From NCBI GenBank assembly GCA_012840135.1, contig DUMA01000003.1, positions 1 through 64,000 on the forward strand: a DNA stretch of 64,000 nucleotides, written 5' to 3'. The stretch comes from Thermoanaerobacterales bacterium (lineage in GTDB: Bacteria; Bacillota; Thermosediminibacteria; Thermosediminibacterales; Tepidanaerobacteraceae). Positions 1-64,000 of the stretch are shown here, piece after piece. Below the pieces are notes generated by a model that had not been told where the DNA came from, searched no databases, and worked only from the letters and a program-made list of their open reading frames with translations. Numbering within the stretch: position 1 is the first letter of the stretch; the number at the start of each line of letters is the position of its first letter. The translations under genes were made by a program, and so were the position numbers.

Positions 1-2
1 CC

Positions 3-302
3 CCTTATGGGCGGACGGTTTATACTAAGCCTCAGGATGATTTAAGGATTTTTACTAAGACTCCTAGGGATTCTAAGGCTTGGCGCAAGGTTTATGCTAT
101 GCGGTCTTCTTCGGAACGCTCGTTTAAGCGGATTAAGAATGATTATGAGATTGAGCGCTGCAGGGTTAGAAGCCGCAAGAATTGGTATTTGTTTATTCAT
201 TTTGCTGCTATGAATTGTCATCTTGATGCTTTGGTTTCTAAGGCTGAAAATGAGCATTTTGATATCTGGGCTGAGGTTTTGGGTAAGGCTTTTGCAGCTT
301 AG
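3..302 (+). mobile_element. C-terminal end of a transposase (cut by window edge)
   Basis: The frame is open from base 3 to the stop at 302 with no start inside the window. It encodes about 99 residues resembling the C-terminus of a DDE-type (IS4/IS1182-like) transposase. Visible traits are a basic RSSSERSFKRIKNDY segment, as found around the last catalytic Glu of such enzymes, and a WYLFIHFAAMNCHLDA end. Third codon positions are rich in T (gct, ctt, tct), unlike the neighbouring genes, which suggests acquired DNA. About 240 bases of T-rich sequence without a gene follow. Whether the element is complete cannot be judged, because its left part lies outside the window. The exact IS family is not assigned. 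Confidence 0.6.
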
Positions 303-544
303 AATTTAGAATCCCCAAGTTAATTATTTTCCATGTTTTACCTTTTAAAATTGATTTTTTAAAGGGTCAGTTTGTTATTGTCTTTTTTTGGGGTTTTATT
401 TTAGTAAGTATTGCTGTTTACTTGTTTTTTTGTTCTTCACTTCTTTCTTTTGGTAAAAGGTTATGTTTTATTGGTTTTTTTGTTGGGTTTGTTAGTTTTT
501 TACAGGGAATTATTAACTGTTTCCGAAATCACTCTTTTCTCTCA

Positions 545-1549
545 TCATCTAACTCTGTCAATAGGATTTACCAACTGCCCTATGCCTTCTATCTCCAGCA
601 CCATAACATCGCCGGGTTTCATGTATCCACCGCGTTTGACACCGTCTTTTCTCTCATAGGGGTCGGCACCCAATTCTACATCCGAACCCAGGGCTGGACC
701 GCCCGGAGTCCCCGAAGCTATCAGGAAACCGGGCTGCAATGTCATGAACTGAGAGTAATAGCTTACCAGGTTGGGCACATTCCAGATAAGGTTTTTTGTA
801 TTGTTATTCTGTCTGAGTTCACCGCTGACAAGAGTTTTCAATTGCAAATTGCTTACATCTACCAGTTCATCAGTGGTGATAATCCACGGGCCCACCGGCG
901 CGCCGGTATCGTAATTTTTGCCCTCCCCGAACCTTAACTGGAAATTATCTTTGCTCCATGGTATAACCTGCCTGCTCCTGGCAGAAATGTCGTTGAAGAT
1001 GGTGTAACCGAAGATATAATCAAAGGCTTCCTCTACTGGTATGAACCTGCCGGGTTTTTTGATTATAATGCCAAGCTCCACTTCGTAGTCATACTTGTGA
1101 GTGACTTTAGGCTCATGTTCCACCGTTTCACCGGGGCCCACCACACAAAGAGGTGATTTTAAGAAAAATTCTACTTCTTCGGGTTTAGACCGCTTTGTCT
1201 CATCGAGATGGTCGTAAAAGTTGGCTCCACCGCAGATGATGGTCCTGGGTATTAGAGGGGCCGCCAGTTTGACGTCTTCGAGTTTTTTGCCCTCTAACTC
1301 CTTTTCTACTCTATTCCCCATGTCGAGGATGTATCCATATGCTTCTGTTGCGGCTTTGTAGGCTTTTTCACCTCCTTCTATTAATTTTACCATATCGCCC
1401 GGTATCCTCACCGCAGCAATTTTTTCGGCCAGGGTATCGCCTTGTTTTTTAAGATAAAGTGCGTAAGCCTTTCTCAGATCGTAGACTATATCATTGACAA
1501 CAATGCCGATTTTTATTTCATTACATTCTTTAAAGCTTACAAGTTTCAT
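545..1549 (-). CDS. fumarylacetoacetate hydrolase (FAH) family protein, copy 2
   Basis: Cytosolic 334-residue enzyme of the FAH superfamily, whose members hydrolyse, isomerise or decarboxylate 2-oxo or acylpyruvate-type acids using a divalent metal. The metal ligands fit E156 and E158 (in DYEVELG) and D187 (in FNDISAR). The N-terminal hundred residues form the small lead domain common in long FAH proteins. It is the last gene of the minus-strand operon. Its ATG overlaps the stop of the preceding FAH paralogue by four bases, indicating translational coupling. The two copies are clearly divergent, so they probably act on different substrates or form a heteromer. The substrate cannot be read from the sequence. 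Confidence 0.85.
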   Translation of the reverse strand: MKLVSFKECNEIKIGIVVNDIVYDLRKAYALYLKKQGDTLAEKIAAVRIPGDMVKLIEGGEKAYKAATEAYGYILDMGNRVEKELEGKKLEDVKLAAPLIPRTIICGGANFYDHLDETKRSKPEEVEFFLKSPLCVVGPGETVEHEPKVTHKYDYEVELGIIIKKPGRFIPVEEAFDYIFGYTIFNDISARSRQVIPWSKDNFQLRFGEGKNYDTGAPVGPWIITTDELVDVSNLQLKTLVSGELRQNNNTKNLIWNVPNLVSYYSQFMTLQPGFLIASGTPGGPALGSDVELGADPYERKDGVKRGGYMKPGDVMVLEIEGIGQLVNPIDRVR

Positions 1550-2559
1550 TTAGAATTCCCCCCATCAAATTCAATAACCAGATTTTCCAACCTGCCGATG
1601 CCCTCTATTTCACATGCTACTCTGTCGTCGGCATTCAGGTACCTGGGGCTTTTTCTCAAATCCTTTATAACCGGCCTGTTGTTTGAATCCTTTCCAAATA
1701 CAAGGCCATTGGGATAGCCGGTAGCAATCATGAGACCTGGTTGAAGTGTGAAATAAGTGGAACAATAACTGGCAAATTCCCTAACGCTCCTGAGGAGCTG
1801 TGATGTGTTTCGTTCATCTACCAGTTCACCGTTTACATATTTTCTCAAAGTCAAGTTTTCGGGGTTTTCGATTTCATCCTTTGTTACGATCCACGGGCCT
1901 ATGGGCGCCGAATTGTCAAAGGAGGCCCCTTCTCCGTACCTTACGTGGAACATGGTGCCTTCCCAACCTACCACAAGCCTGTCAATGGAGTAGACGTCGT
2001 TCATTATGGTATAGCCAAATACATGGTCCAGCACATTTTCCCTGTCCAGGAACCGGCCCCTCTTGCCTATGACCAGCGCCAGCTCGGGCTCAAAGTCGAT
2101 CCTGCCGGTGAACTTGCTCTCTTTAATTATCGGCACCCCGGGGCCAACTACGGCATGCTCCGACTTAAGATAGAATTCAATGTAATTGTACATACTCTTG
2201 TCCGAAGGATCTTCCAGCTCGGGGCCCGGCGCCATTATAGTCCTGGGCCTTAAGGGTTCCAGTATTTTTACGTTTTTTAAGGGGTAAAAGATGTATTCTT
2301 CATTTATGCCGAGGGTTTCTTTGTCCATATCCTTTACGAAATTATAAGCCGTTTTGGCCGCTTCCCAGCTCTTCTCGCCCGCTTCTAGAAACTCTATAAA
2401 ATCGTCCGGAATCAATACCCTAGCCATTTCATCGGCCTGGTTATCTTTTTCCACTTCTTTAAGGTAAAGAGCATAGGCTCTCTGGACGTCCACGAGGTAC
2501 TCATCCAGCAAGGCACCTATCATCTTCATGCCGTTGAACTTAAAGGTTGCGTATTTCAA
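1546..2559 (-). CDS. fumarylacetoacetate hydrolase (FAH) family protein, copy 1
   Basis: 337-residue FAH-superfamily enzyme, paralogous to the gene that follows it. Metal ligands are predicted at E157 and E159 (IDFEPELAL) and D188 (IMNDVYS). The usual NDISAR motif is changed to NDVYSID here, so its chemistry or substrate may differ from copy 2. It lies 27 bases behind the cupin gene, in the same direction, within the six-gene operon starting at 6556. FAH proteins beside cyclic-amide hydrolases suggest that a carbon skeleton left after ring opening is processed further. That role is inferred. Confidence 0.83.
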   Translation of the reverse strand: MKYATFKFNGMKMIGALLDEYLVDVQRAYALYLKEVEKDNQADEMARVLIPDDFIEFLEAGEKSWEAAKTAYNFVKDMDKETLGINEEYIFYPLKNVKILEPLRPRTIMAPGPELEDPSDKSMYNYIEFYLKSEHAVVGPGVPIIKESKFTGRIDFEPELALVIGKRGRFLDRENVLDHVFGYTIMNDVYSIDRLVVGWEGTMFHVRYGEGASFDNSAPIGPWIVTKDEIENPENLTLRKYVNGELVDERNTSQLLRSVREFASYCSTYFTLQPGLMIATGYPNGLVFGKDSNNRPVIKDLRKSPRYLNADDRVACEIEGIGRLENLVIEFDGGNSK

Positions 2560-2586
2560 GGTTTCGTTCCTCCCTTAAAAAAAGTT

Positions 2587-2970
2587 TTATTTGTCTTTTT
2601 CCAACTTGCCAAACCCGAAGCCTCCACGGCGATAAAGTTCCAGGTCGGCCGGCGACTGGGACCCTATGGTTATCATGGGCTCGTCTCCGGTGTTTTTAAA
2701 TCCGTGAAGCTCTCCGGCATTGGCAAACACCGATTCACCGGCCTCTATATCCACCTCCCCGTCGGCTGTGAGCAGTTTGCCCTTGCCCTTTATGACTGAA
2801 ATTACGTCGGCAGAGTAATCATGCTTGTGCAGCCTGAAAGATTCGCCTGGATACAGGATGCTGTAGTGCAGGGTCAGGCCATTGCAACCGTTTCCCGGCC
2901 AGAAAACCCACCTCATATGTGCGCCATTTGCCTCAAATAACTGCCCTTCTTCCCATTTCTTTATTTCCAT
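2587..2970 (-). CDS. small single-domain cupin protein
   Basis: 127-residue protein with one cupin barrel. The first cupin motif is visible as GESFRLHKHDYSADV followed by a GKG turn, with two His as metal ligands. The second motif is weaker (VFANAGELHGFKNTG), keeping one His. Small cupins act as isomerases, lyases, dioxygenases or sensors, and nothing here decides between these. It lies 16 bases downstream of the isochorismatase-like gene and is co-transcribed with it. A catalytic role in the same catabolic route is plausible but unproven. Confidence 0.75.
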   Translation of the reverse strand: MEIKKWEEGQLFEANGAHMRWVFWPGNGCNGLTLHYSILYPGESFRLHKHDYSADVISVIKGKGKLLTADGEVDIEAGESVFANAGELHGFKNTGDEPMITIGSQSPADLELYRRGGFGFGKLEKDK

Positions 2971-2986
2971 GTTTTTAGCCCCTTTC

Positions 2987-3598
2987 TTAAAGAATTTCCA
3001 GCAGTTCCTCAGATTTTACCACTTTTCCGAGGATTCTTTCCACGAACATTACCGCCGCTTCGTGGAACTCCTGGCCGTCCATGCTGTCGCAGCAGTCTTC
3101 CACCAGATAGACCTTAAAATCCCTGTTGCAGGCTTCAAAGGCGGTGCACAATACGCAGCTGCTGGTATTTATGCCGGTGAGTATGACCGTGTCGGCGCCA
3201 ATCTGCCTTAATAGAAACTCCAGGTCGGTGTGCAAAAAGCAGCTGTATCTTTTTTTGGTGTCGACTACATAGTCCCCCTTTTCGTAAAGCTCCGGAATTA
3301 TCTGGGTACCCGGGGAACCCACGATATTATGCCTTGCTATACCTTTCCTTGTAGCGTTGGGGTCTTCATTTTTCTCTTTCCAGTGGGGGTTGGACAGGAT
3401 CTCATCACTATGCCGGTACACCGTCACCACATGTATTATGGGAATTCCTTTTTCTCGAATCTTTTTGAAAAATCTTTCAGTATTGGCTATTACCCTGTCG
3501 CATTTCTCTCCAGGAAGCAGCGGCAATGTGGCTACACTGGGGTCAAGGTGACCCCGGTGCATATCTACTGAAATAACGGCGTATTTGTTCTTTTTCAA
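2987..3598 (-). CDS. isochorismatase-family cysteine hydrolase (amidase-like)
   Basis: Cysteine hydrolase of the isochorismatase/nicotinamidase fold. The Asp-Lys-Cys triad is visible as D12 (ISVDMHRG), a Lys in VVDTKKRYSC near residue 115, and C148 in TGINTSSCV. Relatives cleave N-carbamoylsarcosine, ureidoacrylate or nicotinamide. Beside a hydantoinase-like enzyme, an N-carbamoyl or amide substrate is the natural guess. I place the start at a TTG (3598) that has a clear AAGGGTGAT ribosome site 19 bases after the previous stop. A TTG at 3637 would add 13 residues and overlap the upstream gene without a good ribosome site. Confidence 0.82.
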   Translation of the reverse strand: MKKNKYAVISVDMHRGHLDPSVATLPLLPGEKCDRVIANTERFFKKIREKGIPIIHVVTVYRHSDEILSNPHWKEKNEDPNATRKGIARHNIVGSPGTQIIPELYEKGDYVVDTKKRYSCFLHTDLEFLLRQIGADTVILTGINTSSCVLCTAFEACNRDFKVYLVEDCCDSMDGQEFHEAAVMFVERILGKVVKSEELLEIL

Positions 3599-3617
3599 GC
3601 AAATCACCCTTTCATGA

Positions 3618-4973
3618 TTATTTTTGCCTTGGTACAAACTGACCCATCCCCGGCTTGCCCAAGACTTTTCCGTCTTTTGTCACTACCTGGCCTCTGACCA
3701 TCACTAGCGCCGGCACCCCTTTAATTTTCATGCCGTCGTATGGAGTCCACCCGCATTTGGAGATAACTCTGTCGTTGGAGAGCGCCTCTTCTTTCTCCAT
3801 GTCCAGTATTACTATATCCGCATCGGCTCCTATCTCAATGGCGCCTTTTTTGGGATAAAGGCCGTATATCTTCGCAGGGTTTTCGCACATGGTTTCCACT
3901 ATTCTGTTAAGCGTGGTCTTGCCTTCGCTCACCGCATTCAGCATAAGCCTCATAGAAGTCTCCACACCGGGTATGCCGTTGGGCGCATCCCATATATTCT
4001 TTTCGCCGGGTATCTTGTCTTCCTTTGGATACGGGCAGTGGTCCGAGCCGATGGTTGTCACATACCCCTTATTGAACAGTTCCCACATTTTAGCAACATC
4101 TTCTTTTGTCTTCATAGGTGGCGTGAACTTCACCCACGGCCCTTTTTTCTCGAGATCTTCGACAGTCAGGTAGAAGTAATGGGGGCAGCTTTCGGCGTAT
4201 ATTGGATATCCTTCGTCGCGTGCTTCCTTTATTTTTTCCAGCAGCACCGGCTGGCTTACGTGGGCTATTACCACCCTTGCCCCGGTTTCCTTTGCCACGG
4301 CGATAACCGTTTCCACGGCAATCCTTTCCGCCAGTGCGGACCTCCACTCGCACTGGGAGAGGTAGTCGTTTCTGCCTTCTTTCTTCAATCTCTCCTCATT
4401 TAAGCTTGTGATGCTGTTGTCCTCGCAGTGGATGAGCGCAATGCCGCCGATTCTGCGAAGTTCCCTGAAAGTGTTGTAGAGATTGCCCGGAAGCATGGCC
4501 TTTACGCCGTGGAGATCACACGTAAACATTTTAAAGCCCGTAACTCCCGCATCCCACATATCTTTGAGCTTGTCCACGTTGTCCGGCGAACCGCCGCCCT
4601 TTAGACCGAAATCTACTACGGCCTTGTCCCTGAGGTATTGGATTTTTTCTTCGAGTTCTTTTACCGAATAGACCGGGGGAACCGTCCGGTGATGGTCGAT
4701 AACGGTGGTTATGCCTCCGTAAGCTGCGGCCATGGTCCCGGTGGTGAAATCTTCCCTTTCGGTATGGCCTGGGTCCATCATGTGGGTGTGGGTATCTACA
4801 CCGCCGGGGATTATAAAGTTTCCCCCCGCATCGATAACTTCGTCGGCTTCGATTTGAATTTCCGGGTCTAGAAGCGCTGCAATTTTCCCGTTTTTAATGA
4901 GAATATTTCCCTTAAATTCCCCCCTGGAATTAACGATAGTTCCGTTTTTAATGAGTTTAGTTCCATTGGTCAT
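3618..4973 (-). CDS. cyclic amidohydrolase: hydantoinase / allantoinase / dihydropyrimidinase-like
   Basis: 451-residue enzyme of the dihydroorotase-hydantoinase branch of the amidohydrolase superfamily. These enzymes open five- or six-membered cyclic ureides or imides to N-carbamoyl acids. The binuclear metal site is complete: H62 and H64 (VDTHTHMMDPG), the bridging lysine K148 (TGFKMF), H182 (LIHCED), H238 (VIAHVS) and D311 (GSDHCPY). It overlaps the stop of the nitrilase-like gene by four bases (ATGA), and the following isochorismatase starts 19 bases on. That coupling suggests ring opening and amide cleavage act in sequence. Allantoinase and dihydropyrimidinase remain equally possible; the substrate is not determined. 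Confidence 0.85.
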   Translation of the reverse strand: MTNGTKLIKNGTIVNSRGEFKGNILIKNGKIAALLDPEIQIEADEVIDAGGNFIIPGGVDTHTHMMDPGHTEREDFTTGTMAAAYGGITTVIDHHRTVPPVYSVKELEEKIQYLRDKAVVDFGLKGGGSPDNVDKLKDMWDAGVTGFKMFTCDLHGVKAMLPGNLYNTFRELRRIGGIALIHCEDNSITSLNEERLKKEGRNDYLSQCEWRSALAERIAVETVIAVAKETGARVVIAHVSQPVLLEKIKEARDEGYPIYAESCPHYFYLTVEDLEKKGPWVKFTPPMKTKEDVAKMWELFNKGYVTTIGSDHCPYPKEDKIPGEKNIWDAPNGIPGVETSMRLMLNAVSEGKTTLNRIVETMCENPAKIYGLYPKKGAIEIGADADIVILDMEKEEALSNDRVISKCGWTPYDGMKIKGVPALVMVRGQVVTKDGKVLGKPGMGQFVPRQK

Positions 4974-6556
4974 TTTACCAGCTCCTTGTACAATTTTGGC
5001 TTTCTGTCCAGCACCACATTTGTCCCGGGGACAATGGTCTTAGACTTGCTTAAGGCAGTAACAATTAAACTTGAAGTTGCCTGGTCGGTGCCTTTAAATG
5101 TCGAAGCTGCAATATTTCCCATCGGGCTGGCGATCACGCTGTGGTCCCCTTGTTCCATGTTGCCGCTCCTTGCTACGTAAACCTTGTTTTCCGCGGCCCT
5201 GGTCTGGACTATCATATCATTCCTCTCATCATATCTGCTGTCGGACCACAATATGATATCCGCACCCCCAAGCATGAGGCTTCTCGCCACTTCCGGAATC
5301 AGGCCTTCCTGGTCGTGCATAACCCCCAGCTTGCCTAACGGTGTTTTTATGACCGCATTTTCCGCGGAACCGGGGACTAACCCCTCCTCGCCGGGTTCTT
5401 CTACATGAATTTTGTCATAACGGCCGTAATTCCGGTCTTTCGAAAAAATAACAGTGGTTTTGTATTTATTTTCTCCCTCCCTCAGGTAGCCGGTCAGGGC
5501 CACTATAGTGGAAGGATGAGATAAAGCTTGCTTGATGTTAGCGACACAGTTCTCAATATCTGCGCCCTCTTTTAATTGAGGCAGCAGTATAAGTCGTGAG
5601 TCCTGGTTCTCCAGAATCCTTATAAACCTGGCTGCTTTAACCGCATATTCATCTTCATCGACATGTCCAAACTGAACGACAGAGACCTGAAATTCCGTAT
5701 CCCACACCGCAACGGGCTGGCTCATGTCCTTATAAACGGGAAGGGTTTCCGTGGGCTCGGTTAAAATCCTGTAGGCCTCCGGCCTTCTTTTTGGTAAATT
5801 CTTTTCTGACGGTTTTTCATCGATATCGGCGTACAGGATTTCAGGCTTGTCCGCTGACGCTGCCGCCACCACCTCGCCTTCGGGGTTTATTACGCAGCTT
5901 CTTCCCGCGTAAACCACGGTATCCGCCTCTATCCCCGCCTTGTCAGCCATTATGAGCCAGACGCCGTTTTCGATGGCCCTAACCCTAAGCATATAGTCAA
6001 ACTGCGGGTTTGACAGCTTTGCCGGATTCCTGCCGGAAGCGGTCAGGTTCGCCATGTCAATGATAATCCTGGCCCCTTTCAGTGCAAGGATCCTGGTTAT
6101 CTCGGGGGCTCTACCGTCGGCGCAGATTATGAGCCCAACTTTGCCCATGCGGGTATGCACCACATCGAAGGATGTCCCGCACTCAAACCATTTATGGTCA
6201 AAATGCCACAAATTGCACTTCCCGATGCTGCACACCAGTTCCCCATCAGGGGAAAACAGTAATCCTCCGTTGAGCATCCTCCCTTCTTCCTCTACTGCAA
6301 GCCCCGCCGCTATATAGACCTTATGCCGCTTTGCCCTTGCGGCGATATCTTCCTTTACCCTGTCTATATGAGCCATGGCTTCCCTGGTTTTTTCCAAATC
6401 TAATCCCAGAAAATACGCCGGATAGGCGCACTCGGGAAGCACGATGAGGCTTACTTCGTTGGATGCCGCCTCGTCAATCATTTGAAGAATATTATCCCAA
6501 TTCTCTTTGTATTGCGTAATATCATTTGCCGCCGTTTGAATACAAGCTATCCGCAA
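4970..6556 (-). CDS. tandem carbon-nitrogen hydrolase (nitrilase superfamily), second domain catalytically dead
   Basis: About 528 residues forming two nitrilase-fold domains in one chain, roughly twice the normal length. Domain 1 has the full Glu-Lys-Cys triad: E42 (VLPECAYP), K113 (GKCNLWHFD) and C145 (IICADGRAPE). Domain 2 (about residues 288-525) keeps the fold and K382 (YDKIHVEEPG), but Gln327 (LLPQLKEG) replaces Glu and His414 (GVMHDQEG) replaces the nucleophilic Cys, so it should be inactive. Family members include N-carbamoyl amino acid amidohydrolases, which would follow a hydantoinase. First gene of the operon. I prefer the TTG start at 6556, nine bases after GGAG; a GTG at 6565 is the longer alternative. 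Confidence 0.85.
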   Translation of the reverse strand: MRIACIQTAANDITQYKENWDNILQMIDEAASNEVSLIVLPECAYPAYFLGLDLEKTREAMAHIDRVKEDIAARAKRHKVYIAAGLAVEEEGRMLNGGLLFSPDGELVCSIGKCNLWHFDHKWFECGTSFDVVHTRMGKVGLIICADGRAPEITRILALKGARIIIDMANLTASGRNPAKLSNPQFDYMLRVRAIENGVWLIMADKAGIEADTVVYAGRSCVINPEGEVVAAASADKPEILYADIDEKPSEKNLPKRRPEAYRILTEPTETLPVYKDMSQPVAVWDTEFQVSVVQFGHVDEDEYAVKAARFIRILENQDSRLILLPQLKEGADIENCVANIKQALSHPSTIVALTGYLREGENKYKTTVIFSKDRNYGRYDKIHVEEPGEEGLVPGSAENAVIKTPLGKLGVMHDQEGLIPEVARSLMLGGADIILWSDSRYDERNDMIVQTRAAENKVYVARSGNMEQGDHSVIASPMGNIAASTFKGTDQATSSLIVTALSKSKTIVPGTNVVLDRKPKLYKELVK

Positions 6557-6621
6557 ACACAACACTCCTGTCTAAATAATTTCTCATTTTTTGTCTTTTG
6601 TTTTTATTCTTGTTTATTTTT

Positions 6622-6649
6622 ATTCTTCTTTTCAACTAATATTTCCTTC
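6622..6649 (-). promoter_or_regulatory. sigma-H-like promoter of the amidase/FAH operon
   Basis: On the minus strand GAAGGAAAT (6649-6641), a 12-base gap and GAAGAAT (6628-6622) match the Bacillus sigma-H consensus RnAGGAwWW, 11-12 bases, RnnGAAT. The -10 element lies about 66 bases before the proposed TTG start of the nitrilase-like gene. Use by sigma-H is inferred from sequence only. Confidence 0.55.
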
Positions 6650-6804
6650 GTTTATCTCCACATATTTAATGTCTATTATTCGTGTTTTAAACGAAATAAT
6701 AAGATGTTATTTTCACTAAACAAAATCGATGTCAATATTTTTTTAAAATGTCACTAAAACAAAAAAAGATTTCTTGGAAAAAGCATTTTAGACAAACTTA
6801 AAAA

Positions 6805-6827
6805 CCGCTACGATGTTTCTGTAGCGG
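6805..6827 (-). terminator. hairpin terminator-like element
   Basis: A seven-base-pair stem CCGCTAC/GTAGCGG with a nine-base loop. Read on the minus strand it is followed by five T, so it would end transcription arriving from the decayed transporter region before it enters the amidase operon. Confidence 0.5.
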
Positions 6828-6865
6828 AAGTGGAAAAGGAGGCTGAAAATACCTATTTTATATAA

Positions 6866-6891
6866 AAAAGCTCCCTCGAGGCGGAGCTTTT
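6866..6891 (-). terminator. terminator after the decayed ABC transporter locus
   Basis: Nine-base-pair inverted repeat AAAAGCTCC/GGAGCTTTT with an eight-base loop, 14 bases past the stop of the permease fragment at 6905. The T-rich side of the stem continues as a T run on the minus strand, as in an intrinsic terminator. The repeat is nearly symmetric and could act in both directions. Confidence 0.6.
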
Positions 6892-6904
6892 GTAGATGTA
6901 ACGT

Positions 6905-7288
6905 TTATTGGAAATCTTCGCGGCTCATCTGAAATCCCGGAATGCTCGATTTTAATTCGACGGTATCGACAATTTTAGCAACGATTGAAAGTACTATGAC
7001 ATAGATCACGCCCACCCAGAAAAGTGTTTCAAGGGGTTTAAAGGTCCAGCTTATAACCATTTTGCAGCGGGCCATTAGCTCAGGTACCGCAATAAGGAAG
7101 GCAGCTGAAGTATATTTTACCATGTATATCAGTTCGTTGGACCATTGGGGCAAAACCAGCCTTAAGGCCTGGGGAAGGATAATGTTCCATATGGCCTGCC
7201 TTCTGGTCATCCCTATGGCCTCGGCCGCCATCATCTGCCCCGCATCTATGGACAGTATCGTGCCCCGAAAATATTCCGCCTTGTGTGC
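6905..7288 (-). pseudogene. polar amino acid ABC transporter permease, C-terminal fragment
   Basis: Encodes only the C-terminal half of a HisM/GlnP-type permease. The permease-ATPase contact loop is visible as EAIGMTRRQAIWNIILP, followed by transmembrane segments. Homology runs upstream past the ATG at 7234 to about 7288 ([15 protein letters not shown]). There it joins, out of frame, the end of an ABC ATPase fragment. The N-terminal membrane segments are missing, so the product cannot be functional. This looks like a deletion that fused two neighbouring transporter genes. Confidence 0.8.
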
Positions 7289-7650
7289 TGCTTTTCGGGA
7301 TTGTTGAAAATTTTTTCCGGAGTCCCCATCTCGGAAACCACGCCGTTTTCCAGAAAAACTATGCGGTCCGCCACTTCCCTGGCAAATCCCAACTCATGGC
7401 TTACCACTATCATGATCATGCCAGCCAGGGCCAGATCTCTCATTACTGCCAGGACCTCCCCGGTAAGTTCGGGGTCGAGAGCCGACGTGGACTCGTCAAA
7501 GAGCATAATTTTCGGGTCCATAGCCAGAGCCCTGGCAATAGCCACCCGTTGTTTCTGCCCGCCGGACAATTCCGCAGGATAATTGTTCGCTTTATCCCCG
7601 AGGCCAACCCTCTCCAGCTCTTTGAAGGCGAATTCTATGGCATGTCTGTT
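7246..7650 (-). pseudogene. polar amino acid ABC transporter ATPase, fragment
   Basis: Contains the second half of a GlnQ/HisP-type ATPase: the signature [15 protein letters not shown], the Walker B region [13 protein letters not shown] and the switch His in [10 protein letters not shown]. The Walker A half is absent. Upstream homology ([18 protein letters not shown]) stops near 7650, where it abuts the truncated cyclodeaminase-like gene. At the other end the frame leaves ATPase homology after PEKQHTR, runs into permease sequence in the wrong frame and stops at 7246. Two deletions would explain the structure. Confidence 0.8.
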
Positions 7651-8602
7651 TATAAAGGTAGTCGCCGATCATTATATCCAGGCAAACCCATACCTCTGGA
7701 ACCAAACATGGTGATTTCATCATCGGATTCACCCCCGGATTTTAAACCACAGACCACGTCTTTAAGCAGAATTATGTTGTTCTTGTCTATATCGCCGCTT
7801 TCAACCATTTGGTATATATTAGAATGGGTATTTTCCTTCATCTGCGCCCAGCTGTCTACAACGATTTTATCAGCTTTTTTGACAACGTCGGTTTTCATCT
7901 CAAAAGAGCTCATCTGTATCAGCATGGCACCGTGTTTAATCCATTCGCTTTTAACAAAGGGTTTCCTGCTGGTGGTCATGGTGGCAATTACATCGGTACC
8001 GGAAACAGCTTTTTCAATGCTGCTTATGGGTATAACCTCGATCTGCCCTTCAAACTCCGCTGCAAGGTTTTCAGCCTTTTGCAGGTTCAGATCGCACAAC
8101 CTTATCTGTTTGAGGTTTGGCAGTACCTCTTTCAAAGCCATGATCATGGTCCTGCCTATCACACCGGCTCCAACGCATCCCACGACTTCTGCCTGTTTCG
8201 GAGCCAGATGTTTTGTTGCCACTCCGGCGGCTGCAGCGGTTCTCATCGCGGTAATCACCTACCGTTTAGGATGGCCACCGGCAGCACCGTCTCAGTGTCG
8301 CTCAAAACCACCATGTCAATTCCCATTGGCAAATTGCCGGTCTTCATGTTGGCTGCGGAGTCGGCCGCCCATTTTATACCTGCCCGGTTTACACTTCCAC
8401 CGATATAAACCGGCATCGAGAAAAAGCGCGACTGCCAGCTGTCATCGTCCGGAACGCCGATCATGGTCTTCGGAGGATTTTTTATCTCACCCATTCCATT
8501 CATGTAAAAGGTTTTTTCAACAAGTTCCAGGATCTTTTTCATGTCAAGGACTCCGGCAGCTATTACGTCTTCCTGCTTCAAAAATAAAATTTCAGGTTTC
8601 AT
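7650..8602 (-). pseudogene. ornithine cyclodeaminase / mu-crystallin family enzyme, frameshifted and truncated
   Basis: NAD(P)-binding enzyme of the ornithine cyclodeaminase family split in two frames. The N-terminal part (8602-8255) ends at VLPVAILNGR followed by a stop. The next frame (8258-7650) resumes with the family sequence ITAMRTAAAAGVATKHLAP and the dinucleotide-binding GCVGAGVIGRTM. Restoring one base near 8258 would rejoin them. The C-terminus after GSRGMG is lost at the junction with the ABC ATPase fragment. The family also includes alanine dehydrogenases and ectoine-type enzymes, so the original substrate is unknown. The gene sat inside an amino acid uptake operon. Confidence 0.85.
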
Positions 8603-8623
8603 TCAAGCTCCTCATAAGTTTGC

Positions 8624-9204
8624 TTACTGTTGCTTTATCCATTTATCCTCCAGTTGTTTAATGGTGCCGTCCTCTTTTATTTCCTTTATTATCTCGTTTA
8701 GCTTTTGCTTCATTTCATCGGATCCTTTGGGAAGGACTATGGCCGGGTCTTCGCTCGTTTCAAGCGGAAATTCAAGTGCAACCTTTAAGCCCAATTCTTT
8801 TACTTTGCTGTATGCCACGGGGAGACCCAGCAAAAACGCATCGACGCGCCCGTTTTTAATGTCCAATACCGCAACATTGATGTCCATGTAGCGTTTACCT
8901 GAGAATCTTTAACCGCTCCTTCCTTAACCTTGTTTTTAGCCCAGTCGTCCATGGTTGTGCCCGTCTAAACGGCGAAATTATATTTCTCAGGCATTGGACT
9001 CATGCATGCGATTACCGCGTCGATCTTGCCCTGCTTAAGTGAGGCGATCAAACTGTCAAATTCCAAAGCCTCTATCTTCACTTCCATTCCAAGGCGTTTA
9101 CCTATTTCCTTGGCAAGGTCCATGTCAAATCCTGCTTAATTGCCCTTTTCATCCACAAATTCAAAGGGCGGATAATCCGGAGTAGTCCCGAAATTACTGA
9201 ATAA
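8624..9204 (-). pseudogene. amino acid ABC transporter substrate-binding protein, with in-frame stops
   Basis: A family-3 solute-binding protein remnant. Reading the minus strand from about 9204 gives GTTPDYPPFEFVDEKGN, a stop, then GFDMDLAKEIGKRLGMEVK and GKIDAVIACMSPMPEKY, another stop, and TGTTMDDWAKNKVKEG. A final open part (8887-8624) ends KWIKQQ. The signal peptide and part of the middle are missing. With two in-frame stops and deletions it is clearly dead. It would have been the first gene of the transporter operon that decays through to 6905. Confidence 0.85.
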
Positions 9205-9245
9205 AAAAACTTATATAAGACATGCTTACATATGAGGTGATATTT

Positions 9246-9482
9246 GTGGACTTCGAGTGTCCCCTTTGCAATGCCCTGATAAATGTGAAGGAAATCTGCC
9301 CCAGTTGCGGCAGCGAAATGGAGGACCGCGGAAGGGTGGAGGATTATTTCGACCCTTACAATCCGTACCTTGATAAAGATACCACCTCCATGGAGGAATC
9401 GTCCCATGAATGCATCCATCTTTTTGCATGCCCGGTCTGCGGTTACGATACGAGGATTGTTGTAAATCAAATCCCCACATAA
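9246..9482 (+). CDS. small zinc-ribbon protein of unknown function
   Basis: About 78 residues with two cysteine pairs near the N-terminus (ECPLC and ICPSCGSE) and one near the C-terminus (FACPVCGYD), separated by an acidic middle. This suggests one or two zinc ribbons. I place the start at GTG 9246 behind GAGGTGATA; an ATG at 9222 lacks such a site. It stands alone on the plus strand between the decayed transporter locus and gyrA, and a hairpin terminator follows. I do not recognise a specific family. Confidence 0.6.
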   Translation: MDFECPLCNALINVKEICPSCGSEMEDRGRVEDYFDPYNPYLDKDTTSMEESSHECIHLFACPVCGYDTRIVVNQIPT

Positions 9483-9491
9483 AATTATGCA

Positions 9492-9525
9492 GGGGCAACA
9501 CTTGAGAAAAGCATTGCCCCGTTTT
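9492..9525 (+). terminator. terminator between the zinc-ribbon gene and gyrA
   Basis: Stem GGGGCAA/TTGCCCC (9492-9498 with 9514-9520) with an inner CTT/AAG pairing, then GTTTT. The T tract is on the plus strand, so it serves the zinc-ribbon gene. The stem may also slow convergent transcription from gyrA. Confidence 0.65.
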
Positions 9526-9527
9526 AT

Positions 9528-11951
9528 CTATTCTTCGCTGACTACAGCCACCGATGCCAAGTGGTCATCTTTTTCAAGTTTTATTAAAGTGACGCCCCGC
9601 GTGTTGCGGCTCATCTTTGAAATTCCCGACACTTCCATGCGTATCACTATGCCGGAGGCGGTGCAGAGCATCACATCGTCCTTTTCGCTGACCACCCGTA
9701 TGGCTTCCACGCGGCCCGTTTTTTCGGTAACCTTCTGGATAATAATGCCCTTGCCGCCCCTGGATTGAAGCCGGAATTCTTCTTCGCCGGTGCGCTTGCC
9801 GAATCCTTTGTCAGTCACCACAAGCACATCACACCCCGGTCTTATTATATCCACCGAGGCTACTTTGTCATCCTGCCTCAATGATATGCCCTTCACCCCG
9901 TGGGCGGTGCGTCCCATGGTGCTCACATCATCTACAGAAAACCTTATGCCCATGCCCTGCCGCGTCCCCAGCAGCACCTGATCTTCACGATCTACAAGTC
10001 TTACGGCTATGAGCTCATCCTCTTCCTTTAGACCGATGGCAATAAGTCCGGTCTTCCTGAAACTTTCATACTCGGAAAGCAGAGTCTTTTTCACCAAACC
10101 TTCCCTTGTGGTAAAAAGAAGGTACCTTGCCTCTTTGAAATCTTTTATTGGTATTACGGCATTGACCTTTTCGCCCGGTTTTAAAGGCAGGAGATTCACT
10201 ATGGCGGTGCCCCGGGCCGTCCTGCCCGCCTCGGGGATTTCGTGGGCTTTCAGCTTGTAGACATTGCCTCGATCGGTGAAAAACATCACCACATGATGGG
10301 TGGTGGCCACGAATATGCGCTCCACGAAATCCTCTTCCCTGGTGATTACGCCCGTGATCCCACGGCCTCCCCGCTTTTGATTTTTGTAAGTGGAAAGGGG
10401 CAGGCGCTTGATATAGCCAAGATGTGTCAGGGTTATGACCACATCTTCTTCGGCGATGAGGTCTTCCGCCTCAAAATCATCCACCGCCGCCGCAATTTTG
10501 GTGCGGCGCCCATCCCCGTATTTTTCCTTTATGGCCAGGATTTCGTCTTTTATAATTCCCAGCACCATTTTTTCGTCCGAGAGCACCTTTTTGTAATAAT
10601 CTATTTTCTCCAGTATTTCCCTGTATTCTTCCTCAATTTTCTGGCGTTCCAGTGCCGTAAGTCTCTGCAGCCTCATGTCCAGTATGACCTGGGCCTGCTT
10701 TTCCGTAAGATTGAATGTGGCCATTAGGCCCTCCCGGGCCGAAGGTACATCTTTTGACTTCTTAATGAGGGCTATCACTTCATCCAGGTGGGAAAGAGCG
10801 ATCCTGAGACCTTCCAGGATATGAAGCCTTTCCTCGGCCCTCGCCAGGTCGTATTTTGTCCTGCGGACGATGATATCTTTCTGGTGCTCAAGGTAGTAGT
10901 ATATGAGATCCCTCAGATTCAGCACCCGGGGTTTATTGTCCACCAGCGCCAGCATGATGGCTCCAAAGGTGTCCTGCATCTGGGTGTGCTTGTAAAGCTG
11001 GTTCAATATCACATTAGGGTTGGTATCCCTTTTGAGCTCGATGACAATGCGGATCCCCGAACGGTCACTTTCATCCCTCAGGTCCGATATGCCCTCGATG
11101 TTCTTTTCCCGCACCAGTTCCGCGATCTTTTCCACCAGGCGCGCCTTGTTCACCATGTAAGGAATTTCCGTAACGACAATCCTCTGGCGTCCGCCTTCCA
11201 TGGGTTCGATGGTGGCCCTAGCCCTGACCGTTATGGAACCGCGGCCGGTACTGTACATCTCCTTTATACCGTCCCGCCCGAGGATAGACGCTCCGGTGGG
11301 AAAATCCGGCCCTTTTATGACTTTCATCAGATCATCGGTGGTCACATCGGGATTTTCTATCATCATCACCACCCCATCTATGACCTCCGAAAGGTTATGG
11401 GGAGGGATGTTGGTGGCCATACCCACCGCGATGCCCGAAGAACCGTTGACCAGCAGGTTCGGAAACCGGGAAGGCAGCACCGTGGGCTCTTTCAGCCTCT
11501 CATCAAAGTTCGGCACAAAATCTACCGTATCTTTGTTTATGTCAGACAGCATCTCCATGGCTATCTTTGAAAGCCTGGCTTCGGTGTACCTCATGGCCGC
11601 CGGAGGGTCGCCGTCAATAGATCCGAAGTTGCCGTGGCCGTCCACAAGCATGTAGCGCATGGAGTAATCCTGGGCCATGCGCACCATGGCATCGTAGATG
11701 GCCGCATCGCCATGGGGATGGTATTTACCCATGACCTCGCCCACGATGGTGGCGGATTTCCTGTAGGGCTTATCCGGGGTGAGGCCGATGTCGTTCATGG
11801 CATAGAGGATCCTGCGGTGGATGGGTTTGAGGCCATCCCGCACATCCGGCAGAGCCCTGCCCACGATGACGCTCATGGAATAGTCTATATAGGATTTTTT
11901 CATTTCATCTTCTATGTTTACAGGCACTATTTTTTCAGCTGACTCAGCCAT
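9528..11951 (-). CDS. gyrA: DNA gyrase subunit A
   Basis: Full-length 807-residue gyrase A subunit, which cuts and rejoins DNA during ATP-driven negative supercoiling with GyrB. The N-terminus ([17 protein letters not shown]) and the active-site region [11 protein letters not shown], with the catalytic Tyr, are intact. The C-terminal half carries repeated beta-pinwheel blades, including a GyrA-box-like QKRGGRGI. It lies 14 bases behind gyrB at the end of the minus-strand replication cluster, as in many Firmicutes. Confidence 0.97.
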
Positions 11952-11965
11952 TTAAAGACCTCCCG

Positions 11966-13894
<1,929 letters not shown>

Positions 13895-13914
13895 TCAAAA
13901 CCTGCACGTTAAAA

Positions 13915-14160
13915 CTAAAGGCTTTTTAAGAAATTAGACCTCTTCAGCAAAGTAACGGAAGATATAGGAGAATAAAATATCTTTTTGTCGCATATTATGA
14001 TGGATTTTTTATCCATGTCGTCCTCCCCCTGGATAAAACCTTCCTCCTTTGCCACCTGCAAAAAATCCGAGGTATCCTTCGAAACCAGCGCATATTTATC
14101 CAGGATCATGATTACATCCTTTTTGAGCACTACTTCATCGCTTCCTATGTGGATAAACAC
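13915..14160 (-). CDS. remB: RemB/YaaB-like DUF370 protein
   Basis: 81-residue protein beginning MFIHIGSDEVVLKKDVIMILD, typical of the DUF370 family member encoded between recF and gyrB in Bacillus (YaaB, renamed RemB for an effect on matrix genes). It starts at GTG 14160 behind GGAGGAGATGAA and overlaps the end of the DUF721 gene. The family assignment rests on sequence pattern and synteny. The regulatory role is known only from Bacillus and may not carry over. Confidence 0.75.
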   Translation of the reverse strand: MFIHIGSDEVVLKKDVIMILDKYALVSKDTSDFLQVAKEEGFIQGEDDMDKKSIIICDKKIFYSPISSVTLLKRSNFLKSL

Positions 14161-14630
14161 TTCATCTCCTCCTTTTTTATCCTGTACTCCTGGTCTTTCA
14201 ACATAAGTTCTGTGAATTTTTTTCTAAGGTCCGGGTCCTGTATTTCCGAACAAATATTATATATCATTTTGATTGTTTTGTCAGGTAATACTACAGAACC
14301 TGCTCTATTTTTGCGCCCTTCGGGGCGTAAGGTATTTTGCCTGTCAATAGTGCATATTTGAAACTTTATGTCTTTTATGAGCGGATGCTTTAAAAAAGAG
14401 TTCAGCCTATCTATAATATCCCTTTTCAAAAAATGAAGCTGATGGGACCATATGGGACTTTCAACACCTATGAAAAGAGTGTCCTTCCTGAAAAACACCG
14501 GCCTTGAAACCCTGGCTATCTTCTCACCCAAGAGACTTTCGTAATTCAGAAATATCTGGAATTCCATCAATCTTTTTTCAAATCCCGACTTTTTGAGAGC
14601 TTCTTTTAATATTATACCTATTTTTTCCAT
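14145..14630 (-). CDS. dciA: DciA-like DUF721 protein
   Basis: About 161 residues with the DUF721/DciA domain in the N-terminal half (GIILKEALKKSGFEKRL, then VSRPVFFRKDTLFIGVES). DciA proteins help load the replicative helicase DnaB in bacteria that lack DnaC or DnaI loaders. Its place between recF and gyrB is common in Clostridia. I choose ATG 14630, behind CTGGAGTGAT; a GTG at 14639 overlaps the recF stop. The C-terminal helical part is less conserved. Confidence 0.75.
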   Translation of the reverse strand: MEKIGIILKEALKKSGFEKRLMEFQIFLNYESLLGEKIARVSRPVFFRKDTLFIGVESPIWSHQLHFLKRDIIDRLNSFLKHPLIKDIKFQICTIDRQNTLRPEGRKNRAGSVVLPDKTIKMIYNICSEIQDPDLRKKFTELMLKDQEYRIKKEEMKCLST

Positions 14631-14635
14631 AAATA

Positions 14636-15730
14636 TCACTCCAGTGAACCGGCCCTTACCCGGTACAGGTTGCTCTTTTCAACAATATCATCGGGTATGA
14701 ACTTTAAATCTGTAGTGGTGATGAAGACCTGCGAATCGTGGTTTTCTAATATGAGTTTTCTTCGGGCAATGTCAAGTTCTGACATTACATCGTCCAGCAG
14801 CATTATAGGGGCTTCTCCCCTTTCGCGGGTCAAGATCCTTGCCTGAGCCATCTTGAGGCACAGCACCAACATGCGCTGCTGTCCCTGGGAACCGAAAAAC
14901 CTGGCGTCACGGCCGTTAATCAAAAACTGTATATCATCCCTGTGAGGGCCACAGGTGGTAAAACACCTGGAAATATCCTTCTCTCTTGAGTTTTTCAAGG
15001 TGTTTAAAAAATCATGTTCAATGCTTTCCGGTGATGTAAAATTTACGCTATGAATGTAATTTATTTTTAATACCGATCCTGCTCCTGTAAAATTGTTAAA
15101 AATGTCAATTATATCCGCACCAATCCTATTCAAAAATTCAAGCCTTTCCGACAGGATCCTGGCTCCGGCATCGCAAAGCTGCAGGTCCCAGGGATCTATG
15201 TTATCCGAAAGGGATGGTTTTTTTTTGACAGACTTTAAAAGCTTGTTCCTGTGAGCCAGCACCCTGTAGTAGACCTGAAGGTATTTCATATATCCTGGTT
15301 TTATATGATATATGACGGCATCCAGGAATTTTCTTCTCAATGAAGGTTCGCCCTTTATAAGGTTCAGGTCGTCGGGGGAGAAAATAACCGAGCTGATATC
15401 GCCGCACAACTCCGACCACCGACTTTTCTGACTTCCACCCTCCTTCACCACCTTTTTTTTATCAGAAAACACAGTGACTTCCCTTTCCACCGACCCGGTG
15501 CAGGTTTCAAATACACCCTTTAAAAAAGCGAGCGGTCTTTCGTGCATGATGATCTGCTGATCCCGGGCTGCCCTTTCGGATCTCAAATTTGAAAGATAAT
15601 ATATGGCTTCCAGTACATTTGTCTTTCCCTGGGCATTGTCACCGTAAAGCACATTGATGCCCCGTGAAAAAGACACGTCCAGTTCTTTAAAATTTCGAAA
15701 ATCAATAAGCCTCAGACGACTGAGATGCAT
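14636..15730 (-). CDS. recF: DNA replication and repair protein RecF
   Basis: 364-residue SMC-like ATPase that helps load RecA on gapped DNA together with RecO and RecR. Walker A is LYGDNAQGKTNVLEA near the N-terminus, the signature is FFGSQGQQRMLVLCLKMAQ, and Walker B is APIMLLDDVMSELD. The length is normal for the family. It starts at the base that ends the S4-protein gene and overlaps the DUF721 gene, so the dnaN-yaaA-recF-dciA genes are tightly coupled. Confidence 0.95.
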   Translation of the reverse strand: MHLSRLRLIDFRNFKELDVSFSRGINVLYGDNAQGKTNVLEAIYYLSNLRSERAARDQQIIMHERPLAFLKGVFETCTGSVEREVTVFSDKKKVVKEGGSQKSRWSELCGDISSVIFSPDDLNLIKGEPSLRRKFLDAVIYHIKPGYMKYLQVYYRVLAHRNKLLKSVKKKPSLSDNIDPWDLQLCDAGARILSERLEFLNRIGADIIDIFNNFTGAGSVLKINYIHSVNFTSPESIEHDFLNTLKNSREKDISRCFTTCGPHRDDIQFLINGRDARFFGSQGQQRMLVLCLKMAQARILTRERGEAPIMLLDDVMSELDIARRKLILENHDSQVFITTTDLKFIPDDIVEKSNLYRVRAGSLE

Positions 15731-15951
15731 CAGTCTTCACGCCCTCCGGCCACTTCAAAAATCCGGCCGTCTAGCTCAACAATATCACCACTGGAAAGTT
15801 TTTTAGACCGGTGGGTTTCCACTTGGCCATTGACCTTAACCCTGCCTTCAACAATCAATATTTTAGCCTCTCCACCGGTTGAAACAGCTCCCGACCATTT
15901 TAAAAATTGGTCTAGGTTTATGGTAGAGGTTTTTATATAAACCTTTTTCAA
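15730..15951 (-). CDS. yaaA: S4-domain RNA-binding protein YaaA
   Basis: 73-residue protein made of a single S4 domain (LDQFLKWSGAVSTGGEAK, then VKVNGQVETHRSKKL). The same small gene sits between dnaN and recF in Bacillus. Bacillus YaaA has been linked to ribosome assembly, but that role is not visible in the sequence. The TTG start lies inside the last codons of dnaN behind GAGGAGTGA. Confidence 0.85.
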   Translation of the reverse strand: MKKVYIKTSTINLDQFLKWSGAVSTGGEAKILIVEGRVKVNGQVETHRSKKLSSGDIVELDGRIFEVAGGRED

Positions 15952-17099
15952 TAATCTTCACTCCTCAATTTTACTGGTAAAACAAAGTTCACATGGTTTT
16001 CAAATCCGGCGGGCTTTAAAATGCACGGCCCCGATTCGCCGGAAAATGTAAGGTGGACATCCTGTGTCTCTATGGAATTCAATGCGTCCATCAAAAACCT
16101 GGCATTGAATGCTATCAGCAGATCATCACCTTCCTTTTTACAAGGCACTTTATCGCAAAGGCTTCCCATTTCAGTTTCGGCGCTGACTTCAATAAAATCA
16201 TCCGAGATATGGAATTTTACTAAGTTGTTCTTGCTTCCCTCTCTGGCTAGAGTAAGTCCCCTATCTATGGCCGAAAAGATGCTGGCCCTCTCTATATCAA
16301 CAATGGTTTTAGGTTCTACTTTTGTGACTTGCTCATAATCTATAAAACTGCCTTCCAGCAATCTAGAAGTTATTACCGTATTTTCAGTCCGAAATTCCGC
16401 CCTATTTTTCCCGGCATAAAGGGTAAAACTTTCGTCACCTTCCCCAAATATCCTGGAAACCTCAAGAAGAGTCCTGCCGGGAATGATGAGGCTAAAATCC
16501 TCGTTCACCATTGAAGAATCTCTGTCGATATCTTCCTTTCGCCATGCCAAGCGAAACCCATCGAGGGCGACCACATTTAGCGTATTTTTGCGGCATTCCA
16601 CCAAAAGTCCTGTAAGCTGGGGCCTTGATGCGGATTCTTCGGCTCTTGCAAAAACGGTCTGTTTTATCATAGTTTTGAACAATTTTTGAGAAAAATTCAG
16701 GGCAGGTAAAAGTTCTTCCCGGGTTATTTCAGGAAAATCTGCTGCATCGTAATACGGAAGGGTCATCAAAAAATTTCCGGCACTTATTTCCACCCGACCG
16801 TCACTGCAAGAAAACATCACCTCTCCCAGAGGCATCTTTCTTGCCATTTCGGAAAAAATCTTTGAAGGAAATACAGCAGAACCGGGCTCTATGAATTTAA
16901 TAGAATTATCGGATGCATCCGAAACCGATATTTTATGTTCAATGCCGATATCAAGATCGGTGGCTGAAAAAGAAATATAGTTATTTGAGACAATAAATCT
17001 AATGCCAGTTAAGAGAGATATGGGAGATTTTGAAGGAACAAATTTTTCAACAAGAGAAAGGGCCGAAAGAAATAAATCTCTATCAAGACAAAATTTCAT
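15948..17099 (-). CDS. dnaN: DNA polymerase III beta sliding clamp
   Basis: 383-residue beta clamp with three tandem clamp domains. Recognisable parts are the N-terminal MKFCLDRDLFLSALSLVEK, the central TGLLVECRKNTLNVVALDG and FRLAWRK, and the C-terminal FAENH-like GFENHVNFVLPVKLR. It forms the ring tethering the polymerase. It lies downstream of dnaA on the same strand, separated by 258 bases that carry the predicted origin. Confidence 0.95.
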   Translation of the reverse strand: MKFCLDRDLFLSALSLVEKFVPSKSPISLLTGIRFIVSNNYISFSATDLDIGIEHKISVSDASDNSIKFIEPGSAVFPSKIFSEMARKMPLGEVMFSCSDGRVEISAGNFLMTLPYYDAADFPEITREELLPALNFSQKLFKTMIKQTVFARAEESASRPQLTGLLVECRKNTLNVVALDGFRLAWRKEDIDRDSSMVNEDFSLIIPGRTLLEVSRIFGEGDESFTLYAGKNRAEFRTENTVITSRLLEGSFIDYEQVTKVEPKTIVDIERASIFSAIDRGLTLAREGSKNNLVKFHISDDFIEVSAETEMGSLCDKVPCKKEGDDLLIAFNARFLMDALNSIETQDVHLTFSGESGPCILKPAGFENHVNFVLPVKLRSEDY

Positions 17100-17168
17100 G
17101 AAATCACCCCTAAAAAATTTTTAAGAATATGTCATAAAAATATTCTACTGTGCATAAGATTTTAAAAT

Positions 17169-17261
17169 TAGTAATAGTAGTAGTAAGTGCTGTGAATATG
17201 TGGATAAATAATGTGAATAACTGTAATTCTGGTTTTGTCCCTGTGAATAAACTGTGGAAAA
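17169..17261 (-). other. oriC: predicted replication origin: DnaA boxes plus DnaA-trio run
   Basis: In the dnaN-dnaA spacer, TGTGGATAA at 17199-17207 is a perfect DnaA box (TTATCCACA on the minus strand). TGTGAATAA at 17212 and 17242, and TGTGGAAAA at 17253, are one-mismatch boxes in the same direction, and TGTGAATA at 17191 is a partial one. Next to it, 17169-17186 reads TAG TAA TAG TAG TAG TAA, six in-register DnaA-trios, separated from the boxes by GTGC. AT-rich sequence lies beyond (17100-17168). This is the layout of the basal unwinding system described in Bacillus subtilis. Function is inferred. Confidence 0.8.
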
Positions 17262-17357
17262 TGGGTATAACTTTATAAACAATGTCCACAAAAAAATTAA
17301 CCGTCGAAATTTGTCCACTTTTTATAAACAGGATGTCCAGTAATTTTTAACAGCTTA

Positions 17358-18722
17358 TCAACTTTGAGATAGTTTTTTCTTCAGACTGTCGATGAGCATA
17401 GCGAGCTGAGGGTCCGTCGCAATGTCGTGTGCGATTTTATCCCTGGCATGAATCACTGTGGTATGGTCGCGGCCTCCAAATTCCTCTCCTATTTTTGGAA
17501 GGGAGAGGTCCGTAAGTTCGCTGCAAAGGTACATGGCTATCTGGCGGGCAAAAGCCAGATCCTTTGTGCGTTTCTTGGCTTTAAAATCTTCAACTTTCAA
17601 AGAAAAATGGCGACCCACTTCTTGAAGTATGTCGGAAATTGTAATTTTCTTTGTTTTCTGATCGGGTAGAATGTCTTTTAAAACATGTTCGGCAAGTTTA
17701 ATATCAATGGGGCAGTTGGTAAGGGATGAATAAGCCACTATCCTTATCAAGGCACCTTCCAGTTCACGAATATTTGTTTCAATCTTGGTGGCTATAAAGT
17801 TGATGACATCATCGGGAACAGTCAAGTTTTCCATAGATGCCTTTTTTAGTAATATGGCTATGCGGGTCTCGAAATCAGGTGGCTGAATATCCGTGATGAG
17901 ACCCCATTCGAACCTTGACCTCAAACGCTCTTCGAGGGTAGGGATTTCCTTTGGAGGACGGTCGCTGGATATGACCAACTGCTTATTAGCTTCGTGGAGG
18001 GCATTGAAAGTATGGAAAAATTCTTCCTGGGTCCTCTCCTTACCGGCTATGAACTGTATATCGTCAATTAAAAGCACGTCGATGGTCCTGTATTTGTTGC
18101 GAAACTCCACGTTTTTGTCGTCTTTTATGGAGTTGATGAGTTCGTTAGTGAAACGTTCGGATGATATGTAAACTACCTTGCAGTTGGGATTCTGAGATAA
18201 AATATAATGGCCTATGGCATGCATGAGATGAGTTTTTCCAAGACCAACTCCTCCATATATAAAGAAAGGGTTGTACGCTTTTGCAGGAGACTGGGCTACA
18301 GCAAGGGATGCGGCATGTGCAAAGCGATTGCTGTTTCCCACCACAAAAGTGTCAAAAGTATATTTTTGATTCAAAGATGTTGTTGATTCTTCGGAAAAGG
18401 ACTTTGAATCATGTTGGTCCAAAAATGTGGAAGAATAGGATTCGATGCCTGCCATCGAAAGATTTGTGTCATCGTTTGCTTTTATAACGATGCTGAGATC
18501 CTGCTTCAAGATAGAACCGAGGATGTCCTTTAAAAGATTTATATATCTTTTTTCTATAACGTGTTTCAAAAAAGCATTGGGCACTTCGACTGTGGCAATG
18601 TTTTTATCAATGCTTACAAGTTTTGCGGGTTTCAGCATGGTGTTAAAAGACACGTCATTATTGAGTTCGCTGCTAAGTATCTTAAGGACCTGATGCCACA
18701 GTGATGAAAGATCGATGGACAT
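17358..18722 (-). CDS. dnaA: chromosomal replication initiator DnaA
   Basis: 454-residue initiator ATPase. Domain I is the N-terminal [17 protein letters not shown] region and domain II is a variable linker. Domain III has Walker A ([18 protein letters not shown]) and Walker B ([13 protein letters not shown]). Domain IV has the DNA-binding [12 protein letters not shown] motif. I use ATG 18722 behind AAGGGGGT. A start at 18806 would add 28 non-conserved hydrophobic residues. It is first in the minus-strand replication cluster, with the predicted origin just downstream. Confidence 0.96.
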
Positions 18723-18848
18723 AATAAAAAAAACCCCCTTAAAAAAACGGAATAAAGGTAAAATATAGGCCAATACCATAATAACAAAATGAGAGATTAT
18801 ATTCAATACGAACTTGTCTGAACATAAATCAAAGGCTCTTTTATTTTC

Positions 18849-18878
18849 TTGACAATTATTAATATTATAAGCTATAAT
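18849..18878 (+). promoter_or_regulatory. vegetative promoter of rpmH
   Basis: Perfect TTGACA at 18849-18854 and TATAAT at 18873-18878, separated by 18 bases, about 30 bases upstream of the rpmH start. It is divergent from dnaA and drives the rpmH-rnpA side of the origin region. Confidence 0.85.
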
Positions 18879-18909
18879 CTATATAGTTTTGATTGCCGGA
18901 GGTGCGAAA

Positions 18910-19044
18910 ATGAAGCAGACATACCAGCCGAGCAGAAGATATAGAAAAAAAGTGCACGGCTTCAGAAAAAGAATGATGACAAAAAACGGTCGAAATGTCA
19001 TCAGGAGAAGAAGGCAAAAAGGGAGAAAAAGACTTACAGCATGA
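18910..19044 (+). CDS. rpmH: 50S ribosomal protein L34
   Basis: 44-residue, highly basic L34 protein beginning [20 protein letters not shown] and ending RKRLTA. It is a structural protein of the large ribosomal subunit. It has a GGAGGTG ribosome site seven bases upstream and a consensus promoter. rpmH next to dnaA and followed by rnpA is a universal landmark of the origin region. Confidence 0.97.
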
Positions 19045-19047
19045 AAA

Positions 19048-19075
19048 AAAGGCCGTTGAAAGTAAAACGGCCTTT
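19048..19075 (+). terminator. attenuator/terminator between rpmH and rnpA
   Basis: Ten-base-pair inverted repeat AAAGGCCGTT/AACGGCCTTT with an eight-base loop, just past the rpmH stop. The T tract is short (TTT then ATA), so partial read-through into rnpA is likely. That would yield more L34 than RnpA. Confidence 0.7.
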
Positions 19076-19101
19076 ATACTCCCGCGCTGGAGGAAATATT
19101 A

Positions 19102-19440
19102 TTGAAAAGATGTTTTAGATTAACAAAAAATTTTGAATTTATGAGTGTGTACAGGGCGGGGAAGCGCTGGTCATGCGCTTATTTTACCATGTACGTAAAA
19201 AAAAATAATCTGGAACGCACCAGGCTCGGCGTATCTATTTCAAAAAAAGTGGGAAAGAGCGTTGTAAGGAACAAACTCAAGAGAAGGATAAAGGAAATAT
19301 TCAGGCAGTTCATGGAAAATATAAAAAGGGGATATGATATAGTAATATCGGTGAAGCCGGAAATGACTGATGCTGAATATGACAGGATAAAAAAGGAGAT
19401 AAAAAATATATTAAAAAGAGGTCACATATGGGATGATTAA
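19102..19440 (+). CDS. rnpA: ribonuclease P protein component
   Basis: 112-residue basic protein that binds the RNase P RNA and helps mature tRNA 5' ends. The conserved RNR region [15 protein letters not shown] and the N-terminal [17 protein letters not shown] are present. It starts at TTG 19102 behind TGGAGGAAAT. Its end overlaps the yidD start by eight bases. Confidence 0.95.
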
Positions 19441-19642
19441 ATCGGTGGTAATAGGCATTATATTATTTTATAGAAAATTCATATCTCCGATAAAGCCCAG
19501 GACATGCAGGTTTTACCCCACATGTTCCCTGTATGCCATAGAGGCCATAGAAAAATACGGAGTAATAAGGGGAGGCATGAAATCAATAAAGAGGATTTTG
19601 AGATGCCATCCTTTCAATCCCGGCGGTTATGACCCGGTATAA
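19433..19642 (+). CDS. yidD: membrane protein insertion efficiency factor YidD
   Basis: 69-residue protein with the family core [20 protein letters not shown] (residues about 11-30) and the ending [12 protein letters not shown]. YidD proteins are small membrane-associated factors that assist YidC-dependent insertion. The gene overlaps rnpA and precedes yidC, the usual order. Confidence 0.94.
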
Positions 19643-19690
19643 AAATTGGAATTAAAGTAAAAATAAAGAATGCAAGGGGGAGCAAATCCA

Positions 19691-20320
19691 ATGGATTATC
19701 TTGTTAGTATCATGAAACAGATTTTGGATTTTATATTTGACTATACTAAAAGCTATGGACTTGCAATTATAGGAATAACGGTGCTTATAAAAATAATACT
19801 GCTTCCTTTCAGTTTTCAACAGTTTCATTCCATGAAAAAAATGCAGGAAATTGCGCCGCTTCAAAAAAAGTTGCAGGAAAAATACAAGAACGATAAGGAA
19901 AAACTGAACAGGGAAATAATGAAGTTATATCAGGAAAACAAAGTAAACCCCATGGGCGGATGTCTTCCCCTGCTGATCCAGTTCCCGTTTATAATTGGTC
20001 TGTTCAAACTGCTGCAGTCGTATAATTTCGGTCAGGCAGGGTTTTTATGGATTAAAGACCTGGGAGCTCCCGATACCACATATATACTTCCCATACTGGC
20101 TGCAATTACAACTTATTTGTCATCAAAAATTGCAACTCCCCCGAATACGGAAAATCCGAACAATACCATGAATATCGTAATGTCCATATTCATTGGATGG
20201 ATGGCGGTAAAATTCGCATCGGGTCTTGCCCTTTACTGGGTGGTAAGCAATATTTTACAGATAATGCAGCAGATATTGATCATGCGCTCACCTGCTCCGG
20301 TCAAGGAGGATGTAAAATGA
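19691..20320 (+). CDS. yidC: membrane protein insertase YidC/Oxa1 family
   Basis: About 209 residues, the short Gram-positive type. It has a hydrophobic first segment, the cytoplasmic hairpin (MKKMQEIAPLQKKLQEKY), the conserved NPMGGCLPLLIQFPFIIGL and further membrane segments. It inserts inner-membrane proteins with or without Sec. I start at ATG 19691 behind AAGGGGGAG, which excludes seven upstream residues. No lipobox Cys is seen at the N-terminus. Confidence 0.93.
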   Translation: MDYLVSIMKQILDFIFDYTKSYGLAIIGITVLIKIILLPFSFQQFHSMKKMQEIAPLQKKLQEKYKNDKEKLNREIMKLYQENKVNPMGGCLPLLIQFPFIIGLFKLLQSYNFGQAGFLWIKDLGAPDTTYILPILAAITTYLSSKIATPPNTENPNNTMNIVMSIFIGWMAVKFASGLALYWVVSNILQIMQQILIMRSPAPVKEDVK

Positions 20321-20321
20321 G

Positions 20322-20936
20322 ATGAAGTCCGTGGAAAAAAAGGCAAAGACAGTGGAAGAAGCCATTGAAATGGCGCTGAAGGAATTAAACATAAAGAAAG
20401 AACAGGCTATAATAGAGATACTGGAAGAAGGAAACCGAGGCATACTGGGATTTATGTCCAAGGCTGCCAGAGTAAGAGTGACTCAGAAGGATAATCCCGG
20501 CCAGAGGGCTATGGAATTCCTTGAAGGTCTGGTAAAGCACTTCAAAATAAACCCGAAAATTGAAATGTTTGAAGAACAAGACACGATAAATATAAGATTT
20601 GAAGGAAAAAATGTGGGTGCCCTAATAGGAAAACACGGGAGCACGCTGGATGCCATACAGTATCTGACCTCTCTGGTGGTAAACAGAGGTGTTGAAAATT
20701 ACAAGAGGATAATACTGGACGCAGAAGGTTATCGGAAAAAACGGGAGGAGGCCCTGGAAAGGCTGGCCAAAAATATGGCACGGCGGGTAAAGGAGACAAA
20801 AAAGAGTGTTATTCTGGAACCTATGCTCCCAAACGAAAGAAGGATTATACATACGGCTCTACAGGGCGATTCCATGGTGAATACTAGGAGCATAGGAGAA
20901 GAACCGCACAGGAGAGTCGTGATTTCATTAAAGTAA
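20322..20936 (+). CDS. jag: Jag / KhpB RNA-binding protein
   Basis: 204-residue protein with an N-terminal Jag domain (VEEAIEMALKELNIKKEQ), a KH domain (GALIGKHGSTLDAIQYL) and a C-terminal R3H domain (MLPNERRIIHTALQ). KhpB proteins bind many RNAs with KhpA and affect cell division and sporulation in relatives. The start follows the yidC stop by one base, with AAGGAGGATG as ribosome site, so the two are coupled. Confidence 0.94.
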   Translation: MKSVEKKAKTVEEAIEMALKELNIKKEQAIIEILEEGNRGILGFMSKAARVRVTQKDNPGQRAMEFLEGLVKHFKINPKIEMFEEQDTINIRFEGKNVGALIGKHGSTLDAIQYLTSLVVNRGVENYKRIILDAEGYRKKREEALERLAKNMARRVKETKKSVILEPMLPNERRIIHTALQGDSMVNTRSIGEEPHRRVVISLK

Positions 20937-20987
20937 TTTCAAGGCCCCGGAGCTAAAAGCTTTGGGGCTTGATTTACGTGAGGGGTA

Positions 20988-22373
20988 ATGAATGTGAAAG
21001 ATGAAGATACCATTGCTGCCATTTCCACTCCCATGGGTGAGGGCGGTATAGGAATAGTGAGAATAAGCGGAGAAAAATCCTTCGATATTGCAAGAAAAAT
21101 TTTTCATCCAAGATCGGAAATAAAAAATATAAAAAGTAGGTATTTATATCTGGGACACATAGTAGACCCGGAAAAAGGATATATAGTAGACGAAGTTTTA
21201 ACGTCCTTTTTCAAAGCCCCCCACACATATACGAGGGAAGACATGGTTGAGATAAACTGCCATGGGGGCGTGACAGCACAGAGGAAAATATTGGAACTTG
21301 CACTAAAATTGGGCGCAAGATTGGCGGAGCCCGGAGAATTTACAAAAAGAGCTTTTTTAAACGGGAGAATAGACCTTTCCCAGGCGGAGGCAGTAATAGA
21401 TATAATAAGGTCAAAGACCGAGCGGGCTCTGGTAATGGCCAGCAGACAGCTGGCGGGAGGATTTTCTGAAAAGATAAATTCCATCCGTTCTGAACTATTG
21501 AACATTATGGCACATATAGAGGCGAACATAGATTTTCCTGAAGATGATATTCCGGAGGCTGACCCAGGGAAGATAAAGGGTGAAATAATAAAAACAAGAG
21601 GGCAAATTGAAGAACTGATTAAAAATACAGGATCAGGAAGAATAATGAGGGAAGGCCTTTCAACTTTAATTCTGGGGCGCACTAATGTGGGAAAATCATC
21701 ACTTCTAAACGCAATGTTAAAAGAAGAAAGGGCAATAGTCACCGATGTGCCGGGAACTACCAGGGATATAATAGAAGAGTATATAAACATAAAAGGAATT
21801 CCTGTAAAGATCATAGATACGGCGGGTATAAGAGAAACTAGTGATCTGGTGGAAAAAATAGGTGTGGAAAGAGCAAAAAAATATCTGAAGGAAGCGGAAA
21901 TGGTGCTTTTAATAATGGATGCTTCGGAAGAGATCACCGATGAAGACAGAAGTATATTTGAAATGGTAAAAGATAAGTTTACAATATGTGTAATAAATAA
22001 AATTGATTTGCCTGAGAAAATAGAAGTAAAGGAATTAGAAAGACTGTTGCCGGACAAAAAAATAATTAGAATATCAGCCTTAAAACAGCAGGGTATTGAA
22101 GAATTAAAAGATGAGATATATAATTCTGTAGTGGAAAAAATAGGCCCGATTGATGAAAATACCATCATAGCGGGACAAAGGCAGAAGAAAGCTCTGGAGG
22201 ATGCCGAAGATAGCCTCAGTAGGGCCCTTACTTCAATGGATGAGAAAATGCCGGTAGAAATCATCGAAATAGATATTAAAGAGGCATGGGAAAAGCTGGG
22301 CGAAATCACGGGAGATACGGTAAGCGATGAAATAATAAATGCCATATTCGAAAACTTCTGCATAGGGAAATGA
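20988..22373 (+). CDS. mnmE: tRNA modification GTPase MnmE
   Basis: 461-residue GTPase that, with MnmG, installs 5-carboxymethylaminomethyl groups on wobble uridine of certain tRNAs. The N-terminal folate-binding domain begins [20 protein letters not shown]. The G domain has [22 protein letters not shown] and DTAGI. The protein ends in CIGK, the invariant C-terminal motif. It is followed ten bases later by mnmG. Confidence 0.97.
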
Positions 22374-22383
22374 AGGTGATGTT

Positions 22384-24270
22384 GTGGAATATACGGCAGG
22401 ATATTATGATGTAGCGGTGGTTGGTGCAGGACATGCAGGATGTGAAGCCGCCCTGGCAGCTGCCAGGATGGGCATGAATACGGTAGTTTTTGCCATTAAC
22501 TTGGATAGTATAGCGCTCATGCCGTGCAATCCCTCGATAGGAGGTCCAGCAAAAGGACACCTGGTGAGGGAGATAGACGCCCTTGGCGGGGAAATGGGCA
22601 TAAATACGGATAAAACCTTTATACAGATAAGAATGTTGAATACGGGGAAAGGGCCGGCGGTGAGGGCTCTAAGGGCTCAAGCCGATAAAAAAGCATATCA
22701 GTTTTCAATGAAGTATACTCTGGAAAGACAGCAAAACCTTGACATAGTCCAGGAAGAAGTAGTTAGGATAATGGAAGAAGGCGGAAAGGTCAAAGGTGTT
22801 GTGACGAGGACAGGTGGTATATTCTACTCCAAGGCCGTAATCCTTACTACGGGGGTTTATCTGAGAGGAAGGATAATAATAGGTGATGTGAATTACAGCG
22901 GAGGTCCCAATGGCCTTTTTCCAGCAAGCCAGCTGTCAGAAAGTCTGAAGGACCTTGGGTTTGAGCTGGGAAGATTTAAGACCGGCACTCCACCGAGGGT
23001 TCACAAGCACTCTATAGATTTTTCAAAAATGATAGAGCAGCCAGGGGATGAAGTTATCATTCCCTTTTCATACACTTCGGAAAATATCAAGAGAGAACAG
23101 GTATCCTGCTGGCTGACATATACGAATAAGAATACCCATGATATAATAATGGAAAATCTTTACAGGGCGCCGCTGTACACGGGAGATATTCGCGGAGTAG
23201 GGCCAAGATACTGCCCGAGCATAGAAGTAAAAGTGGTAAACTTCAGGGAAAAGCCAAGCCACCAGATATTCATAGAACCCGAAGGATTAAACACCAATGA
23301 GATGTACATTCAAGGAATGTCGACAAGCCTTCCGGCCGATGTGCAGATAAGGATGCTCAGGACCATAAAAGGCATGGAAAATGCCCGAATAATGAGGTAC
23401 GGATATGCCATTGAATACGATTATGTAATTCCGACTCAGCTGAGTTTGAGTCTTGAGACGAGAAAAATAAAAGGCCTGTATATGGCAGGGCAGATAAATG
23501 GCACATCGGGATATGAAGAGGCAGCCGCCCAGGGGTTGATTGCCGGAATTAATGCGGCGCTGATGATTAAAGACAGAGAGCCCGTAATATTGAAAAGATC
23601 CGATGCATATATAGGAGTGCTGATAGATGATCTGATCACCAAGGGCATAACAGAGCCGTACAGGATGCTCACATCCAGGGCTGAGTACAGGCTGCTATTA
23701 AGACACGACAATGCGGATCTGAGACTTACGGAAATTGGGCATGAGGTGGGATTAATAAGTGACGATAGATACAAAAAGACTCTGGAAAAAAAGAAAATGA
23801 TAGAGAAAGAAATAGAAAGATTAAAATCAATTAAAATAACACCTACCGAAGAAAACAACAGAATACTTGAGGAGTTAGGAACGGCGCCAATCAACACACC
23901 TTTTACTCTAGAAGGTCTTTTGAGGAGACCGGAAATGGATTATGAAAAAATAAAAGCGCTGGATAAAAAAAGGCCGGAGCTGCCACCGGAGGTCATAGAA
24001 CAGGTAGAAATTATGGTATCCTACGATGGATATATAAGAAGGCAGATTGAACAGGTAGAGAGTTTCAAAAAACTGGAAAATAAGAAGATACCCAATGACA
24101 TGAATTATGACATGGTATACGGATTGAGGACTGAAGCCAGGGAAAGGCTGAAAAAGGTGATGCCCTGTTCCATTGGGCAGGCATCAAGGATATCAGGAGT
24201 AAACCCCGCAGATATCACGATTCTTTTGATATATCTAGAACAGCAGAAAAGGAAAAAGGCTCATGGATAA
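22384..24270 (+). CDS. mnmG: tRNA uridine-5-carboxymethylaminomethyl modification enzyme MnmG
   Basis: 628-residue FAD-dependent partner of MnmE. The FAD-binding motif is [19 protein letters not shown] near the N-terminus. The conserved Cys-containing [20 protein letters not shown] and the C-terminal helical domain are present. It starts at GTG 22384, and its last codons overlap rsmG. Confidence 0.97.
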
Positions 24271-24979
24271 TGAATTTTTTACAAAGTTAAGGAAAAAAGC
24301 AGAAGAATACGATATAGAACTTGAGGAGAAACAGTTAAGAAGCATTGAAGATTATAGAAATATTCTTCTTGACTGGAACAAAAAGGTTAACCTTACAAGA
24401 ATAACGGAAATAGATGATTTTATTGAAAAGCACGTAATAGATTCGATGATGGTAACAAAACTTGTTGAAATAAAAAAAGGTGCAAGCATCATAGATGTGG
24501 GCACGGGCCCGGGAATACCGGGTTTTTTTTTAAAAATAGCAAGACCCGATATAAGGCTGATACTGCTGGAAACCGTAAGAAAGAAAACTGATTTTTTAAT
24601 GGAAGTTGTAGAAAAACTAGAAATAAACGATATTGAAGTGTTGAATGAAAGGGCGGAAAATGCAGCAAAAAAGAAACCATACCGGGAAACATACGATATA
24701 GCCGTTGCAAGAGCAGTATCGTCTATGAATGTGCTGTCGGAATTTTGTCTGCCATTTGTAAAGACCGGAGGAATTTTTGTTGCTATGAAAGGAGAAAAAA
24801 TAGAGGAGGAAGTTAAAGAAGCAAAAAATTCTTTGGATATACTGGGAGGAAAAATCCGGGACATTAAAGAATATAAAATAGGCCAGGCAAAACGTAAACT
24901 TGTGATAATAGAAAAAATAAATAATACGCCCGAAAAGTACCCGAGGAGACCAGGGATGCCGGAAAAGAATCCGCTTTAA
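24263..24979 (+). CDS. rsmG: 16S rRNA m7G527 methyltransferase RsmG (GidB)
   Basis: 238-residue SAM-dependent methyltransferase of 16S rRNA. The SAM-binding motif is [17 protein letters not shown], with a conserved [17 protein letters not shown] region later. The start overlaps mnmG by eight bases, completing the standard mnmE-mnmG-rsmG unit. Confidence 0.95.
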
Positions 24980-25066
24980 AAATAAGGAAATTTTACCATT
25001 TTAGGAAGGAAAAAGAACTTTTTTATAGAATAAATATTTTAAGAAATACGAAAGGCGGTGGGGCAT

Positions 25067-25873
25067 ATGTGGGGGGACCGCAGACCGGCATTAAATATTA
25101 TAAACATACCGTTGGAAGAAATAAAACCGAATGCTTATCAACCGAGAAAAGAATTTGACGAAGAATCGCTGAATGATCTTACCAATTCGATCAAGACTTA
25201 CGGTGTCTTGCAGCCTATAGTTGTAAGAAAAAGCGGAAAAACGGGATATGAAATAATAGCAGGAGAGAGAAGATGGAGGGCCTGCCAGCGAGCCGGATTG
25301 AAGGAAATTCCGGCAATAATAAAAGATGCGGGGGACTCAGAAACTGCCATAATGGCATTGATAGAAAATCTGCAGAGGGAAAACCTGAGTTTCCTGGAAG
25401 AAGCCGAAGGTTACAGACAGCTGATGCAGGATTACGGTTTGACGCAGGAACAGCTGGCATATAAACTGGGAAAAAGCCAGTCTACAATAGCAAACAAAAT
25501 GAGGATTCTAAAGATGCCGCCTGAAATTGTTCAAATCATTTCCCGGGAAAAGCTGAGCGAAAGACATGCGAGAGCTCTGCTGAGATTGCCCGATGAAAAG
25601 CTTCAGATGCAGGCATTAAAACAAATAATAGAAAAAGGCATGAATGTAAGACAAACTGAAGAACTGGTGGACAGGCTGATAGAGGGCATTGAAAAGGAAA
25701 ATCAAAAAGAAAAGAAGAAATCATTAAAAATTGCCATAAAAGATGTGAGGATCTTTGTAAATTCAGTTAAAAAGCTGGTTAAGAACATTAAAGATACGGG
25801 TATAAATGCGGGATATAAAGAAATTGACAGAGGTGATTTTATAGAAGTGGTGGTTCAGATACCAAAGAGGTGA
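25067..25873 (+). CDS. noc: nucleoid occlusion protein Noc (ParB family)
   Basis: 268-residue ParB-family CTPase-fold protein. It has the ParB box (QPRKEFDEESLNDLTNSIK), the CTP-binding region [14 protein letters not shown] followed by IENLQRENLSFLEEAEGY, and a helix-turn-helix (QLAYKLGKSQSTIANKMRI). Its position between rsmG and soj, apart from a second parB after soj, marks it as Noc, which blocks division over the chromosome. I take ATG 25067 behind AAGGCGGTG; the N-terminal stretch is short compared with Bacillus. Confidence 0.88.
   Translation: MWGDRRPALNIINIPLEEIKPNAYQPRKEFDEESLNDLTNSIKTYGVLQPIVVRKSGKTGYEIIAGERRWRACQRAGLKEIPAIIKDAGDSETAIMALIENLQRENLSFLEEAEGYRQLMQDYGLTQEQLAYKLGKSQSTIANKMRILKMPPEIVQIISREKLSERHARALLRLPDEKLQMQALKQIIEKGMNVRQTEELVDRLIEGIEKENQKEKKKSLKIAIKDVRIFVNSVKKLVKNIKDTGINAGYKEIDRGDFIEVVVQIPKR
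25538..25551 (+). promoter_or_regulatory. Noc-binding-site-like palindrome inside noc
   Basis: ATTTCCCGGGAAAA matches the Bacillus Noc site ATTTCCCGGGAAAT at 13 of 14 positions. It lies within codons for Ile-Ser-Arg-Glu-Lys of noc, so the match may be a by-product of the protein sequence. Confidence 0.3.
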
Positions 25874-25995
25874 TGAACCATTTTTTTTTAAAAGTGTTTT
25901 TTGTGGAAGGAAAAAAAGAAATAAAGGAGAAATTTTATGTATAATAAAAATCGCAATATAAAACGATGATAAAGCTTTCACCGAGAAGGGAGGAA

Positions 25996-26097
25996 ATGAA
26001 ACAGAGCAGGTTCTGCTGTTGTTTCAAAATATATGTCAAGAATTGTGGCTATAGCAAATCAAAAAGGGGGAGTGGGCAAGACCACCACTGCAGTTAA
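25996..26097 (+). other. possible 33-codon ORF overlapping the soj start
   Basis: ATG 25996 sits behind a good AGGGAGGA site and opens a 33-codon frame beginning [20 protein letters not shown]. It runs past the soj start in another frame and stops at 26097. An imperfect inverted repeat (TGAAACA arm at 25997, TGTTTCA arm ending 26026) covers its first codons. The soj ATG itself has no clear ribosome site. Either this ORF affects soj translation or it is an accident. Confidence 0.25.
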
Positions 26098-26794
26098 TCT
26101 TGCGGCATGTCTTGCGACGCTGGGGCAAAAAGTATTGCTGGTGGATATAGACCCTCAGGGAAATACCACAAGCGGAATAGGAGTAGACAAAAAGAACATC
26201 GAAAAGTCCATATATAACGTGCTTATTAACGAAGAATCCATAAGGGAAAATATAGTAAAAACAAATCATGAAAACCTGTATCTTTTGCCGTCAAACATTC
26301 AACTGGCGGGAGCGGAAATAGAACTGGTACCGGCCATTTCAAGAGAGTATAAACTTAAAAATGCCATAGATGATATAAAAGATGAATATGATTTTATAAT
26401 AATAGACTGCCCGCCGTCTCTAGGGCTGCTTACACTGAATGCACTGACGGCTGCAGGCACCGTGCTGGTACCTATACAATGCGAATATTACGCGCTGGAA
26501 GGGTTGGGGCAGCTCATGAATACCATTAACCTGGTGCAGAAGCACTTAAACAAAAACCTTCAAGTAGAAGGAGTGCTGCTTACAATGTTCGATGCAAGAA
26601 CAAACCTTTCCATTCAAGTAGTGGAGGAAGTTAAAAAATATTTCAAGAACAAAGTCTACAGGACCATAATACCCAGAAACGTCAGGCTGAGCGAGGCGCC
26701 TAGCCATGGGAAACCTATAATTACATATGACTCAAAGTCAAAAGGATCTGAAGTGTATATGGAACTGGCAAAGGAGGTGCTTGGAATTGAATAA
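26033..26794 (+). CDS. soj: chromosome partitioning ATPase Soj (ParA)
   Basis: 253-residue ParA-type ATPase with the deviant Walker [19 protein letters not shown], Walker [19 protein letters not shown] and the DIDPQGNTT motif. With Spo0J it regulates DnaA and origin segregation. The start at ATG 26033 gives the canonical N-terminus [13 protein letters not shown], but no Shine-Dalgarno sequence stands close to it. Its end overlaps the spo0J start. Confidence 0.95.
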
Positions 26795-27623
26795 GAGAGG
26801 ACTTGGAAAAGGATTGAGTGCCCTCATTCCGATGGATGAAAAAGATAAAGAGAGCATACAGGAAGTACAGGTAAAGGATATACATGCAAATCAAAACCAG
26901 CCCAGAAAAAATTTCGACGAACAAAAATTAAATGAACTGGCGGATTCCATAAAAGAGCACGGAATATTACAGCCGGTAATTCTCAGAAAAAAAGCGGGCA
27001 CCTACGAACTGGTGGCTGGAGAAAGGAGATGGAGAGCGGCTCAGAAAGCGGGAATAGAAAAAATACCGGCAATAATAAAAGATCTGTCGGATTCAGATGT
27101 GATGGAAATCGCTCTGATAGAAAACCTCCAGAGGGAAGATTTAAACCCGCTGGAAGAAGCCGCAGCATACAAGAAGCTCATAGAAGAATTCGGAATGACA
27201 CAGGAGGAATTATCAAAAAGAGTAGGAAAAAGCCGGTCCCAGATAGCAAACACCGTGCGGTTGCTGAATCTAGATGATGAGATAAAAGAATTAATTTCGG
27301 AAGAGAAATTGACGGCAGGCCATGCCAGGGCACTGCTGGCAATTGAAGATAAAAAAGAAAGATTGCGACTCGCAAGAAAGATAAGCGAGGATAACATGTC
27401 AGTAAGACAAATCGAAGAGACGGTTAAGATTAAAACCCAGGAAAAGAGAAAAAGCAAAAAAAACGAAGATGTAAATCCTGCGTTTGTAGAGATATCCGAA
27501 AGACTTCAGAGATCGTTGGGAACGAAAGTAAAAATAAAAGGAAGCGAAAAACGGGGAAAGATAGAAATAGAATTTTATTCCGAAGACGAACTGGAAAGGA
27601 TACTGGAAACCATAATACAATAA
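26787..27623 (+). CDS. spo0J: chromosome partitioning protein Spo0J (ParB)
   Basis: 278-residue ParB CTPase. It has the N-terminal Soj-activating peptide [14 protein letters not shown], a ParB domain ([27 protein letters not shown]) and a helix-turn-helix ([19 protein letters not shown]). It starts at TTG 26787 behind AAAGGAGGTG, eight bases before the soj stop. Longer readings from 26727 lie inside soj and are not credible. A perfect parS follows the stop. Confidence 0.95.
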
Positions 27624-27625
27624 AA

Positions 27626-27641
27626 TGTTTCACGTGAAACA
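27626..27641 (+). promoter_or_regulatory. parS: parS centromere site
   Basis: TGTTTCACGTGAAACA, a perfect 16-base palindrome identical to the consensus parS bound by Spo0J. It begins three bases after the spo0J stop codon. It is the only perfect copy I see in this window. Confidence 0.95.
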
Positions 27642-27680
27642 GGGAGATTTAAAATACAAAAAACTTATGAAACCCGGAGG

Positions 27681-28205
27681 TTGCTTTTAAAGACATTGGA
27701 TGAAACTTTTGCAGAAATGGTTATGGATTATTACCTGAGAAACAAGGATTTCCTTAAGGAATGGGAGCTGGCGCGGGATAAAGAATTTTATAGCAAAGGC
27801 TTTCAGGAACAGCAGCTCGCAAAAGATGTGAAAGACATCGAAAACGGAAGTCTGTTAAGATTCTGGATTTTCAAGAAAGGGGAAGAAAACAGAATCATAG
27901 GCTCGATAGCTTTCAATAATATAATAAGGGGAGCTTTTCAATCCTGCCATCTCAGCTACAAGCTTGATAGAGGAGAGATAAATAAGGGTTACGCCACGGA
28001 GGCGGTTAAAAAAGGGGTAGAAATAATATTTAAAGAGTACAATCTGCACAGAATAGAAGCCAATATAATGCCGAAAAACAAAGCGTCTTTGAGGGTAGTT
28101 GAAAAGCTGGGATTTTCCAATGAGGGATTGGCTTTCAAATATCTCAAGATAAACGGAAAATGGGAAGATCATATACATATGGTGCTGCTAAATGAGAAGG
28201 TGTGA
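27681..28205 (+). CDS. GNAT acetyltransferase, RimJ/RimL-like
   Basis: About 174 residues of the RimJ/RimL branch of GNAT N-acetyltransferases. The acetyl-CoA-binding region is visible around LDRGEINKGYATEAVKKGVE, with the typical HRIEANIMPKNKASLRVVEK and LGFSNEG downstream. Relatives acetylate protein N-termini or small amines. The TTG 27681 start gives a conserved N-terminus, but its GGAGG abuts the codon, so the start is uncertain. It stands alone after spo0J. Confidence 0.8.
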   Translation: MLLKTLDETFAEMVMDYYLRNKDFLKEWELARDKEFYSKGFQEQQLAKDVKDIENGSLLRFWIFKKGEENRIIGSIAFNNIIRGAFQSCHLSYKLDRGEINKGYATEAVKKGVEIIFKEYNLHRIEANIMPKNKASLRVVEKLGFSNEGLAFKYLKINGKWEDHIHMVLLNEKV

Positions 28206-28220
28206 GGAGCGATTTTTACA

Positions 28221-28313
28221 TTGGAAAAGGTTCAACAGAGGATAAAAAAATTGGTCCACGGAAAATTCCAGATGAAAGCCTTTAAAAAACTGATGAATGG
28301 AAGGGCTATTTAG
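28221..28313 (+). CDS. possible 30-residue basic peptide
   Basis: TTG 28221, ten bases after GAGGAGC, opens 30 codons ending in TAG, for a basic peptide starting MEKVQQRIKKLVHGKFQ. It may be a real small gene or the remnant of a longer one between the acetyltransferase and the HEPN gene. No family is recognised. Confidence 0.2.
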   Translation: MEKVQQRIKKLVHGKFQMKAFKKLMNGRAI

Positions 28314-28373
28314 GACTGCTATACCAACCGATAACCAAAGGAAATAACGAACGTTTTACAGGAGGGCGGGATT

Positions 28374-28766
28374 ATGGAAAGAAGCAAGGATTGGATTGAG
28401 CAGGCAAAAAATGATCTGGAACATGCAGAAAAAGACATAGAATGGGGATTTTATAATTGGGCTTGCTTTTCCGCTCAACAGGCAGCGGAAAAGGCAGTGA
28501 AGGCGGTTTTTAAAAAAATGGGAGCAGAAGCTTGGGGACATGCAGTAGCGGATTTGTTGGAAGAACTTTCTAAAAAAATAGAAGTCTCAAAGGAATTAAT
28601 AGAAAAGGCAATGGAAATTGATAAGGCTTATATACCATCGAGATATCCTGACGCACATCCATCAGGAGCTCCATGGAATAAATATACCAGGCAAGAAGCG
28701 GGGAGGCTTGTAGATTATGCACGAGAAATCTTCCAATTCTGTTCAGATCTTCTATCCCGAATTTAG
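28374..28766 (+). CDS. HEPN-domain protein (HepT-like toxin candidate)
   Basis: 130-residue all-helical HEPN protein. The core is WIEQAKNDLEHAEKDIEWG and CFSAQQAAEKAVKAVF. The RX4-6H ribonuclease motif fits R90-YPDA-H95 (SRYPDAHPSG). HEPN proteins paired with MNT nucleotidyltransferases form type VII toxin-antitoxin modules, in which the MNT partner modifies and silences the HEPN RNase. The next gene overlaps by 50 bases and encodes that partner. The HXY extension described for some HepT toxins is not seen, so RNase activity is uncertain. Confidence 0.8.
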   Translation: MERSKDWIEQAKNDLEHAEKDIEWGFYNWACFSAQQAAEKAVKAVFKKMGAEAWGHAVADLLEELSKKIEVSKELIEKAMEIDKAYIPSRYPDAHPSGAPWNKYTRQEAGRLVDYAREIFQFCSDLLSRI

Positions 28767-29061
28767 TAAAAAGGACATATTAAACATTCTTTTAAAGAAC
28801 ATACATAGGCTCAATGAAGTGCTTCCGCTAGCTAAAGTAATTCTCTTTGGCTCCTATGCGAAAGGTAGATATTCCATAGAAAGTGATGTGGATCTTTTAA
28901 TAGTTTACAAAGGTGATAGAAGATCGGATGTATACAGTACAGTAAAAAAAATCCTTCGCATACCCAGGTTAGAGCCTCATATATATTCTGAAGGTGAATA
29001 TGAAGAAATGAAAGACACTATAGAAAAAATGCTATCAGATGGCTGTGAAGTGATATGGTAA
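28717..29061 (+). CDS. MNT-domain minimal nucleotidyltransferase (antitoxin candidate)
   Basis: 114-residue minimal nucleotidyltransferase. The catalytic GSX10DXD motif is exact: G45-S46 (FGSYAKG) and D57, D59 (SDVDLLIV). MNT proteins paired with HEPN toxins transfer AMP to a residue of the toxin and neutralise it. Its ATG lies within the HEPN gene behind GGGGAGG, a strong sign of translational coupling. The first 20 residues are not conserved, but no later start exists before the motif. Confidence 0.82.
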   Translation: MHEKSSNSVQIFYPEFSKKDILNILLKNIHRLNEVLPLAKVILFGSYAKGRYSIESDVDLLIVYKGDRRSDVYSTVKKILRIPRLEPHIYSEGEYEEMKDTIEKMLSDGCEVIW

Positions 29062-29087
29062 GACTTTATGGATTGTGAGGGTATAGT

Positions 29088-29177
29088 ATGATATTAGAAG
29101 CTTTTGAAGAAACAATTCAACACCTTCTTGACGCTTGCAAAAAAGTATATGGAAGAGATTTAATAACTCTATTATAA
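29088..29177 (+). pseudogene. N-terminal remnant of a second MNT nucleotidyltransferase
   Basis: Reads MILEAFEETIQHLLDACKKVY and GRDLITLL, then a stop. Full MNT proteins continue from this point into the FGSxARG catalytic motif, which is missing. Together with the next entry it looks like a decayed second HEPN/MNT module. Confidence 0.5.
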
Positions 29178-29199
29178 ACAAGGGGAGGTGTTTGACATT

Positions 29200-29428
29200 T
29201 GAAGAATGTTACATTGGCTGAAGCTACCTTGAAAAAGCTAAGGTAATATTGAGAATGATAAAATTTCTTATGAAGGAAGGAGCATACTCCGATGTAATAA
29301 GAGAGGCTCAGGAGGCGGTGGAACTAGCCCTTAAAGGAATGCTAAGGAAATTGGGGATAGAACCTCCAAAACAAGAAAGTCATATTAACTTGATACACCA
29401 GGAGGATAATCAATGCCGGAAAACATAG
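29200..29428 (+). pseudogene. remnant of a second HEPN-domain gene, frameshifted
   Basis: One frame starts at 29200 with TLAEA. A shift near 29224 is needed to reach YLEKAKVILRMIKF, followed by YSDVIREAQEAVELALKGML, a HEPN core. The frame then runs into the start of the phosphodiesterase gene and stops at 29428. The C-terminal helices and the catalytic His are missing. A single lost base explains the frame change. Confidence 0.6.
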
Positions 29429-29892
29429 TAGGCGTTATTTCAGATACTCACGGTCTTTTAAGACCGGAGATATTAAAAGCTTTTAAAGGTTGCGACCACA
29501 TAGTCCACGCAGGTGATATAGGAGATCCGCATATCATCGACGACTTAAGTAAAATAGCCCCGGTTACGGCGGTAAGAGGCAATTGTGACAGGGACGGATG
29601 GGCATATAAAATCCCCAGGACCGAGGCCATCAAAATTGGCGAAGTATATTTATATGTCCTTCATGATATTAACCAGCTGGATATAAATGTAAAAGCAGCG
29701 GGGTTTGATGTGGTGGTATGCGGGCATTCCCATAAACCTTTACTTGAAAAGAGCGACGGACTAATTTATCTAAACCCTGGCAGTGCCGGCCCGCAGAGGT
29801 TTTCCCTGCCCGTCAGCGCAGCAAAGCTTGTGATAAAAGGAAAGTCCATAGATGTAGAGTTCATAAAATTGTCGGATTCAACTTTTGATTGA
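29413..29892 (+). CDS. YfcE/MJ0936-type metallophosphoesterase
   Basis: 159-residue calcineurin-like phosphoesterase. Metal-binding motifs in order are GVISDTHGLL, VHAGDIGD, VRGNCD, and the late HDIN and VCGHSHKP. Small members hydrolyse model phosphodiesters; the natural substrate is usually unknown. The ATG is preceded by ACCAGGAGG and overlaps the end of the decayed HEPN frame. Confidence 0.85.
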   Translation: MPENIVGVISDTHGLLRPEILKAFKGCDHIVHAGDIGDPHIIDDLSKIAPVTAVRGNCDRDGWAYKIPRTEAIKIGEVYLYVLHDINQLDINVKAAGFDVVVCGHSHKPLLEKSDGLIYLNPGSAGPQRFSLPVSAAKLVIKGKSIDVEFIKLSDSTFD

Positions 29893-30022
29893 TGCTTGGA
29901 TCTTTAAACCTTGGGGTCCACAAAAAATGTGGTTGACAGAATAGGGGAAAGCAAACACATGTTTTATTAGATGGGTGCGTAGAAGATGTACTTGATAAAA
30001 TAGGAAGCTAGGAGGAGCAGCA

Positions 30023-30457
30023 ATGCACATAAGGATCCGCAAAGCGGTCCATGGGGATGAGCCATACATAGTGGAGTTGATCCGGGAGCTTTCCGAAACC
30101 ATGGATTTTCCCAGCGAAGTGACGGAAAAAAGTGCCGAAAAGTTCCTATCTTTTCCCGGATGTGGAGTTTTATTGGCATTTGAGGGAGAAAAGGCACTGG
30201 GGCTTTTAAGCTATTCCATAAGGCCCGGGCTCTTTCATGGAGCCGATTCTGCCCTCATCGAGGAGCTGGTGGTGAGAAGAGAAGCCCGGGGCTGCGGTAT
30301 AGGAAGTGCCCTCATTTCGGAGTTTTTAAGAAAGGTTAAAGAAATGGGATGTGCCGAAGCATCGGTCACTACCATGCCGGACAATGAAGGCGCCATACGT
30401 TTCTATAAAGCTCACGGACTGGTAGATGAAGCACTGTTTTTAGAAAAGCACTTTTAA
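30023..30457 (+). CDS. GNAT-family N-acetyltransferase
   Basis: 144-residue GNAT protein. The acetyl-CoA pyrophosphate loop is VVRREARGCGIGSALISEFL, followed by the typical DNEGAIRFYKAHGLV near the end. The substrate cannot be predicted. It is preceded by AGGAGGAGC and follows about 130 bases without a gene after the phosphodiesterase. Confidence 0.85.
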   Translation: MHIRIRKAVHGDEPYIVELIRELSETMDFPSEVTEKSAEKFLSFPGCGVLLAFEGEKALGLLSYSIRPGLFHGADSALIEELVVRREARGCGIGSALISEFLRKVKEMGCAEASVTTMPDNEGAIRFYKAHGLVDEALFLEKHF

Positions 30458-30473
30458 AAAGAAGTAAGGAGAA

Positions 30474-30602
30474 ATGTTTGTGTATCCTTGTGCCATACAT
30501 AGATACGGCGTTGAAGATGATTGGTACCGGTTTCGCAAAGAAGCATTGAAAAATATAGCAATGGAGTGGTGTGAGGAAAACGGGATTAAATACATTAAAT
30601 AA
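30474..30602 (+). pseudogene. short C-terminal piece of a UPF0158-like protein
   Basis: 42 codons ending EDDWYRFRKEALKNIAMEWC and an ENGIKYIK tail, which resembles the C-terminus of UPF0158 proteins. The N-terminal two thirds of that family are absent. An AAGGAG site precedes it, so a short peptide could be made, but a truncated remnant is more likely. Confidence 0.4.
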
Positions 30603-30659
30603 TAATATGAACAAAAATAATATACTATGCATTTTTAAGTAATTTAATTGAAAAAATGA

Positions 30660-32735
30660 TTAATTCTTGCCGGCAATCAACTCAAGTATTTTTATACTGC
30701 AATGCTTGTCTAATGGCTCATTATTATTACCACATTTATAAGACATTACACAACGGGGACACCCATCCTTGCAATCGCATTCTTTAACCAATTCACACGC
30801 CCGTTTGGCAAGATCACCAAAATGGCTGTACAGCCGCTCTGCAATACCTATCCCGCCGGGAAATCCGTCATAAATATAGATGGCCGGTTTTCCGCCGTAG
30901 CCGTTAATGATGGAAACGCCACCTACATCCCAACGGTCACACATGGCAAGAAGAGGGGTAACGGCGATTAAGGCATGTTCGGCGGCATGCAAACCGCCCT
31001 CCAGGTCGCCGGGAATGCCTTTAAGATCCATAATTTGAATCCAAGCGGCTACTGTATCGATCTTCACCGGGGGTATACCGTCAAGGTCATAATGAGAGAT
31101 TACTTTGTCATAGGTCTTTAACATATAACCATATATCTGCTCGCTTACGGATACCCTGCCCAAATAAAGATTGTACCGATCGTGTTTTTCGACGCGGGTT
31201 ACTTTATTTACCATGATGTCCGTTCTTGACAGAGTTGTAGTATAAAAATTATTTTTAGCAGGTTCGACAACTATCACACCTTCGTCAAGATTAAATTCTT
31301 TGACTCTGTATGGTTCTGCCTGGTGCAGATAGATAGCACCTGGATGGGCTTCCATAATAGCCTGTCTTCGGCTTAATACTTCCAGCACATCACCGTCACA
31401 TATGAGTTTTACTTCACCATCCTTGAAGGAAGACAGATTGAATTTACAGGCAGCGTTTTTACCATTGTAGGCATATTTCTTGCTTCTTCGGAAGGCTTTT
31501 TGCCGTATTCCGGTATAGTCGGTAACTAGATGGATGCTGCCCTCTTTAGTCAACGCTTTAACAGCCTCCATATAGCCTGCTCCAAACCACTCTTCATCTT
31601 TTTTTTCTAAAGGAAGTTCTTCTGCAGCACATTGTAGATGGTTCTTCAGGATGTAATCATTATCCAGTGTGATTATGGCCTGTTCAGATGGGTTGGCAAA
31701 GATATATGATGGATTTTTAAGCAGAAAAACTTTCGAGGGGACCGTTAAAGAAGATCTGTATCACCAGGGCATCCTGCCCGGACCGACCAGCCCTACCAGA
31801 CTGCTGACGGAAGGAAGCCACCATGCCCGGCCACCCGGAAATGACTACGGCATCCAGGCCACCGATATCTACTCCCAGCTCAAGAGCATTAGTAGATGCT
31901 ATCCCCCGCAGGCGACCTTCTTTAAGGTCTTTTTCCAAAGCACGGCGTTCTTCCGGCAAATACCCTGCCCGGTAAGGTGCAATCCCCGGTACTTTCTCCC
32001 CCGCCCACAGGGCAGTCAGTTCTGCCATCTTACGGGATACATTAAAACAAAGGGTTTGTATACCTGAGGCTACACAGTTAGCAAAAAGATCAGCTGCCTG
32101 TTGGTGCTCTGACCTGCTAGGATTTGCTCCGGTATCCCAGAGTACGTATGTCTTTTTGCCGTGGGCGCTGCCGTCATCATCGACCAGCTCAAATTGTTTA
32201 CCCACTAATATGTTAGCGTATTCAACGGGATCTGTCATGGTAGCGGAAGCCAGGATAAATTGTGGGTCTGAACCGTAATAGAGAATACGACGCAGACGCC
32301 TGATTAAAAGGGCGACATTTGAGCCATAGATGCCGCGTTTAAAGCAAGGCCCATATCCCGTTCCACATCGTAAAGCGATTTTAACTGGTCATAAGATAGA
32401 GCTTTCATGGGATAAAGAAACAGGGCCGTAGCATTTTTGTCATAACAGAACTTTTCAAGAACCGGTAGGATAAAAGCCAGGGATTTGCCGCTGGCGGTGG
32501 CAGTGGTTAGGACTACGTTTTTGCCTTCCCTGACTTTCCGGATAACCTCGGTCTGGTGACTGTATAGTTGGATGTCCTTGGCTGTGAGGTAGCTTTCAAT
32601 TTTTCTCGGTAAGGGAGGTGTCAGACTGGCAAATCTAGCCTTTTGTGGCGGAACTTCATAAACTGATATTATCTGACCTTTGTACCACTGTTGATTTGCA
32701 AGAATTGAGAGGAATGACTTTATGTCAAAGGGCAA
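30660..32735 (-). pseudogene. MrfA/YprA-like DEAD/DEAH helicase, broken into three pieces
   Basis: Three consecutive minus-strand frames belong to one helicase. 32735-32304 holds the N-terminus with Walker A (TTATASGKSLAFILP). The reading then jumps frame to YGSNVALLIRRLRRIL near 32330, losing motif Ia to the DEAH box. 32238-31717 holds the second RecA domain (TNALELGVDIGGLD, QQSGRAGRSGQ). After another frameshift near 31750, 31571-30660 holds the DUF1998 cysteine domain (CDCKDGCPRCVMSYKCG). MrfA works with the nuclease MrfB in repair of mitomycin damage in Bacillus. No mrfB is nearby, and without the DEAH box the gene is dead. Confidence 0.85.
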
Positions 32736-32985
32736 AAGATATCCTCCTCTCTTAGTGATGTAATCTGAGCAGGTTTAGATTGACGTGTCCATAGTTTGAA
32801 GAACTATTATACTATACAACCAAATTGGAACAATGTAAAGGTAAATTTTATCAATTTATTTTCGGACAATTAGCTCCTGCTCCGGTAACAGGATTTTTAT
32901 CGTTTTTTTTTAAAAAAGATGGAACTTTTTTTGTTTTTTTTCGTCTATTCTATATAGTTGGAAGGATTTCTTGAGGAGGATGCTT

Positions 32986-33870
32986 ATGAGGAGGATATAT
33001 ACTTTATTAACTGTCTTAGTACTGGTCACACTGGTATTTTCAGGCTGCGGGGCAAAGCGGCCCGGCACAAGCAAAAGTGAAGAGATACAGATGTCTTCTG
33101 CAGATCAACCGGTTCAATCCACCGGTGCAGCTCTATCTGTATCAAACAGCATGGAAATGACAAAAGGTTCTTTGGAGTCTATGGACAGAAAGGTCATAAA
33201 AAACGGCGAGATTCAACTGGAAGTAAAAGATTTAAGAGAAACCGTAAACCGGATATTTACCATAGTAAAAGAATATGGTGGGTACATTCAAAGTTCTTCC
33301 ACGCGAAATAATGAGAGGCAGATTTTCAGCGAGATTGTGGTAAAAGTGCCGTCTTCGCGATTCGAAGAGTTTTTCGGTAGATTGAAACAGATGGACAAAC
33401 TCATTTATGACAGTATTTCCACCCAGGATGTGACCGAGGAGTATATAGATAACCAGGCGAGGCTAAAAGTGCTCAAAGCCCAGGAGGAAAGGCTTGTAGC
33501 CTTGATGGAAAAGGCCCAGAAGATTGAAGACCTTTTAAAGATCGAAAATGAACTTTCCAGGATTCGAAATGAGATAGAGCAGATTCAGGGAAGAATAAAT
33601 TTTCTTGATAAAGCCACGAGTTTTTCCACGGTAAATATCGGCATAAAACAGCTTCTTGTAAGTCATCCGGCGGCCGGCAGCATAATGGATGGCATCCTGT
33701 ACAATCTCAGGGATGGATGGGGCGCCTTTTTTGAGCTGGCAGTTGATACATTGCAGGTCATAGCATGGCTTTCTCCCTTCATAATCCTTGCTGCCATAAT
33801 TATCCTCATCGTCAAAAAAAATAAGAAGTGGTGCCATTTCGTAGATTTCTGGAAAAGACGCAAAAATTAA
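32986..33870 (+). CDS. DUF4349 lipoprotein with a C-terminal membrane segment
   Basis: About 294 residues. A signal peptide ends in a lipobox (LVFSGCGAK), so it should be lipid-anchored outside the membrane. The middle has the DUF4349 domain (YGGYIQSSSTRNNERQIFSE, then a coiled coil rich in EERL and EIEQIQGRI). A single membrane helix (LSPFIILAAIIILIV) and a basic tail close the protein. The function is unknown; such proteins are common near the envelope of Clostridia. I start at ATG 32986 behind GAGGAGGATG. Confidence 0.82.
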   Translation: MRRIYTLLTVLVLVTLVFSGCGAKRPGTSKSEEIQMSSADQPVQSTGAALSVSNSMEMTKGSLESMDRKVIKNGEIQLEVKDLRETVNRIFTIVKEYGGYIQSSSTRNNERQIFSEIVVKVPSSRFEEFFGRLKQMDKLIYDSISTQDVTEEYIDNQARLKVLKAQEERLVALMEKAQKIEDLLKIENELSRIRNEIEQIQGRINFLDKATSFSTVNIGIKQLLVSHPAAGSIMDGILYNLRDGWGAFFELAVDTLQVIAWLSPFIILAAIIILIVKKNKKWCHFVDFWKRRKN

Positions 33871-33944
33871 CTTTGGTATTTTTCTAATAAAAAGTTATGG
33901 TCGGCTCAACCGGCTCATTTCAAGTTTATGAAAGGGGCATATTC

Positions 33945-34007
33945 ATGAAGCAAAAGACAACCAAAATCGGATTTGTACTGTTGGTACTGGTTTTGATGAT
34001 GCTTTGA
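33945..34007 (+). CDS. possible 20-residue hydrophobic peptide
   Basis: ATG 33945 behind AAAGGGGC opens 20 codons that read like a signal or membrane segment (basic MKQKTTK followed by mainly Leu, Val and Met). It may be the cut-off start of an exported protein or a real small membrane peptide. The rest of 33871-34110 shows nothing recognisable. Confidence 0.25.
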   Translation: MKQKTTKIGFVLLVLVLMML

Positions 34008-34092
34008 TTTCAGAGCGAAAAAATTGCAGATTTCTTTGATACTGACCCTCTGGCTAAATAATCCGGCACAACCTGACAGCGTCCCTCTTGCT

Positions 34093-34121
34093 TTGTTGAA
34101 TGGACTTTGATAGTATATAAT
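34093..34121 (+). promoter_or_regulatory. promoter of the tyrS T-box transcript
   Basis: TATAAT at 34116-34121 with TTGTTG at 34093-34098, a 17-base spacer. The -35 element is only partly consensus. The T-box leader starts just downstream. Confidence 0.45.
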
Positions 34122-34126
34122 AAAAA

Positions 34127-34345
34127 AGAAACACGATGAATGAGAATAGTAGCTGACCGGGGTTACAATGAAGAGAGCGGTCCGGCAGGTGAAAGGGCCG
34201 CAGCACCCGCAAGGCGAATTACACTCAGGAGTTTCCGCCAGGCGGCGGCTACCCCCGTTAAAGGGCCCAAAGGCATCTTATGATGCGAATTAAGGTGGTA
34301 CCACGAGCCTCTTCGTCCTTAAAGACAGGAGGCTCTGTTTTTTGA
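34127..34345 (+). ncRNA. tyrosine T-box leader of tyrS
   Basis: A T-box regulatory RNA. The conserved T-box AAGGTGGTACCACG is at 34292-34305. Its UGGU would pair with an ACCA 3' end, fitting tRNA-Tyr with discriminator A. An intrinsic terminator (GAGCCTC 34305-34311, GAGGCTC 34329-34335, then a T tract) overlaps the antiterminator. By comparison with known leaders, the specifier loop on the 3' side of stem I contains UAC at 34220-34222, a Tyr codon. Uncharged tRNA-Tyr would switch on the synthetase. Confidence 0.9.
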
Positions 34346-34389
34346 TATTTTAAGCGGTCGATTCAACAAAGAAATGGGAGGTATTCAAA

Positions 34390-35622
34390 ATGAAAAACGT
34401 TTATGACATTTTAATGGAAAGAGGTTTTATAGAGCAGGCCACCCACGAAGAAGAAATTAGAGAGCTTCTGGGCAAGGAGCAGGTTACCTTTTATATAGGT
34501 TTCGACCCTACAGCCGACAGCCTCCATGTGGGTCATCTCCTGCAGATGATTGCCATGACCCATATGCAAAAAGCGGGCCATATACCCATAGCCCTGATAG
34601 GGGGGGGCACCGCCATGGTGGGAGACCCTTCCGGCAAATCCGAAATGCGCATGATGCTCAGTCGCGAACAGATAGAGAACAATGCCCTGAAATTCAAGAA
34701 ACAATTTGAAAAACTTATTGATTTTTCCGATGGTAAAGCCATCATGGTCAACAATGCCGATTGGCTTTTAGACTTGAACTACATTTCCTTCTTGCGGGAT
34801 ATTGGCAGGCACTTTTCCGTAAACAGAATGCTTGCTGCCGAATGCTACAGGCAGCGTCTGGAAACGGGCTTGACTTTTCTTGAGTTCAACTACATGCTAA
34901 TGCAGTCATACGATTTTCTGCAGCTTTATCGAAAATTCGGATGCAGACTCCAGATGGGGGGCAATGACCAGTGGTCAAATATTATAGGCGGCGTTGAACT
35001 GATCCGAAAGATGGAAGGTGCCGAGGCTTACGGCCTGACATTTACCCTCCTTACCACCAGTGAAGGCAAGAAAATGGGCAAGACCGAAGCTGGTGCCATC
35101 TGGCTGGACCCCGAAAAAACTTCCTGCTACGACTTTTACCAGTACTGGCGAAACGTAGACGATAAAGATGTAGAAAAATGCCTCTCTCTCCTTACCTTCC
35201 TGCCCATGGAGGAAGTGCGACGACTGGGGTCTCTGGAAGGTGCCGAGATCAACAGGGCAAAGGAAATCCTGGCCTTTGAACTTACAAAAATGATCCACGG
35301 AGAAGAGGAAGCCAGAAAAGCTGAGGCGGCGGCAAAAGCCCTTTTTTATGACGGCTCTGATCTTTCTTCGGTGCCGTCCACTGATATAACGCTAAAAGAT
35401 CTTGAAGGCGGGATGGGGATACTGCAGCTTTTGACGCTCACCGGCCTTGCCCCATCCAAAAGCGAAGGCAGAAGACTCATACAGCAGGGTGGCATATACG
35501 TAAGGGATTTGCGTGTGGACGATATTGACTTCAAGATTTACGAACATGACTTTGACGACAACAAAAATCTCCTGATAAGAAAAGGCAAAAAAGTATATCA
35601 TCTAGTAAAACTGCAGAAGTGA
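34390..35622 (+). CDS. tyrS: tyrosyl-tRNA synthetase
   Basis: 410-residue class I synthetase charging tRNA-Tyr. The HIGH-type motif is in [14 protein letters not shown] and the KMSKS-type loop is KKMGKTEAG. The tyrosine-binding region [11 protein letters not shown] and a C-terminal S4 RNA-binding domain ([15 protein letters not shown]) are present. It is controlled by the T-box leader ending 45 bases upstream. Behind it, AAGC/GCTT with a short T run near 35650-35662 is at best a weak terminator. Confidence 0.97.
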
Positions 35623-35683
35623 ACCCATTTTCGGGCAAGGGGCGGTGAAGCCGGGGCTTTTTCCAACATCTGCGCCTGACTAT

Positions 35684-35717
35684 GTTGCGATTGCTGTGGC
35701 GTTTACAGCACCGCAAC
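35684..35717 (+). other. two-step inverted repeat downstream of tyrS
   Basis: GTTGCG and GCTGT (35684-35697) pair with ACAGC and CGCAAC (35705-35717) around a seven-base loop. No T tract follows. It may be a structured 3' end of the tyrS mRNA; the function is unknown. Confidence 0.35.
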
Positions 35718-35894
35718 CCTGTACCTTCTCATCCATCCACCTGAAGGAGGTAATCAAAAAGCTGGGGTAAGGCCATAAGCTAACCAAACCAGGGTATTTC
35801 TAATCTTGAGGGATCCGCTTATGGGTCAGCATGTGATCTCCCGCATGCGCCGGTCCAGAGGGTTTTCTCCAAGTTTTGCAAAGTAATAAAGTTG

Positions 35895-36034
35895 TTGCAA
35901 ATATTAATAATATGGAATATAATAAAATCAGTAATCGTTCCTGACGTGAGGGGAATCCTGAGCGAAGGGGGGAGAAAAATGGAAAGACTATGTACATTAA
36001 AGGCTTTTCCTCCCGGAGGATAAAGTCTTTTTTT
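35895..36034 (+). ncRNA. short transcription unit upstream of hydG: promoter, 14-codon ORF, terminator
   Basis: TTGCAA (35895-35900), a 17-base gap and TATAAT (35918-35923) form a good promoter. About 55 bases on, GGGGGGAG precedes an ATG (35979) with 14 codons (MERLCTLKAFPPGG). The ORF lies inside an inverted repeat AAAGACT/AGTCTTT (35983-35989, 36024-36030) that ends in seven T. The transcript would be about 105 bases. It could be a small RNA, or an attenuator in which translating the peptide opens the terminator towards hydG. Two imperfect copies of CCTGAnnnGAnGGGG lie in its 5' part. It matches no riboswitch I recognise. Confidence 0.4.
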
Positions 36035-36227
36035 GTCTCAAGCTGAACGAGATCGCATCGCAAAAGTACTTATTTTCACAATTAAAACTGTCTTTAGCAT
36101 CTAATATTCTTCGGTAGCCGAGCAGAGACTTTTAAAGCTTCAACAAAAACTTTCGGCTAAAGAGAGAAAAAATAATGGGCGCACACTTTCGCACAATTAC
36201 TTAAAATTTGAAGGGAAGATGATTGTT
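36035..36227 (+). other. leader region before hydG with competing inverted repeats
   Basis: AGCCGA (36116-36121) can pair with TCGGCT (36153-36158). CTTTAGC (36092-36098) can pair with an overlapping GCTAAAG (36156-36162). The pairings exclude each other, as in a switching leader, but no known RNA class is recognised. Confidence 0.25.
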
Positions 36228-37658
36228 GTGATAAATAATACCAGGGATTTGGAAACAATGAAGGCTGACTTTATAGATGATGAAGCCATAGAGAAGGCGC
36301 TGAAAAAAGGTAAAAAAACATCAAAAGAAGGTATAAGGCAGATATTTGAAAAAGCTGGAGAGGCCAGAGGTCTTGATCTCGACGACGTCGCAGCGCTGCT
36401 TTTTTGTGAGGATGAGGAACTTTTGGAAGAGATGTACTCCATAGCCCATGAATTGAAGAAAAAAATCTACGGCAACAGGATTGTGCTCTTTGCTCCTCTT
36501 TATTACAGCGACTACTGCATAAACAACTGCCGGTACTGCGGTTACAGGCGGGACAACAAGAATCCCAGGCGCCGCCTTTCCATGGATGAGGTAAGGCAGG
36601 AGGTTCAGATACTAGAGGACATGGGGCATAAGCGTCTGGCACTGGAGGCGGGAGAAGACCCGGTGAACTGCCCCATCGAATATACCCTTGATGTGATAAA
36701 AACCGTATATGACACTAAACTTAAAAACGGCAGCATCCGCCGGGTAAATGTAAACATAGCAGCTACCACCGTTGAAAATTACCGAAAGCTAAAAGATGCG
36801 GGAATAGGGACTTATATTCTATTCCAGGAAACCTATCACAGACCCACCTATAAGTACATGCATCCGTCTGGGCCGAAGAGCGACTATGATTACCACACCA
36901 CCGCCATGGACCGGGCGATGGCTGGAGGCATCGACGATGTGGGATTGGGCGTTTTATTCGGATTGTATGACTATAAATATGAAGTGCTGGCGCTGCTGCA
37001 GCACGCCAGACACCTGGATGAGACCTACGGTGTTGGGCCCCATACCATTTCTTTCCCCAGGATAAGGCCCGCCGCCGGCATCAACATGGAAAACTTCCCG
37101 AATCTTGTGCCGGACGGGGAATTCAAGAAAATTGTGGCCATAGTGCGCCTGGCGGTGCCGTATACCGGAATGATACTTTCCACCAGGGAAAGGCCGGATT
37201 TCAGGGATGAAGTCATAGATGTGGGCATTTCTCAGATAAGTGCCGGTTCCTGCACCGGCGTTGGGGGATATCATGACGAGATATCAAATAAAAACACTAA
37301 AAAGGAACATGCTCCGCAATTTGAAGTAAGCGACCACAGGACTCCAAACGAGGTGCTCATGTCGCTGTGTGACCGCGGGTACCTTCCAAGTTATTGCACA
37401 GCATGCTACAGGCAGGGCCGCACCGGAGACCGGTTCATGCAGCTTGCAAAAACGGGCAACATCCAGAACTGCTGCCTGCCCAATGCCATACTGACCTTTA
37501 AAGAATTTCTGATGGATTACGCTGAGCCGAAGCTCAAAGAGATGGGAGAGAAGGTAATTAAGAAAAGTCTTGATGAGATCCCCAATTCCACCATCAAGCA
37601 GAAGACCGTAGAGAGATTGACTAGGATAGAAGGAGGGGAGCGGGACCTTTACTTTTAA
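36228..37658 (+). CDS. hydG: [FeFe]-hydrogenase H-cluster maturase HydG (radical SAM)
   Basis: About 476 residues. The radical-SAM cluster motif CX3CX2C is CINNCRYC. The C-terminal auxiliary cluster site is CTACYRQG with a later Cys in NIQNC, as in HydG. HydG splits tyrosine to supply CO and cyanide to the hydrogenase H-cluster. I place the start at GTG 36228, nine bases behind GAAGGGAAG; an ATG at 36219 abuts that site. HydE, HydF and the hydrogenase are not in this window, so they must be encoded elsewhere. Confidence 0.92.
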   Translation: MINNTRDLETMKADFIDDEAIEKALKKGKKTSKEGIRQIFEKAGEARGLDLDDVAALLFCEDEELLEEMYSIAHELKKKIYGNRIVLFAPLYYSDYCINNCRYCGYRRDNKNPRRRLSMDEVRQEVQILEDMGHKRLALEAGEDPVNCPIEYTLDVIKTVYDTKLKNGSIRRVNVNIAATTVENYRKLKDAGIGTYILFQETYHRPTYKYMHPSGPKSDYDYHTTAMDRAMAGGIDDVGLGVLFGLYDYKYEVLALLQHARHLDETYGVGPHTISFPRIRPAAGINMENFPNLVPDGEFKKIVAIVRLAVPYTGMILSTRERPDFRDEVIDVGISQISAGSCTGVGGYHDEISNKNTKKEHAPQFEVSDHRTPNEVLMSLCDRGYLPSYCTACYRQGRTGDRFMQLAKTGNIQNCCLPNAILTFKEFLMDYAEPKLKEMGEKVIKKSLDEIPNSTIKQKTVERLTRIEGGERDLYF

Positions 37659-37863
37659 GTTTAAAAAAATCCGGGCCCAAAAAAATCTTTAAAGGCGACA
37701 GGCGGCATTGACAGCAACGGATACAAAAAACACTGGAAATATAATAATTTTTATGCTAAATTTGATACAGGTGAACAGCTGCTTTTATTGATTGTGATAG
37801 TCTTGCCGTCACTAATTGCAAGCGCCGAATTTTTATATCTAACGTGTATTTGAGGTGCTTTGA

Positions 37864-39006
37864 ATGATATATTTCGACAATGCCGCCACCACATGGCCAA
37901 AGCCGGAATGCGTTTGCGACGCCGTTGTAAATACAATGAAAAAATACGGGGCAAATCCCGGCAGAAGCGGTCACAGCATGGCCCTTTCTGCAGCCAGGAT
38001 CGTATATGAAGCCAGAGAACTTCTGGCAGCTTTTTTTAATGCCGAAAGTTCCCGCAACATAGTTTTTACATCCAATGCCACCGAGGCCCTCAATATGGCC
38101 ATAAAGGGAGTGTTAAAGCCCGGCGACCATGTCATAACCTCTTCCATGGAACACAATTCGGTGGCTCGCCCACTTTTTGCCCTTCAGAGGATGGGGGTGG
38201 AATGGGATGTAGTAAAGTGCGATTTAAGGGGAATGCTGGACCCCGATGATGTGAAAAAAGCCATAAAACCCAATACCCGTCTTATAGCCATGACCCATGC
38301 TTCTAATCTTACGGGCACCATACTGCCTGTGGAAGAAGTGGGCAAAATTGCACGGGAAAGGGGTATCCTCTTTCTGGTGGATGCTGCTCAGACGGCTGGC
38401 ATCATACCCATAGACGTGCAAAGGATGAATATAGACCTCCTGGCATTCCCTGGGCACAAAGGGCTTTATGGTCCCCAGGGGACGGGAGGTCTTTATGTGC
38501 GGGAGACATTGGATATAACTCCCATAAAAGAGGGAGGCACGGGCAGCCTTTCGGAACATCTGGAGCAGCCCCAAATACTGCCCGACAGGCTGGAAAGCGG
38601 CACTTTGAATACTCCTGGCATTGCCGGCCTTGCGGCAGGAATTCGGTTTATTACACAAAAGGGCATTGAAAATATCAGAGCCCACGAGCAAAAGCTCGCC
38701 GGCAAATTCCTGGAAGGGCTCAAGCACAGAAAAGATATTTCCCTCTACGGTCCCGGTGATCCGACCCGCATGTGCGCCGTGGTTTCCCTGAACGTCGGGG
38801 AACTTGACTCATCGGAGTTGGCTTACCTGCTGGACAGCAGATGTGACATTCAGGTGCGCCCGGGTCTTCACTGTACCCCCCTGGCCCATAAAACCATCGG
38901 GACATGGGAAAGGGGAGCCGTGAGATTCAGTTTTTCGGTATTCAATACCGAAGACGAGGTCGATGAGGCCCTGAGGGCCCTGGATGTTATTTGCCAGGGC
39001 TATTGA
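37864..39006 (+). CDS. class V aminotransferase, cysteine-desulfurase family
   Basis: 380-residue PLP enzyme. It begins MIYFDNAATTWPKPECVCDA, with SNATEALNMAIKG and the PLP-binding Lys in AFPGHKGLYGPQG. The Cys in VRPGLHCTPLAHKTIGT fits the active-site loop. It resembles the cysteine-desulfurase-like subgroup without an attached Fe-S scaffold gene. It could supply sulfur or selenium; a yedF homologue lies 9 kb away. It follows hydG by 205 bases, where I see no gene. Confidence 0.87.
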   Translation: MIYFDNAATTWPKPECVCDAVVNTMKKYGANPGRSGHSMALSAARIVYEARELLAAFFNAESSRNIVFTSNATEALNMAIKGVLKPGDHVITSSMEHNSVARPLFALQRMGVEWDVVKCDLRGMLDPDDVKKAIKPNTRLIAMTHASNLTGTILPVEEVGKIARERGILFLVDAAQTAGIIPIDVQRMNIDLLAFPGHKGLYGPQGTGGLYVRETLDITPIKEGGTGSLSEHLEQPQILPDRLESGTLNTPGIAGLAAGIRFITQKGIENIRAHEQKLAGKFLEGLKHRKDISLYGPGDPTRMCAVVSLNVGELDSSELAYLLDSRCDIQVRPGLHCTPLAHKTIGTWERGAVRFSFSVFNTEDEVDEALRALDVICQGY

Positions 39007-39083
39007 AAAGTCTTCCATCTGGCAGACGGTGGTGATATAATGGACTGGTGTAGCTGGCAAATGTAAAAATTGGAGGATGGAAC

Positions 39084-39776
39084 ATGCTGGGAACCATAGT
39101 AAATGTTGCAGCCATCATAACGGGAGCTGTTCTCGGCAATTTTTTAAAAAGCGGCTTTCCCGAGAATATCAAGAGCACTATCATGCAGGGATTGAGCATA
39201 ACCGTAATGCTCATAGGCCTTTCCATGGCATTGAAGACCCAAAATATCCTGGTGGTGACCCTGAGCATAGTCGTCGGAGCCGTTGCAGGTGAGATATTGC
39301 GCATCGAAGATTGCCTCAACAATTTCGGCAAAAACCTGGAGGAAAGATTCGGAAGCGGGGAAGGAGATTTCACCAGGGCCTTTGTCTCCGCCAGCCTCAT
39401 ATACTGCGTGGGTGCCATGGCCATAATGGGCTCTATTGAGAGCGGCCTTACCGGGAATCACACTACCCTTTTTGTAAAATCCATTCTTGACGGCGTTTCG
39501 GCGGTGGTTTTTTCTTCCAGCATGGGCATCGGGGTAGCCTTCTCCGCCCTGCCGGTATTTTTATATCAGGGAAGCATAACCGTTGCCGCCGCCTACGTTA
39601 AATCCTTTCTAACAGAAGCCATAATAAGAGAAATGACCGCTACCGGAGGCCTTTTGATTTTTGCCATAGGTATCAACATGCTGGGCATAAAAGTCAATAT
39701 TAAGGTGGGAAATCTATTGCCCGCCATTTTCGCCGCCGTTTTTTTGACTGTAGCGCTTTCCCGTCTGCCGGTTTAA
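39084..39776 (+). CDS. DUF554 membrane protein
   Basis: 230-residue integral membrane protein of the DUF554 family. It starts MLGTIVNVAAIITGAVLGNF and has about six or seven hydrophobic segments, with conserved glycine-rich turns (LTGNHTTLFVKSILDGVSA). The transport or sensory role of the family is unknown. GGAGG precedes the ATG. It stands between the desulfurase-like gene and a DUF4446 gene on the same strand. Confidence 0.85.
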   Translation: MLGTIVNVAAIITGAVLGNFLKSGFPENIKSTIMQGLSITVMLIGLSMALKTQNILVVTLSIVVGAVAGEILRIEDCLNNFGKNLEERFGSGEGDFTRAFVSASLIYCVGAMAIMGSIESGLTGNHTTLFVKSILDGVSAVVFSSSMGIGVAFSALPVFLYQGSITVAAAYVKSFLTEAIIREMTATGGLLIFAIGINMLGIKVNIKVGNLLPAIFAAVFLTVALSRLPV

Positions 39777-39946
39777 CTGGAAGAAAAAATTGCCGAGAGG
39801 GTTATTCGGACTTTATCGACCATGGAACGACTGCCTGTTTGCCACTGTTGCCGGTATAACTTTGCCGGGCAAGGGGGGCTTTGCAGCGATGGGCAGAAGG
39901 AAAAGATGCCGGACTGTCGCAAACACAGATTTTTGGAGGAATTACA

Positions 39947-40462
39947 ATGGCTGTATCGGATTATATTGCAATCATAAACAACTTTTTATCTGTAAATCTT
40001 GATAGGGTTTTGCTGGCGCTTACGGTGGTTTCGCTTTTTACATTGGTGGTATTCATATCCGTCAATGTAAAATTATCCGCTGTGACCAGGAGATATGATC
40101 AGCTCATGAGCGGAATGGAAGGTAAAAATCTTGAGCAGCTGCTCATGGACCACATGGCGGATGTGGGGAAGGTAAAAGCTGATATGGAAAGATTAAAAGA
40201 CAAGGTTCAGGAGCTTGAAAAAGAAGGCAGGCTGGCCGTTAAAAAAATTTATATGAAAAGATACAATGCTTTCCCGGATATGGGCAGTGATTTGAGCTTT
40301 TCGGTGATTTTTTTGAACGATCACAACACCGGGGTTATCATCACCAGCATATATGCCAGGGATGAAAATAGGGTTTACCTCAAGCCGGTGGTCAACGGCA
40401 GCTGCGAATACTCCCTTTCGCCAGAAGAAAGGGAAATTTTAGCTGCAGCCACCAGTGGATAA
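39947..40462 (+). CDS. DUF4446 protein, single membrane anchor
   Basis: 171-residue protein with one N-terminal membrane helix (VLLALTVVSLFTLVVFISV), a coiled-coil stretch (VKADMERLKDKVQELEKEG) and a C-terminal DUF4446 domain with RYNAFPDMGSDLSFSVIFL. The function is unknown; the family is often found in the origin region of Clostridia. I start at ATG 39947 behind GGAGGAATT, dropping a 22-residue upstream reading. Confidence 0.82.
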   Translation: MAVSDYIAIINNFLSVNLDRVLLALTVVSLFTLVVFISVNVKLSAVTRRYDQLMSGMEGKNLEQLLMDHMADVGKVKADMERLKDKVQELEKEGRLAVKKIYMKRYNAFPDMGSDLSFSVIFLNDHNTGVIITSIYARDENRVYLKPVVNGSCEYSLSPEEREILAAATSG

Positions 40463-40476
40463 TTTTTACTTGAGAG

Positions 40477-40504
40477 GAAGGAATTTTAATATACAATGTA
40501 GAAA
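40477..40504 (+). promoter_or_regulatory. possible sigma-H-like promoter before the M23 peptidase
   Basis: GAAGGAATT at 40477-40485, 12 bases, then GTAGAAA at 40498-40504. The -35 fits the sigma-H consensus; the -10 has GAAA instead of GAAT. It lies 40 bases before the peptidase start. Confidence 0.3.
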
Positions 40505-40543
40505 ATATAAATGTATTTTCCCAGGAGGTGGTGATGAACGGGA

Positions 40544-41455
40544 GTGAAAAAAAGGAAAGAAAAAGCCTTTACTTTAATGATTGTGCCACATTCGGGAAGA
40601 TCCATTCTTTCTATTTCCATTCCAATCATCATTCTCAAGATTATCGGGGGGCTAATGGCGGGGATCGTGGCGGTTGCTGCAATATATGCTGTTAATTTCT
40701 CTATTTCCTACAGGGAGATGAAAGCTAGCAACCAGGATCTCGCGGTCAAGGCCAGGGATTACAACAAATTACAGCAGCAGCTCGATTATTTTGTGAAAAA
40801 GACGCAAACCCTGGAAGAAAAGATGCAGAGCCTTGAAAAACTGGACAACGACCTCAGAAATCTCCTGAAAAATGATCCTGCCTTAAAAAAAAACATTGAC
40901 TTAAAGCAAGAATCCTATAGCACCAATTATATGCTGGCATCCAGAGGCGACATAGACCGTGAAAAGGCCATGCGGGACCTGCAGATTCTGGAGTCCAAGC
41001 TGCCTCAGCAGGAGCAAAGCCTTAAGGAATTAAAAAATGCAGTGATTCAGAGGAACCAGCGTCTGGCTTCAACTCCATCCATATGGCCTGTTGCCGGCAG
41101 GATAACTTCGGATTTCGGATACAGGAGATCACCTTTTGGTTCCAGGAGGGAATTCCATGACGGGCTGGATATTGCGGCTCCTTACGGCACTCCAATACGT
41201 GCGGCGGCTGATGGCATGGTCGTCTTCACCGGTTACAGGCAGGGGTACGGAAACATGGTCACCATAAGCCACGGCTATGGCATTGAAACATCTTACGGTC
41301 ATACCTCCAAAATCCTCGTTAAAAGGGGCCAGAAGGTTAAAAAAGGTCAGGTAATTGCGAAAGTAGGGAATACCGGACGGAGCACAGGACCTCATGTGCA
41401 CTACATGGTCAGCGTAAATGGAGGGCTTAAAAATCCAACCAACTATTTACAGTAA
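40544..41455 (+). CDS. membrane-anchored M23 peptidase
   Basis: 303 residues: a basic N-terminus, one membrane helix (LMAGIVAVAAIYAVNF), a coiled coil (about residues 70-160) and a C-terminal LytM/M23 domain. Zn-binding residues are H and D in EFHDGLDIAAPYG and the HVH in GPHVHYMV. Such enzymes cut peptidoglycan cross-bridges; SpoIIQ and other sporulation proteins have the same plan. It is followed 11 bases later by a bactofilin gene, a recurrent pairing. The GTG start is preferred; an overlapping ATG at 40533 is out of frame. Confidence 0.87.
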   Translation: MKKRKEKAFTLMIVPHSGRSILSISIPIIILKIIGGLMAGIVAVAAIYAVNFSISYREMKASNQDLAVKARDYNKLQQQLDYFVKKTQTLEEKMQSLEKLDNDLRNLLKNDPALKKNIDLKQESYSTNYMLASRGDIDREKAMRDLQILESKLPQQEQSLKELKNAVIQRNQRLASTPSIWPVAGRITSDFGYRRSPFGSRREFHDGLDIAAPYGTPIRAAADGMVVFTGYRQGYGNMVTISHGYGIETSYGHTSKILVKRGQKVKKGQVIAKVGNTGRSTGPHVHYMVSVNGGLKNPTNYLQ

Positions 41456-41466
41456 GGAGGAAGGCG

Positions 41467-41877
41467 ATGTTCGGAAAGAAAACCGAGGGGGCATCTTTAA
41501 GTATGGACAAGGTTGATACTATTCTTGGTTCCGGCACGGAATTCAACGGCAAAATTAAGGCGGCCGGTATTCTCAGGATCGAAGGAAAGGTCGAGGGAGA
41601 AATTGAAAGCACCGGTGATGTCATCATAACCGAAAACGGCGTGGTGAATGCTGATATAAAAGCCCGCCATGCGGTCATAGCTGGTACATATAGCGGAAAT
41701 GTGTGGCTGGAGGGAAAGATAGAGATCAGGTCCACCGGCAAAGTGATTGGAGATATAAAGGTGGCCAGCATCGTGATAGAGGACGGAGGCCTGTTGGAAG
41801 GAAAGTGCGAGATGCAGAACAGGGCTCATGAAAAGGGTTTAAAGCTGGTAAAAAATGAACAAAAAGCTGCAAATTAA
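41467..41877 (+). CDS. bactofilin (polymer-forming cytoskeletal protein)
   Basis: 136-residue bactofilin. The central beta-helix shows repeated hydrophobic-glycine steps (FNGKIKAAGILRIEGKVEGE, then NADIKARHAVIAGTYSGNV). Disordered ends flank it. Bactofilins polymerise without nucleotides and localise wall enzymes. The adjacent M23 peptidase fits that role. AAGGAGGAAGGCG precedes the ATG, and an intrinsic terminator overlaps the stop. Confidence 0.9.
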   Translation: MFGKKTEGASLSMDKVDTILGSGTEFNGKIKAAGILRIEGKVEGEIESTGDVIITENGVVNADIKARHAVIAGTYSGNVWLEGKIEIRSTGKVIGDIKVASIVIEDGGLLEGKCEMQNRAHEKGLKLVKNEQKAAN

Positions 41878-41900
41878 CCCAACGAAAGTTGGGTTTTCTT
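41876..41900 (+). terminator. terminator of the peptidase-bactofilin unit
   Basis: Perfect stem AACCCAAC/GTTGGGTT with a GAAA tetraloop followed by TTCTTTT. It begins at the bactofilin stop codon. Confidence 0.9.
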
Positions 41901-41920
41901 TTAGCGGACAAGGGGGCGTC

Positions 41921-42805
41921 ATGAAAACATTATATATAGTAAATCCAGTGGCAGGCAGGAGAAAAAGCCTGAAGATCTGGAATACCATCAAAGAATATAT
42001 AAAGTCCGATTTTGATTTTGTATTTACCGAAGCTCCAGGAGAGGCCACGCAAATTGCATCCAGAGCCCGAAGCCAGAACTTTACCAGAGTTGTGGCAGTA
42101 GGCGGTGACGGCACTATATGTGAAGTGGCCAACGGGCTTGCACTTTCCGATGTAGAACTGGGTATAATTCCTGCAGGGACCGGCAATGATTTTGCAAGGA
42201 CCATCGGAATACCTCCGGACCCTGTAAAAGCATTGGATGTGCTTGAACGGGGTTGTCCCGGCTATATCGACCTGGGCAGGCATGAAAAAGGTTTTTTTAT
42301 TAATGTGGCTGGGGTGGGGCTCGATGCCGAAGTGGCCAGAGCTGTAAATGAGGATGTGAAATTTCTGACAGGAACGCCTGCCTATTTATATGCCCTTGCC
42401 GTGACACTTTTGCGTTTTTCGCCCAGAAAAGCCGTGATTGAAATAGATGGCAGAAAAATACATAGGAAATTGTGGCTGATAGCGGTGGGAAACGCAAAGT
42501 TTTACGGCGGAGGGATGATGATCTGTCCCGATGCTGTGGTGGACGATGGGCTTTTCGAAGTATGTATTGTGAATGATATAAGCCGCATGGAAATAATGAA
42601 GTTTTTACCAAAGATCTTCAGCGGTGGCCATAAAAACCATCCCGCTTTTGAAGTTTTCAGGGGAAAGCAGGTCAGGATAGATATGGATGTGCCCACCGCG
42701 GCCCATGCCGATGGGGACTCAATCGGCTTTTCACCGGTAAATTTTTCCATATTCCCCGGGGCTCTGAAGGTGATAGGGAATAATTTTACTCACTTCCGAG
42801 GATAA
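41921..42805 (+). CDS. diacylglycerol/lipid kinase, YegS/BmrU family
   Basis: 294-residue lipid kinase. The nucleotide-binding GGDGT motif is AVGGDGTICEVANGL, and the N-terminus is MKTLYIVNPVAGRRKSLKIW. A conserved PAGTGNDFARTIG follows. Relatives phosphorylate diacylglycerol or related lipids at the membrane. I start at ATG 41921 behind AAGGGGG; the longer reading from 41855 runs through the upstream terminator. Confidence 0.9.
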   Translation: MKTLYIVNPVAGRRKSLKIWNTIKEYIKSDFDFVFTEAPGEATQIASRARSQNFTRVVAVGGDGTICEVANGLALSDVELGIIPAGTGNDFARTIGIPPDPVKALDVLERGCPGYIDLGRHEKGFFINVAGVGLDAEVARAVNEDVKFLTGTPAYLYALAVTLLRFSPRKAVIEIDGRKIHRKLWLIAVGNAKFYGGGMMICPDAVVDDGLFEVCIVNDISRMEIMKFLPKIFSGGHKNHPAFEVFRGKQVRIDMDVPTAAHADGDSIGFSPVNFSIFPGALKVIGNNFTHFRG

Positions 42806-42828
42806 TAAAAATGGCGGAGGTGGTAAAA

Positions 42829-43125
42829 ATGACCCGGGTTATTGCCCTGGAAGACGGCCTGGAGGATATTGGCGAGTATTTGCGGAGCAGGGGATATAAG
42901 ACGGTGTCCTGGGGAGAACCCAATACGGTGATAGATGCCGTGGTATATACCGGAAGGAAGCTGGAAAATATTTATGAAACTACTTACAACAGGATAATAG
43001 ACCCGCTGTCGGGAGATACCGGCGAGGAATATCCGTACGGGGTGCTGCTGGTAAACGCCCAGGACAGAACGCCGGAAGAAATTTATGAGATTATAAAAAA
43101 CCGGGTTTACGAGCATTTCATTTAA
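42829..43125 (+). CDS. YkuS family (UPF0180) protein, first copy
   Basis: 98-residue protein starting MTRVIALEDGLEDIGEYLRS, the YkuS pattern of a short alpha/beta fold with a conserved DAVVYTG-like step. The function is unknown. GGAGGTGGT precedes ATG 42829. It has a C-terminal extension compared with the following paralogue. Confidence 0.75.
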   Translation: MTRVIALEDGLEDIGEYLRSRGYKTVSWGEPNTVIDAVVYTGRKLENIYETTYNRIIDPLSGDTGEEYPYGVLLVNAQDRTPEEIYEIIKNRVYEHFI

Positions 43126-43138
43126 AAGGAGTGGGCAC

Positions 43139-43369
43139 ATGAAGAAGACCGTTGCGGTAGATGATTCTCTTTCTCCTATAAAGAGGACCCTGGAGCGGGA
43201 GGGTTACAGCATAACCCGCATGGGCGACATAAAGGCCGATGCCATCATCGTCAGCGGCATCGATGATAATTTCATGGGGATGGAAGACGTGATGCAGAAT
43301 ATACCCATCATCAATGCCCAGGGCAAAACTGCGGAGCAGATCGTGGAAGAGTTGAAGGCAAAACTGTAA
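43139..43369 (+). CDS. YkuS family (UPF0180) protein, second copy
   Basis: 76-residue YkuS protein (KKTVAVDDSLSPIKRTLERE, then DAIIVSGIDDNFMGMED). It lies 13 bases behind the first copy with AAAAGGAGTG as ribosome site, so the pair is co-translated. The function is unknown. A terminator follows 53 bases after the stop. Confidence 0.8.
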   Translation: MKKTVAVDDSLSPIKRTLEREGYSITRMGDIKADAIIVSGIDDNFMGMEDVMQNIPIINAQGKTAEQIVEELKAKL

Positions 43370-43422
43370 GTTTCGGTCGTTCCATAATACATGCGGGCTA
43401 AGTGAGTTTGGAAACGGTCTGA

Positions 43423-43450
43423 GGAATTGCTGCGAGGCAATTCCTTTTTT
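43423..43450 (+). terminator. terminator after the ykuS pair
   Basis: Perfect stem GGAATTGC/GCAATTCC with a six-base loop and six T. It separates the plus-strand genes from the convergent yyaC gene. Confidence 0.9.
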
Positions 43451-43479
43451 GACGTGCATGTACCGCGAGACTGCCTGCA

Positions 43480-44049
43480 TCATCCGCTGAAAAATCTTAA
43501 AAGCCCCTTTTTTATTCCTTCTGCAATGATTTCTGCCATTTTCATGACCAGATAGAGGCGGGTATTTTGCAGCACGAAGTATTCCATAAAACCGCCCACA
43601 TTTACGATGCCTGTGACGTGGAAATTACCCACCGGCGGCAGGTCCTTGTTGACTCCGGCTCCCGGTTTTATGGAGCCCCGGGCAAGCTTTATAGTCCCCA
43701 CATTTTCGGAGCGGCCCAGGGAAGCATCTATGGCGATGATAAATGGGTCCTTATATTTTTCATTTATTTCATCCAGCACTTTTGCCAGATTCCCGGCATG
43801 GACAGGCTCTGACAGTGTTCCCAGCACCCTGGCATGGCTGCAGTTGTTTTTCAGCATCTGTCCCACCAGGGGCCCCAGGGAATCGCCCGTAGAGCGATCC
43901 GTTCCTATGCAAAGAATAATCATCGGTGAAGGTGTATAAGTTTCGCGGAGCATTCTGAAAAAGTATTCCGAAAAAATTTCCGGAGCACACGGAGAGTCGA
44001 TGTGAACTCTGAGCTCCCATGGCTTTGTGATCGGGTTTTCCAGAAGCAT
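43480..44049 (-). CDS. yyaC: spore protease YyaC
   Basis: 189-residue protein of the YyaC family, related in fold to the germination protease. Recognisable parts are ILCIGTDRSTGDSLGPLVG, LGTLSEPVHAGNL, IAIDASLGRSENVGTI and FHVTGIVNVGGFMEYFVLQN. The gene is a marker of endospore formers and sits near spo0J in Bacillus. It is transcribed opposite to its neighbours behind CAGGAGG. Confidence 0.9.
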   Translation of the reverse strand: MLLENPITKPWELRVHIDSPCAPEIFSEYFFRMLRETYTPSPMIILCIGTDRSTGDSLGPLVGQMLKNNCSHARVLGTLSEPVHAGNLAKVLDEINEKYKDPFIIAIDASLGRSENVGTIKLARGSIKPGAGVNKDLPPVGNFHVTGIVNVGGFMEYFVLQNTRLYLVMKMAEIIAEGIKKGLLRFFSG

Positions 44050-44191
44050 GATTTTCCTCCTGCAGCTTTGGTTAATATGATTATATGTGATTCCATAATT
44101 TAGTATTCCTTAGAATTATGTGTCATATTTGCGGACTTTAATCATAATATGTTCTGAATGGGTTTGCTTTGTCTGTCAGGAGGATATGGCC

Positions 44192-45232
44192 ATGAGCTTT
44201 AAGAATCAGCTTGAACTGGGTTTTATATATGCGGGCACTCTCATAGGAGCGGGGTTTGCATCGGGCCAGGAAATAATGCGCTTTTTTACAGTTTACGGCA
44301 AGATGGGTCTGGCAGGCATTGCTGTAACATGCGCTGCCTTCTTTTTTCTAGGGAGCTTCACCCTATACCTTTCCATAAAAAATCAGTCGGTCTCCATAAG
44401 GGATATAATGCTGCCCTTTTCCGGAGAAAATCTCATGCTGCTTTTTGAGTTTATATCGGACCTGTTCCTGCTGGGAGGCTATTATATCATGCTCTCGGGG
44501 TGTGGAGCGGTGCTCTGGGAGAGCGTGAAAGTTCCTTATCTGCCGACCGTTGCTTTTCTTTGCATGGGCTGTATGCTCTGTCTGAAAAAAGGTACAGGAG
44601 GTCTTGCAGGATTTAATAAAATGATAGTGCCGGTGATGGTGATTTTGACTTTATTTATAAGCTGCCGCAGCCTGGCGGGGTTAAATGACATATCTTCCCT
44701 TATGGAAGCGGTGCAGCCGGCCAAAAGAGGATGGTTTTTTTCCGCAGCGGTTTATGTGAGTTTCAACATGACATCGGCATGTGTGGTCCTGTCATCTCTG
44801 GGGACTTATACCGAAAAACCGCAGGAAGCCTTTGGAGCCAGCTTCATAGCATCCTGCATTATATACGTCATGGCAACTTTATTGTATCTCATGACTTCGG
44901 CCTATTTCCCGGAACTTTCCGGGGTGGAGATACCGCTCATGTACATAGCCTCGACTTTCGGCAAAAACCTGCACTGGGCTGCTGTCATCATATTGCTCTG
45001 CGCCATGCTGACCACTGCCCTCTCTTTTGGTTTTGCCTTCGCACAAAGCATATCCAGCAAGTTCCGGATAAGTTTTGATAATGCCCTGCTCTGCCTCTTT
45101 ATGGGCGCCCCTCTTTCCAGTTTGGGTTTTTCCGACCTGATAGGTTATGTCTACCCTTTATTCGGAATTATCGGGATTTTTTTTGCATTTTTGCTTATGT
45201 GCAGAAGGTTTTTCGGTTTTAAGATAGAATGA
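44192..45232 (+). CDS. YkvI-like membrane transporter
   Basis: About 346 residues with around ten membrane segments. The N-terminal LGFIYAGTLIGAGFASGQEI is the first broken helix typical of the APC/BCCT-like fold in YkvI proteins. The substrate is unknown. I start at ATG 44192, eight bases behind CAGGAGG. It is divergent from yyaC. Confidence 0.8.
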   Translation: MSFKNQLELGFIYAGTLIGAGFASGQEIMRFFTVYGKMGLAGIAVTCAAFFFLGSFTLYLSIKNQSVSIRDIMLPFSGENLMLLFEFISDLFLLGGYYIMLSGCGAVLWESVKVPYLPTVAFLCMGCMLCLKKGTGGLAGFNKMIVPVMVILTLFISCRSLAGLNDISSLMEAVQPAKRGWFFSAAVYVSFNMTSACVVLSSLGTYTEKPQEAFGASFIASCIIYVMATLLYLMTSAYFPELSGVEIPLMYIASTFGKNLHWAAVIILLCAMLTTALSFGFAFAQSISSKFRISFDNALLCLFMGAPLSSLGFSDLIGYVYPLFGIIGIFFAFLLMCRRFFGFKIE

Positions 45233-45381
45233 TATAATATATATTTGAATAAATGGTCTGATACGGGAAGTCGGGACGAGGGATTTGCAGGTGGCAAATA
45301 TGATTTTATCCGACGCATCCGACATGGGGCATATAATTAGAGTGAGGTGAAAGTCAGCTGGCGATCGGGCCATGAACATAC

Positions 45382-45957
45382 ATGCTTAAATGTCTCCTGT
45401 GTCCGATTTATGGCATATACGGTATGGTTGAAGATTTGATGGCGGAAGGCAGGAAATTGATGAATCTTGGGGATTATGACGGGGCAAGAGACCTCTTCAA
45501 TGAATTGATAAGCCGTGAGCCCGACAATGCAGAGGCTTACAACAAACTGGGCGTCATCTGCGCCCGGCAGCGGGATTTTGAAGAAGCAAAAAAGTGTTTT
45601 TTAAAAGCCCTGGAACTCAAGGCTGATTTTTCATCGGCGGCCAGCAATCTGGGCAATATCTTTTTTGAAACCGGAGATCTCGATAAAGCCGAGGAGTATT
45701 ACAAAAAAGCAGCGGCTATGGACCCCGACAACCCCGTGCCGTATAACAATCTGGCGGTGATCTATAAAAAACAGAAAAAAATAGACAAATACGTGAGTTT
45801 CTATAAAAAGTCCATAAGCCTGGAAAGCCGCCGCCAGGGCAACTATTTTGACAGTTCTGGCATGAGTGAATCATACAAGCCGGTTTACGGAAGGTACTGG
45901 TGGTTGTTAGGTGCAATAATCGCGGTGATAATGTACTTCCTTCTGTCGGGGAGGTGA
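45382..45957 (+). CDS. TPR protein with a C-terminal membrane anchor
   Basis: Up to 191 residues. Three tetratricopeptide repeats are visible (MNLGDYDGARDLFNELISRE; AYNKLGVICARQRDFEEAKK; AASNLGNIFFETGDLDKAEE), then one membrane helix (WLLGAIIAVIMYFLLSG) at the very end. The soluble part would face the cytoplasm if the tail anchor is used. No ribosome site is clear; ATG 45424 is an alternative start. The DUF5711 gene follows in four bases, so the two proteins may work together. Confidence 0.75.
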   Translation: MLKCLLCPIYGIYGMVEDLMAEGRKLMNLGDYDGARDLFNELISREPDNAEAYNKLGVICARQRDFEEAKKCFLKALELKADFSSAASNLGNIFFETGDLDKAEEYYKKAAAMDPDNPVPYNNLAVIYKKQKKIDKYVSFYKKSISLESRRQGNYFDSSGMSESYKPVYGRYWWLLGAIIAVIMYFLLSGR

Positions 45958-45961
45958 AAGG

Positions 45962-47050
45962 ATGAGCCGCAAAAATCCCGCCGATAAAATGGTTTTCAGC
46001 GGGATTTTACTGGTGATGGTGCTGGGAATGATGATTATCATGGATTCAACACCCATAGACCTGTCAAAAAACGCCCTTTCGAAAACTCAAGAAATCCGTG
46101 AAGTTCTGAGTCTTCCCGGAAAAATGGCCTGGGCCGGCGATGACGGCTTCTTCAATTTTGACAGGGGCATTATAAGGAAGCTGGACGGTGGCGGCAGAGT
46201 GATCTGGGAAAAGGGGCTGGAGGGAGATGATCTGCTGTGGATGGGACCGGGGGGCTTTGTGGTGCATCGCGACAACAGCCTGGAACTCTGGAACGAGGCG
46301 GGAGAACTGAATTTTAAGAAAGACAACTTTCTTGAGGAACCAGCCGTACTGAGCTTTGAAGGGGATTTCCTGCTGATTGGCGGCAAAATCAAAGGCAGGG
46401 AATACGCATCTGTCCTGAATAAAAAAGGGGTGGTTCTGTGGTTGATCCCCGCGGAAGGGCGCATAATTTCGGGGCGGGCCGCAAAGACCGGATCTCATGC
46501 TGTGCTCATTACAATGGATGACACCCTGAAAAGTAAAATGGCCCTGGTGAATGCTGAAGGCGATGTCCTGTGGAAGAAAGATTGGCCTGTCATGATACTC
46601 CTGGCCGGGATAACGCCCGATGGAGTGGTAGCAGTGGCCGAGGACAGGGCTATCAAGGCCAGTTTTGACGGCGGGACATTGCGGGAGCGGAGGTTCGAAG
46701 ATGCCATTTTCCGCGCCGACATAGGGCAGGATGGCTACATGCTGGTGGCTGTAAGGAAAAAGGAGGCAAAACTGGCTTTTGGCCAGCGGCCTGAAATAAT
46801 CATGCTGGATCCGGAGTGCAGGGTTAAATGGTCATATGTTCTGGAAAAACAACCGCAGTCTATTAAACTTCACGGGGAATTTGCGTACGTCGTATGCGAT
46901 GATGAAGTTCTGGTGCTTTCCCGGGAAGGTTTACTTACGTCCAGCATAAAGGCCGGAAATATAAAAGGCGTAAATGTCGTCGATACCTACTGCCTTTTAA
47001 TAAACCACGATGACGCAAGCAGCGTCATTGCTATCTCCGGTAGGAGGTAA
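45962..47050 (+). CDS. DUF5711-like membrane-anchored beta-propeller protein
   Basis: 362 residues with one N-terminal membrane helix (VFSGILLVMVLGMMIIM) and an outer domain of repeating blades ending in patterns such as GRVIWEKG, KGVVLWLIP, GDVLWKKDWP and CRVKWSYVL. These are PQQ-like propeller blades. No enzymatic motif is seen; it may scaffold envelope proteins. It sits between the TPR and CvpA genes with very short gaps. Confidence 0.65.
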   Translation: MSRKNPADKMVFSGILLVMVLGMMIIMDSTPIDLSKNALSKTQEIREVLSLPGKMAWAGDDGFFNFDRGIIRKLDGGGRVIWEKGLEGDDLLWMGPGGFVVHRDNSLELWNEAGELNFKKDNFLEEPAVLSFEGDFLLIGGKIKGREYASVLNKKGVVLWLIPAEGRIISGRAAKTGSHAVLITMDDTLKSKMALVNAEGDVLWKKDWPVMILLAGITPDGVVAVAEDRAIKASFDGGTLRERRFEDAIFRADIGQDGYMLVAVRKKEAKLAFGQRPEIIMLDPECRVKWSYVLEKQPQSIKLHGEFAYVVCDDEVLVLSREGLLTSSIKAGNIKGVNVVDTYCLLINHDDASSVIAISGRR

Positions 47051-47056
47051 TGTACT

Positions 47057-47629
47057 GTGAACTGGATTGATATATTACTGCTGATAATTTTCCTGAAAAG
47101 TGCCATCGAGGGCTTTTCAAAGGGCCTGATCCTTTCCGCATTTAAGATGGCGGGAGTAATAGTGGCTCTTTATGCGGGAGTCTTCTATCGAGACTCGGTG
47201 GTAGATTTTTTAAAAAACCACTTTGCGGTGGAAACAGCCCTGAGCGTGATGCTAAATGTGCCTCGGGTTTCCGGGACTGGCATAGAAGAGGTTGGAGCCA
47301 TGGGTTTGAGCCGGATTGTCGATATGGCTCTGGGGGCTATAGGGTTTTTTATAGTATTTGCAGGGGTGCAGCTGGTGTTTATGATTCCGGCATTTTTTCT
47401 GGATAGCCTAACCAGACTTACAAACCTCACTGCCGTTAACCGGCTGCTGGGGCTTGTTTTCGGCCTGGCCAGATCCGCTCTTTGGGTGGCTCTTATATAT
47501 GCTCTCCTTTCGCCATTTTTGATGGCATGGCCTGCGGGATGGGTAACCAGAGGTTTGAACGGCTCTTACATACTGATGCACCTGAAATTTATGGAATTTA
47601 TAACGCCCGTCGTGGTAAAATTAATATGA
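47057..47629 (+). CDS. CvpA family membrane protein
   Basis: 190-residue protein with four membrane segments and the CvpA start NWIDILLLIIFLKSAIEGFSKG. CvpA proteins are linked to colicin V export in E. coli and to envelope stress elsewhere; the mechanism is unknown. GTG start behind TAGGAGG. Last gene of the TPR-DUF5711-CvpA group. Confidence 0.8.
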   Translation: MNWIDILLLIIFLKSAIEGFSKGLILSAFKMAGVIVALYAGVFYRDSVVDFLKNHFAVETALSVMLNVPRVSGTGIEEVGAMGLSRIVDMALGAIGFFIVFAGVQLVFMIPAFFLDSLTRLTNLTAVNRLLGLVFGLARSALWVALIYALLSPFLMAWPAGWVTRGLNGSYILMHLKFMEFITPVVVKLI

Positions 47630-47723
47630 TCGATAGGCAACACCCTGAGCTTTCCGTTCGACTTGTTGTTCTAAAGCTTTCGGCTATTGGATATTGAATT
47701 TTATAAAGCACAGGAGGTTTTTT

Positions 47724-48338
47724 ATGGAAGTTTTTGTGGATGCTCGAGGTAAGGCGTGTCCGGAGCCCGTCATAATGACAAAGAAGGCGCTGGATTCCAT
47801 GGAAAGCGGCTGCGTGCTCACCGCCGTAGATAATGAAATATCCAGGGACAATGTGGTGAAGCTGGCAAAGAGTCAGGGCATGCCGTTCCTGGTGAAAGAA
47901 AAGGACTGGGGATTTGAAATTACTATAGAAAAAAGCCCGCGGGAAGGTGGTATAAAAGATGCCGCGGAGGGCCTGAAGGACAAAGGTTTACATCTGCCTC
48001 CGGACAGCGATTATGTCATCCTGATTTCCAAAAATACGCTGGGTATCGGGGCTGAAGAGCTGGGGAAAATCCTTCTAAGAAATTACATGAATACCCTAAA
48101 AGAAGCATCACACCTGCCTTCCGCCATGCTTTTCGTGAACAGCGGAGTATTTCTTACCACTGAAGGTTCAGAGGTCCTGGAGACCCTGAGGGAGCTTGAA
48201 AAAATGGGCGTGGAGATTCTTTCCTGCGGCACATGCCTCGACTATTATCATCTCAAGGAAAAACTTATGGTGGGAAAAGTTACCAACATGTTCGAGATAG
48301 TGGAGAAAACCACCGGGAAGAGGACAGTTTGTCTGTAA
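47724..48338 (+). CDS. yedF: YedF-like sulfurtransferase (TusA + DsrE domains)
   Basis: 204 residues. The N-terminal TusA-like domain has VDARGKACPEPVIMTKKALD with the active Cys. The C-terminal domain is DsrE-like, with a second Cys pair in ILSCGTCLDYYHLKEKL. This fusion is annotated as a YedF protein associated with selenium metabolism. The start is ATG 47724 behind CAGGAGG. No selenium genes are adjacent; the cysteine-desulfurase-like enzyme upstream is a possible partner. Confidence 0.85.
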   Translation: MEVFVDARGKACPEPVIMTKKALDSMESGCVLTAVDNEISRDNVVKLAKSQGMPFLVKEKDWGFEITIEKSPREGGIKDAAEGLKDKGLHLPPDSDYVILISKNTLGIGAEELGKILLRNYMNTLKEASHLPSAMLFVNSGVFLTTEGSEVLETLRELEKMGVEILSCGTCLDYYHLKEKLMVGKVTNMFEIVEKTTGKRTVCL

Positions 48339-48433
48339 CGACCTGGGGCTGGCCCCGGAACGCAAGGAAAAGCTACGCTTGAACTGAATTGCGAAATCTT
48401 GCATGTAATACAAGAAAGATGGTGGTTTTTGTG

Positions 48434-49294
48434 ATGGATATAGTGCGAACTTATAATGATTTCATAACAGAACTTCCACCCTTTGCGGCACCCGTGGTCA
48501 GGGCCGTAGTTGTTATAGTTTTAGCTCTTTTAGTGGTAAAGCTCAGCGAAGGCTTCATAGATCGCTTCTTTTTAATGAAGCGGTATGAAAAGCTACCCTT
48601 GAACAATAATAAGAAGAAAACCCTGACGGGCCTTTTAAAGAGCATAGTCCGGTACGTGACCTATTTTGTAGCTGTGGTGAACTTGCTGGAGCTTTTCGGC
48701 ATAAAGACCGCCTCGCTGTTGACCGCTGCAGGGATCGGGGGCCTGGCAGTGGGCTTCGGAGCTCAGAACCTGGTCAAAGATGTCATATCGGGCTTTTTTA
48801 TAATTTTTGAAGATCAGTACAATGTGGGGGACTATGTGGAGACCGCCGGCGTTGCCGGCACCGTGGAGGATATAGGCATAAGGAGCACCAGACTTCGAGA
48901 CTTCGGAGGCCAGCTCCACATCATACCTAACGGGGAGATAACCAGGGTGACGAACCATTCCCGGGGCCCCATGCGGGCTCTGGTGGATGTCAACATAGCC
49001 TATGAGGAAGACATAGATAAAGCTCTGACGATACTGGAAGATGTGTGCCGGGAGATAAGAAACAAAAGAGAGGATATATTGGAAGGTCCTACCGTGCTGG
49101 GGGTTACAAAGCTGGGGCCTTCGGAGGTGGTGGTGACCATCCTGGCCAAAACTGTCCCCATGCAGCAGTGGAGCGTGGAAAGGGAGATTCGCAGGGCCGT
49201 AAAGGTCAGGCTTGAAAAAGAAGGCATAGAAATCCCGTATCCTAAGATGGTCTATATAAAAAAGGACAGTGAAAAGGAGGATGATATCTCTTGA
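48434..49294 (+). CDS. small-conductance mechanosensitive channel, MscS family
   Basis: 286 residues with three N-terminal membrane segments. The pore helix TM3 is SLLTAAGIGGLAVGFGAQNL, with its small-residue packing face, followed by the beta domain (FEDQYNVGDYVE). It releases solutes on hypo-osmotic shock, like Bacillus YkuT. I take ATG 48434 behind GGTGG; the longer frame from 48389 has no ribosome site. It overlaps the DUF951 start by four bases. Confidence 0.9.
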   Translation: MDIVRTYNDFITELPPFAAPVVRAVVVIVLALLVVKLSEGFIDRFFLMKRYEKLPLNNNKKKTLTGLLKSIVRYVTYFVAVVNLLELFGIKTASLLTAAGIGGLAVGFGAQNLVKDVISGFFIIFEDQYNVGDYVETAGVAGTVEDIGIRSTRLRDFGGQLHIIPNGEITRVTNHSRGPMRALVDVNIAYEEDIDKALTILEDVCREIRNKREDILEGPTVLGVTKLGPSEVVVTILAKTVPMQQWSVEREIRRAVKVRLEKEGIEIPYPKMVYIKKDSEKEDDIS

Positions 49295-49506
49295 ATTTTT
49301 TCGTGGGCGATGTGGTGAAAATGAAAAAGAAGCATCCATGCGGCAGCGATGAATGGGAAATCTGGCGTGTAGGTATGGATTTCGGCATAAAGTGCACGGG
49401 CTGCGGGAGAAAAGTCATGATTCCAAGGCCTAAGTTTGAAAAAGCCGCCAAAAAAATAGTAAGTCGCAAACAGACCGAAGACCTTGAAAAACCCCCTGAT
49501 AAATGA
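49291..49506 (+). CDS. DUF951 protein
   Basis: 71-residue protein of the DUF951 family (FVGDVVKMKKKHPCGSDEWE, GIKCTGCGRKVMIPRPKFEK). The Cys residues suggest a small zinc site. The function is unknown. TTG start behind AAGGAGGATG inside the channel gene. Its position upstream of rpsF is conserved in Clostridia and Bacilli. Confidence 0.88.
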   Translation: MNFFVGDVVKMKKKHPCGSDEWEIWRVGMDFGIKCTGCGRKVMIPRPKFEKAAKKIVSRKQTEDLEKPPDK

Positions 49507-49571
49507 TATAATACGTTCCGAACATCTCTGCTCCGGTACCACCGGGGCCATCAGTCCATGGAGGTGAGAAG

Positions 49572-49859
49572 ATGAGAAACTACGAAGCCCTTTACATCAT
49601 CGACCCCGAACTTGAAGCCGATGCCATAAAGCAATTGGTGGACAAGTTCAAAGGAGTTGTTGAAGAAAAAGGGGGCAGCGTGCAGGAGATTGATGAATGG
49701 GGCAAGAGAAGGCTTGCCTATCCTATCAATCACCGCCGGGAGGGCTACTATGTTCTTATGAACTTTAGTTCAAATCCCGATGCAGCCCAGGACCTGGAAA
49801 GGGTCTTCAAGATAACAAGCGGGCTTATGAGATACCTCATTGTAAAAAAAGAGAAATAA
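49572..49859 (+). CDS. rpsF: 30S ribosomal protein S6
   Basis: 95-residue S6 protein beginning MRNYEALYIIDPELEADAIK, with the GKRRLAYPINHRREGYYVLM core. It binds S18 in the small-subunit platform. First gene of the rpsF-ssb-rpsR operon, with GGAGGTGAGA as ribosome site. Confidence 0.97.
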   Translation: MRNYEALYIIDPELEADAIKQLVDKFKGVVEEKGGSVQEIDEWGKRRLAYPINHRREGYYVLMNFSSNPDAAQDLERVFKITSGLMRYLIVKKEK

Positions 49860-49871
49860 GAGGTGGAAGCC

Positions 49872-50285
49872 TTGAACAAGGTAATTTTGATAGGCAGGCT
49901 TACGAGGGACCCTGAACTCCGGTATACTCCCGCAAACAGCGTGCCGGTGGCCACGTTTACGCTGGCGGTGGACCGCCCCTTTTTAAATCAAAAGGGAGAA
50001 AGGGAAGCGGATTTTATCAGGATCGTGGTGTGGAGAAAACTGGCCGAAAACTGCGCCAACATCCTGAAAAAGGGTCGGCAGGTGGCGGTGTCGGGAAGGC
50101 TGCAGGTTAGATCTTACGACACTCCGGAAGGTCAGCGGCGGTCTGTGACGGAAGTGGTGGCCGATGAGGTTAAATTTCTGGATAAGCCAAAGACGAGCAC
50201 AGAACCCGATTTTGATAGCATAGATGTGAATATGGATTTCGACGGTGTAAATGATGATATTGGAGGAAATGAGGTGCCATTTTGA
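49872..50285 (+). CDS. ssb: single-stranded DNA-binding protein
   Basis: 137-residue SSB with an N-terminal OB fold ([38 protein letters not shown]), a flexible acidic linker and the C-terminal tip GGNEVPF. That ending departs slightly from the usual DDIPF partner-binding tail. The start is TTG 49872 behind AAGAGGTGG. Its stop overlaps the rpsR start (TGATG). Confidence 0.95.
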
Positions 50286-50527
50286 TGAAGACTGAAGGCG
50301 GATTCAAACAAAAAAAAGTCAAGAAGAAAAAGGTATGCAGTTTTTGCATGGATAAAGTGGAAAACATCGACTATAAAGAGTACAATCGCCTGAGAAAGTT
50401 CATAACAGAACGAGGCAAGATCCTGCCCCGTCGCATCACCGGCAATTGTGCAAAGCATCAAAGACAGCTAACTATAGCCATCAAACGGGCAAGAAACATT
50501 GCCCTGCTGCCATTTACTGCAGAATAG
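50285..50527 (+). CDS. rpsR: 30S ribosomal protein S18
   Basis: 80-residue S18 protein with a Cys-containing [20 protein letters not shown] and the conserved [20 protein letters not shown]. The two Cys in the N-terminal part suggest the zinc-binding form. Its ATG overlaps the ssb stop, and an intrinsic terminator starts at its stop codon. Confidence 0.96.
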
Positions 50528-50551
50528 AGAGGGTCTTCCCTCTCTTTTTTT
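50526..50551 (+). terminator. terminator of the rpsF-ssb-rpsR operon
   Basis: Perfect eight-base stem AGAGAGGG/CCCTCTCT with a TCTT loop and six T, beginning at the rpsR stop. Confidence 0.93.
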
Positions 50552-50570
50552 AAGCAGAAGGAGGAGCTTA

Positions 50571-51512
50571 ATGGGACCTGCAAACACCAGATCCATGGTG
50601 GAGGGGGCCATGCTCTCCGCCATAACCATCATCATCAGCCTCATAGCCCTTTACGTGCCTGTTCTGGGCATATTCGCCAGCCTGATATGGCCCGTTCCCA
50701 TTGTCATTTTAGGGATAAGGCATGGTTTGAGGACCAGCATCCTCGCCACTGCGGTGGCGGGAATAGTGGTGGCCATGTTCCAGGGATTTGCCCAGGCCTT
50801 CAATGTGGTACTGGGTTTCGGGCTTCTGGGAGTGGTCATGGGGTGGGCCATAAGAAAAAAATTCAGTCCCTATAAAGTACTTTTTGTCGGCAGTGGAGCT
50901 TCGCTCGTATCCGAAATAGCTCTCATTGTCACTACCATATATATAATGGGTTTTAATCCCATGCAGATGGAGCTGTCTGCCATGAGGGACTCCATAACCA
51001 TGGTGGGAAATATATATAAAAACATGGGTGCAAGCCCCGAAACCGTAAAACAGATTTTGGAAAGTTACGGGAAAATTCTGGATTTCTTTGCCATGGCCAT
51101 TCCAGCCCTGCTGGTAATGTCATCGGTGGTATCGGCTTTCTTGAACTACCAGGTGACCAAACTGATACTTTCCCGCCTCGGGCAAAAGCTGGAAGATTTT
51201 ACTCCTTTCTGGCTGTGGAAGCTTCCGGATTACACCGTTTTTTTCTTCCTGCTAGGAGTGCTCATGAACCTCCTGGAATACTACTGGCCTGTGGGAGTTC
51301 TAAAATCTATAGGCATTAACCTTCAACTCATATTCGGATTTGCCTTTATAATAGAGGGGCTTTCATTGGTGTCTTACTACATGGGCCGATTTAATCTGAA
51401 TAAAATCCTGCGGGTCCTGTTTGTATTTCTGATATTTTTCAACCCCCTGGTATCCCAGATAGTTTTGTGGGCGGGGATGTTTGACATTCTCTTTAATTTC
51501 CGTAAAATTTGA
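50571..51512 (+). CDS. YybS-like DUF2232 membrane protein
   Basis: 313-residue polytopic membrane protein of the DUF2232/YybS family, with about eight hydrophobic segments (MLSAITIIISLIALYVPVLG near the start). The function is unknown, possibly transport-related. Its position before gdpP, rplI and dnaB matches Bacillus. AAGGAGGAG precedes ATG 50571. Confidence 0.85.
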   Translation: MGPANTRSMVEGAMLSAITIIISLIALYVPVLGIFASLIWPVPIVILGIRHGLRTSILATAVAGIVVAMFQGFAQAFNVVLGFGLLGVVMGWAIRKKFSPYKVLFVGSGASLVSEIALIVTTIYIMGFNPMQMELSAMRDSITMVGNIYKNMGASPETVKQILESYGKILDFFAMAIPALLVMSSVVSAFLNYQVTKLILSRLGQKLEDFTPFWLWKLPDYTVFFFLLGVLMNLLEYYWPVGVLKSIGINLQLIFGFAFIIEGLSLVSYYMGRFNLNKILRVLFVFLIFFNPLVSQIVLWAGMFDILFNFRKI

Positions 51513-51534
51513 TTCTTCGTTGAGAGGGATTTTT

Positions 51535-53517
51535 ATGTCCGGTCGTAAGGATTTTAATGTCCTTATATTTGCTCTCTTTATCCTTGCCGTTGAAATCATC
51601 ATCTTCATTTTCATAAAACCATGGATGGCTATTGCTTTGTTGCCGGCATTTGTACCGCTTTTGTTTTATGTGATGGACAGGATGAAAGGCAAAAAGCGGG
51701 AATGGCCAGAACTGCTCTATCCCGAAGCTGCCACGAGGCAGATTTTCTGGAGGGAGATCTTTTATAATTTTCAGGAGCCCGTAGCCATCGTTGACGATAA
51801 GGAAAAGATCTACTGGGAAAATAAAGCCTTTTCATCCCTCTTTGAAACGAAGAAACCCGGGGGGACACTATCGGATCTGATTTCTGCGGAAGATGCAAGG
51901 GCTTTGACGCAGGACCAGGCCAGGATAGAAATAAAGCTGAAGGGCAGGATGTATTCCGTTAAAAGCAGACTCTATGAGACAAATGGAAAAATGCGCGGCC
52001 GAAAGTTTAATGTTTTGTTTTTTGAAGACATTACCGAACTTTTTGAGCTCAAAAAAAAGTCTAACGAGGAAAAGCCAGCCATCATATATATACAGATAGA
52101 CAACTTCGACGAGATCATGGCAGCGTGTCCCGACGAAAACCGCCCCGAACTTTTAGCAAGGATTGACAAGATAGTAACCCAGTGGGTACAGAGTCTGAAC
52201 GGTTTTGTTAAAAAATACGAGAGCGATAAATTCATAGCACTGCTTAGCCTGAAAGAGCTGAATCGCGCGGAAGAGAGCAAGTTTTCCATTCTGGAGGATA
52301 TAAAGGAAATAAAGGTAAAACCTGCCATGCCGGTCACCATCAGCATGGGTATAGCCTGCGGCCAGCCATCGCTCCTTGAGGTCAACAAAACAGCCCAGAA
52401 TGCACTGGAATTATGCCTGGGGAGGGGCGGCGACCAGGCGGTACTGAAGGCTGAAGGTAAGACTTATTTTTACGGCGGGAAAACAAAAGAACTGGAAAAG
52501 TACAGCAGGGTGAGGGCGAGAGTGATATCCCATGCCCTGAGAGACCTCATGGAAGAATCGGACATGGTCCTGGTGCTGGGCCATGAGTTTCTTGACATGG
52601 ATGCCCTCGGAGCCGGTATAGGCCTGGTAACGGCGGCCCGGAGCCTGGGCAAGGCAGGGTACATCATACTTTCTCCGGAGCAGAGTCCTTCGGTGGAATC
52701 CCTCATGGATCTTCTCGCAAGCGATGAAGAATTGAAAAAATCTTTCCTCAGGGAAGAAGAAGCTATGGCGAGGATGACTAAAAAGACTCTCGCCATCGTG
52801 GCAGATACCCACAGGCCGTCCCTGTGTCTTTCCCAGGGCGTGCTTCGCAAAGCCGAAAAGGTGGTGGTAATAGACCACCACAGGAGGGGCGAAGAGTTCA
52901 TCGATAAGGCTTTTCTGGTATATCTGGAACCCTATGCATCTTCCACCAGCGAAATGGTGACCGAATTGATCGAATACATGGGCGAAGAAGTAAAGTTGAC
53001 GCCCCTTTCGGCCACCGCCCTGCTTTCGGGGATAGCGGTGGATACCAGAAACTTTGCCTTCAAGACCGGTGTCCGCACTTTCGAGGCCGCATCCTTTCTG
53101 AGGCGGCTGGGGGCCGACCCCACCACGGTTTACAAGTTATTCCAGGAAGACATGGATACTGTAAATGCCAGGGCTGAAGTGGTAAAGAGAGCCCAGCAGC
53201 CCTTTGAGCACATTGCCATATCCTATTATGAAGAAAAGCCCAAAAATCCTTCCCTCTCAGCAGCGCAAGCCGCCAACAGCCTTTTGGAGATTAAGGGCGT
53301 TTACGCTTCCTTTGTGCTGGTGCCTACAGAGGAGGGCCTGTCCATCAGCGGCAGGTCTTTAGGAAATGTGAATGTTCAAAGAATCCTCGAAAAGCTGGGG
53401 GGCGGAGGCCACATGACGGTAGCCGGCGCCCAGCTGAAAGATACGGACCTGAAAGGTGCCATTGAGAAACTGAAAACTGCGATTTTAGAGTATTTAAAAG
53501 AGGGTGATGCCACATGA
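51535..53517 (+). CDS. gdpP: cyclic-di-AMP phosphodiesterase GdpP
   Basis: 660 residues in the GdpP arrangement. Two membrane helices come first ([19 protein letters not shown]), then a PAS-like domain ([20 protein letters not shown]), a degenerate GGDEF domain and a DHH-DHHA1 phosphodiesterase. DHH motifs are seen in [20 protein letters not shown] and VVIDHHRRG, with the C-terminal [11 protein letters not shown]. GdpP degrades c-di-AMP to pApA. The end overlaps rplI by four bases. I start at ATG 51535 behind GAGAGGGA. Confidence 0.93.
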
Positions 53518-53960
53518 AGGTAATACTTTTGAAAGATGTAAAAGATATAGGAGTAAAGGGCGAGGTGGTGAATGTTGCCGAGGGCTATGCAAGAAATTAT
53601 CTTTTCCCCAGGAAAATGGCGGCGGAAGCTACCGAAGCGGGATTAAGGCAGTTGGAACAGGAAAAGAAAGCTCAGGAAAAAAAGAGGGAAAAGGAAAAGC
53701 AGATAGCCATCCGGCAGGCCGAAATGCTGGCCAAAACCCATTTGACGCTGAAGGTCAAGGCTGGCGAGCAGGGAAAACTTTTCGGTTCCATCACCTCCAA
53801 GGACATTTCGGAAGCTCTTAAAGAGCAGTACAATATAGATATAGACAAAAGGAAGATAGAACTTTCAAGCCCCATAAAATCGGTGGGGGACTATGAGGTT
53901 ACCATCAAGCTTGCACCCGAGGTGGAAACAAAAATATTATTGAAAATAATTGAAGGGTGA
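53514..53960 (+). CDS. rplI: 50S ribosomal protein L9
   Basis: 148-residue L9 with the N-terminal domain [20 protein letters not shown] and [16 protein letters not shown], a long connecting helix rich in Lys and Glu, and a C-terminal domain ([16 protein letters not shown]). It lies between gdpP and dnaB, overlapping gdpP, as in Bacillus. Confidence 0.96.
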
Positions 53961-53964
53961 TTGC

Positions 53965-55305
53965 ATGGATAACTTAAAAGTTCCTCCATACAACCTTGAA
54001 GCGGAGCAGTCGGTACTGGGTTCCATGCTGCTTTCAAAAGACGCCATATTTGTGGCGGTGGAGCGCTTAAAAGGCGAAGATTTTTATAAGGAATCCCACC
54101 GCAGGATCTTTGAAGTGCTGGTAGAACTCAACGAAAACCGTGAGCCCGTAGACCTGATAACCGTTTCCGAAGCCCTCCGCTCAAAGAAGCTGCTGGAGCA
54201 GGTGGGCGGGATAACCTATCTTACCACCCTTACCGAAATCGTTCCCACCGCGGCCAACATTGCTCATTACTGCAGCATTGTTGAGGAAAAAGCACTGTTG
54301 CGCAAACTTATCAGCACATCCTCCCAGATTATGTCCATGGCTTATGACTCAAAGGAAAATGCAGAACAGGTGCTGGATGAAGCCGAGCGCATGATTTTTG
54401 AAATCGTTCAGAAAAGACGGGTAGAAAATTTTTACCATATCAAGGATATTCTTCTGGATACCTTTGAACGCATAGAACAGCTTTACAATTCCGAGGGAGG
54501 CATAACAGGAGTGCCCACGGGGTTCCCTGACCTGGATGAAATGACTTCAGGCCTGCAGCCCTCGGATCTCATCCTGATTGCCGCCAGGCCCAGCATGGGC
54601 AAAACATCCTTCGCTCTGAACATTGCCGCCAATGCTGCCATAAGATATAAAGTTCCGGTGGCCATTTTCAGCCTGGAAATGTCAAAAGAGCAGTTGGTTC
54701 AAAGGCTTCTCTGTGCCGAGTCCAATGTGGACAGCCACAGGCTCCGCACCGGAAAGCTTGAGGAAGACGATTGGCCCCGCCTGGCAAGGGCCATGGGGCC
54801 GCTTTCCCAGGCTCCCATATATATCGACGACACGCCGGGGATAACTTCTCTGGAGCTTAGAGCCAAGGCTCGAAGGCTTAAAGCCGAAAAAGGGCTAGGT
54901 CTCATAATGATAGACTATCTGCAGCTCATGTCGGGGAAGGGCAACTCAGAAAACCGTCAGCAGGAAATATCCGACATATCGAGGTCATTAAAGGCCCTGG
55001 CCAGGGAACTGTCGGTGCCGGTGGTGGCTCTGTCCCAGCTTTCCAGGGCGCCGGAAATAAGGTCGGACCACCGCCCCATCCTCAGCGACTTGAGGGAATC
55101 CGGCAGCCAGGAACAGGACTCCGATGTGGTGGCCTTTTTGTACAGGGATGATTATTACAACCCCGATACCGAGAAAAAGAATATTGCGGAGGTCATCATA
55201 GCAAAGCAGCGAAACGGTCCTACGGGAGTCGTGGAATTGGTGTGGCTTTCAAAATTTACAAAATTCGCCAGCCTGGAAAAATTCCGCCAGAGCCAGTCGG
55301 GCTGA
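53965..55305 (+). CDS. dnaB: replicative DNA helicase DnaB
   Basis: 446-residue hexameric helicase (DnaC in Bacillus naming). The N-terminal domain starts VPPYNLEAEQSVLGSMLLSK. Walker A is ILIAARPSMGKTSFALNIA and Walker B is LGLIMIDYLQLMSGKG, with the DLRESGSQEQDSDVVAFLYR signature later. No intein is present. I start at ATG 53965 behind GAAGGGTG. The DciA-like protein at 14145 may be its loader. Confidence 0.96.
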   Translation: MDNLKVPPYNLEAEQSVLGSMLLSKDAIFVAVERLKGEDFYKESHRRIFEVLVELNENREPVDLITVSEALRSKKLLEQVGGITYLTTLTEIVPTAANIAHYCSIVEEKALLRKLISTSSQIMSMAYDSKENAEQVLDEAERMIFEIVQKRRVENFYHIKDILLDTFERIEQLYNSEGGITGVPTGFPDLDEMTSGLQPSDLILIAARPSMGKTSFALNIAANAAIRYKVPVAIFSLEMSKEQLVQRLLCAESNVDSHRLRTGKLEEDDWPRLARAMGPLSQAPIYIDDTPGITSLELRAKARRLKAEKGLGLIMIDYLQLMSGKGNSENRQQEISDISRSLKALARELSVPVVALSQLSRAPEIRSDHRPILSDLRESGSQEQDSDVVAFLYRDDYYNPDTEKKNIAEVIIAKQRNGPTGVVELVWLSKFTKFASLEKFRQSQSG

Positions 55306-55321
55306 TCACAAGCTTCGAGGT

Positions 55322-55354
55322 ACAGAGCTCGAGGTTCGAAAGCCTCGAGCCTGT
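55322..55354 (+). other. strong hairpin between dnaB and the Crp gene
   Basis: ACAG-GCTCGAGG (55322-55334, one bulge) pairs with CCTCGAGC-CTGT (55343-55354). No T tract follows, so it is not a classical terminator. A shorter CTTCGAGGT sequence just upstream resembles one arm. It may protect the mRNA end or be a small repeat element. Confidence 0.45.
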
Positions 55355-55456
55355 GGCCTGATATTGCGAAGTTTTTCCGTTTTAGATTCAAAACTGGAGG
55401 TCGGGGACGATTGATTCCATGGGCCTCAAAAGAGGGGGTACATTGAAGGTTATATT

Positions 55457-56134
55457 ATGGAACGGGAGATTTTAAAGAAAATCCCTATTTTTTCGGGGCT
55501 GTCCGATGATGAGCTGGGGAAAATCAAGGAACTGGTGCAGACGGCAAGATTCAGAAAAGGCGCTGTGATTTTCCAGGAAGGCGACCCTGGAGAAGCGGTA
55601 TATTTCGTCAAATTCGGCAAAATAAAAATTTACAAATCCGATGAGGAAGGGCGGGAATATATAGTCCATATTTTCCAGGAGGGCGATGTCTTCGCAGAAG
55701 CCGTGCTTTTAGGCGGCGCTTCATATCCGGCCAGCGCCGAAGCTGTGGAAGATTCCATCGTGGGATTTATAAAAAACAGCGACCTTGAAAAACTTATAAG
55801 CCAGAACCTGCAGATAGCCCTGAAAATTATCAAGATCATGGCGGGACGCCTTCGGGAAACCCAGGAACAGATAAGAAACCTGGCCTTCAGGGATACTTAT
55901 GATAGGACCGCCTGCATGCTCCATAAGATATGCCTGGACTACGGTCAGAGAACCCAGAACGGCATCGAGGTGGATCTGCCCTTCACCCGGCAGGAAATGG
56001 CGGCTCTGGTGGGCACTTCCCGGGAGACCGTGACAAGGGTCTTGAGCGATATGAAAAAGAACGGAATAATAGATATGACCAGGCAGAAAATAATTGTGCT
56101 GAACGAAAAGAAGTTGATGAGATGTATCAGATAA
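55457..56134 (+). CDS. Crp/Fnr family transcription regulator
   Basis: 225 residues: an N-terminal cyclic-nucleotide-binding-type beta roll (FRKGAVIFQEGDPGEAVYFV, GREYIVHIFQEGDVFAEAVL) and a C-terminal winged helix-turn-helix (FTRQEMAALVGTSRETVTRV). The N-terminus lacks the Cys cluster of oxygen sensors of the Fnr type. Its effector is unknown. It begins the accessory region to the right of dnaB and could control metabolic genes there. Confidence 0.88.
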   Translation: MEREILKKIPIFSGLSDDELGKIKELVQTARFRKGAVIFQEGDPGEAVYFVKFGKIKIYKSDEEGREYIVHIFQEGDVFAEAVLLGGASYPASAEAVEDSIVGFIKNSDLEKLISQNLQIALKIIKIMAGRLRETQEQIRNLAFRDTYDRTACMLHKICLDYGQRTQNGIEVDLPFTRQEMAALVGTSRETVTRVLSDMKKNGIIDMTRQKIIVLNEKKLMRCIR

Positions 56135-56169
56135 TGTTATTAAAAATCTTTGTAAAATTTTTTTTGCTT

Positions 56170-56196
56170 GCAGGAATTTTTTAATCTGTGTAGAAT
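56170..56196 (+). promoter_or_regulatory. sigma-H-like promoter of the first GntR gene
   Basis: GCAGGAATT (56170-56178), 11 bases, GTAGAAT (56190-56196). It fits RnAGGAwWW, 11-12 bases, RnnGAAT exactly. The GntR start lies 47 bases downstream. The same element, with near-identical flanks, occurs before the second GntR gene at 61830. Confidence 0.6.
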
Positions 56197-56212
56197 TATA
56201 AATATTGAGAAA

Positions 56213-56227
56213 TGGGATACAGGATTC
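56213..56227 (+). promoter_or_regulatory. imperfect GGGATAC element before the first GntR gene
   Basis: TGGGATACAGGATTC has one good half-site (TGGGATAC) and a degenerate second half. It lies between the sigma-H-like promoter and the GntR start, a position suited to autorepression. Compare the palindromes at 56991 and 60177. Confidence 0.4.
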
Positions 56228-56242
56228 AAATGAGGTGCAAAT

Positions 56243-56938
56243 ATGACTGAAAAAGAAAGCTTGAGAATTGACGACTACAAGACAGTGAGGGATGCCGTTT
56301 TCGAGAGGTTGAGGAAAGCCATATTAAATGGATATTTTAAGCCAGGAGAGAGGCTCGTGGAAAGTCAGATAGCAGAGGAAATGGGGGTAAGCCGGACTCC
56401 TGTAAGGGAGGCCATAAGAAGGCTGGAAATAGAAAAGCTGGTGGTGAATCTGCCTAGAAAGGGCGTAATGGTAGCTCCTATAAATGAATCCCAGGTGAAG
56501 GAGATTTTCAATATCCGGGGTGCTCTCGAAGGCCTGGCTGTAAAACTGGCTATTGATAATATCGATTCAAAGACCTTGAGGCAAATGGAAGAAATCCTGC
56601 AGGAAATGGACCAAGCCATTAAAAAGGGCGATCTCGACAAAGAAGTGGAATGCAATACACGCTTTCACGATTGCATCTTGAACGCTTCCAAAAGTCCCAA
56701 ACTTTCGGAATTGCTCCGAAACATTCACGACCAGATTCAAAGGTTCAGACACAAGTCTCTATCGGTGGAGGGCAGGCCCCAAATTGCACTTTCGGAACAT
56801 AACGATATACTGCAAGCTATTAAGGAAAAAGATAAGAGCAAGGCCGAACAGTTGATCAAAAATCATATTGAAAATGCTGGAAAGGCTCTCCTGAAAAAAA
56901 TCCATGAAGAAGATAGCATTAAGGTCCTGTCGCAATAA
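56243..56938 (+). CDS. GntR-family regulator with FCD domain (first copy)
   Basis: 231 residues: an N-terminal winged helix (VFERLRKAILNGYFKPGERL, EEMGVSRTPVREAIRRLE) and a C-terminal helical FCD ligand domain of the FadR type. FCD domains bind carboxylic acids, often through a metal held by Asp and His; H-containing CNTRFHDCIL and LSEHNDIL fit those positions. It lies directly upstream of the TctCBA genes and likely senses their substrate. It is paralogous to the regulator at 61952. Confidence 0.9.
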   Translation: MTEKESLRIDDYKTVRDAVFERLRKAILNGYFKPGERLVESQIAEEMGVSRTPVREAIRRLEIEKLVVNLPRKGVMVAPINESQVKEIFNIRGALEGLAVKLAIDNIDSKTLRQMEEILQEMDQAIKKGDLDKEVECNTRFHDCILNASKSPKLSELLRNIHDQIQRFRHKSLSVEGRPQIALSEHNDILQAIKEKDKSKAEQLIKNHIENAGKALLKKIHEEDSIKVLSQ

Positions 56939-56990
56939 AAAAGATAAAAAGCTATAATAGAGGCGGCCAGGGATTTTCCCTCAATTTTTA

Positions 56991-57007
56991 TGGGATACAG
57001 TATCCTA
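56991..57007 (+). promoter_or_regulatory. palindromic operator candidate before tctC
   Basis: TGGGATACAGTATCCTA; the inner 13 bases GGATACAGTATCC are a perfect palindrome around a central A. It lies about 90 bases before the TctC start, after a TATAAT at 56953-56958 that may be the -10 box. It closely matches the element at 60177, which supports a shared regulator. Confidence 0.6.
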
Positions 57008-57095
57008 AATGGCCAAATATTCGGGAGGTGATAAATGGAATATAATATTTTTTAAACCAAGAAAAATATTCAAAAAAATGGGAGGTGTCAATTTC

Positions 57096-58103
57096 GTGAA
57101 TAAGTTAAAAATCTTCCGGCTTTGTTTGATCACTGTTTTGGTTCTCTGTGTAATCACTTTTGCAGCATCCTGCGGTTCTCAAAAGGCGGAATCTCCAAAA
57201 CAGGAACAGCAGCAACAAAAAATAAACTTTCCTGAAAAACCCATCAGCCTTGTTGTTTGGGGATCTCCGGGAGGTGGCAGTGATGTATTCGGCAGAACCC
57301 TGGCCAAGGCGGCGGAACCTATCCTGGGCAAGCCTATAGTGGTGGAAAATAAGCCGGGTGGTGGCGGAGCCACAGCCATGGCTTACCTGGCAAGTCAGAA
57401 GCCCGATGGCTATACCCTTCTGGCGGTTACTACAAATTATGTGTTGACACCGCTTACAAAAAACACTCCCAACACATATAAGGATTTTGATCCGATAATC
57501 ATGATAGGTCGTGACGCCACAATGACCGCTGTAAGGGCCGGGGGAGAAATCAAGAGCATTGAAGATCTTGTGACAATAGGGAAGAACAAGAATCTAAAAT
57601 GGGGGACCTTTGGAGTAGGTACCACCGATCATGTGGCAGCAGCCCTCTTTCAAAAGGCTACCGGTATAAAAGTGGACTTTGTACCTTTTGAAGGCGGCGG
57701 TGAAGCTATGGCCGCACTCCTTGGTGGGCATGTAGATGTATTAAACGGCAATCCCAGCGAAATATCCAGCCAGCTTGAAGCAGGGCAGCTGAAAGGTATC
57801 GGGGTTTTCAGCGCCGAAAGGCTTCAGGACTACAGCGATGTTCCTACATATAAGGAAAAAGGCTACGATATAATTGTGGAGACATGGAGGGGAATAGTGG
57901 CTCCCAAAGGAGTTCCCGAAGAAATAAAGGGAGTGCTCTTTGAAGGTTTTAAAAAGGCTCTGGACGACCCCGTGATGAAGGATTACTACAAGAAAAACAA
58001 TATTATTGAAGAAATCAAAAACGGTAACGAGTTTTATGATTTTATCGAGCAGCAAAATGAGTTTTACAAGAAAACTCTGACCGAAATGGGCCTTATTAAA
58101 TAA
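57096..58103 (+). CDS. tctC: tripartite tricarboxylate transporter substrate-binding lipoprotein TctC
   Basis: 335 residues. The signal peptide ends with a lipobox (ITFAASCGS), so it is anchored outside the membrane. The mature part follows the Bug/TctC pattern: INFPEKPISLVVWGSPGGGS, VVENKPGGGGATAMAYLAS, KPDGYTLL and VAPKGVPEE. It captures an organic acid for TctAB. I place the start at GTG 57096, behind GGGAGGTG; the longer reading from 57009 includes the operator region. The ligand cannot be read from the sequence. Confidence 0.92.
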   Translation: MNKLKIFRLCLITVLVLCVITFAASCGSQKAESPKQEQQQQKINFPEKPISLVVWGSPGGGSDVFGRTLAKAAEPILGKPIVVENKPGGGGATAMAYLASQKPDGYTLLAVTTNYVLTPLTKNTPNTYKDFDPIIMIGRDATMTAVRAGGEIKSIEDLVTIGKNKNLKWGTFGVGTTDHVAAALFQKATGIKVDFVPFEGGGEAMAALLGGHVDVLNGNPSEISSQLEAGQLKGIGVFSAERLQDYSDVPTYKEKGYDIIVETWRGIVAPKGVPEEIKGVLFEGFKKALDDPVMKDYYKKNNIIEEIKNGNEFYDFIEQQNEFYKKTLTEMGLIK

Positions 58104-58177
58104 GGTATACCGTGACCGGCAGCAAGGTGCGCACCAAGCTGCCGGCGCGGCTCTAATAAAAAGCAGGGAAGGAAGAG

Positions 58178-58633
58178 GTGAAAAGGTTGGGAGAAATTAT
58201 TACCGGATTTTTTACGCTGGCATTAGGCATTGTCTGGTTTTTGATGTCATTTTCTCTTGACCAGAATAATGTCGGAGGGAATTTGGGCCTGGGTCCGGGA
58301 TTTTACCCAAAACTTGTTTCTGTGCTATTGATTGTGCTGAGTGTAGTTCTTCTGATTAGTCTGTTTAAACGGAAAGAAAAACTGATTAAACTTGAATATT
58401 CCTTTACAGCTTTTTTTTTGATATTGCTCTGCATCGCGTATCTTGTATTGATGAATGTGATAGGCTATGCCACTACTACTTTCATATATGTCCTGACAAA
58501 TATTTTAATATTGCATGATAAAAAAACCATAAATCTCGTGGATGTCGTATCTGCCTTTTTAGTTTCTGCCAGTCTGTACAGCATATTCCATATACTTTTA
58601 AAAGTACCTCTTCCCAGCGGATACTTTATATAG
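58178..58633 (+). CDS. tctB: tripartite tricarboxylate transporter small membrane subunit TctB
   Basis: 151 residues with four membrane segments and the TctB pattern (GLGPGFYPKLVSVLLIVLSV in the first half, IGYATTTFIYV later). It partners TctA in the membrane. The start may be GTG 58178 or TTG 58187; both have AG-rich sites. It lies 75 bases after tctC and 13 bases before tctA. Confidence 0.88.
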   Translation: MKRLGEIITGFFTLALGIVWFLMSFSLDQNNVGGNLGLGPGFYPKLVSVLLIVLSVVLLISLFKRKEKLIKLEYSFTAFFLILLCIAYLVLMNVIGYATTTFIYVLTNILILHDKKTINLVDVVSAFLVSASLYSIFHILLKVPLPSGYFI

Positions 58634-58645
58634 GGGGTGTTGCAT

Positions 58646-60148
58646 TTGGACCTTGGATTGTTGTTTGAAGGACTGGTGACCATCTTTCAGCCTTACAATT
58701 TTTTAATTACCCTTTTTGGAACGGCCATGGGCATCATATTTGGAGCCCTTCCCGGCATCAATGCATCGATGGGTGTTGCCCTTTTGCTGCCGTTGACCTA
58801 CGGTATGTCACCCATCGCAGCTCTATCGATGCTCCTGGGCATTTATACGGGGGCCATGTATGGGGGTTCCATTACTGCCATCCTGATAAATACTCCTGGC
58901 ACAACGGCTGCCGCCTGCACCGCCTTTGATGGCTACAAGCTCGCGATAAAGGGAAAAGCTGGCAAAGCCCTTGGAATGTCGAATATAGCATCGTTTATCG
59001 GCGGCGTTTTCAGCCTCATTGTTCTAATGATTCTTGCTCCTCTCCTTGCAAAAGTGGCGATCAGCTTCGGTCCGCCGGAGTACTTTGCTCTGGCTGTATT
59101 CGGCCTCAGCGTAATCACCAGCCTTGCCGGAGAACATCTGGTGAAAGGTCTCCTGTCGGGTGCCTTTGGCCTTTTGCTTGGTACGGTGGGGCTTGACTTA
59201 ATCAACGGCTCTCCTCGATATACCTTCGGAATGTATAATTTATTCGATGGAATTTCGTTTATTCCTGTGCTCATCGGGCTTTTTGCTATAGCTCAGGTGC
59301 TCCTCAATGCGGAGAGTAAAGAAAGCATATATCTTAGAACTAAAAAAATTGGTTTTCTGGAGCAGTTGCCCAGTTTTTCGGAACTAAAGTCTGTTATGGT
59401 TTCCATATTGAATTCTTCAGTTATAGGGACTTTTATAGGTATATTGCCGGGGGCCGGTGCTACCATAGCTTCGTTTATATGCTATAACGAAGCCAAGAGA
59501 TGGTCAAAACATCCGGAGGAATTCGGAGAAGGCAGCCTTGAGGGAGTGGCAGCGCCGGAGGCGGGAAATAACGCTGCGACCGGAGGTGCCATGGTTCCTC
59601 TGCTATCGCTGGGCATCCCCGGCTCTGAAACCACTGCGGTGCTGCTGGGGGCATTCATGATTCAGGGCATAAGTCCGGGGCCGCTTCTCTTCAGAGACCA
59701 TATAGATGTGGTCTACGGCATTTTTGCAGGTTTAATCCTGGCAAATATCGCATTTTTGATTATGGGCCTGATTTCGGTGAACTTTTTTGTGAAAGTAATA
59801 CAGATACCAAACAGAATTTTATATCCCCTCATCATCGCACTGGCTTTCGTGGGAGCTTACTCGGTTAAAAACAGCCTGTTCGACGTGGGATTGATGCTTT
59901 TGTTTGGCATCGTGGGATATTTTATGAAGAAGCTTGAATTTCCCACCGCACCGGTTGTGCTGGCACTGGTATTGGGACCCATGGCGGAAGGCTCTTTAAG
60001 GAGAGCTATGATAATGTCCCATGGCAGCTGGGCCATATTTGTTCAAAGGCCCATAACTCTAGTTCTCCTGCTGCTGACTTTATTCTCTTTATTTTTCCCC
60101 TTCCTCCGAGAAAAGTTATCTAAAAAGAAATTATCCGAAAACCTGTAA
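58646..60148 (+). CDS. tctA: tripartite tricarboxylate transporter large membrane subunit TctA
   Basis: 500-residue permease with about twelve membrane segments. The family motifs GALPGINASMGVALLLPLTY and YGGSITAILINTPGTTAA occur in the first half, with a related repeat GILPGAGATIASFICY and EAGNNAATGGAMVPLLSLG in the second half. The complete TctCBA set indicates active uptake of a carboxylic acid driven by an ion gradient. The start is TTG 58646 behind AGGGGGTG. Confidence 0.94.
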   Translation: MDLGLLFEGLVTIFQPYNFLITLFGTAMGIIFGALPGINASMGVALLLPLTYGMSPIAALSMLLGIYTGAMYGGSITAILINTPGTTAAACTAFDGYKLAIKGKAGKALGMSNIASFIGGVFSLIVLMILAPLLAKVAISFGPPEYFALAVFGLSVITSLAGEHLVKGLLSGAFGLLLGTVGLDLINGSPRYTFGMYNLFDGISFIPVLIGLFAIAQVLLNAESKESIYLRTKKIGFLEQLPSFSELKSVMVSILNSSVIGTFIGILPGAGATIASFICYNEAKRWSKHPEEFGEGSLEGVAAPEAGNNAATGGAMVPLLSLGIPGSETTAVLLGAFMIQGISPGPLLFRDHIDVVYGIFAGLILANIAFLIMGLISVNFFVKVIQIPNRILYPLIIALAFVGAYSVKNSLFDVGLMLLFGIVGYFMKKLEFPTAPVVLALVLGPMAEGSLRRAMIMSHGSWAIFVQRPITLVLLLLTLFSLFFPFLREKLSKKKLSENL

Positions 60149-60176
60149 TTGATTTTTAATATTTTTTCCAAAAGGA

Positions 60177-60193
60177 TGGGATACAATATCCCA
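60177..60193 (+). promoter_or_regulatory. palindromic operator candidate before the ferredoxin-fusion gene
   Basis: TGGGATACAATATCCCA; sixteen of seventeen positions are symmetric about the central A. Nearly identical to the element at 56991. It lies 39 bases before the ATG of the ferredoxin-fusion gene, overlapping where a promoter would be. Confidence 0.6.
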
Positions 60194-60231
60194 AAAACAT
60201 AGGATGAATTCTATTATATGGAGGAGATGCT

Positions 60232-60960
60232 ATGACTATAATTAATCAAGAAAAATGCACAGGTTGTGGCACATGTATTCCATACTGCCCTCTTGAAGCC
60301 ATAAAATTGGAAGGTAAAAAAGCTGTAGTGGATCAGGATATCTGCCCCAACTGTTATGTATGCGTGAGAAATAAGGTATGTCCTTTTAATGCCATTGAAA
60401 AACCGGAAATCAGTAATTTTATAGGCCAGTTCCAGCATATTATCAGCGACCCGGTGGAAACTACCGAACAGACGGGGGTCCCGGGCAGGGGTACCGAGGA
60501 GAGTAAGACCAATGATGTGACCGGTAGGGTAAAAAAGGGAAAAGTAGGCATATGCATAGACATGGGGCGACCCGGCATAGGGTGCCGGCTGAGGGACGTC
60601 GAAAAAGTGGCCATGGCGGTTACGGCAGCAGGTTTAAAGCTGGAAGGAGAGGATACCACACCTCTGGCTATGTTGATGGAAGACAACAGCAAAGGAAAAA
60701 TCAAAGAAGAGTATCTCGATACAAATGTTCTTTCCATAATCATAGAAGGCAAATGCCCTATGGAAACTTTTCCCGAAATAATCAAAGCTCTGAAAAAAGT
60801 TGAAAAGGAAATAGATACAGTATTTTCTCTGGGAGTTATGGTTCGAGTTGACGAAAACGGTTATAGTCCTGTCCTTGAACATATTGAAAAACTGGGGCTG
60901 CCGAAGCCTTACAGGGGCAAGGTAAATGTAGGATTGGGCAGGCCTCTGGTCGATGAATAA
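60232..60960 (+). CDS. ferredoxin domain fused to an uncharacterised domain
   Basis: 242 residues. The first 55 carry two 4Fe-4S sites: C9, C12, C15, C19 (CTGCGTCIPYCP) and C38, C41, C44, C50 (CPNCYVCVRNKVCP). After a linker, residues about 90-240 form a domain I cannot name, with GRGTEESKTNDVTGR, VGICIDMGRPGIGCRLRDVE and the ending VNVGLGRPLVDE. The ferredoxin half implies electron transfer to or from the second domain. It has its own operator-like palindrome and is followed 16 bases later by a cysteine-containing partner. Likely cytosolic; the reaction is unknown. Confidence 0.75.
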   Translation: MTIINQEKCTGCGTCIPYCPLEAIKLEGKKAVVDQDICPNCYVCVRNKVCPFNAIEKPEISNFIGQFQHIISDPVETTEQTGVPGRGTEESKTNDVTGRVKKGKVGICIDMGRPGIGCRLRDVEKVAMAVTAAGLKLEGEDTTPLAMLMEDNSKGKIKEEYLDTNVLSIIIEGKCPMETFPEIIKALKKVEKEIDTVFSLGVMVRVDENGYSPVLEHIEKLGLPKPYRGKVNVGLGRPLVDE

Positions 60961-60976
60961 ATGAAAGGGGTAATGA

Positions 60977-61606
60977 ATGATGACACATTCACTGCACAGA
61001 AGCGGTACTTTGGAATCCTTAAAGGGCGATTATGTTTGGTTTATGTACCAGGCAAAGGGTATAAATGATACAAACATCAAGGAAAAAGCGGAAGAATTTA
61101 TAGCTGCAGCAGAACTGGTGGGATCTGAAAACTGGGGGGATGTTAAAACCGGTCCCATAGTATCTTATCCAAAGGAATATATAAAACAAAACATCGGAAA
61201 TAAATCGAGATTGAGGGGAGTTTTTACCAGCAGAAAACAGGTTACGGAATTTTTAAGTATCATAAAGCAGAAAAATCTTGGCATATCTGTGGTCATAAGC
61301 GGACTCCTGGATGAGGTCTTGCAAGCATGCAAGGAGGCGGGGGTTACTCCACATACTATAAACTATTCTTTGGGTATATGGGGCAAAAAAGAACTTTTAC
61401 CCGATGATGACATATTGAGCATAACCACCATGTGCGGCCACCACATGATTTCTCCCAATCTTGTAAAAAAACTTGTCCTGGATGTAAAAAAAGGGAAAAT
61501 TACCCCTGAAAAAGCGGCATGGAAGCTGGCCACCTTCTGCCCGTGTGGTATTTTTAACCAGGTGAGGGCGGAAAAACTGATAGAGGAGCTAAAAAATAAA
61601 AGTTAG
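60977..61606 (+). CDS. uncharacterised protein with CGHH and CPCG motifs, partner of the ferredoxin fusion
   Basis: 209 residues, cytosolic, no membrane segment. Notable motifs are ITTMCGHHMISPNLV (Cys153, His155, His156) and FCPCGIFN (Cys188, Cys190), which could bind a metal or Fe-S cluster together. The central part VVISGLLDEVLQACKEAGVT and HTINYSLGIWG looks like an alpha/beta fold. It begins HRSGTLESLKGDYVWFMYQA. I do not know this family's function. It overlaps no gene but is 16 bases behind the ferredoxin fusion, so the two are almost surely co-expressed. Confidence 0.75.
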   Translation: MMTHSLHRSGTLESLKGDYVWFMYQAKGINDTNIKEKAEEFIAAAELVGSENWGDVKTGPIVSYPKEYIKQNIGNKSRLRGVFTSRKQVTEFLSIIKQKNLGISVVISGLLDEVLQACKEAGVTPHTINYSLGIWGKKELLPDDDILSITTMCGHHMISPNLVKKLVLDVKKGKITPEKAAWKLATFCPCGIFNQVRAEKLIEELKNKS

Positions 61607-61829
61607 ACGATATCATGACCACCCGTTTTACGGGTGGTCTCAACTTGCCGTTAAGAGCTTGGCCGGTTGAGCATCAAGGTTTTTTGAATGGCCCTTGGCC
61701 GCACATTTTTTCAGGCTGCACCGAAAGGAACAACTTTTTTTTGCCTTTATTTAAATTATTACTTTCGGTTGTTCCGGCAGGTGGTCATGTTTTTAAAAAT
61801 AAAAAACATAAAAGATATTTTTTTTCTTT
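61607..61829 (+). other. spacer with an isolated GC-rich hairpin
   Basis: Nine-base stem GACCACCCG (61617-61625) and CGGGTGGTC (61631-61639) with loop TTTTA, 11 bases past the stop of the CGHH protein. No T tract follows at once, so termination is uncertain. The hairpin also resembles structures at ends of IS200/IS605-type elements, but no transposase is present. The rest holds no gene I can support. Confidence 0.35.
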
Positions 61830-61856
61830 GCAGGAATTTTAAATTGTGCGTAGAAT
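61830..61856 (+). promoter_or_regulatory. sigma-H-like promoter of the second GntR gene
   Basis: GCAGGAATT (61830-61838), 11 bases, GTAGAAT (61850-61856), exactly the sigma-H consensus and almost the same as at 56170. It lies about 95 bases before the proposed start of the second GntR gene. Confidence 0.6.
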
Positions 61857-61873
61857 TATATAAATATTATAAA

Positions 61874-61897
61874 ATGTATCCCGGATGCGGGATGCAT
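61874..61897 (+). promoter_or_regulatory. inverted repeat before the second GntR gene
   Basis: Ten-base arms (61874-61883 and 61888-61897) with GTATCCCG facing CGGGATGC and one mismatched pair, around a four-base centre. It contains the same GTATCCC word as the palindromes near tctC and the ferredoxin fusion, but arranged inside out. It lies just after the -10 box, a repressor position. Confidence 0.5.
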
Positions 61898-61951
61898 AAT
61901 ATAGGTGTGGCAGTTTATTCAAGCAGAAGACTTACGGCAAGAGGTGAAAAA

Positions 61952-62635
61952 ATGAAAAGTGCCCTTGAATCTTTCAATGTTTCCAGCATTAAACCTATCA
62001 GAGATTTGATATTCGAGTCTATTCGCAAGGCCATATTTGATGGGGAACTGAAGCCAGGGGATAGGTTGGTGGAAAAAGAACTGGCAGAAAAGATGCAGGT
62101 GAGCAGGACGCCTATCAGAGAAGCTCTGCGAAAGCTTGAAACGGAAGGCTTGATCAAACATGTGCCCCGCAAAGGGGTAGTGGTAAAGGGTTTTACCCCC
62201 GATGACATAATCGAGATATACTCCATAAGGCAGGCTCTGGAAGCTCTTGCCATAACATATACGGTTAAGAATATCACTGAAGCGGAAATTAAAAAACTTA
62301 AAGCCCTCCTCGAACGAATGAGCGAACTGACTGAAGAGGATGATACGACAAATCTTTTTAATACATCCCAGGAGTTCAACGAAATATTGATTAGATCCTG
62401 CAGGATGCCACGCCTCATAAAACTTATAAACACGTACCAGGAGTATCTCGAGCGCTTCCGGGTAGTGACCATGGGCAAAAAGGAAAGGAAACTTTCCGCC
62501 TTGAAAGACCACAGGGAAATCCTGCAGGCGGTTATTGACAGGGACGCCGCACGAGCAAAACAGATGGTTGAAAATCATCTTCAGGGGGCTCTCGAGGCTT
62601 ATTTAAAGACCTTCAATGTAAACGGCAATAAATAA
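61952..62635 (+). CDS. GntR-family regulator with FCD domain (second copy)
   Basis: 227 residues: a winged helix (FESIRKAIFDGELKPGDRLV, EKMQVSRTPIREALRKLE) and an FCD-type C-terminal domain. Paralogous to the regulator at 56243 and read from an almost identical promoter. I take ATG 61952 behind AAGAGGTG; a longer frame begins upstream of the promoter and is not credible. Its position before the aconitase gene suggests control of that gene and of itself. Confidence 0.9.
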   Translation: MKSALESFNVSSIKPIRDLIFESIRKAIFDGELKPGDRLVEKELAEKMQVSRTPIREALRKLETEGLIKHVPRKGVVVKGFTPDDIIEIYSIRQALEALAITYTVKNITEAEIKKLKALLERMSELTEEDDTTNLFNTSQEFNEILIRSCRMPRLIKLINTYQEYLERFRVVTMGKKERKLSALKDHREILQAVIDRDAARAKQMVENHLQGALEAYLKTFNVNGNK

Positions 62636-62727
62636 TAAATAACCACCATCTTTGTACAAAATTTTCCGGCCGTATATGCAGGTTATTAAATGGGAGTCAA
62701 AAATAAAAACGGCTTTAAATTATAAAG

Positions 62728-62742
62728 GTATCCCGCATACAT
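62728..62742 (+). promoter_or_regulatory. GTATCCCG element before the aconitase gene
   Basis: GGTATCCCGCATACA; GTATCCCGCATAC is a palindrome apart from one pair. It matches the first half of the repeat at 61875 at 11 of 13 positions. It lies about 180 bases before the aconitase start and could be a distal operator for the second GntR protein. Confidence 0.4.
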
Positions 62743-62799
62743 TGCAGAATATTTTATATATTACTTCGGCATTTTATCCTGCTTCAGTGCCGCCTCCGG

Positions 62800-62895
62800 T
62801 ACCGGCCTGACTTTTATACAGACAAAACGAAATGGATCGGGCCAGAATAACGGGTTTTTTAACAAATACCGGCCTGACTTTTATACAAACAAAAC
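62800..62895 (+). repeat. 29-base direct repeat, two copies, in the aconitase leader
   Basis: 62800-62828 and 62867-62895 are identical except for one base (G or A at the 22nd position). Each begins TACCGGCCTGAC and ends ACAAAAC. Start-to-start distance is 67 bases. The second copy ends 27 bases before the aconitase ATG. They could be operators, duplicated promoter parts or a recent tandem duplication; the last is simplest. Confidence 0.75.
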
Positions 62896-62922
62896 TAATT
62901 TAAGACGGAAAGAGGGAATAAA

Positions 62923-64000
62923 ATGGGCATGAATCTTACGCAAAAAATTATTTTTTCACATCTGGTGGAAGGCGATATGACTCCGGGTAAAGAGATCGCC
63001 ATCAGGATAGACCAGACCCTTACACAAGACGCTACGGGGACCATGGCATACCTGGAATTTGAGGCTATAGGAATTCCAAGGGTGAAGACCGAACTTTCGG
63101 TAAGTTATGTGGACCATAACACGCTGCAGACCGGCTTTGAAAACGCCGATGACCACAGGTTCCTTCAGACCGCCGCCGCAAAGTTCGGGGTGCATTTTTC
63201 CAGGGCTGGTAACGGTATATGCCACCAGGTACACCTGGAAAGGTTTGGCGTTCCGGGCAAGACCCTGCTGGGGTCCGACAGCCACACACCAACGGGAGGA
63301 GGCCTGGGGATGCTGGCTATAGGTGCAGGAGGTCTGGACGTAGCTATGGCCATGGCGGGACACCCGTTTTACCTCAACATGCCGAAAGTGGTCAACGTGA
63401 GGCTTCACGGCAAACTGGCACCGTGGGCATCGGCCAAAGATGTCATTTTGGAAGTACTGAGGCGGCTTTCAGTAAAAGGTGGAGTGGGAAAGGTAATAGA
63501 ATACAGCGGTGATGGTGTGAAATCTTTAAGTGTGCCTGAAAGGGCCACCATAACCAACATGGGCGCAGAGTTGGGAGCCACAACATCCGTTTTCCCCAGC
63601 GATGAAATCACAAAAAGATTCCTTGATGCCCAGAGCAGAGGACATGTTTTTACTCCCATTGCCGCCGATCCAGACGCAGAATATGATGAGGTCATCGACA
63701 TTAACCTGAATGAATTGGAACCTCTTATCGCCCTGCCCCACAGTCCCGACAATGTGAAAAAAGTTTCTGAAGTGGACGGGCTAAAGGTCGATCAGGTTTT
63801 CATAGGCAGTTGCACCAACTCCTCTTATGTTGATTTGATGAAACTTGCAAAAATATTGAAGGGCAAGACCATAGCACCCAATGTAAGCCTTGTGGTAGCT
63901 CCAGGTTCCAAACAGGTGCTGTACATGCTTTCAAGAAACGGTGCTCTTGCCGATATAGTAGCAGCCGGCGCCCGACTCCTGGAGTGTGCCTGCGGCCCCT
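62923..64000 (+). CDS. aconitate hydratase family protein (cut by window end)
   Basis: The first 359 residues of an aconitase/isopropylmalate-isomerase-type enzyme; the frame is still open at 64000. The substrate and cluster region shows LGSDSHTPTGGGLGMLAIGA and the first cluster Cys in IGSCTNSSYVDL, with CACGP at the edge carrying the next Cys. It interconverts citrate and isocitrate or a related hydroxy-acid pair with a 4Fe-4S cluster. The pattern suits a long monomeric aconitase, but homoaconitase-like use is possible. AAGAGGGAAT precedes ATG 62923. Placed after the second GntR gene and near TctCBA. Confidence 0.9.
   Translation, partial: MGMNLTQKIIFSHLVEGDMTPGKEIAIRIDQTLTQDATGTMAYLEFEAIGIPRVKTELSVSYVDHNTLQTGFENADDHRFLQTAAAKFGVHFSRAGNGICHQVHLERFGVPGKTLLGSDSHTPTGGGLGMLAIGAGGLDVAMAMAGHPFYLNMPKVVNVRLHGKLAPWASAKDVILEVLRRLSVKGGVGKVIEYSGDGVKSLSVPERATITNMGAELGATTSVFPSDEITKRFLDAQSRGHVFTPIAADPDAEYDEVIDINLNELEPLIALPHSPDNVKKVSEVDGLKVDQVFIGSCTNSSYVDLMKLAKILKGKTIAPNVSLVVAPGSKQVLYMLSRNGALADIVAAGARLLECACGP

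What the first reader, a model, noticed from the sequence alone, without database searches (positions are those of the whole stretch)
60232..61606. Two-gene unit: ferredoxin-fused unknown domain plus CGHH/CPCG protein
The C-terminal domain of the first protein (ESKTNDVTGR, DMGRPGIGCR, VGLGRPL motifs) and the whole second protein match nothing I can name. The cysteines of the second protein are spaced like a metal or cluster site. A ferredoxin next to a possible cluster protein suggests an unknown oxidoreductase or radical-type enzyme.
Basis: partly seen in the sequence, partly recalled or inferred. Interest (0 to 1): 0.6.

Follow-up and report, generated by a model that had tools for sequence, protein, structure and literature searches.

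The report
Unnamed two-protein iron-sulfur enzyme family
Two neighbouring genes in an anaerobic bacterium encode partner iron-sulfur proteins that belong to a widespread but unnamed family, probably a new kind of electron-transferring enzyme that works on organic acids taken up by the transporter encoded next to them.

Summary
P1 (60232-60960) is a 2[4Fe-4S] ferredoxin domain fused to a domain that matches no Pfam, NCBIfam or PDB sequence or fold. P2 (60980-61606; listed from 60977) matches nothing either, although its AlphaFold model is very confident (pLDDT 95).

They are a conserved pair. 469 P2 loci were confirmed in one genome collection, in Bacillota, Desulfobacterota, Synergistota, Chloroflexota and archaea. 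P1 lies just upstream of P2 in nearly every intact locus, and the two trees mirror each other (r=0.93). P2's CGH...CxCG motif (C152, H154, C187, C189) is invariant in all 105 sequences and in the most divergent members.

The window operon is GntR-TctC-TctB-TctA-P1-P2, beside aconitase, citrate lyase and isocitrate dehydrogenase. Some divergent P1s carry Tat-type signals.

Best reading: an obligate P1-P2 oxidoreductase. P1 relays low-potential electrons to a three-cysteine cluster site in P2 that acts on a carboxylic acid. The complex and the cluster ligands are well supported; substrate and direction are inferred. Nothing supports a radical-SAM or glycyl-radical enzyme.

The parts
56243..56938 (+). 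GntR/FCD-type transcriptional regulator, probable regulator of the operon
   Evidence: Pfam GntR 9.9e-20 and FCD 3.7e-33
57009..58103 (+). TctC, substrate-binding protein of a tripartite tricarboxylate transporter
   Evidence: Pfam TctC 2.3e-49
58178..58633 (+). TctB, small membrane subunit
   Evidence: Pfam TctB 4.2e-17
58637..60148 (+). TctA, large membrane subunit; ends 83 bp before P1
   Evidence: Pfam TctA 3.2e-167
60232..60408 (+). P1, N-terminal 2[4Fe-4S] ferredoxin domain (residues 1-59): C9 C12 C15 C19 and C38 C41 C44 C50
   Evidence: Pfam Fer4 1.5e-9; 7 of 8 Cys invariant in 82 sequences and the eighth (C12) in over 90%; all 8 invariant in 13 diverse members; best fold match A. vinosum ferredoxin 3eun
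60409..60960 (+). P1, C-terminal unnamed domain (residues 60-242)
   Evidence: No Pfam, NCBIfam or convincing PDB match; present in 73 aligned relatives; model pLDDT 88, no PDB fold match to this domain at E<=0.001
60484..60528 (+). P1 motif GRGTEESKTNDVTGR (residues 85-99), putative anion/substrate loop
   Evidence: G85 R86 G87 K92 T93 N94 invariant even in the divergent set
60565..60576 (+). P1 motif GRPG (residues 112-115)
   Evidence: G112 R113 P114 invariant
60919..60948 (+). P1 motif KVNVGLGRPL (residues 230-239)
   Evidence: K230 N232 G234 invariant
60980..61606 (+). P2, 208-aa unnamed partner protein (ORF listed from 60977)
   Evidence: 469 confirmed loci; alignment of 105; model pLDDT 95, pTM 0.91, no PDB fold match at E<=0.001
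61433..61441 (+). P2 C152-G153-H154, first half of the putative cluster site
   Evidence: Invariant in 105 sequences and in the divergent set
61538..61546 (+). P2 C187-x-C189, second half of the putative cluster site
   Evidence: Invariant in 105 sequences and in the divergent set
61617..61640 (+). Strong hairpin just after P2, possible transcript end (no T run)
   Evidence: MFE -21.9 kcal/mol for 61600-61660, z -4.1

Best explanation
P1 and P2 are the two subunits of an obligate iron-sulfur oxidoreductase from an unnamed family. P1's low-potential two-cluster ferredoxin domain takes electrons from, or gives them to, the cell's ferredoxin pool. In relatives with the Fd180/CODH-like/FAD-reductase set, the source would be NAD(P)H through that chain. 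The electrons pass to a third iron-sulfur cluster in P2, bound by C152, C187 and C189 with H154 close by. Because only three Cys are invariant, one iron is probably open to bind substrate. The substrate is an organic acid brought in by the adjacent transporter. Conserved Arg, Lys and Asn residues of P1's C-terminal domain (R86, K92, N94, R113, K230, N232) and of P2 (R7, H125, N193) would hold its carboxylates. For the window's subfamily (clade I) the likeliest substrates are aconitate/tricarballylate-type tricarboxylates, feeding or balancing aconitase, isocitrate dehydrogenase and citrate lyase. Shown: coding genes, obligate pairing, conserved motifs, operon context. Inferred: heteromeric complex, cluster in P2, redox direction, substrate.
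For: P1 and P2 profiles hit the same 25 genomes out of 398, apart from fragment and chance hits. P1 lies directly upstream of P2 in 75 of 82 called cases, mostly overlapping or within 25 bp; six-frame search recovers P1 in several of the rest. P1 and P2 trees co-diverge, r=0.93 against a permutation maximum of 0.15, and in 8 loci with two or more pairs each P1 tracks its own P2. Cluster-type residues are invariant in P1 and P2 across deep divergence. Strong purifying selection. Transporter context: TctA in 36/49 clade I loci; aconitase/LeuCD, Iso_dh or MmgE/PrpD in 18/49 clade I versus 1/31 other loci, p=4e-4. LeuD-like subunits nearby mostly carry an aconitase-like TDHI motif. Redox context: Fd180 + CODH-N-terminus-like + pyridine-nucleotide reductase beside about 20 loci and AOR in several. 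Exported variants with Tat-type signals on P1 suggest a cofactor-loaded complex that needs no soluble NAD, CoA or ATP.
Against: No spectroscopy, activity or complex structure. The model gives no cofactors, and co-folding was not available here. Three Cys plus a His could bind zinc instead. A ferredoxin domain can be structural. Several divergent pairs are not next to a transporter. One archaeal locus has P2 with no P1 upstream (L088). Oxidising a tricarballylate-type acid with ferredoxin as acceptor would be strongly uphill, so for such substrates only reduction is plausible (general knowledge of potentials).
Confidence: 0.55

Rival explanations
1. P1-P2 is a redox-neutral [4Fe-4S] lyase or isomerase (aconitase-, fumarase- or serine-dehydratase-like in chemistry) that (de)hydrates or isomerises the imported acid, for example trans- to cis-aconitate. 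The ferredoxin domain only keeps the P2 cluster reduced or is structural.
For: Three invariant Cys is the ligand set of open-site hydro-lyase clusters. Clade I neighbours are aconitase/LeuCD, MmgE/PrpD and Iso_dh. Some operons consist only of regulator, transporter and P1-P2.
Against: All eight ferredoxin cysteines are kept almost everywhere, and many relatives sit with a dedicated NAD(P)H-linked electron-transfer set, which a redox-neutral enzyme would not need. No match to the Aconitase Pfam model or other hydro-lyase models.
Confidence: 0.22
2. P1-P2 is an electron-transfer or activation accessory for another enzyme of the operon (an activase or ferredoxin shuttle) and not itself catalytic.
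For: Small proteins with ferredoxin clusters; co-occurrence with AOR, CODH-like and FAD-reductase genes.
Against: In many loci the only companions are a transporter and a regulator, so there is no enzyme to serve (L047, L052, L065). The invariant polar motifs and the per-pair co-divergence look catalytic.
Confidence: 0.13
3. P2 is a zinc or other metal-binding sensor/regulator of the transporter and P1 a redox sensor, forming a signalling unit.
For: Tight linkage to transporters and regulators.
Against: Transport operons already carry GntR, LysR or sigma-54 regulators. No DNA-binding or signalling domain was found. Exported and transporter-free versions exist.
Confidence: 0.05
4. Radical enzyme (radical SAM or glycyl-radical type).
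For: Iron-sulfur proteins of anaerobes.
Against: No radical-SAM CxxxCxxC motif or Pfam match in P1 or P2; no glycyl-radical model.
Confidence: 0.02

Closest known systems
2[4Fe-4S] ferredoxins of the Allochromatium vinosum type (PDB 3eun, 3exy)
   Same: P1 residues 1-60: same fold (3eun: 31% identity, rmsd 2.0) and the extended second Cys motif (CxxCxxCx5C)
   Different: P1 has a further unnamed domain of about 180 aa and a dedicated partner
6-hydroxynicotinate reductase (Hnr) of Eubacterium barkeri (recalled, not compared)
   Same: As recalled: a ferredoxin-dependent reductase of an organic acid in an anaerobe, with a ferredoxin-like part and a further cluster
   Different: As recalled, Hnr has a covalent flavin and a [2Fe-2S] cluster; no flavin-binding model matched here.
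Aconitase/3-isopropylmalate dehydratase and other three-Cys [4Fe-4S] hydro-lyases
   Same: Possible three-Cys cluster with an open iron; same type of substrate; genes are neighbours
   Different: No sequence or fold similarity; P1-P2 carries a complete ferredoxin
Tripartite tricarboxylate transporter (TctABC) catabolic operons
   Same: P1-P2 is a regular metabolic passenger of such TctABC clusters among the loci studied
   Different: The passenger enzyme is unnamed and also occurs with TRAP transporters or with no transporter
PadH/PadI-type NADH:acceptor modules of phenylglyoxylate dehydrogenase
   Same: The FAD reductase and Fd180 neighbours of about 20 relatives resemble PadH and PadI
   Different: Not present next to the window's pair; the associated catalytic subunits differ

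Membership tests
Bacterial 2[4Fe-4S] ferredoxin domain (P1 N-terminus) | Two CxxCxxCx(n)C motifs and ferredoxin fold | tested here: met
   Fer4 1.5e-9; Cys invariant; fold match 3eun/1fca
Any Pfam or NCBIfam family (P1 C-terminus, P2) | Profile match at or above the curated cut-off | tested here: not met
   No match above cut-off in the window proteins and no consistent match in 73 and 105 members
Solved protein folds (PDB) | Foldseek match at E<=0.001 to P2 or to P1's C-terminal domain | tested here: not met
   P2: best E 0.028, TM-score normalised by query at most about 0.3; P1: the only such match is to the ferredoxin domain
Radical SAM / glycyl-radical enzymes | CxxxCxxC and SAM domain, or glycyl-radical motif | tested here: not met
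   No model match beyond chance; motif absent from the sequences
Aconitase superfamily | Aconitase Pfam domain | tested here: not met
   No Aconitase hit for P1 or P2; analogy in cluster ligation remains possible
6-hydroxynicotinate reductase (Hnr) | Sequence homology to Hnr; covalent flavin and [2Fe-2S] | not testable with these tools
Methanogenesis marker 8 (DUF2099) | Homology to the DUF2099 profile with CGH/CxCG conserved | tested here: not met
   Weak library hits not confirmed by direct comparison; archaeal DUF2099 proteins lack the motifs
Three-Cys site-differentiated [4Fe-4S] enzyme (functional class) | Three conserved Cys ligands plus bound cluster | tested here: inconclusive
   Three invariant Cys and CGH histidine shown; cluster presence needs spectroscopy

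The most novel reading that the evidence does not exclude
P1-P2 founds a new class of ferredoxin-driven enzymes. A three-cysteine, histidine-flanked iron-sulfur site in P2, at the interface with a new carboxylate-binding domain of P1, performs substrate-level redox chemistry (C=C reduction or IspH-like reductive elimination) on many organic acids without flavin, NAD or CoA. It has diversified into up to nine paralogue hits per genome and even into an exported, lipid-anchored form that could act as a respiratory reductase.
Probability: 0.3. Interest if true: 0.78.

Novelty: categorically new. Interest (0 to 1): 0.6.

Why it matters
An obligate pair of proteins found in about 6% of sampled genomes of the window's phylum and about 10% of another sampled group, with invariant cluster-type residues and no family name, structure or function, is a sizeable gap in the enzymology of anaerobic carbon metabolism. 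Frequent linkage to transporters tells an experimenter what to feed the cells, so the reaction can be tested directly. If it is a flavin-free, ferredoxin-driven redox enzyme for di- or tricarboxylates, it would add a route by which acetogens, syntrophs, sulfate reducers and rumen bacteria use or dispose of electrons through plant and microbial organic acids.

Tried and rejected
(1) Real P1-P2 fusion in L038: rejected. P1's C-terminal third is frame-shifted there, so the run-on ORF is an artefact. (2) Methanogenesis marker 8 homology: rejected after direct comparison. (3) P1C hit in G041 (E 0.008): a MurF gene, chance. (4) P1C and P2 as homologues of each other: not supported (hhalign probability 1.7%). 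(5) PDB sequence hits of P2 (pentatricopeptide, XPA) and P1C (glycerate kinase): judged composition or chance. (6) Plasmid collection for annotated relatives: none for P2, only ferredoxin-part or weak hits for P1. (7) Literature searches for Hnr, Tct-linked iron-sulfur proteins, tricarballylate/aconitate metabolism and the window's clade gave no paper naming this pair in titles or abstracts. (8) A CODH-like subunit in the window's own genome: only a match to the N-terminal part of a 634-aa CODH-sized ORF, so the Fd180/CODH-like/FNOR chain is not evident there.

Full report
OBSERVATION. The listed P2 start gives MMTHSLHR; the second ATG (60980) is the likely start, because relatives begin MTHSLHR. 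Between the window and its sister species G001, dN/dS is 0.032 for P2 and 0.083 for P1, so both are real genes under strong constraint. Upstream, in the same direction, lie GntR/FCD, TctC, TctB and TctA (Pfam). Downstream, outside the finding, are a second GntR, an aconitase, AtuA (DUF1446), DUF4387, a second TctC-TctB-TctA set, citrate lyase subunits D, E and F, and an NADP-type isocitrate dehydrogenase. A strong hairpin follows P2.

WHAT THE PROTEINS ARE. P1's first 56 residues are a 2[4Fe-4S] ferredoxin; its best fold match is the Allochromatium vinosum ferredoxin. The rest of P1 and all of P2 match no Pfam or NCBIfam model, alone or as 73 and 105 relatives, and no PDB sequence convincingly. 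AlphaFold models are confident (P2 pLDDT 95.1, pTM 0.91; P1 88.2, 0.86). Foldseek finds no PDB match at E<=0.001 for P2 or for P1's C-terminal domain. From the secondary structure, P2 has a beta-alpha-beta core (residues 18-107) and a mainly helical C-terminal part that carries the Cys motifs.

CONSERVATION. In 105 P2 sequences R7, G9, G108, G135, M151, C152, G153, H154, C187, C189 and N193 are invariant. In a more divergent set R7, G9, S103, H125, G132, G135, P141, C152-G-H154, C187-x-C189-G190 and N193 survive. In P1 the eight ferredoxin Cys and G85-R-G87, K92-T-N94, G112-R-P114, K230, N232 and G234 survive.

OBLIGATE PAIR. A genome-collection scan confirmed 469 P2-like loci (80 kept) in Bacillota, Desulfobacterota, Synergistota, Chloroflexota and archaea, judged from record titles. 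In 398 genomes of the window's phylum the P1C and P2 profiles hit the same 25 genomes, apart from fragments and one chance MurF hit, with up to 8 P1C copies per genome. In 247 genomes of the phylum of G414 (the Desulfobacterales genome of L078), 26 have P2, up to nine hits per genome. P1 is directly upstream in 75 of 82 called cases, typically with an overlap of 4 bp or a gap under 25 bp. Six-frame search recovers P1 in further cases and leaves L088 (archaeon, P2 alone), a third tandem P2 in L040, and contig ends. P1 and P2 trees mirror each other (r=0.93; 2000 permutations reach at most 0.15), and where two or more pairs lie in one locus swapping partners lowers the fit in all 8 cases. This is the pattern of an obligate complex; physical interaction itself is not shown.

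CONTEXT. There are two main clades. Clade I includes the window (CGHH). Of 49 clade I loci (at least 51% identity), TctA is present in 36, and aconitase/LeuCD, isocitrate/isopropylmalate-type dehydrogenase or MmgE/PrpD in 18, against 7 and 1 of 31 other loci (p=1e-5 and 4e-4). These counts treat related genomes as independent and use simple ORF calling, so they are indicative. LeuD-like small subunits beside clade I pairs mostly carry D[ND]ISTDHILPSR, like the window's own aconitase (DNITTDHI), so an aconitate-type substrate is plausible. Clade II is richer in a redox set: a HydN-like ferredoxin (Fd180), a protein whose N-terminus matches CO dehydrogenase (TIGR01702) but whose remainder is unassigned, and a PadH-like pyridine-nucleotide reductase, plus TRAP transporters, 3-hydroxyisobutyrate-dehydrogenase-type enzymes and aldehyde:ferredoxin oxidoreductase. 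Several clade I operons contain only a regulator, the transporter and the pair (L047, L052, L065), so the pair itself should carry out the first step on the imported acid.

EXPORTED FORMS. Two divergent P1 proteins start with SRRDFLKTTG...LSGC (L194) and KRRDFLLGS...QAGC (L196) before the ferredoxin domain. These look like twin-arginine signals followed by a lipobox; P2 has no signal. Tat substrates are normally folded with cofactors, and such partners can be carried along (general knowledge). This supports a cofactor-loaded complex whose chemistry needs no soluble NAD, CoA or ATP. Signal prediction here is by eye.

MECHANISM. Most likely the ferredoxin pool (or NAD(P)H through the Fd180/CODH-like/FAD set in other species) exchanges electrons with P1's two clusters, which pass them to a cluster in P2 held by C152, C187 and C189, with H154 as a possible fourth ligand or proton donor. 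Conserved R, K and N residues of both subunits bind the carboxylates of the substrate. For clade I, aconitate or tricarballylate-type acids are favoured. With ferredoxin as partner, reduction is energetically favoured for such C=C/C-C couples (general knowledge), so a fermentation in which part of the acid is oxidised through aconitase/IDH and part reduced by P1-P2 is a concrete, testable proposal. I hold the oxidoreductase statement at 0.55 and the aconitate/tricarballylate assignment at about 0.15.

RIVALS. A redox-neutral three-Cys hydro-lyase or isomerase is the main rival (0.22), then an electron-transfer accessory (0.13), then a sensor (0.05). A radical-SAM or glycyl-radical enzyme is not supported.

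NOVELTY. Neither P1C nor P2 has a name, family model or solved relative in the collections searched. I rate it categorically new at the level of the protein family, with two cautions. First, the only similar system I recall, 6-hydroxynicotinate reductase of Eubacterium barkeri, could not be compared. Second, InterPro/COG/eggNOG and most subscription literature were not searchable here. If either shows a match, this becomes a new variant of a known kind.

Noticed in passing
L194:5974-6867 (-) and L196:3878-4726 (+): Divergent P1 homologues with an apparent Tat signal plus lipobox before the ferredoxin domain; the partner P2 has no signal. Suggests an exported, lipid-anchored version of the complex.
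   Followed up: partly
L053:3999-5486, L082, L083, L108 and about 16 other loci: A protein of about 500 aa whose N-terminal 80 residues match CO dehydrogenase (TIGR01702) while the rest is unassigned, usually with a HydN-like ferredoxin and a PadH-like FAD reductase beside P1-P2: possibly a new NAD(P)H-linked electron-transfer module.
   Followed up: partly
L034, L040, L042, L043, L054, L073, L077, L084: Single loci carrying both a clade I and a clade II P1-P2 pair (in several directly in tandem), suggesting two successive reactions or a larger complex.
   Followed up: partly
L002:4953-6677 (downstream of the window): AtuA/DUF1446 protein followed by DUF4387 inside an aconitase-TctCBA-CitDEF-IDH cluster; the same two genes lie near P1-P2 in L079 and L101. 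Function unknown, probably in tricarboxylate metabolism.
   Followed up: no
L088:8989-9621: A Bathyarchaeota P2 with no P1 upstream, an exception to the pairing rule.
   Followed up: partly
L036, L050, L055, L061: M29-peptidase-like proteins of about 323-330 aa repeatedly next to clade I P1-P2 and TctABC; likely not peptidases in this setting.
   Followed up: no
window 36219-37658 (+): ORF whose NNCRYCGYRR motif looks like a radical-SAM ThiH/HydG-type enzyme; judged by eye only.
   Followed up: no
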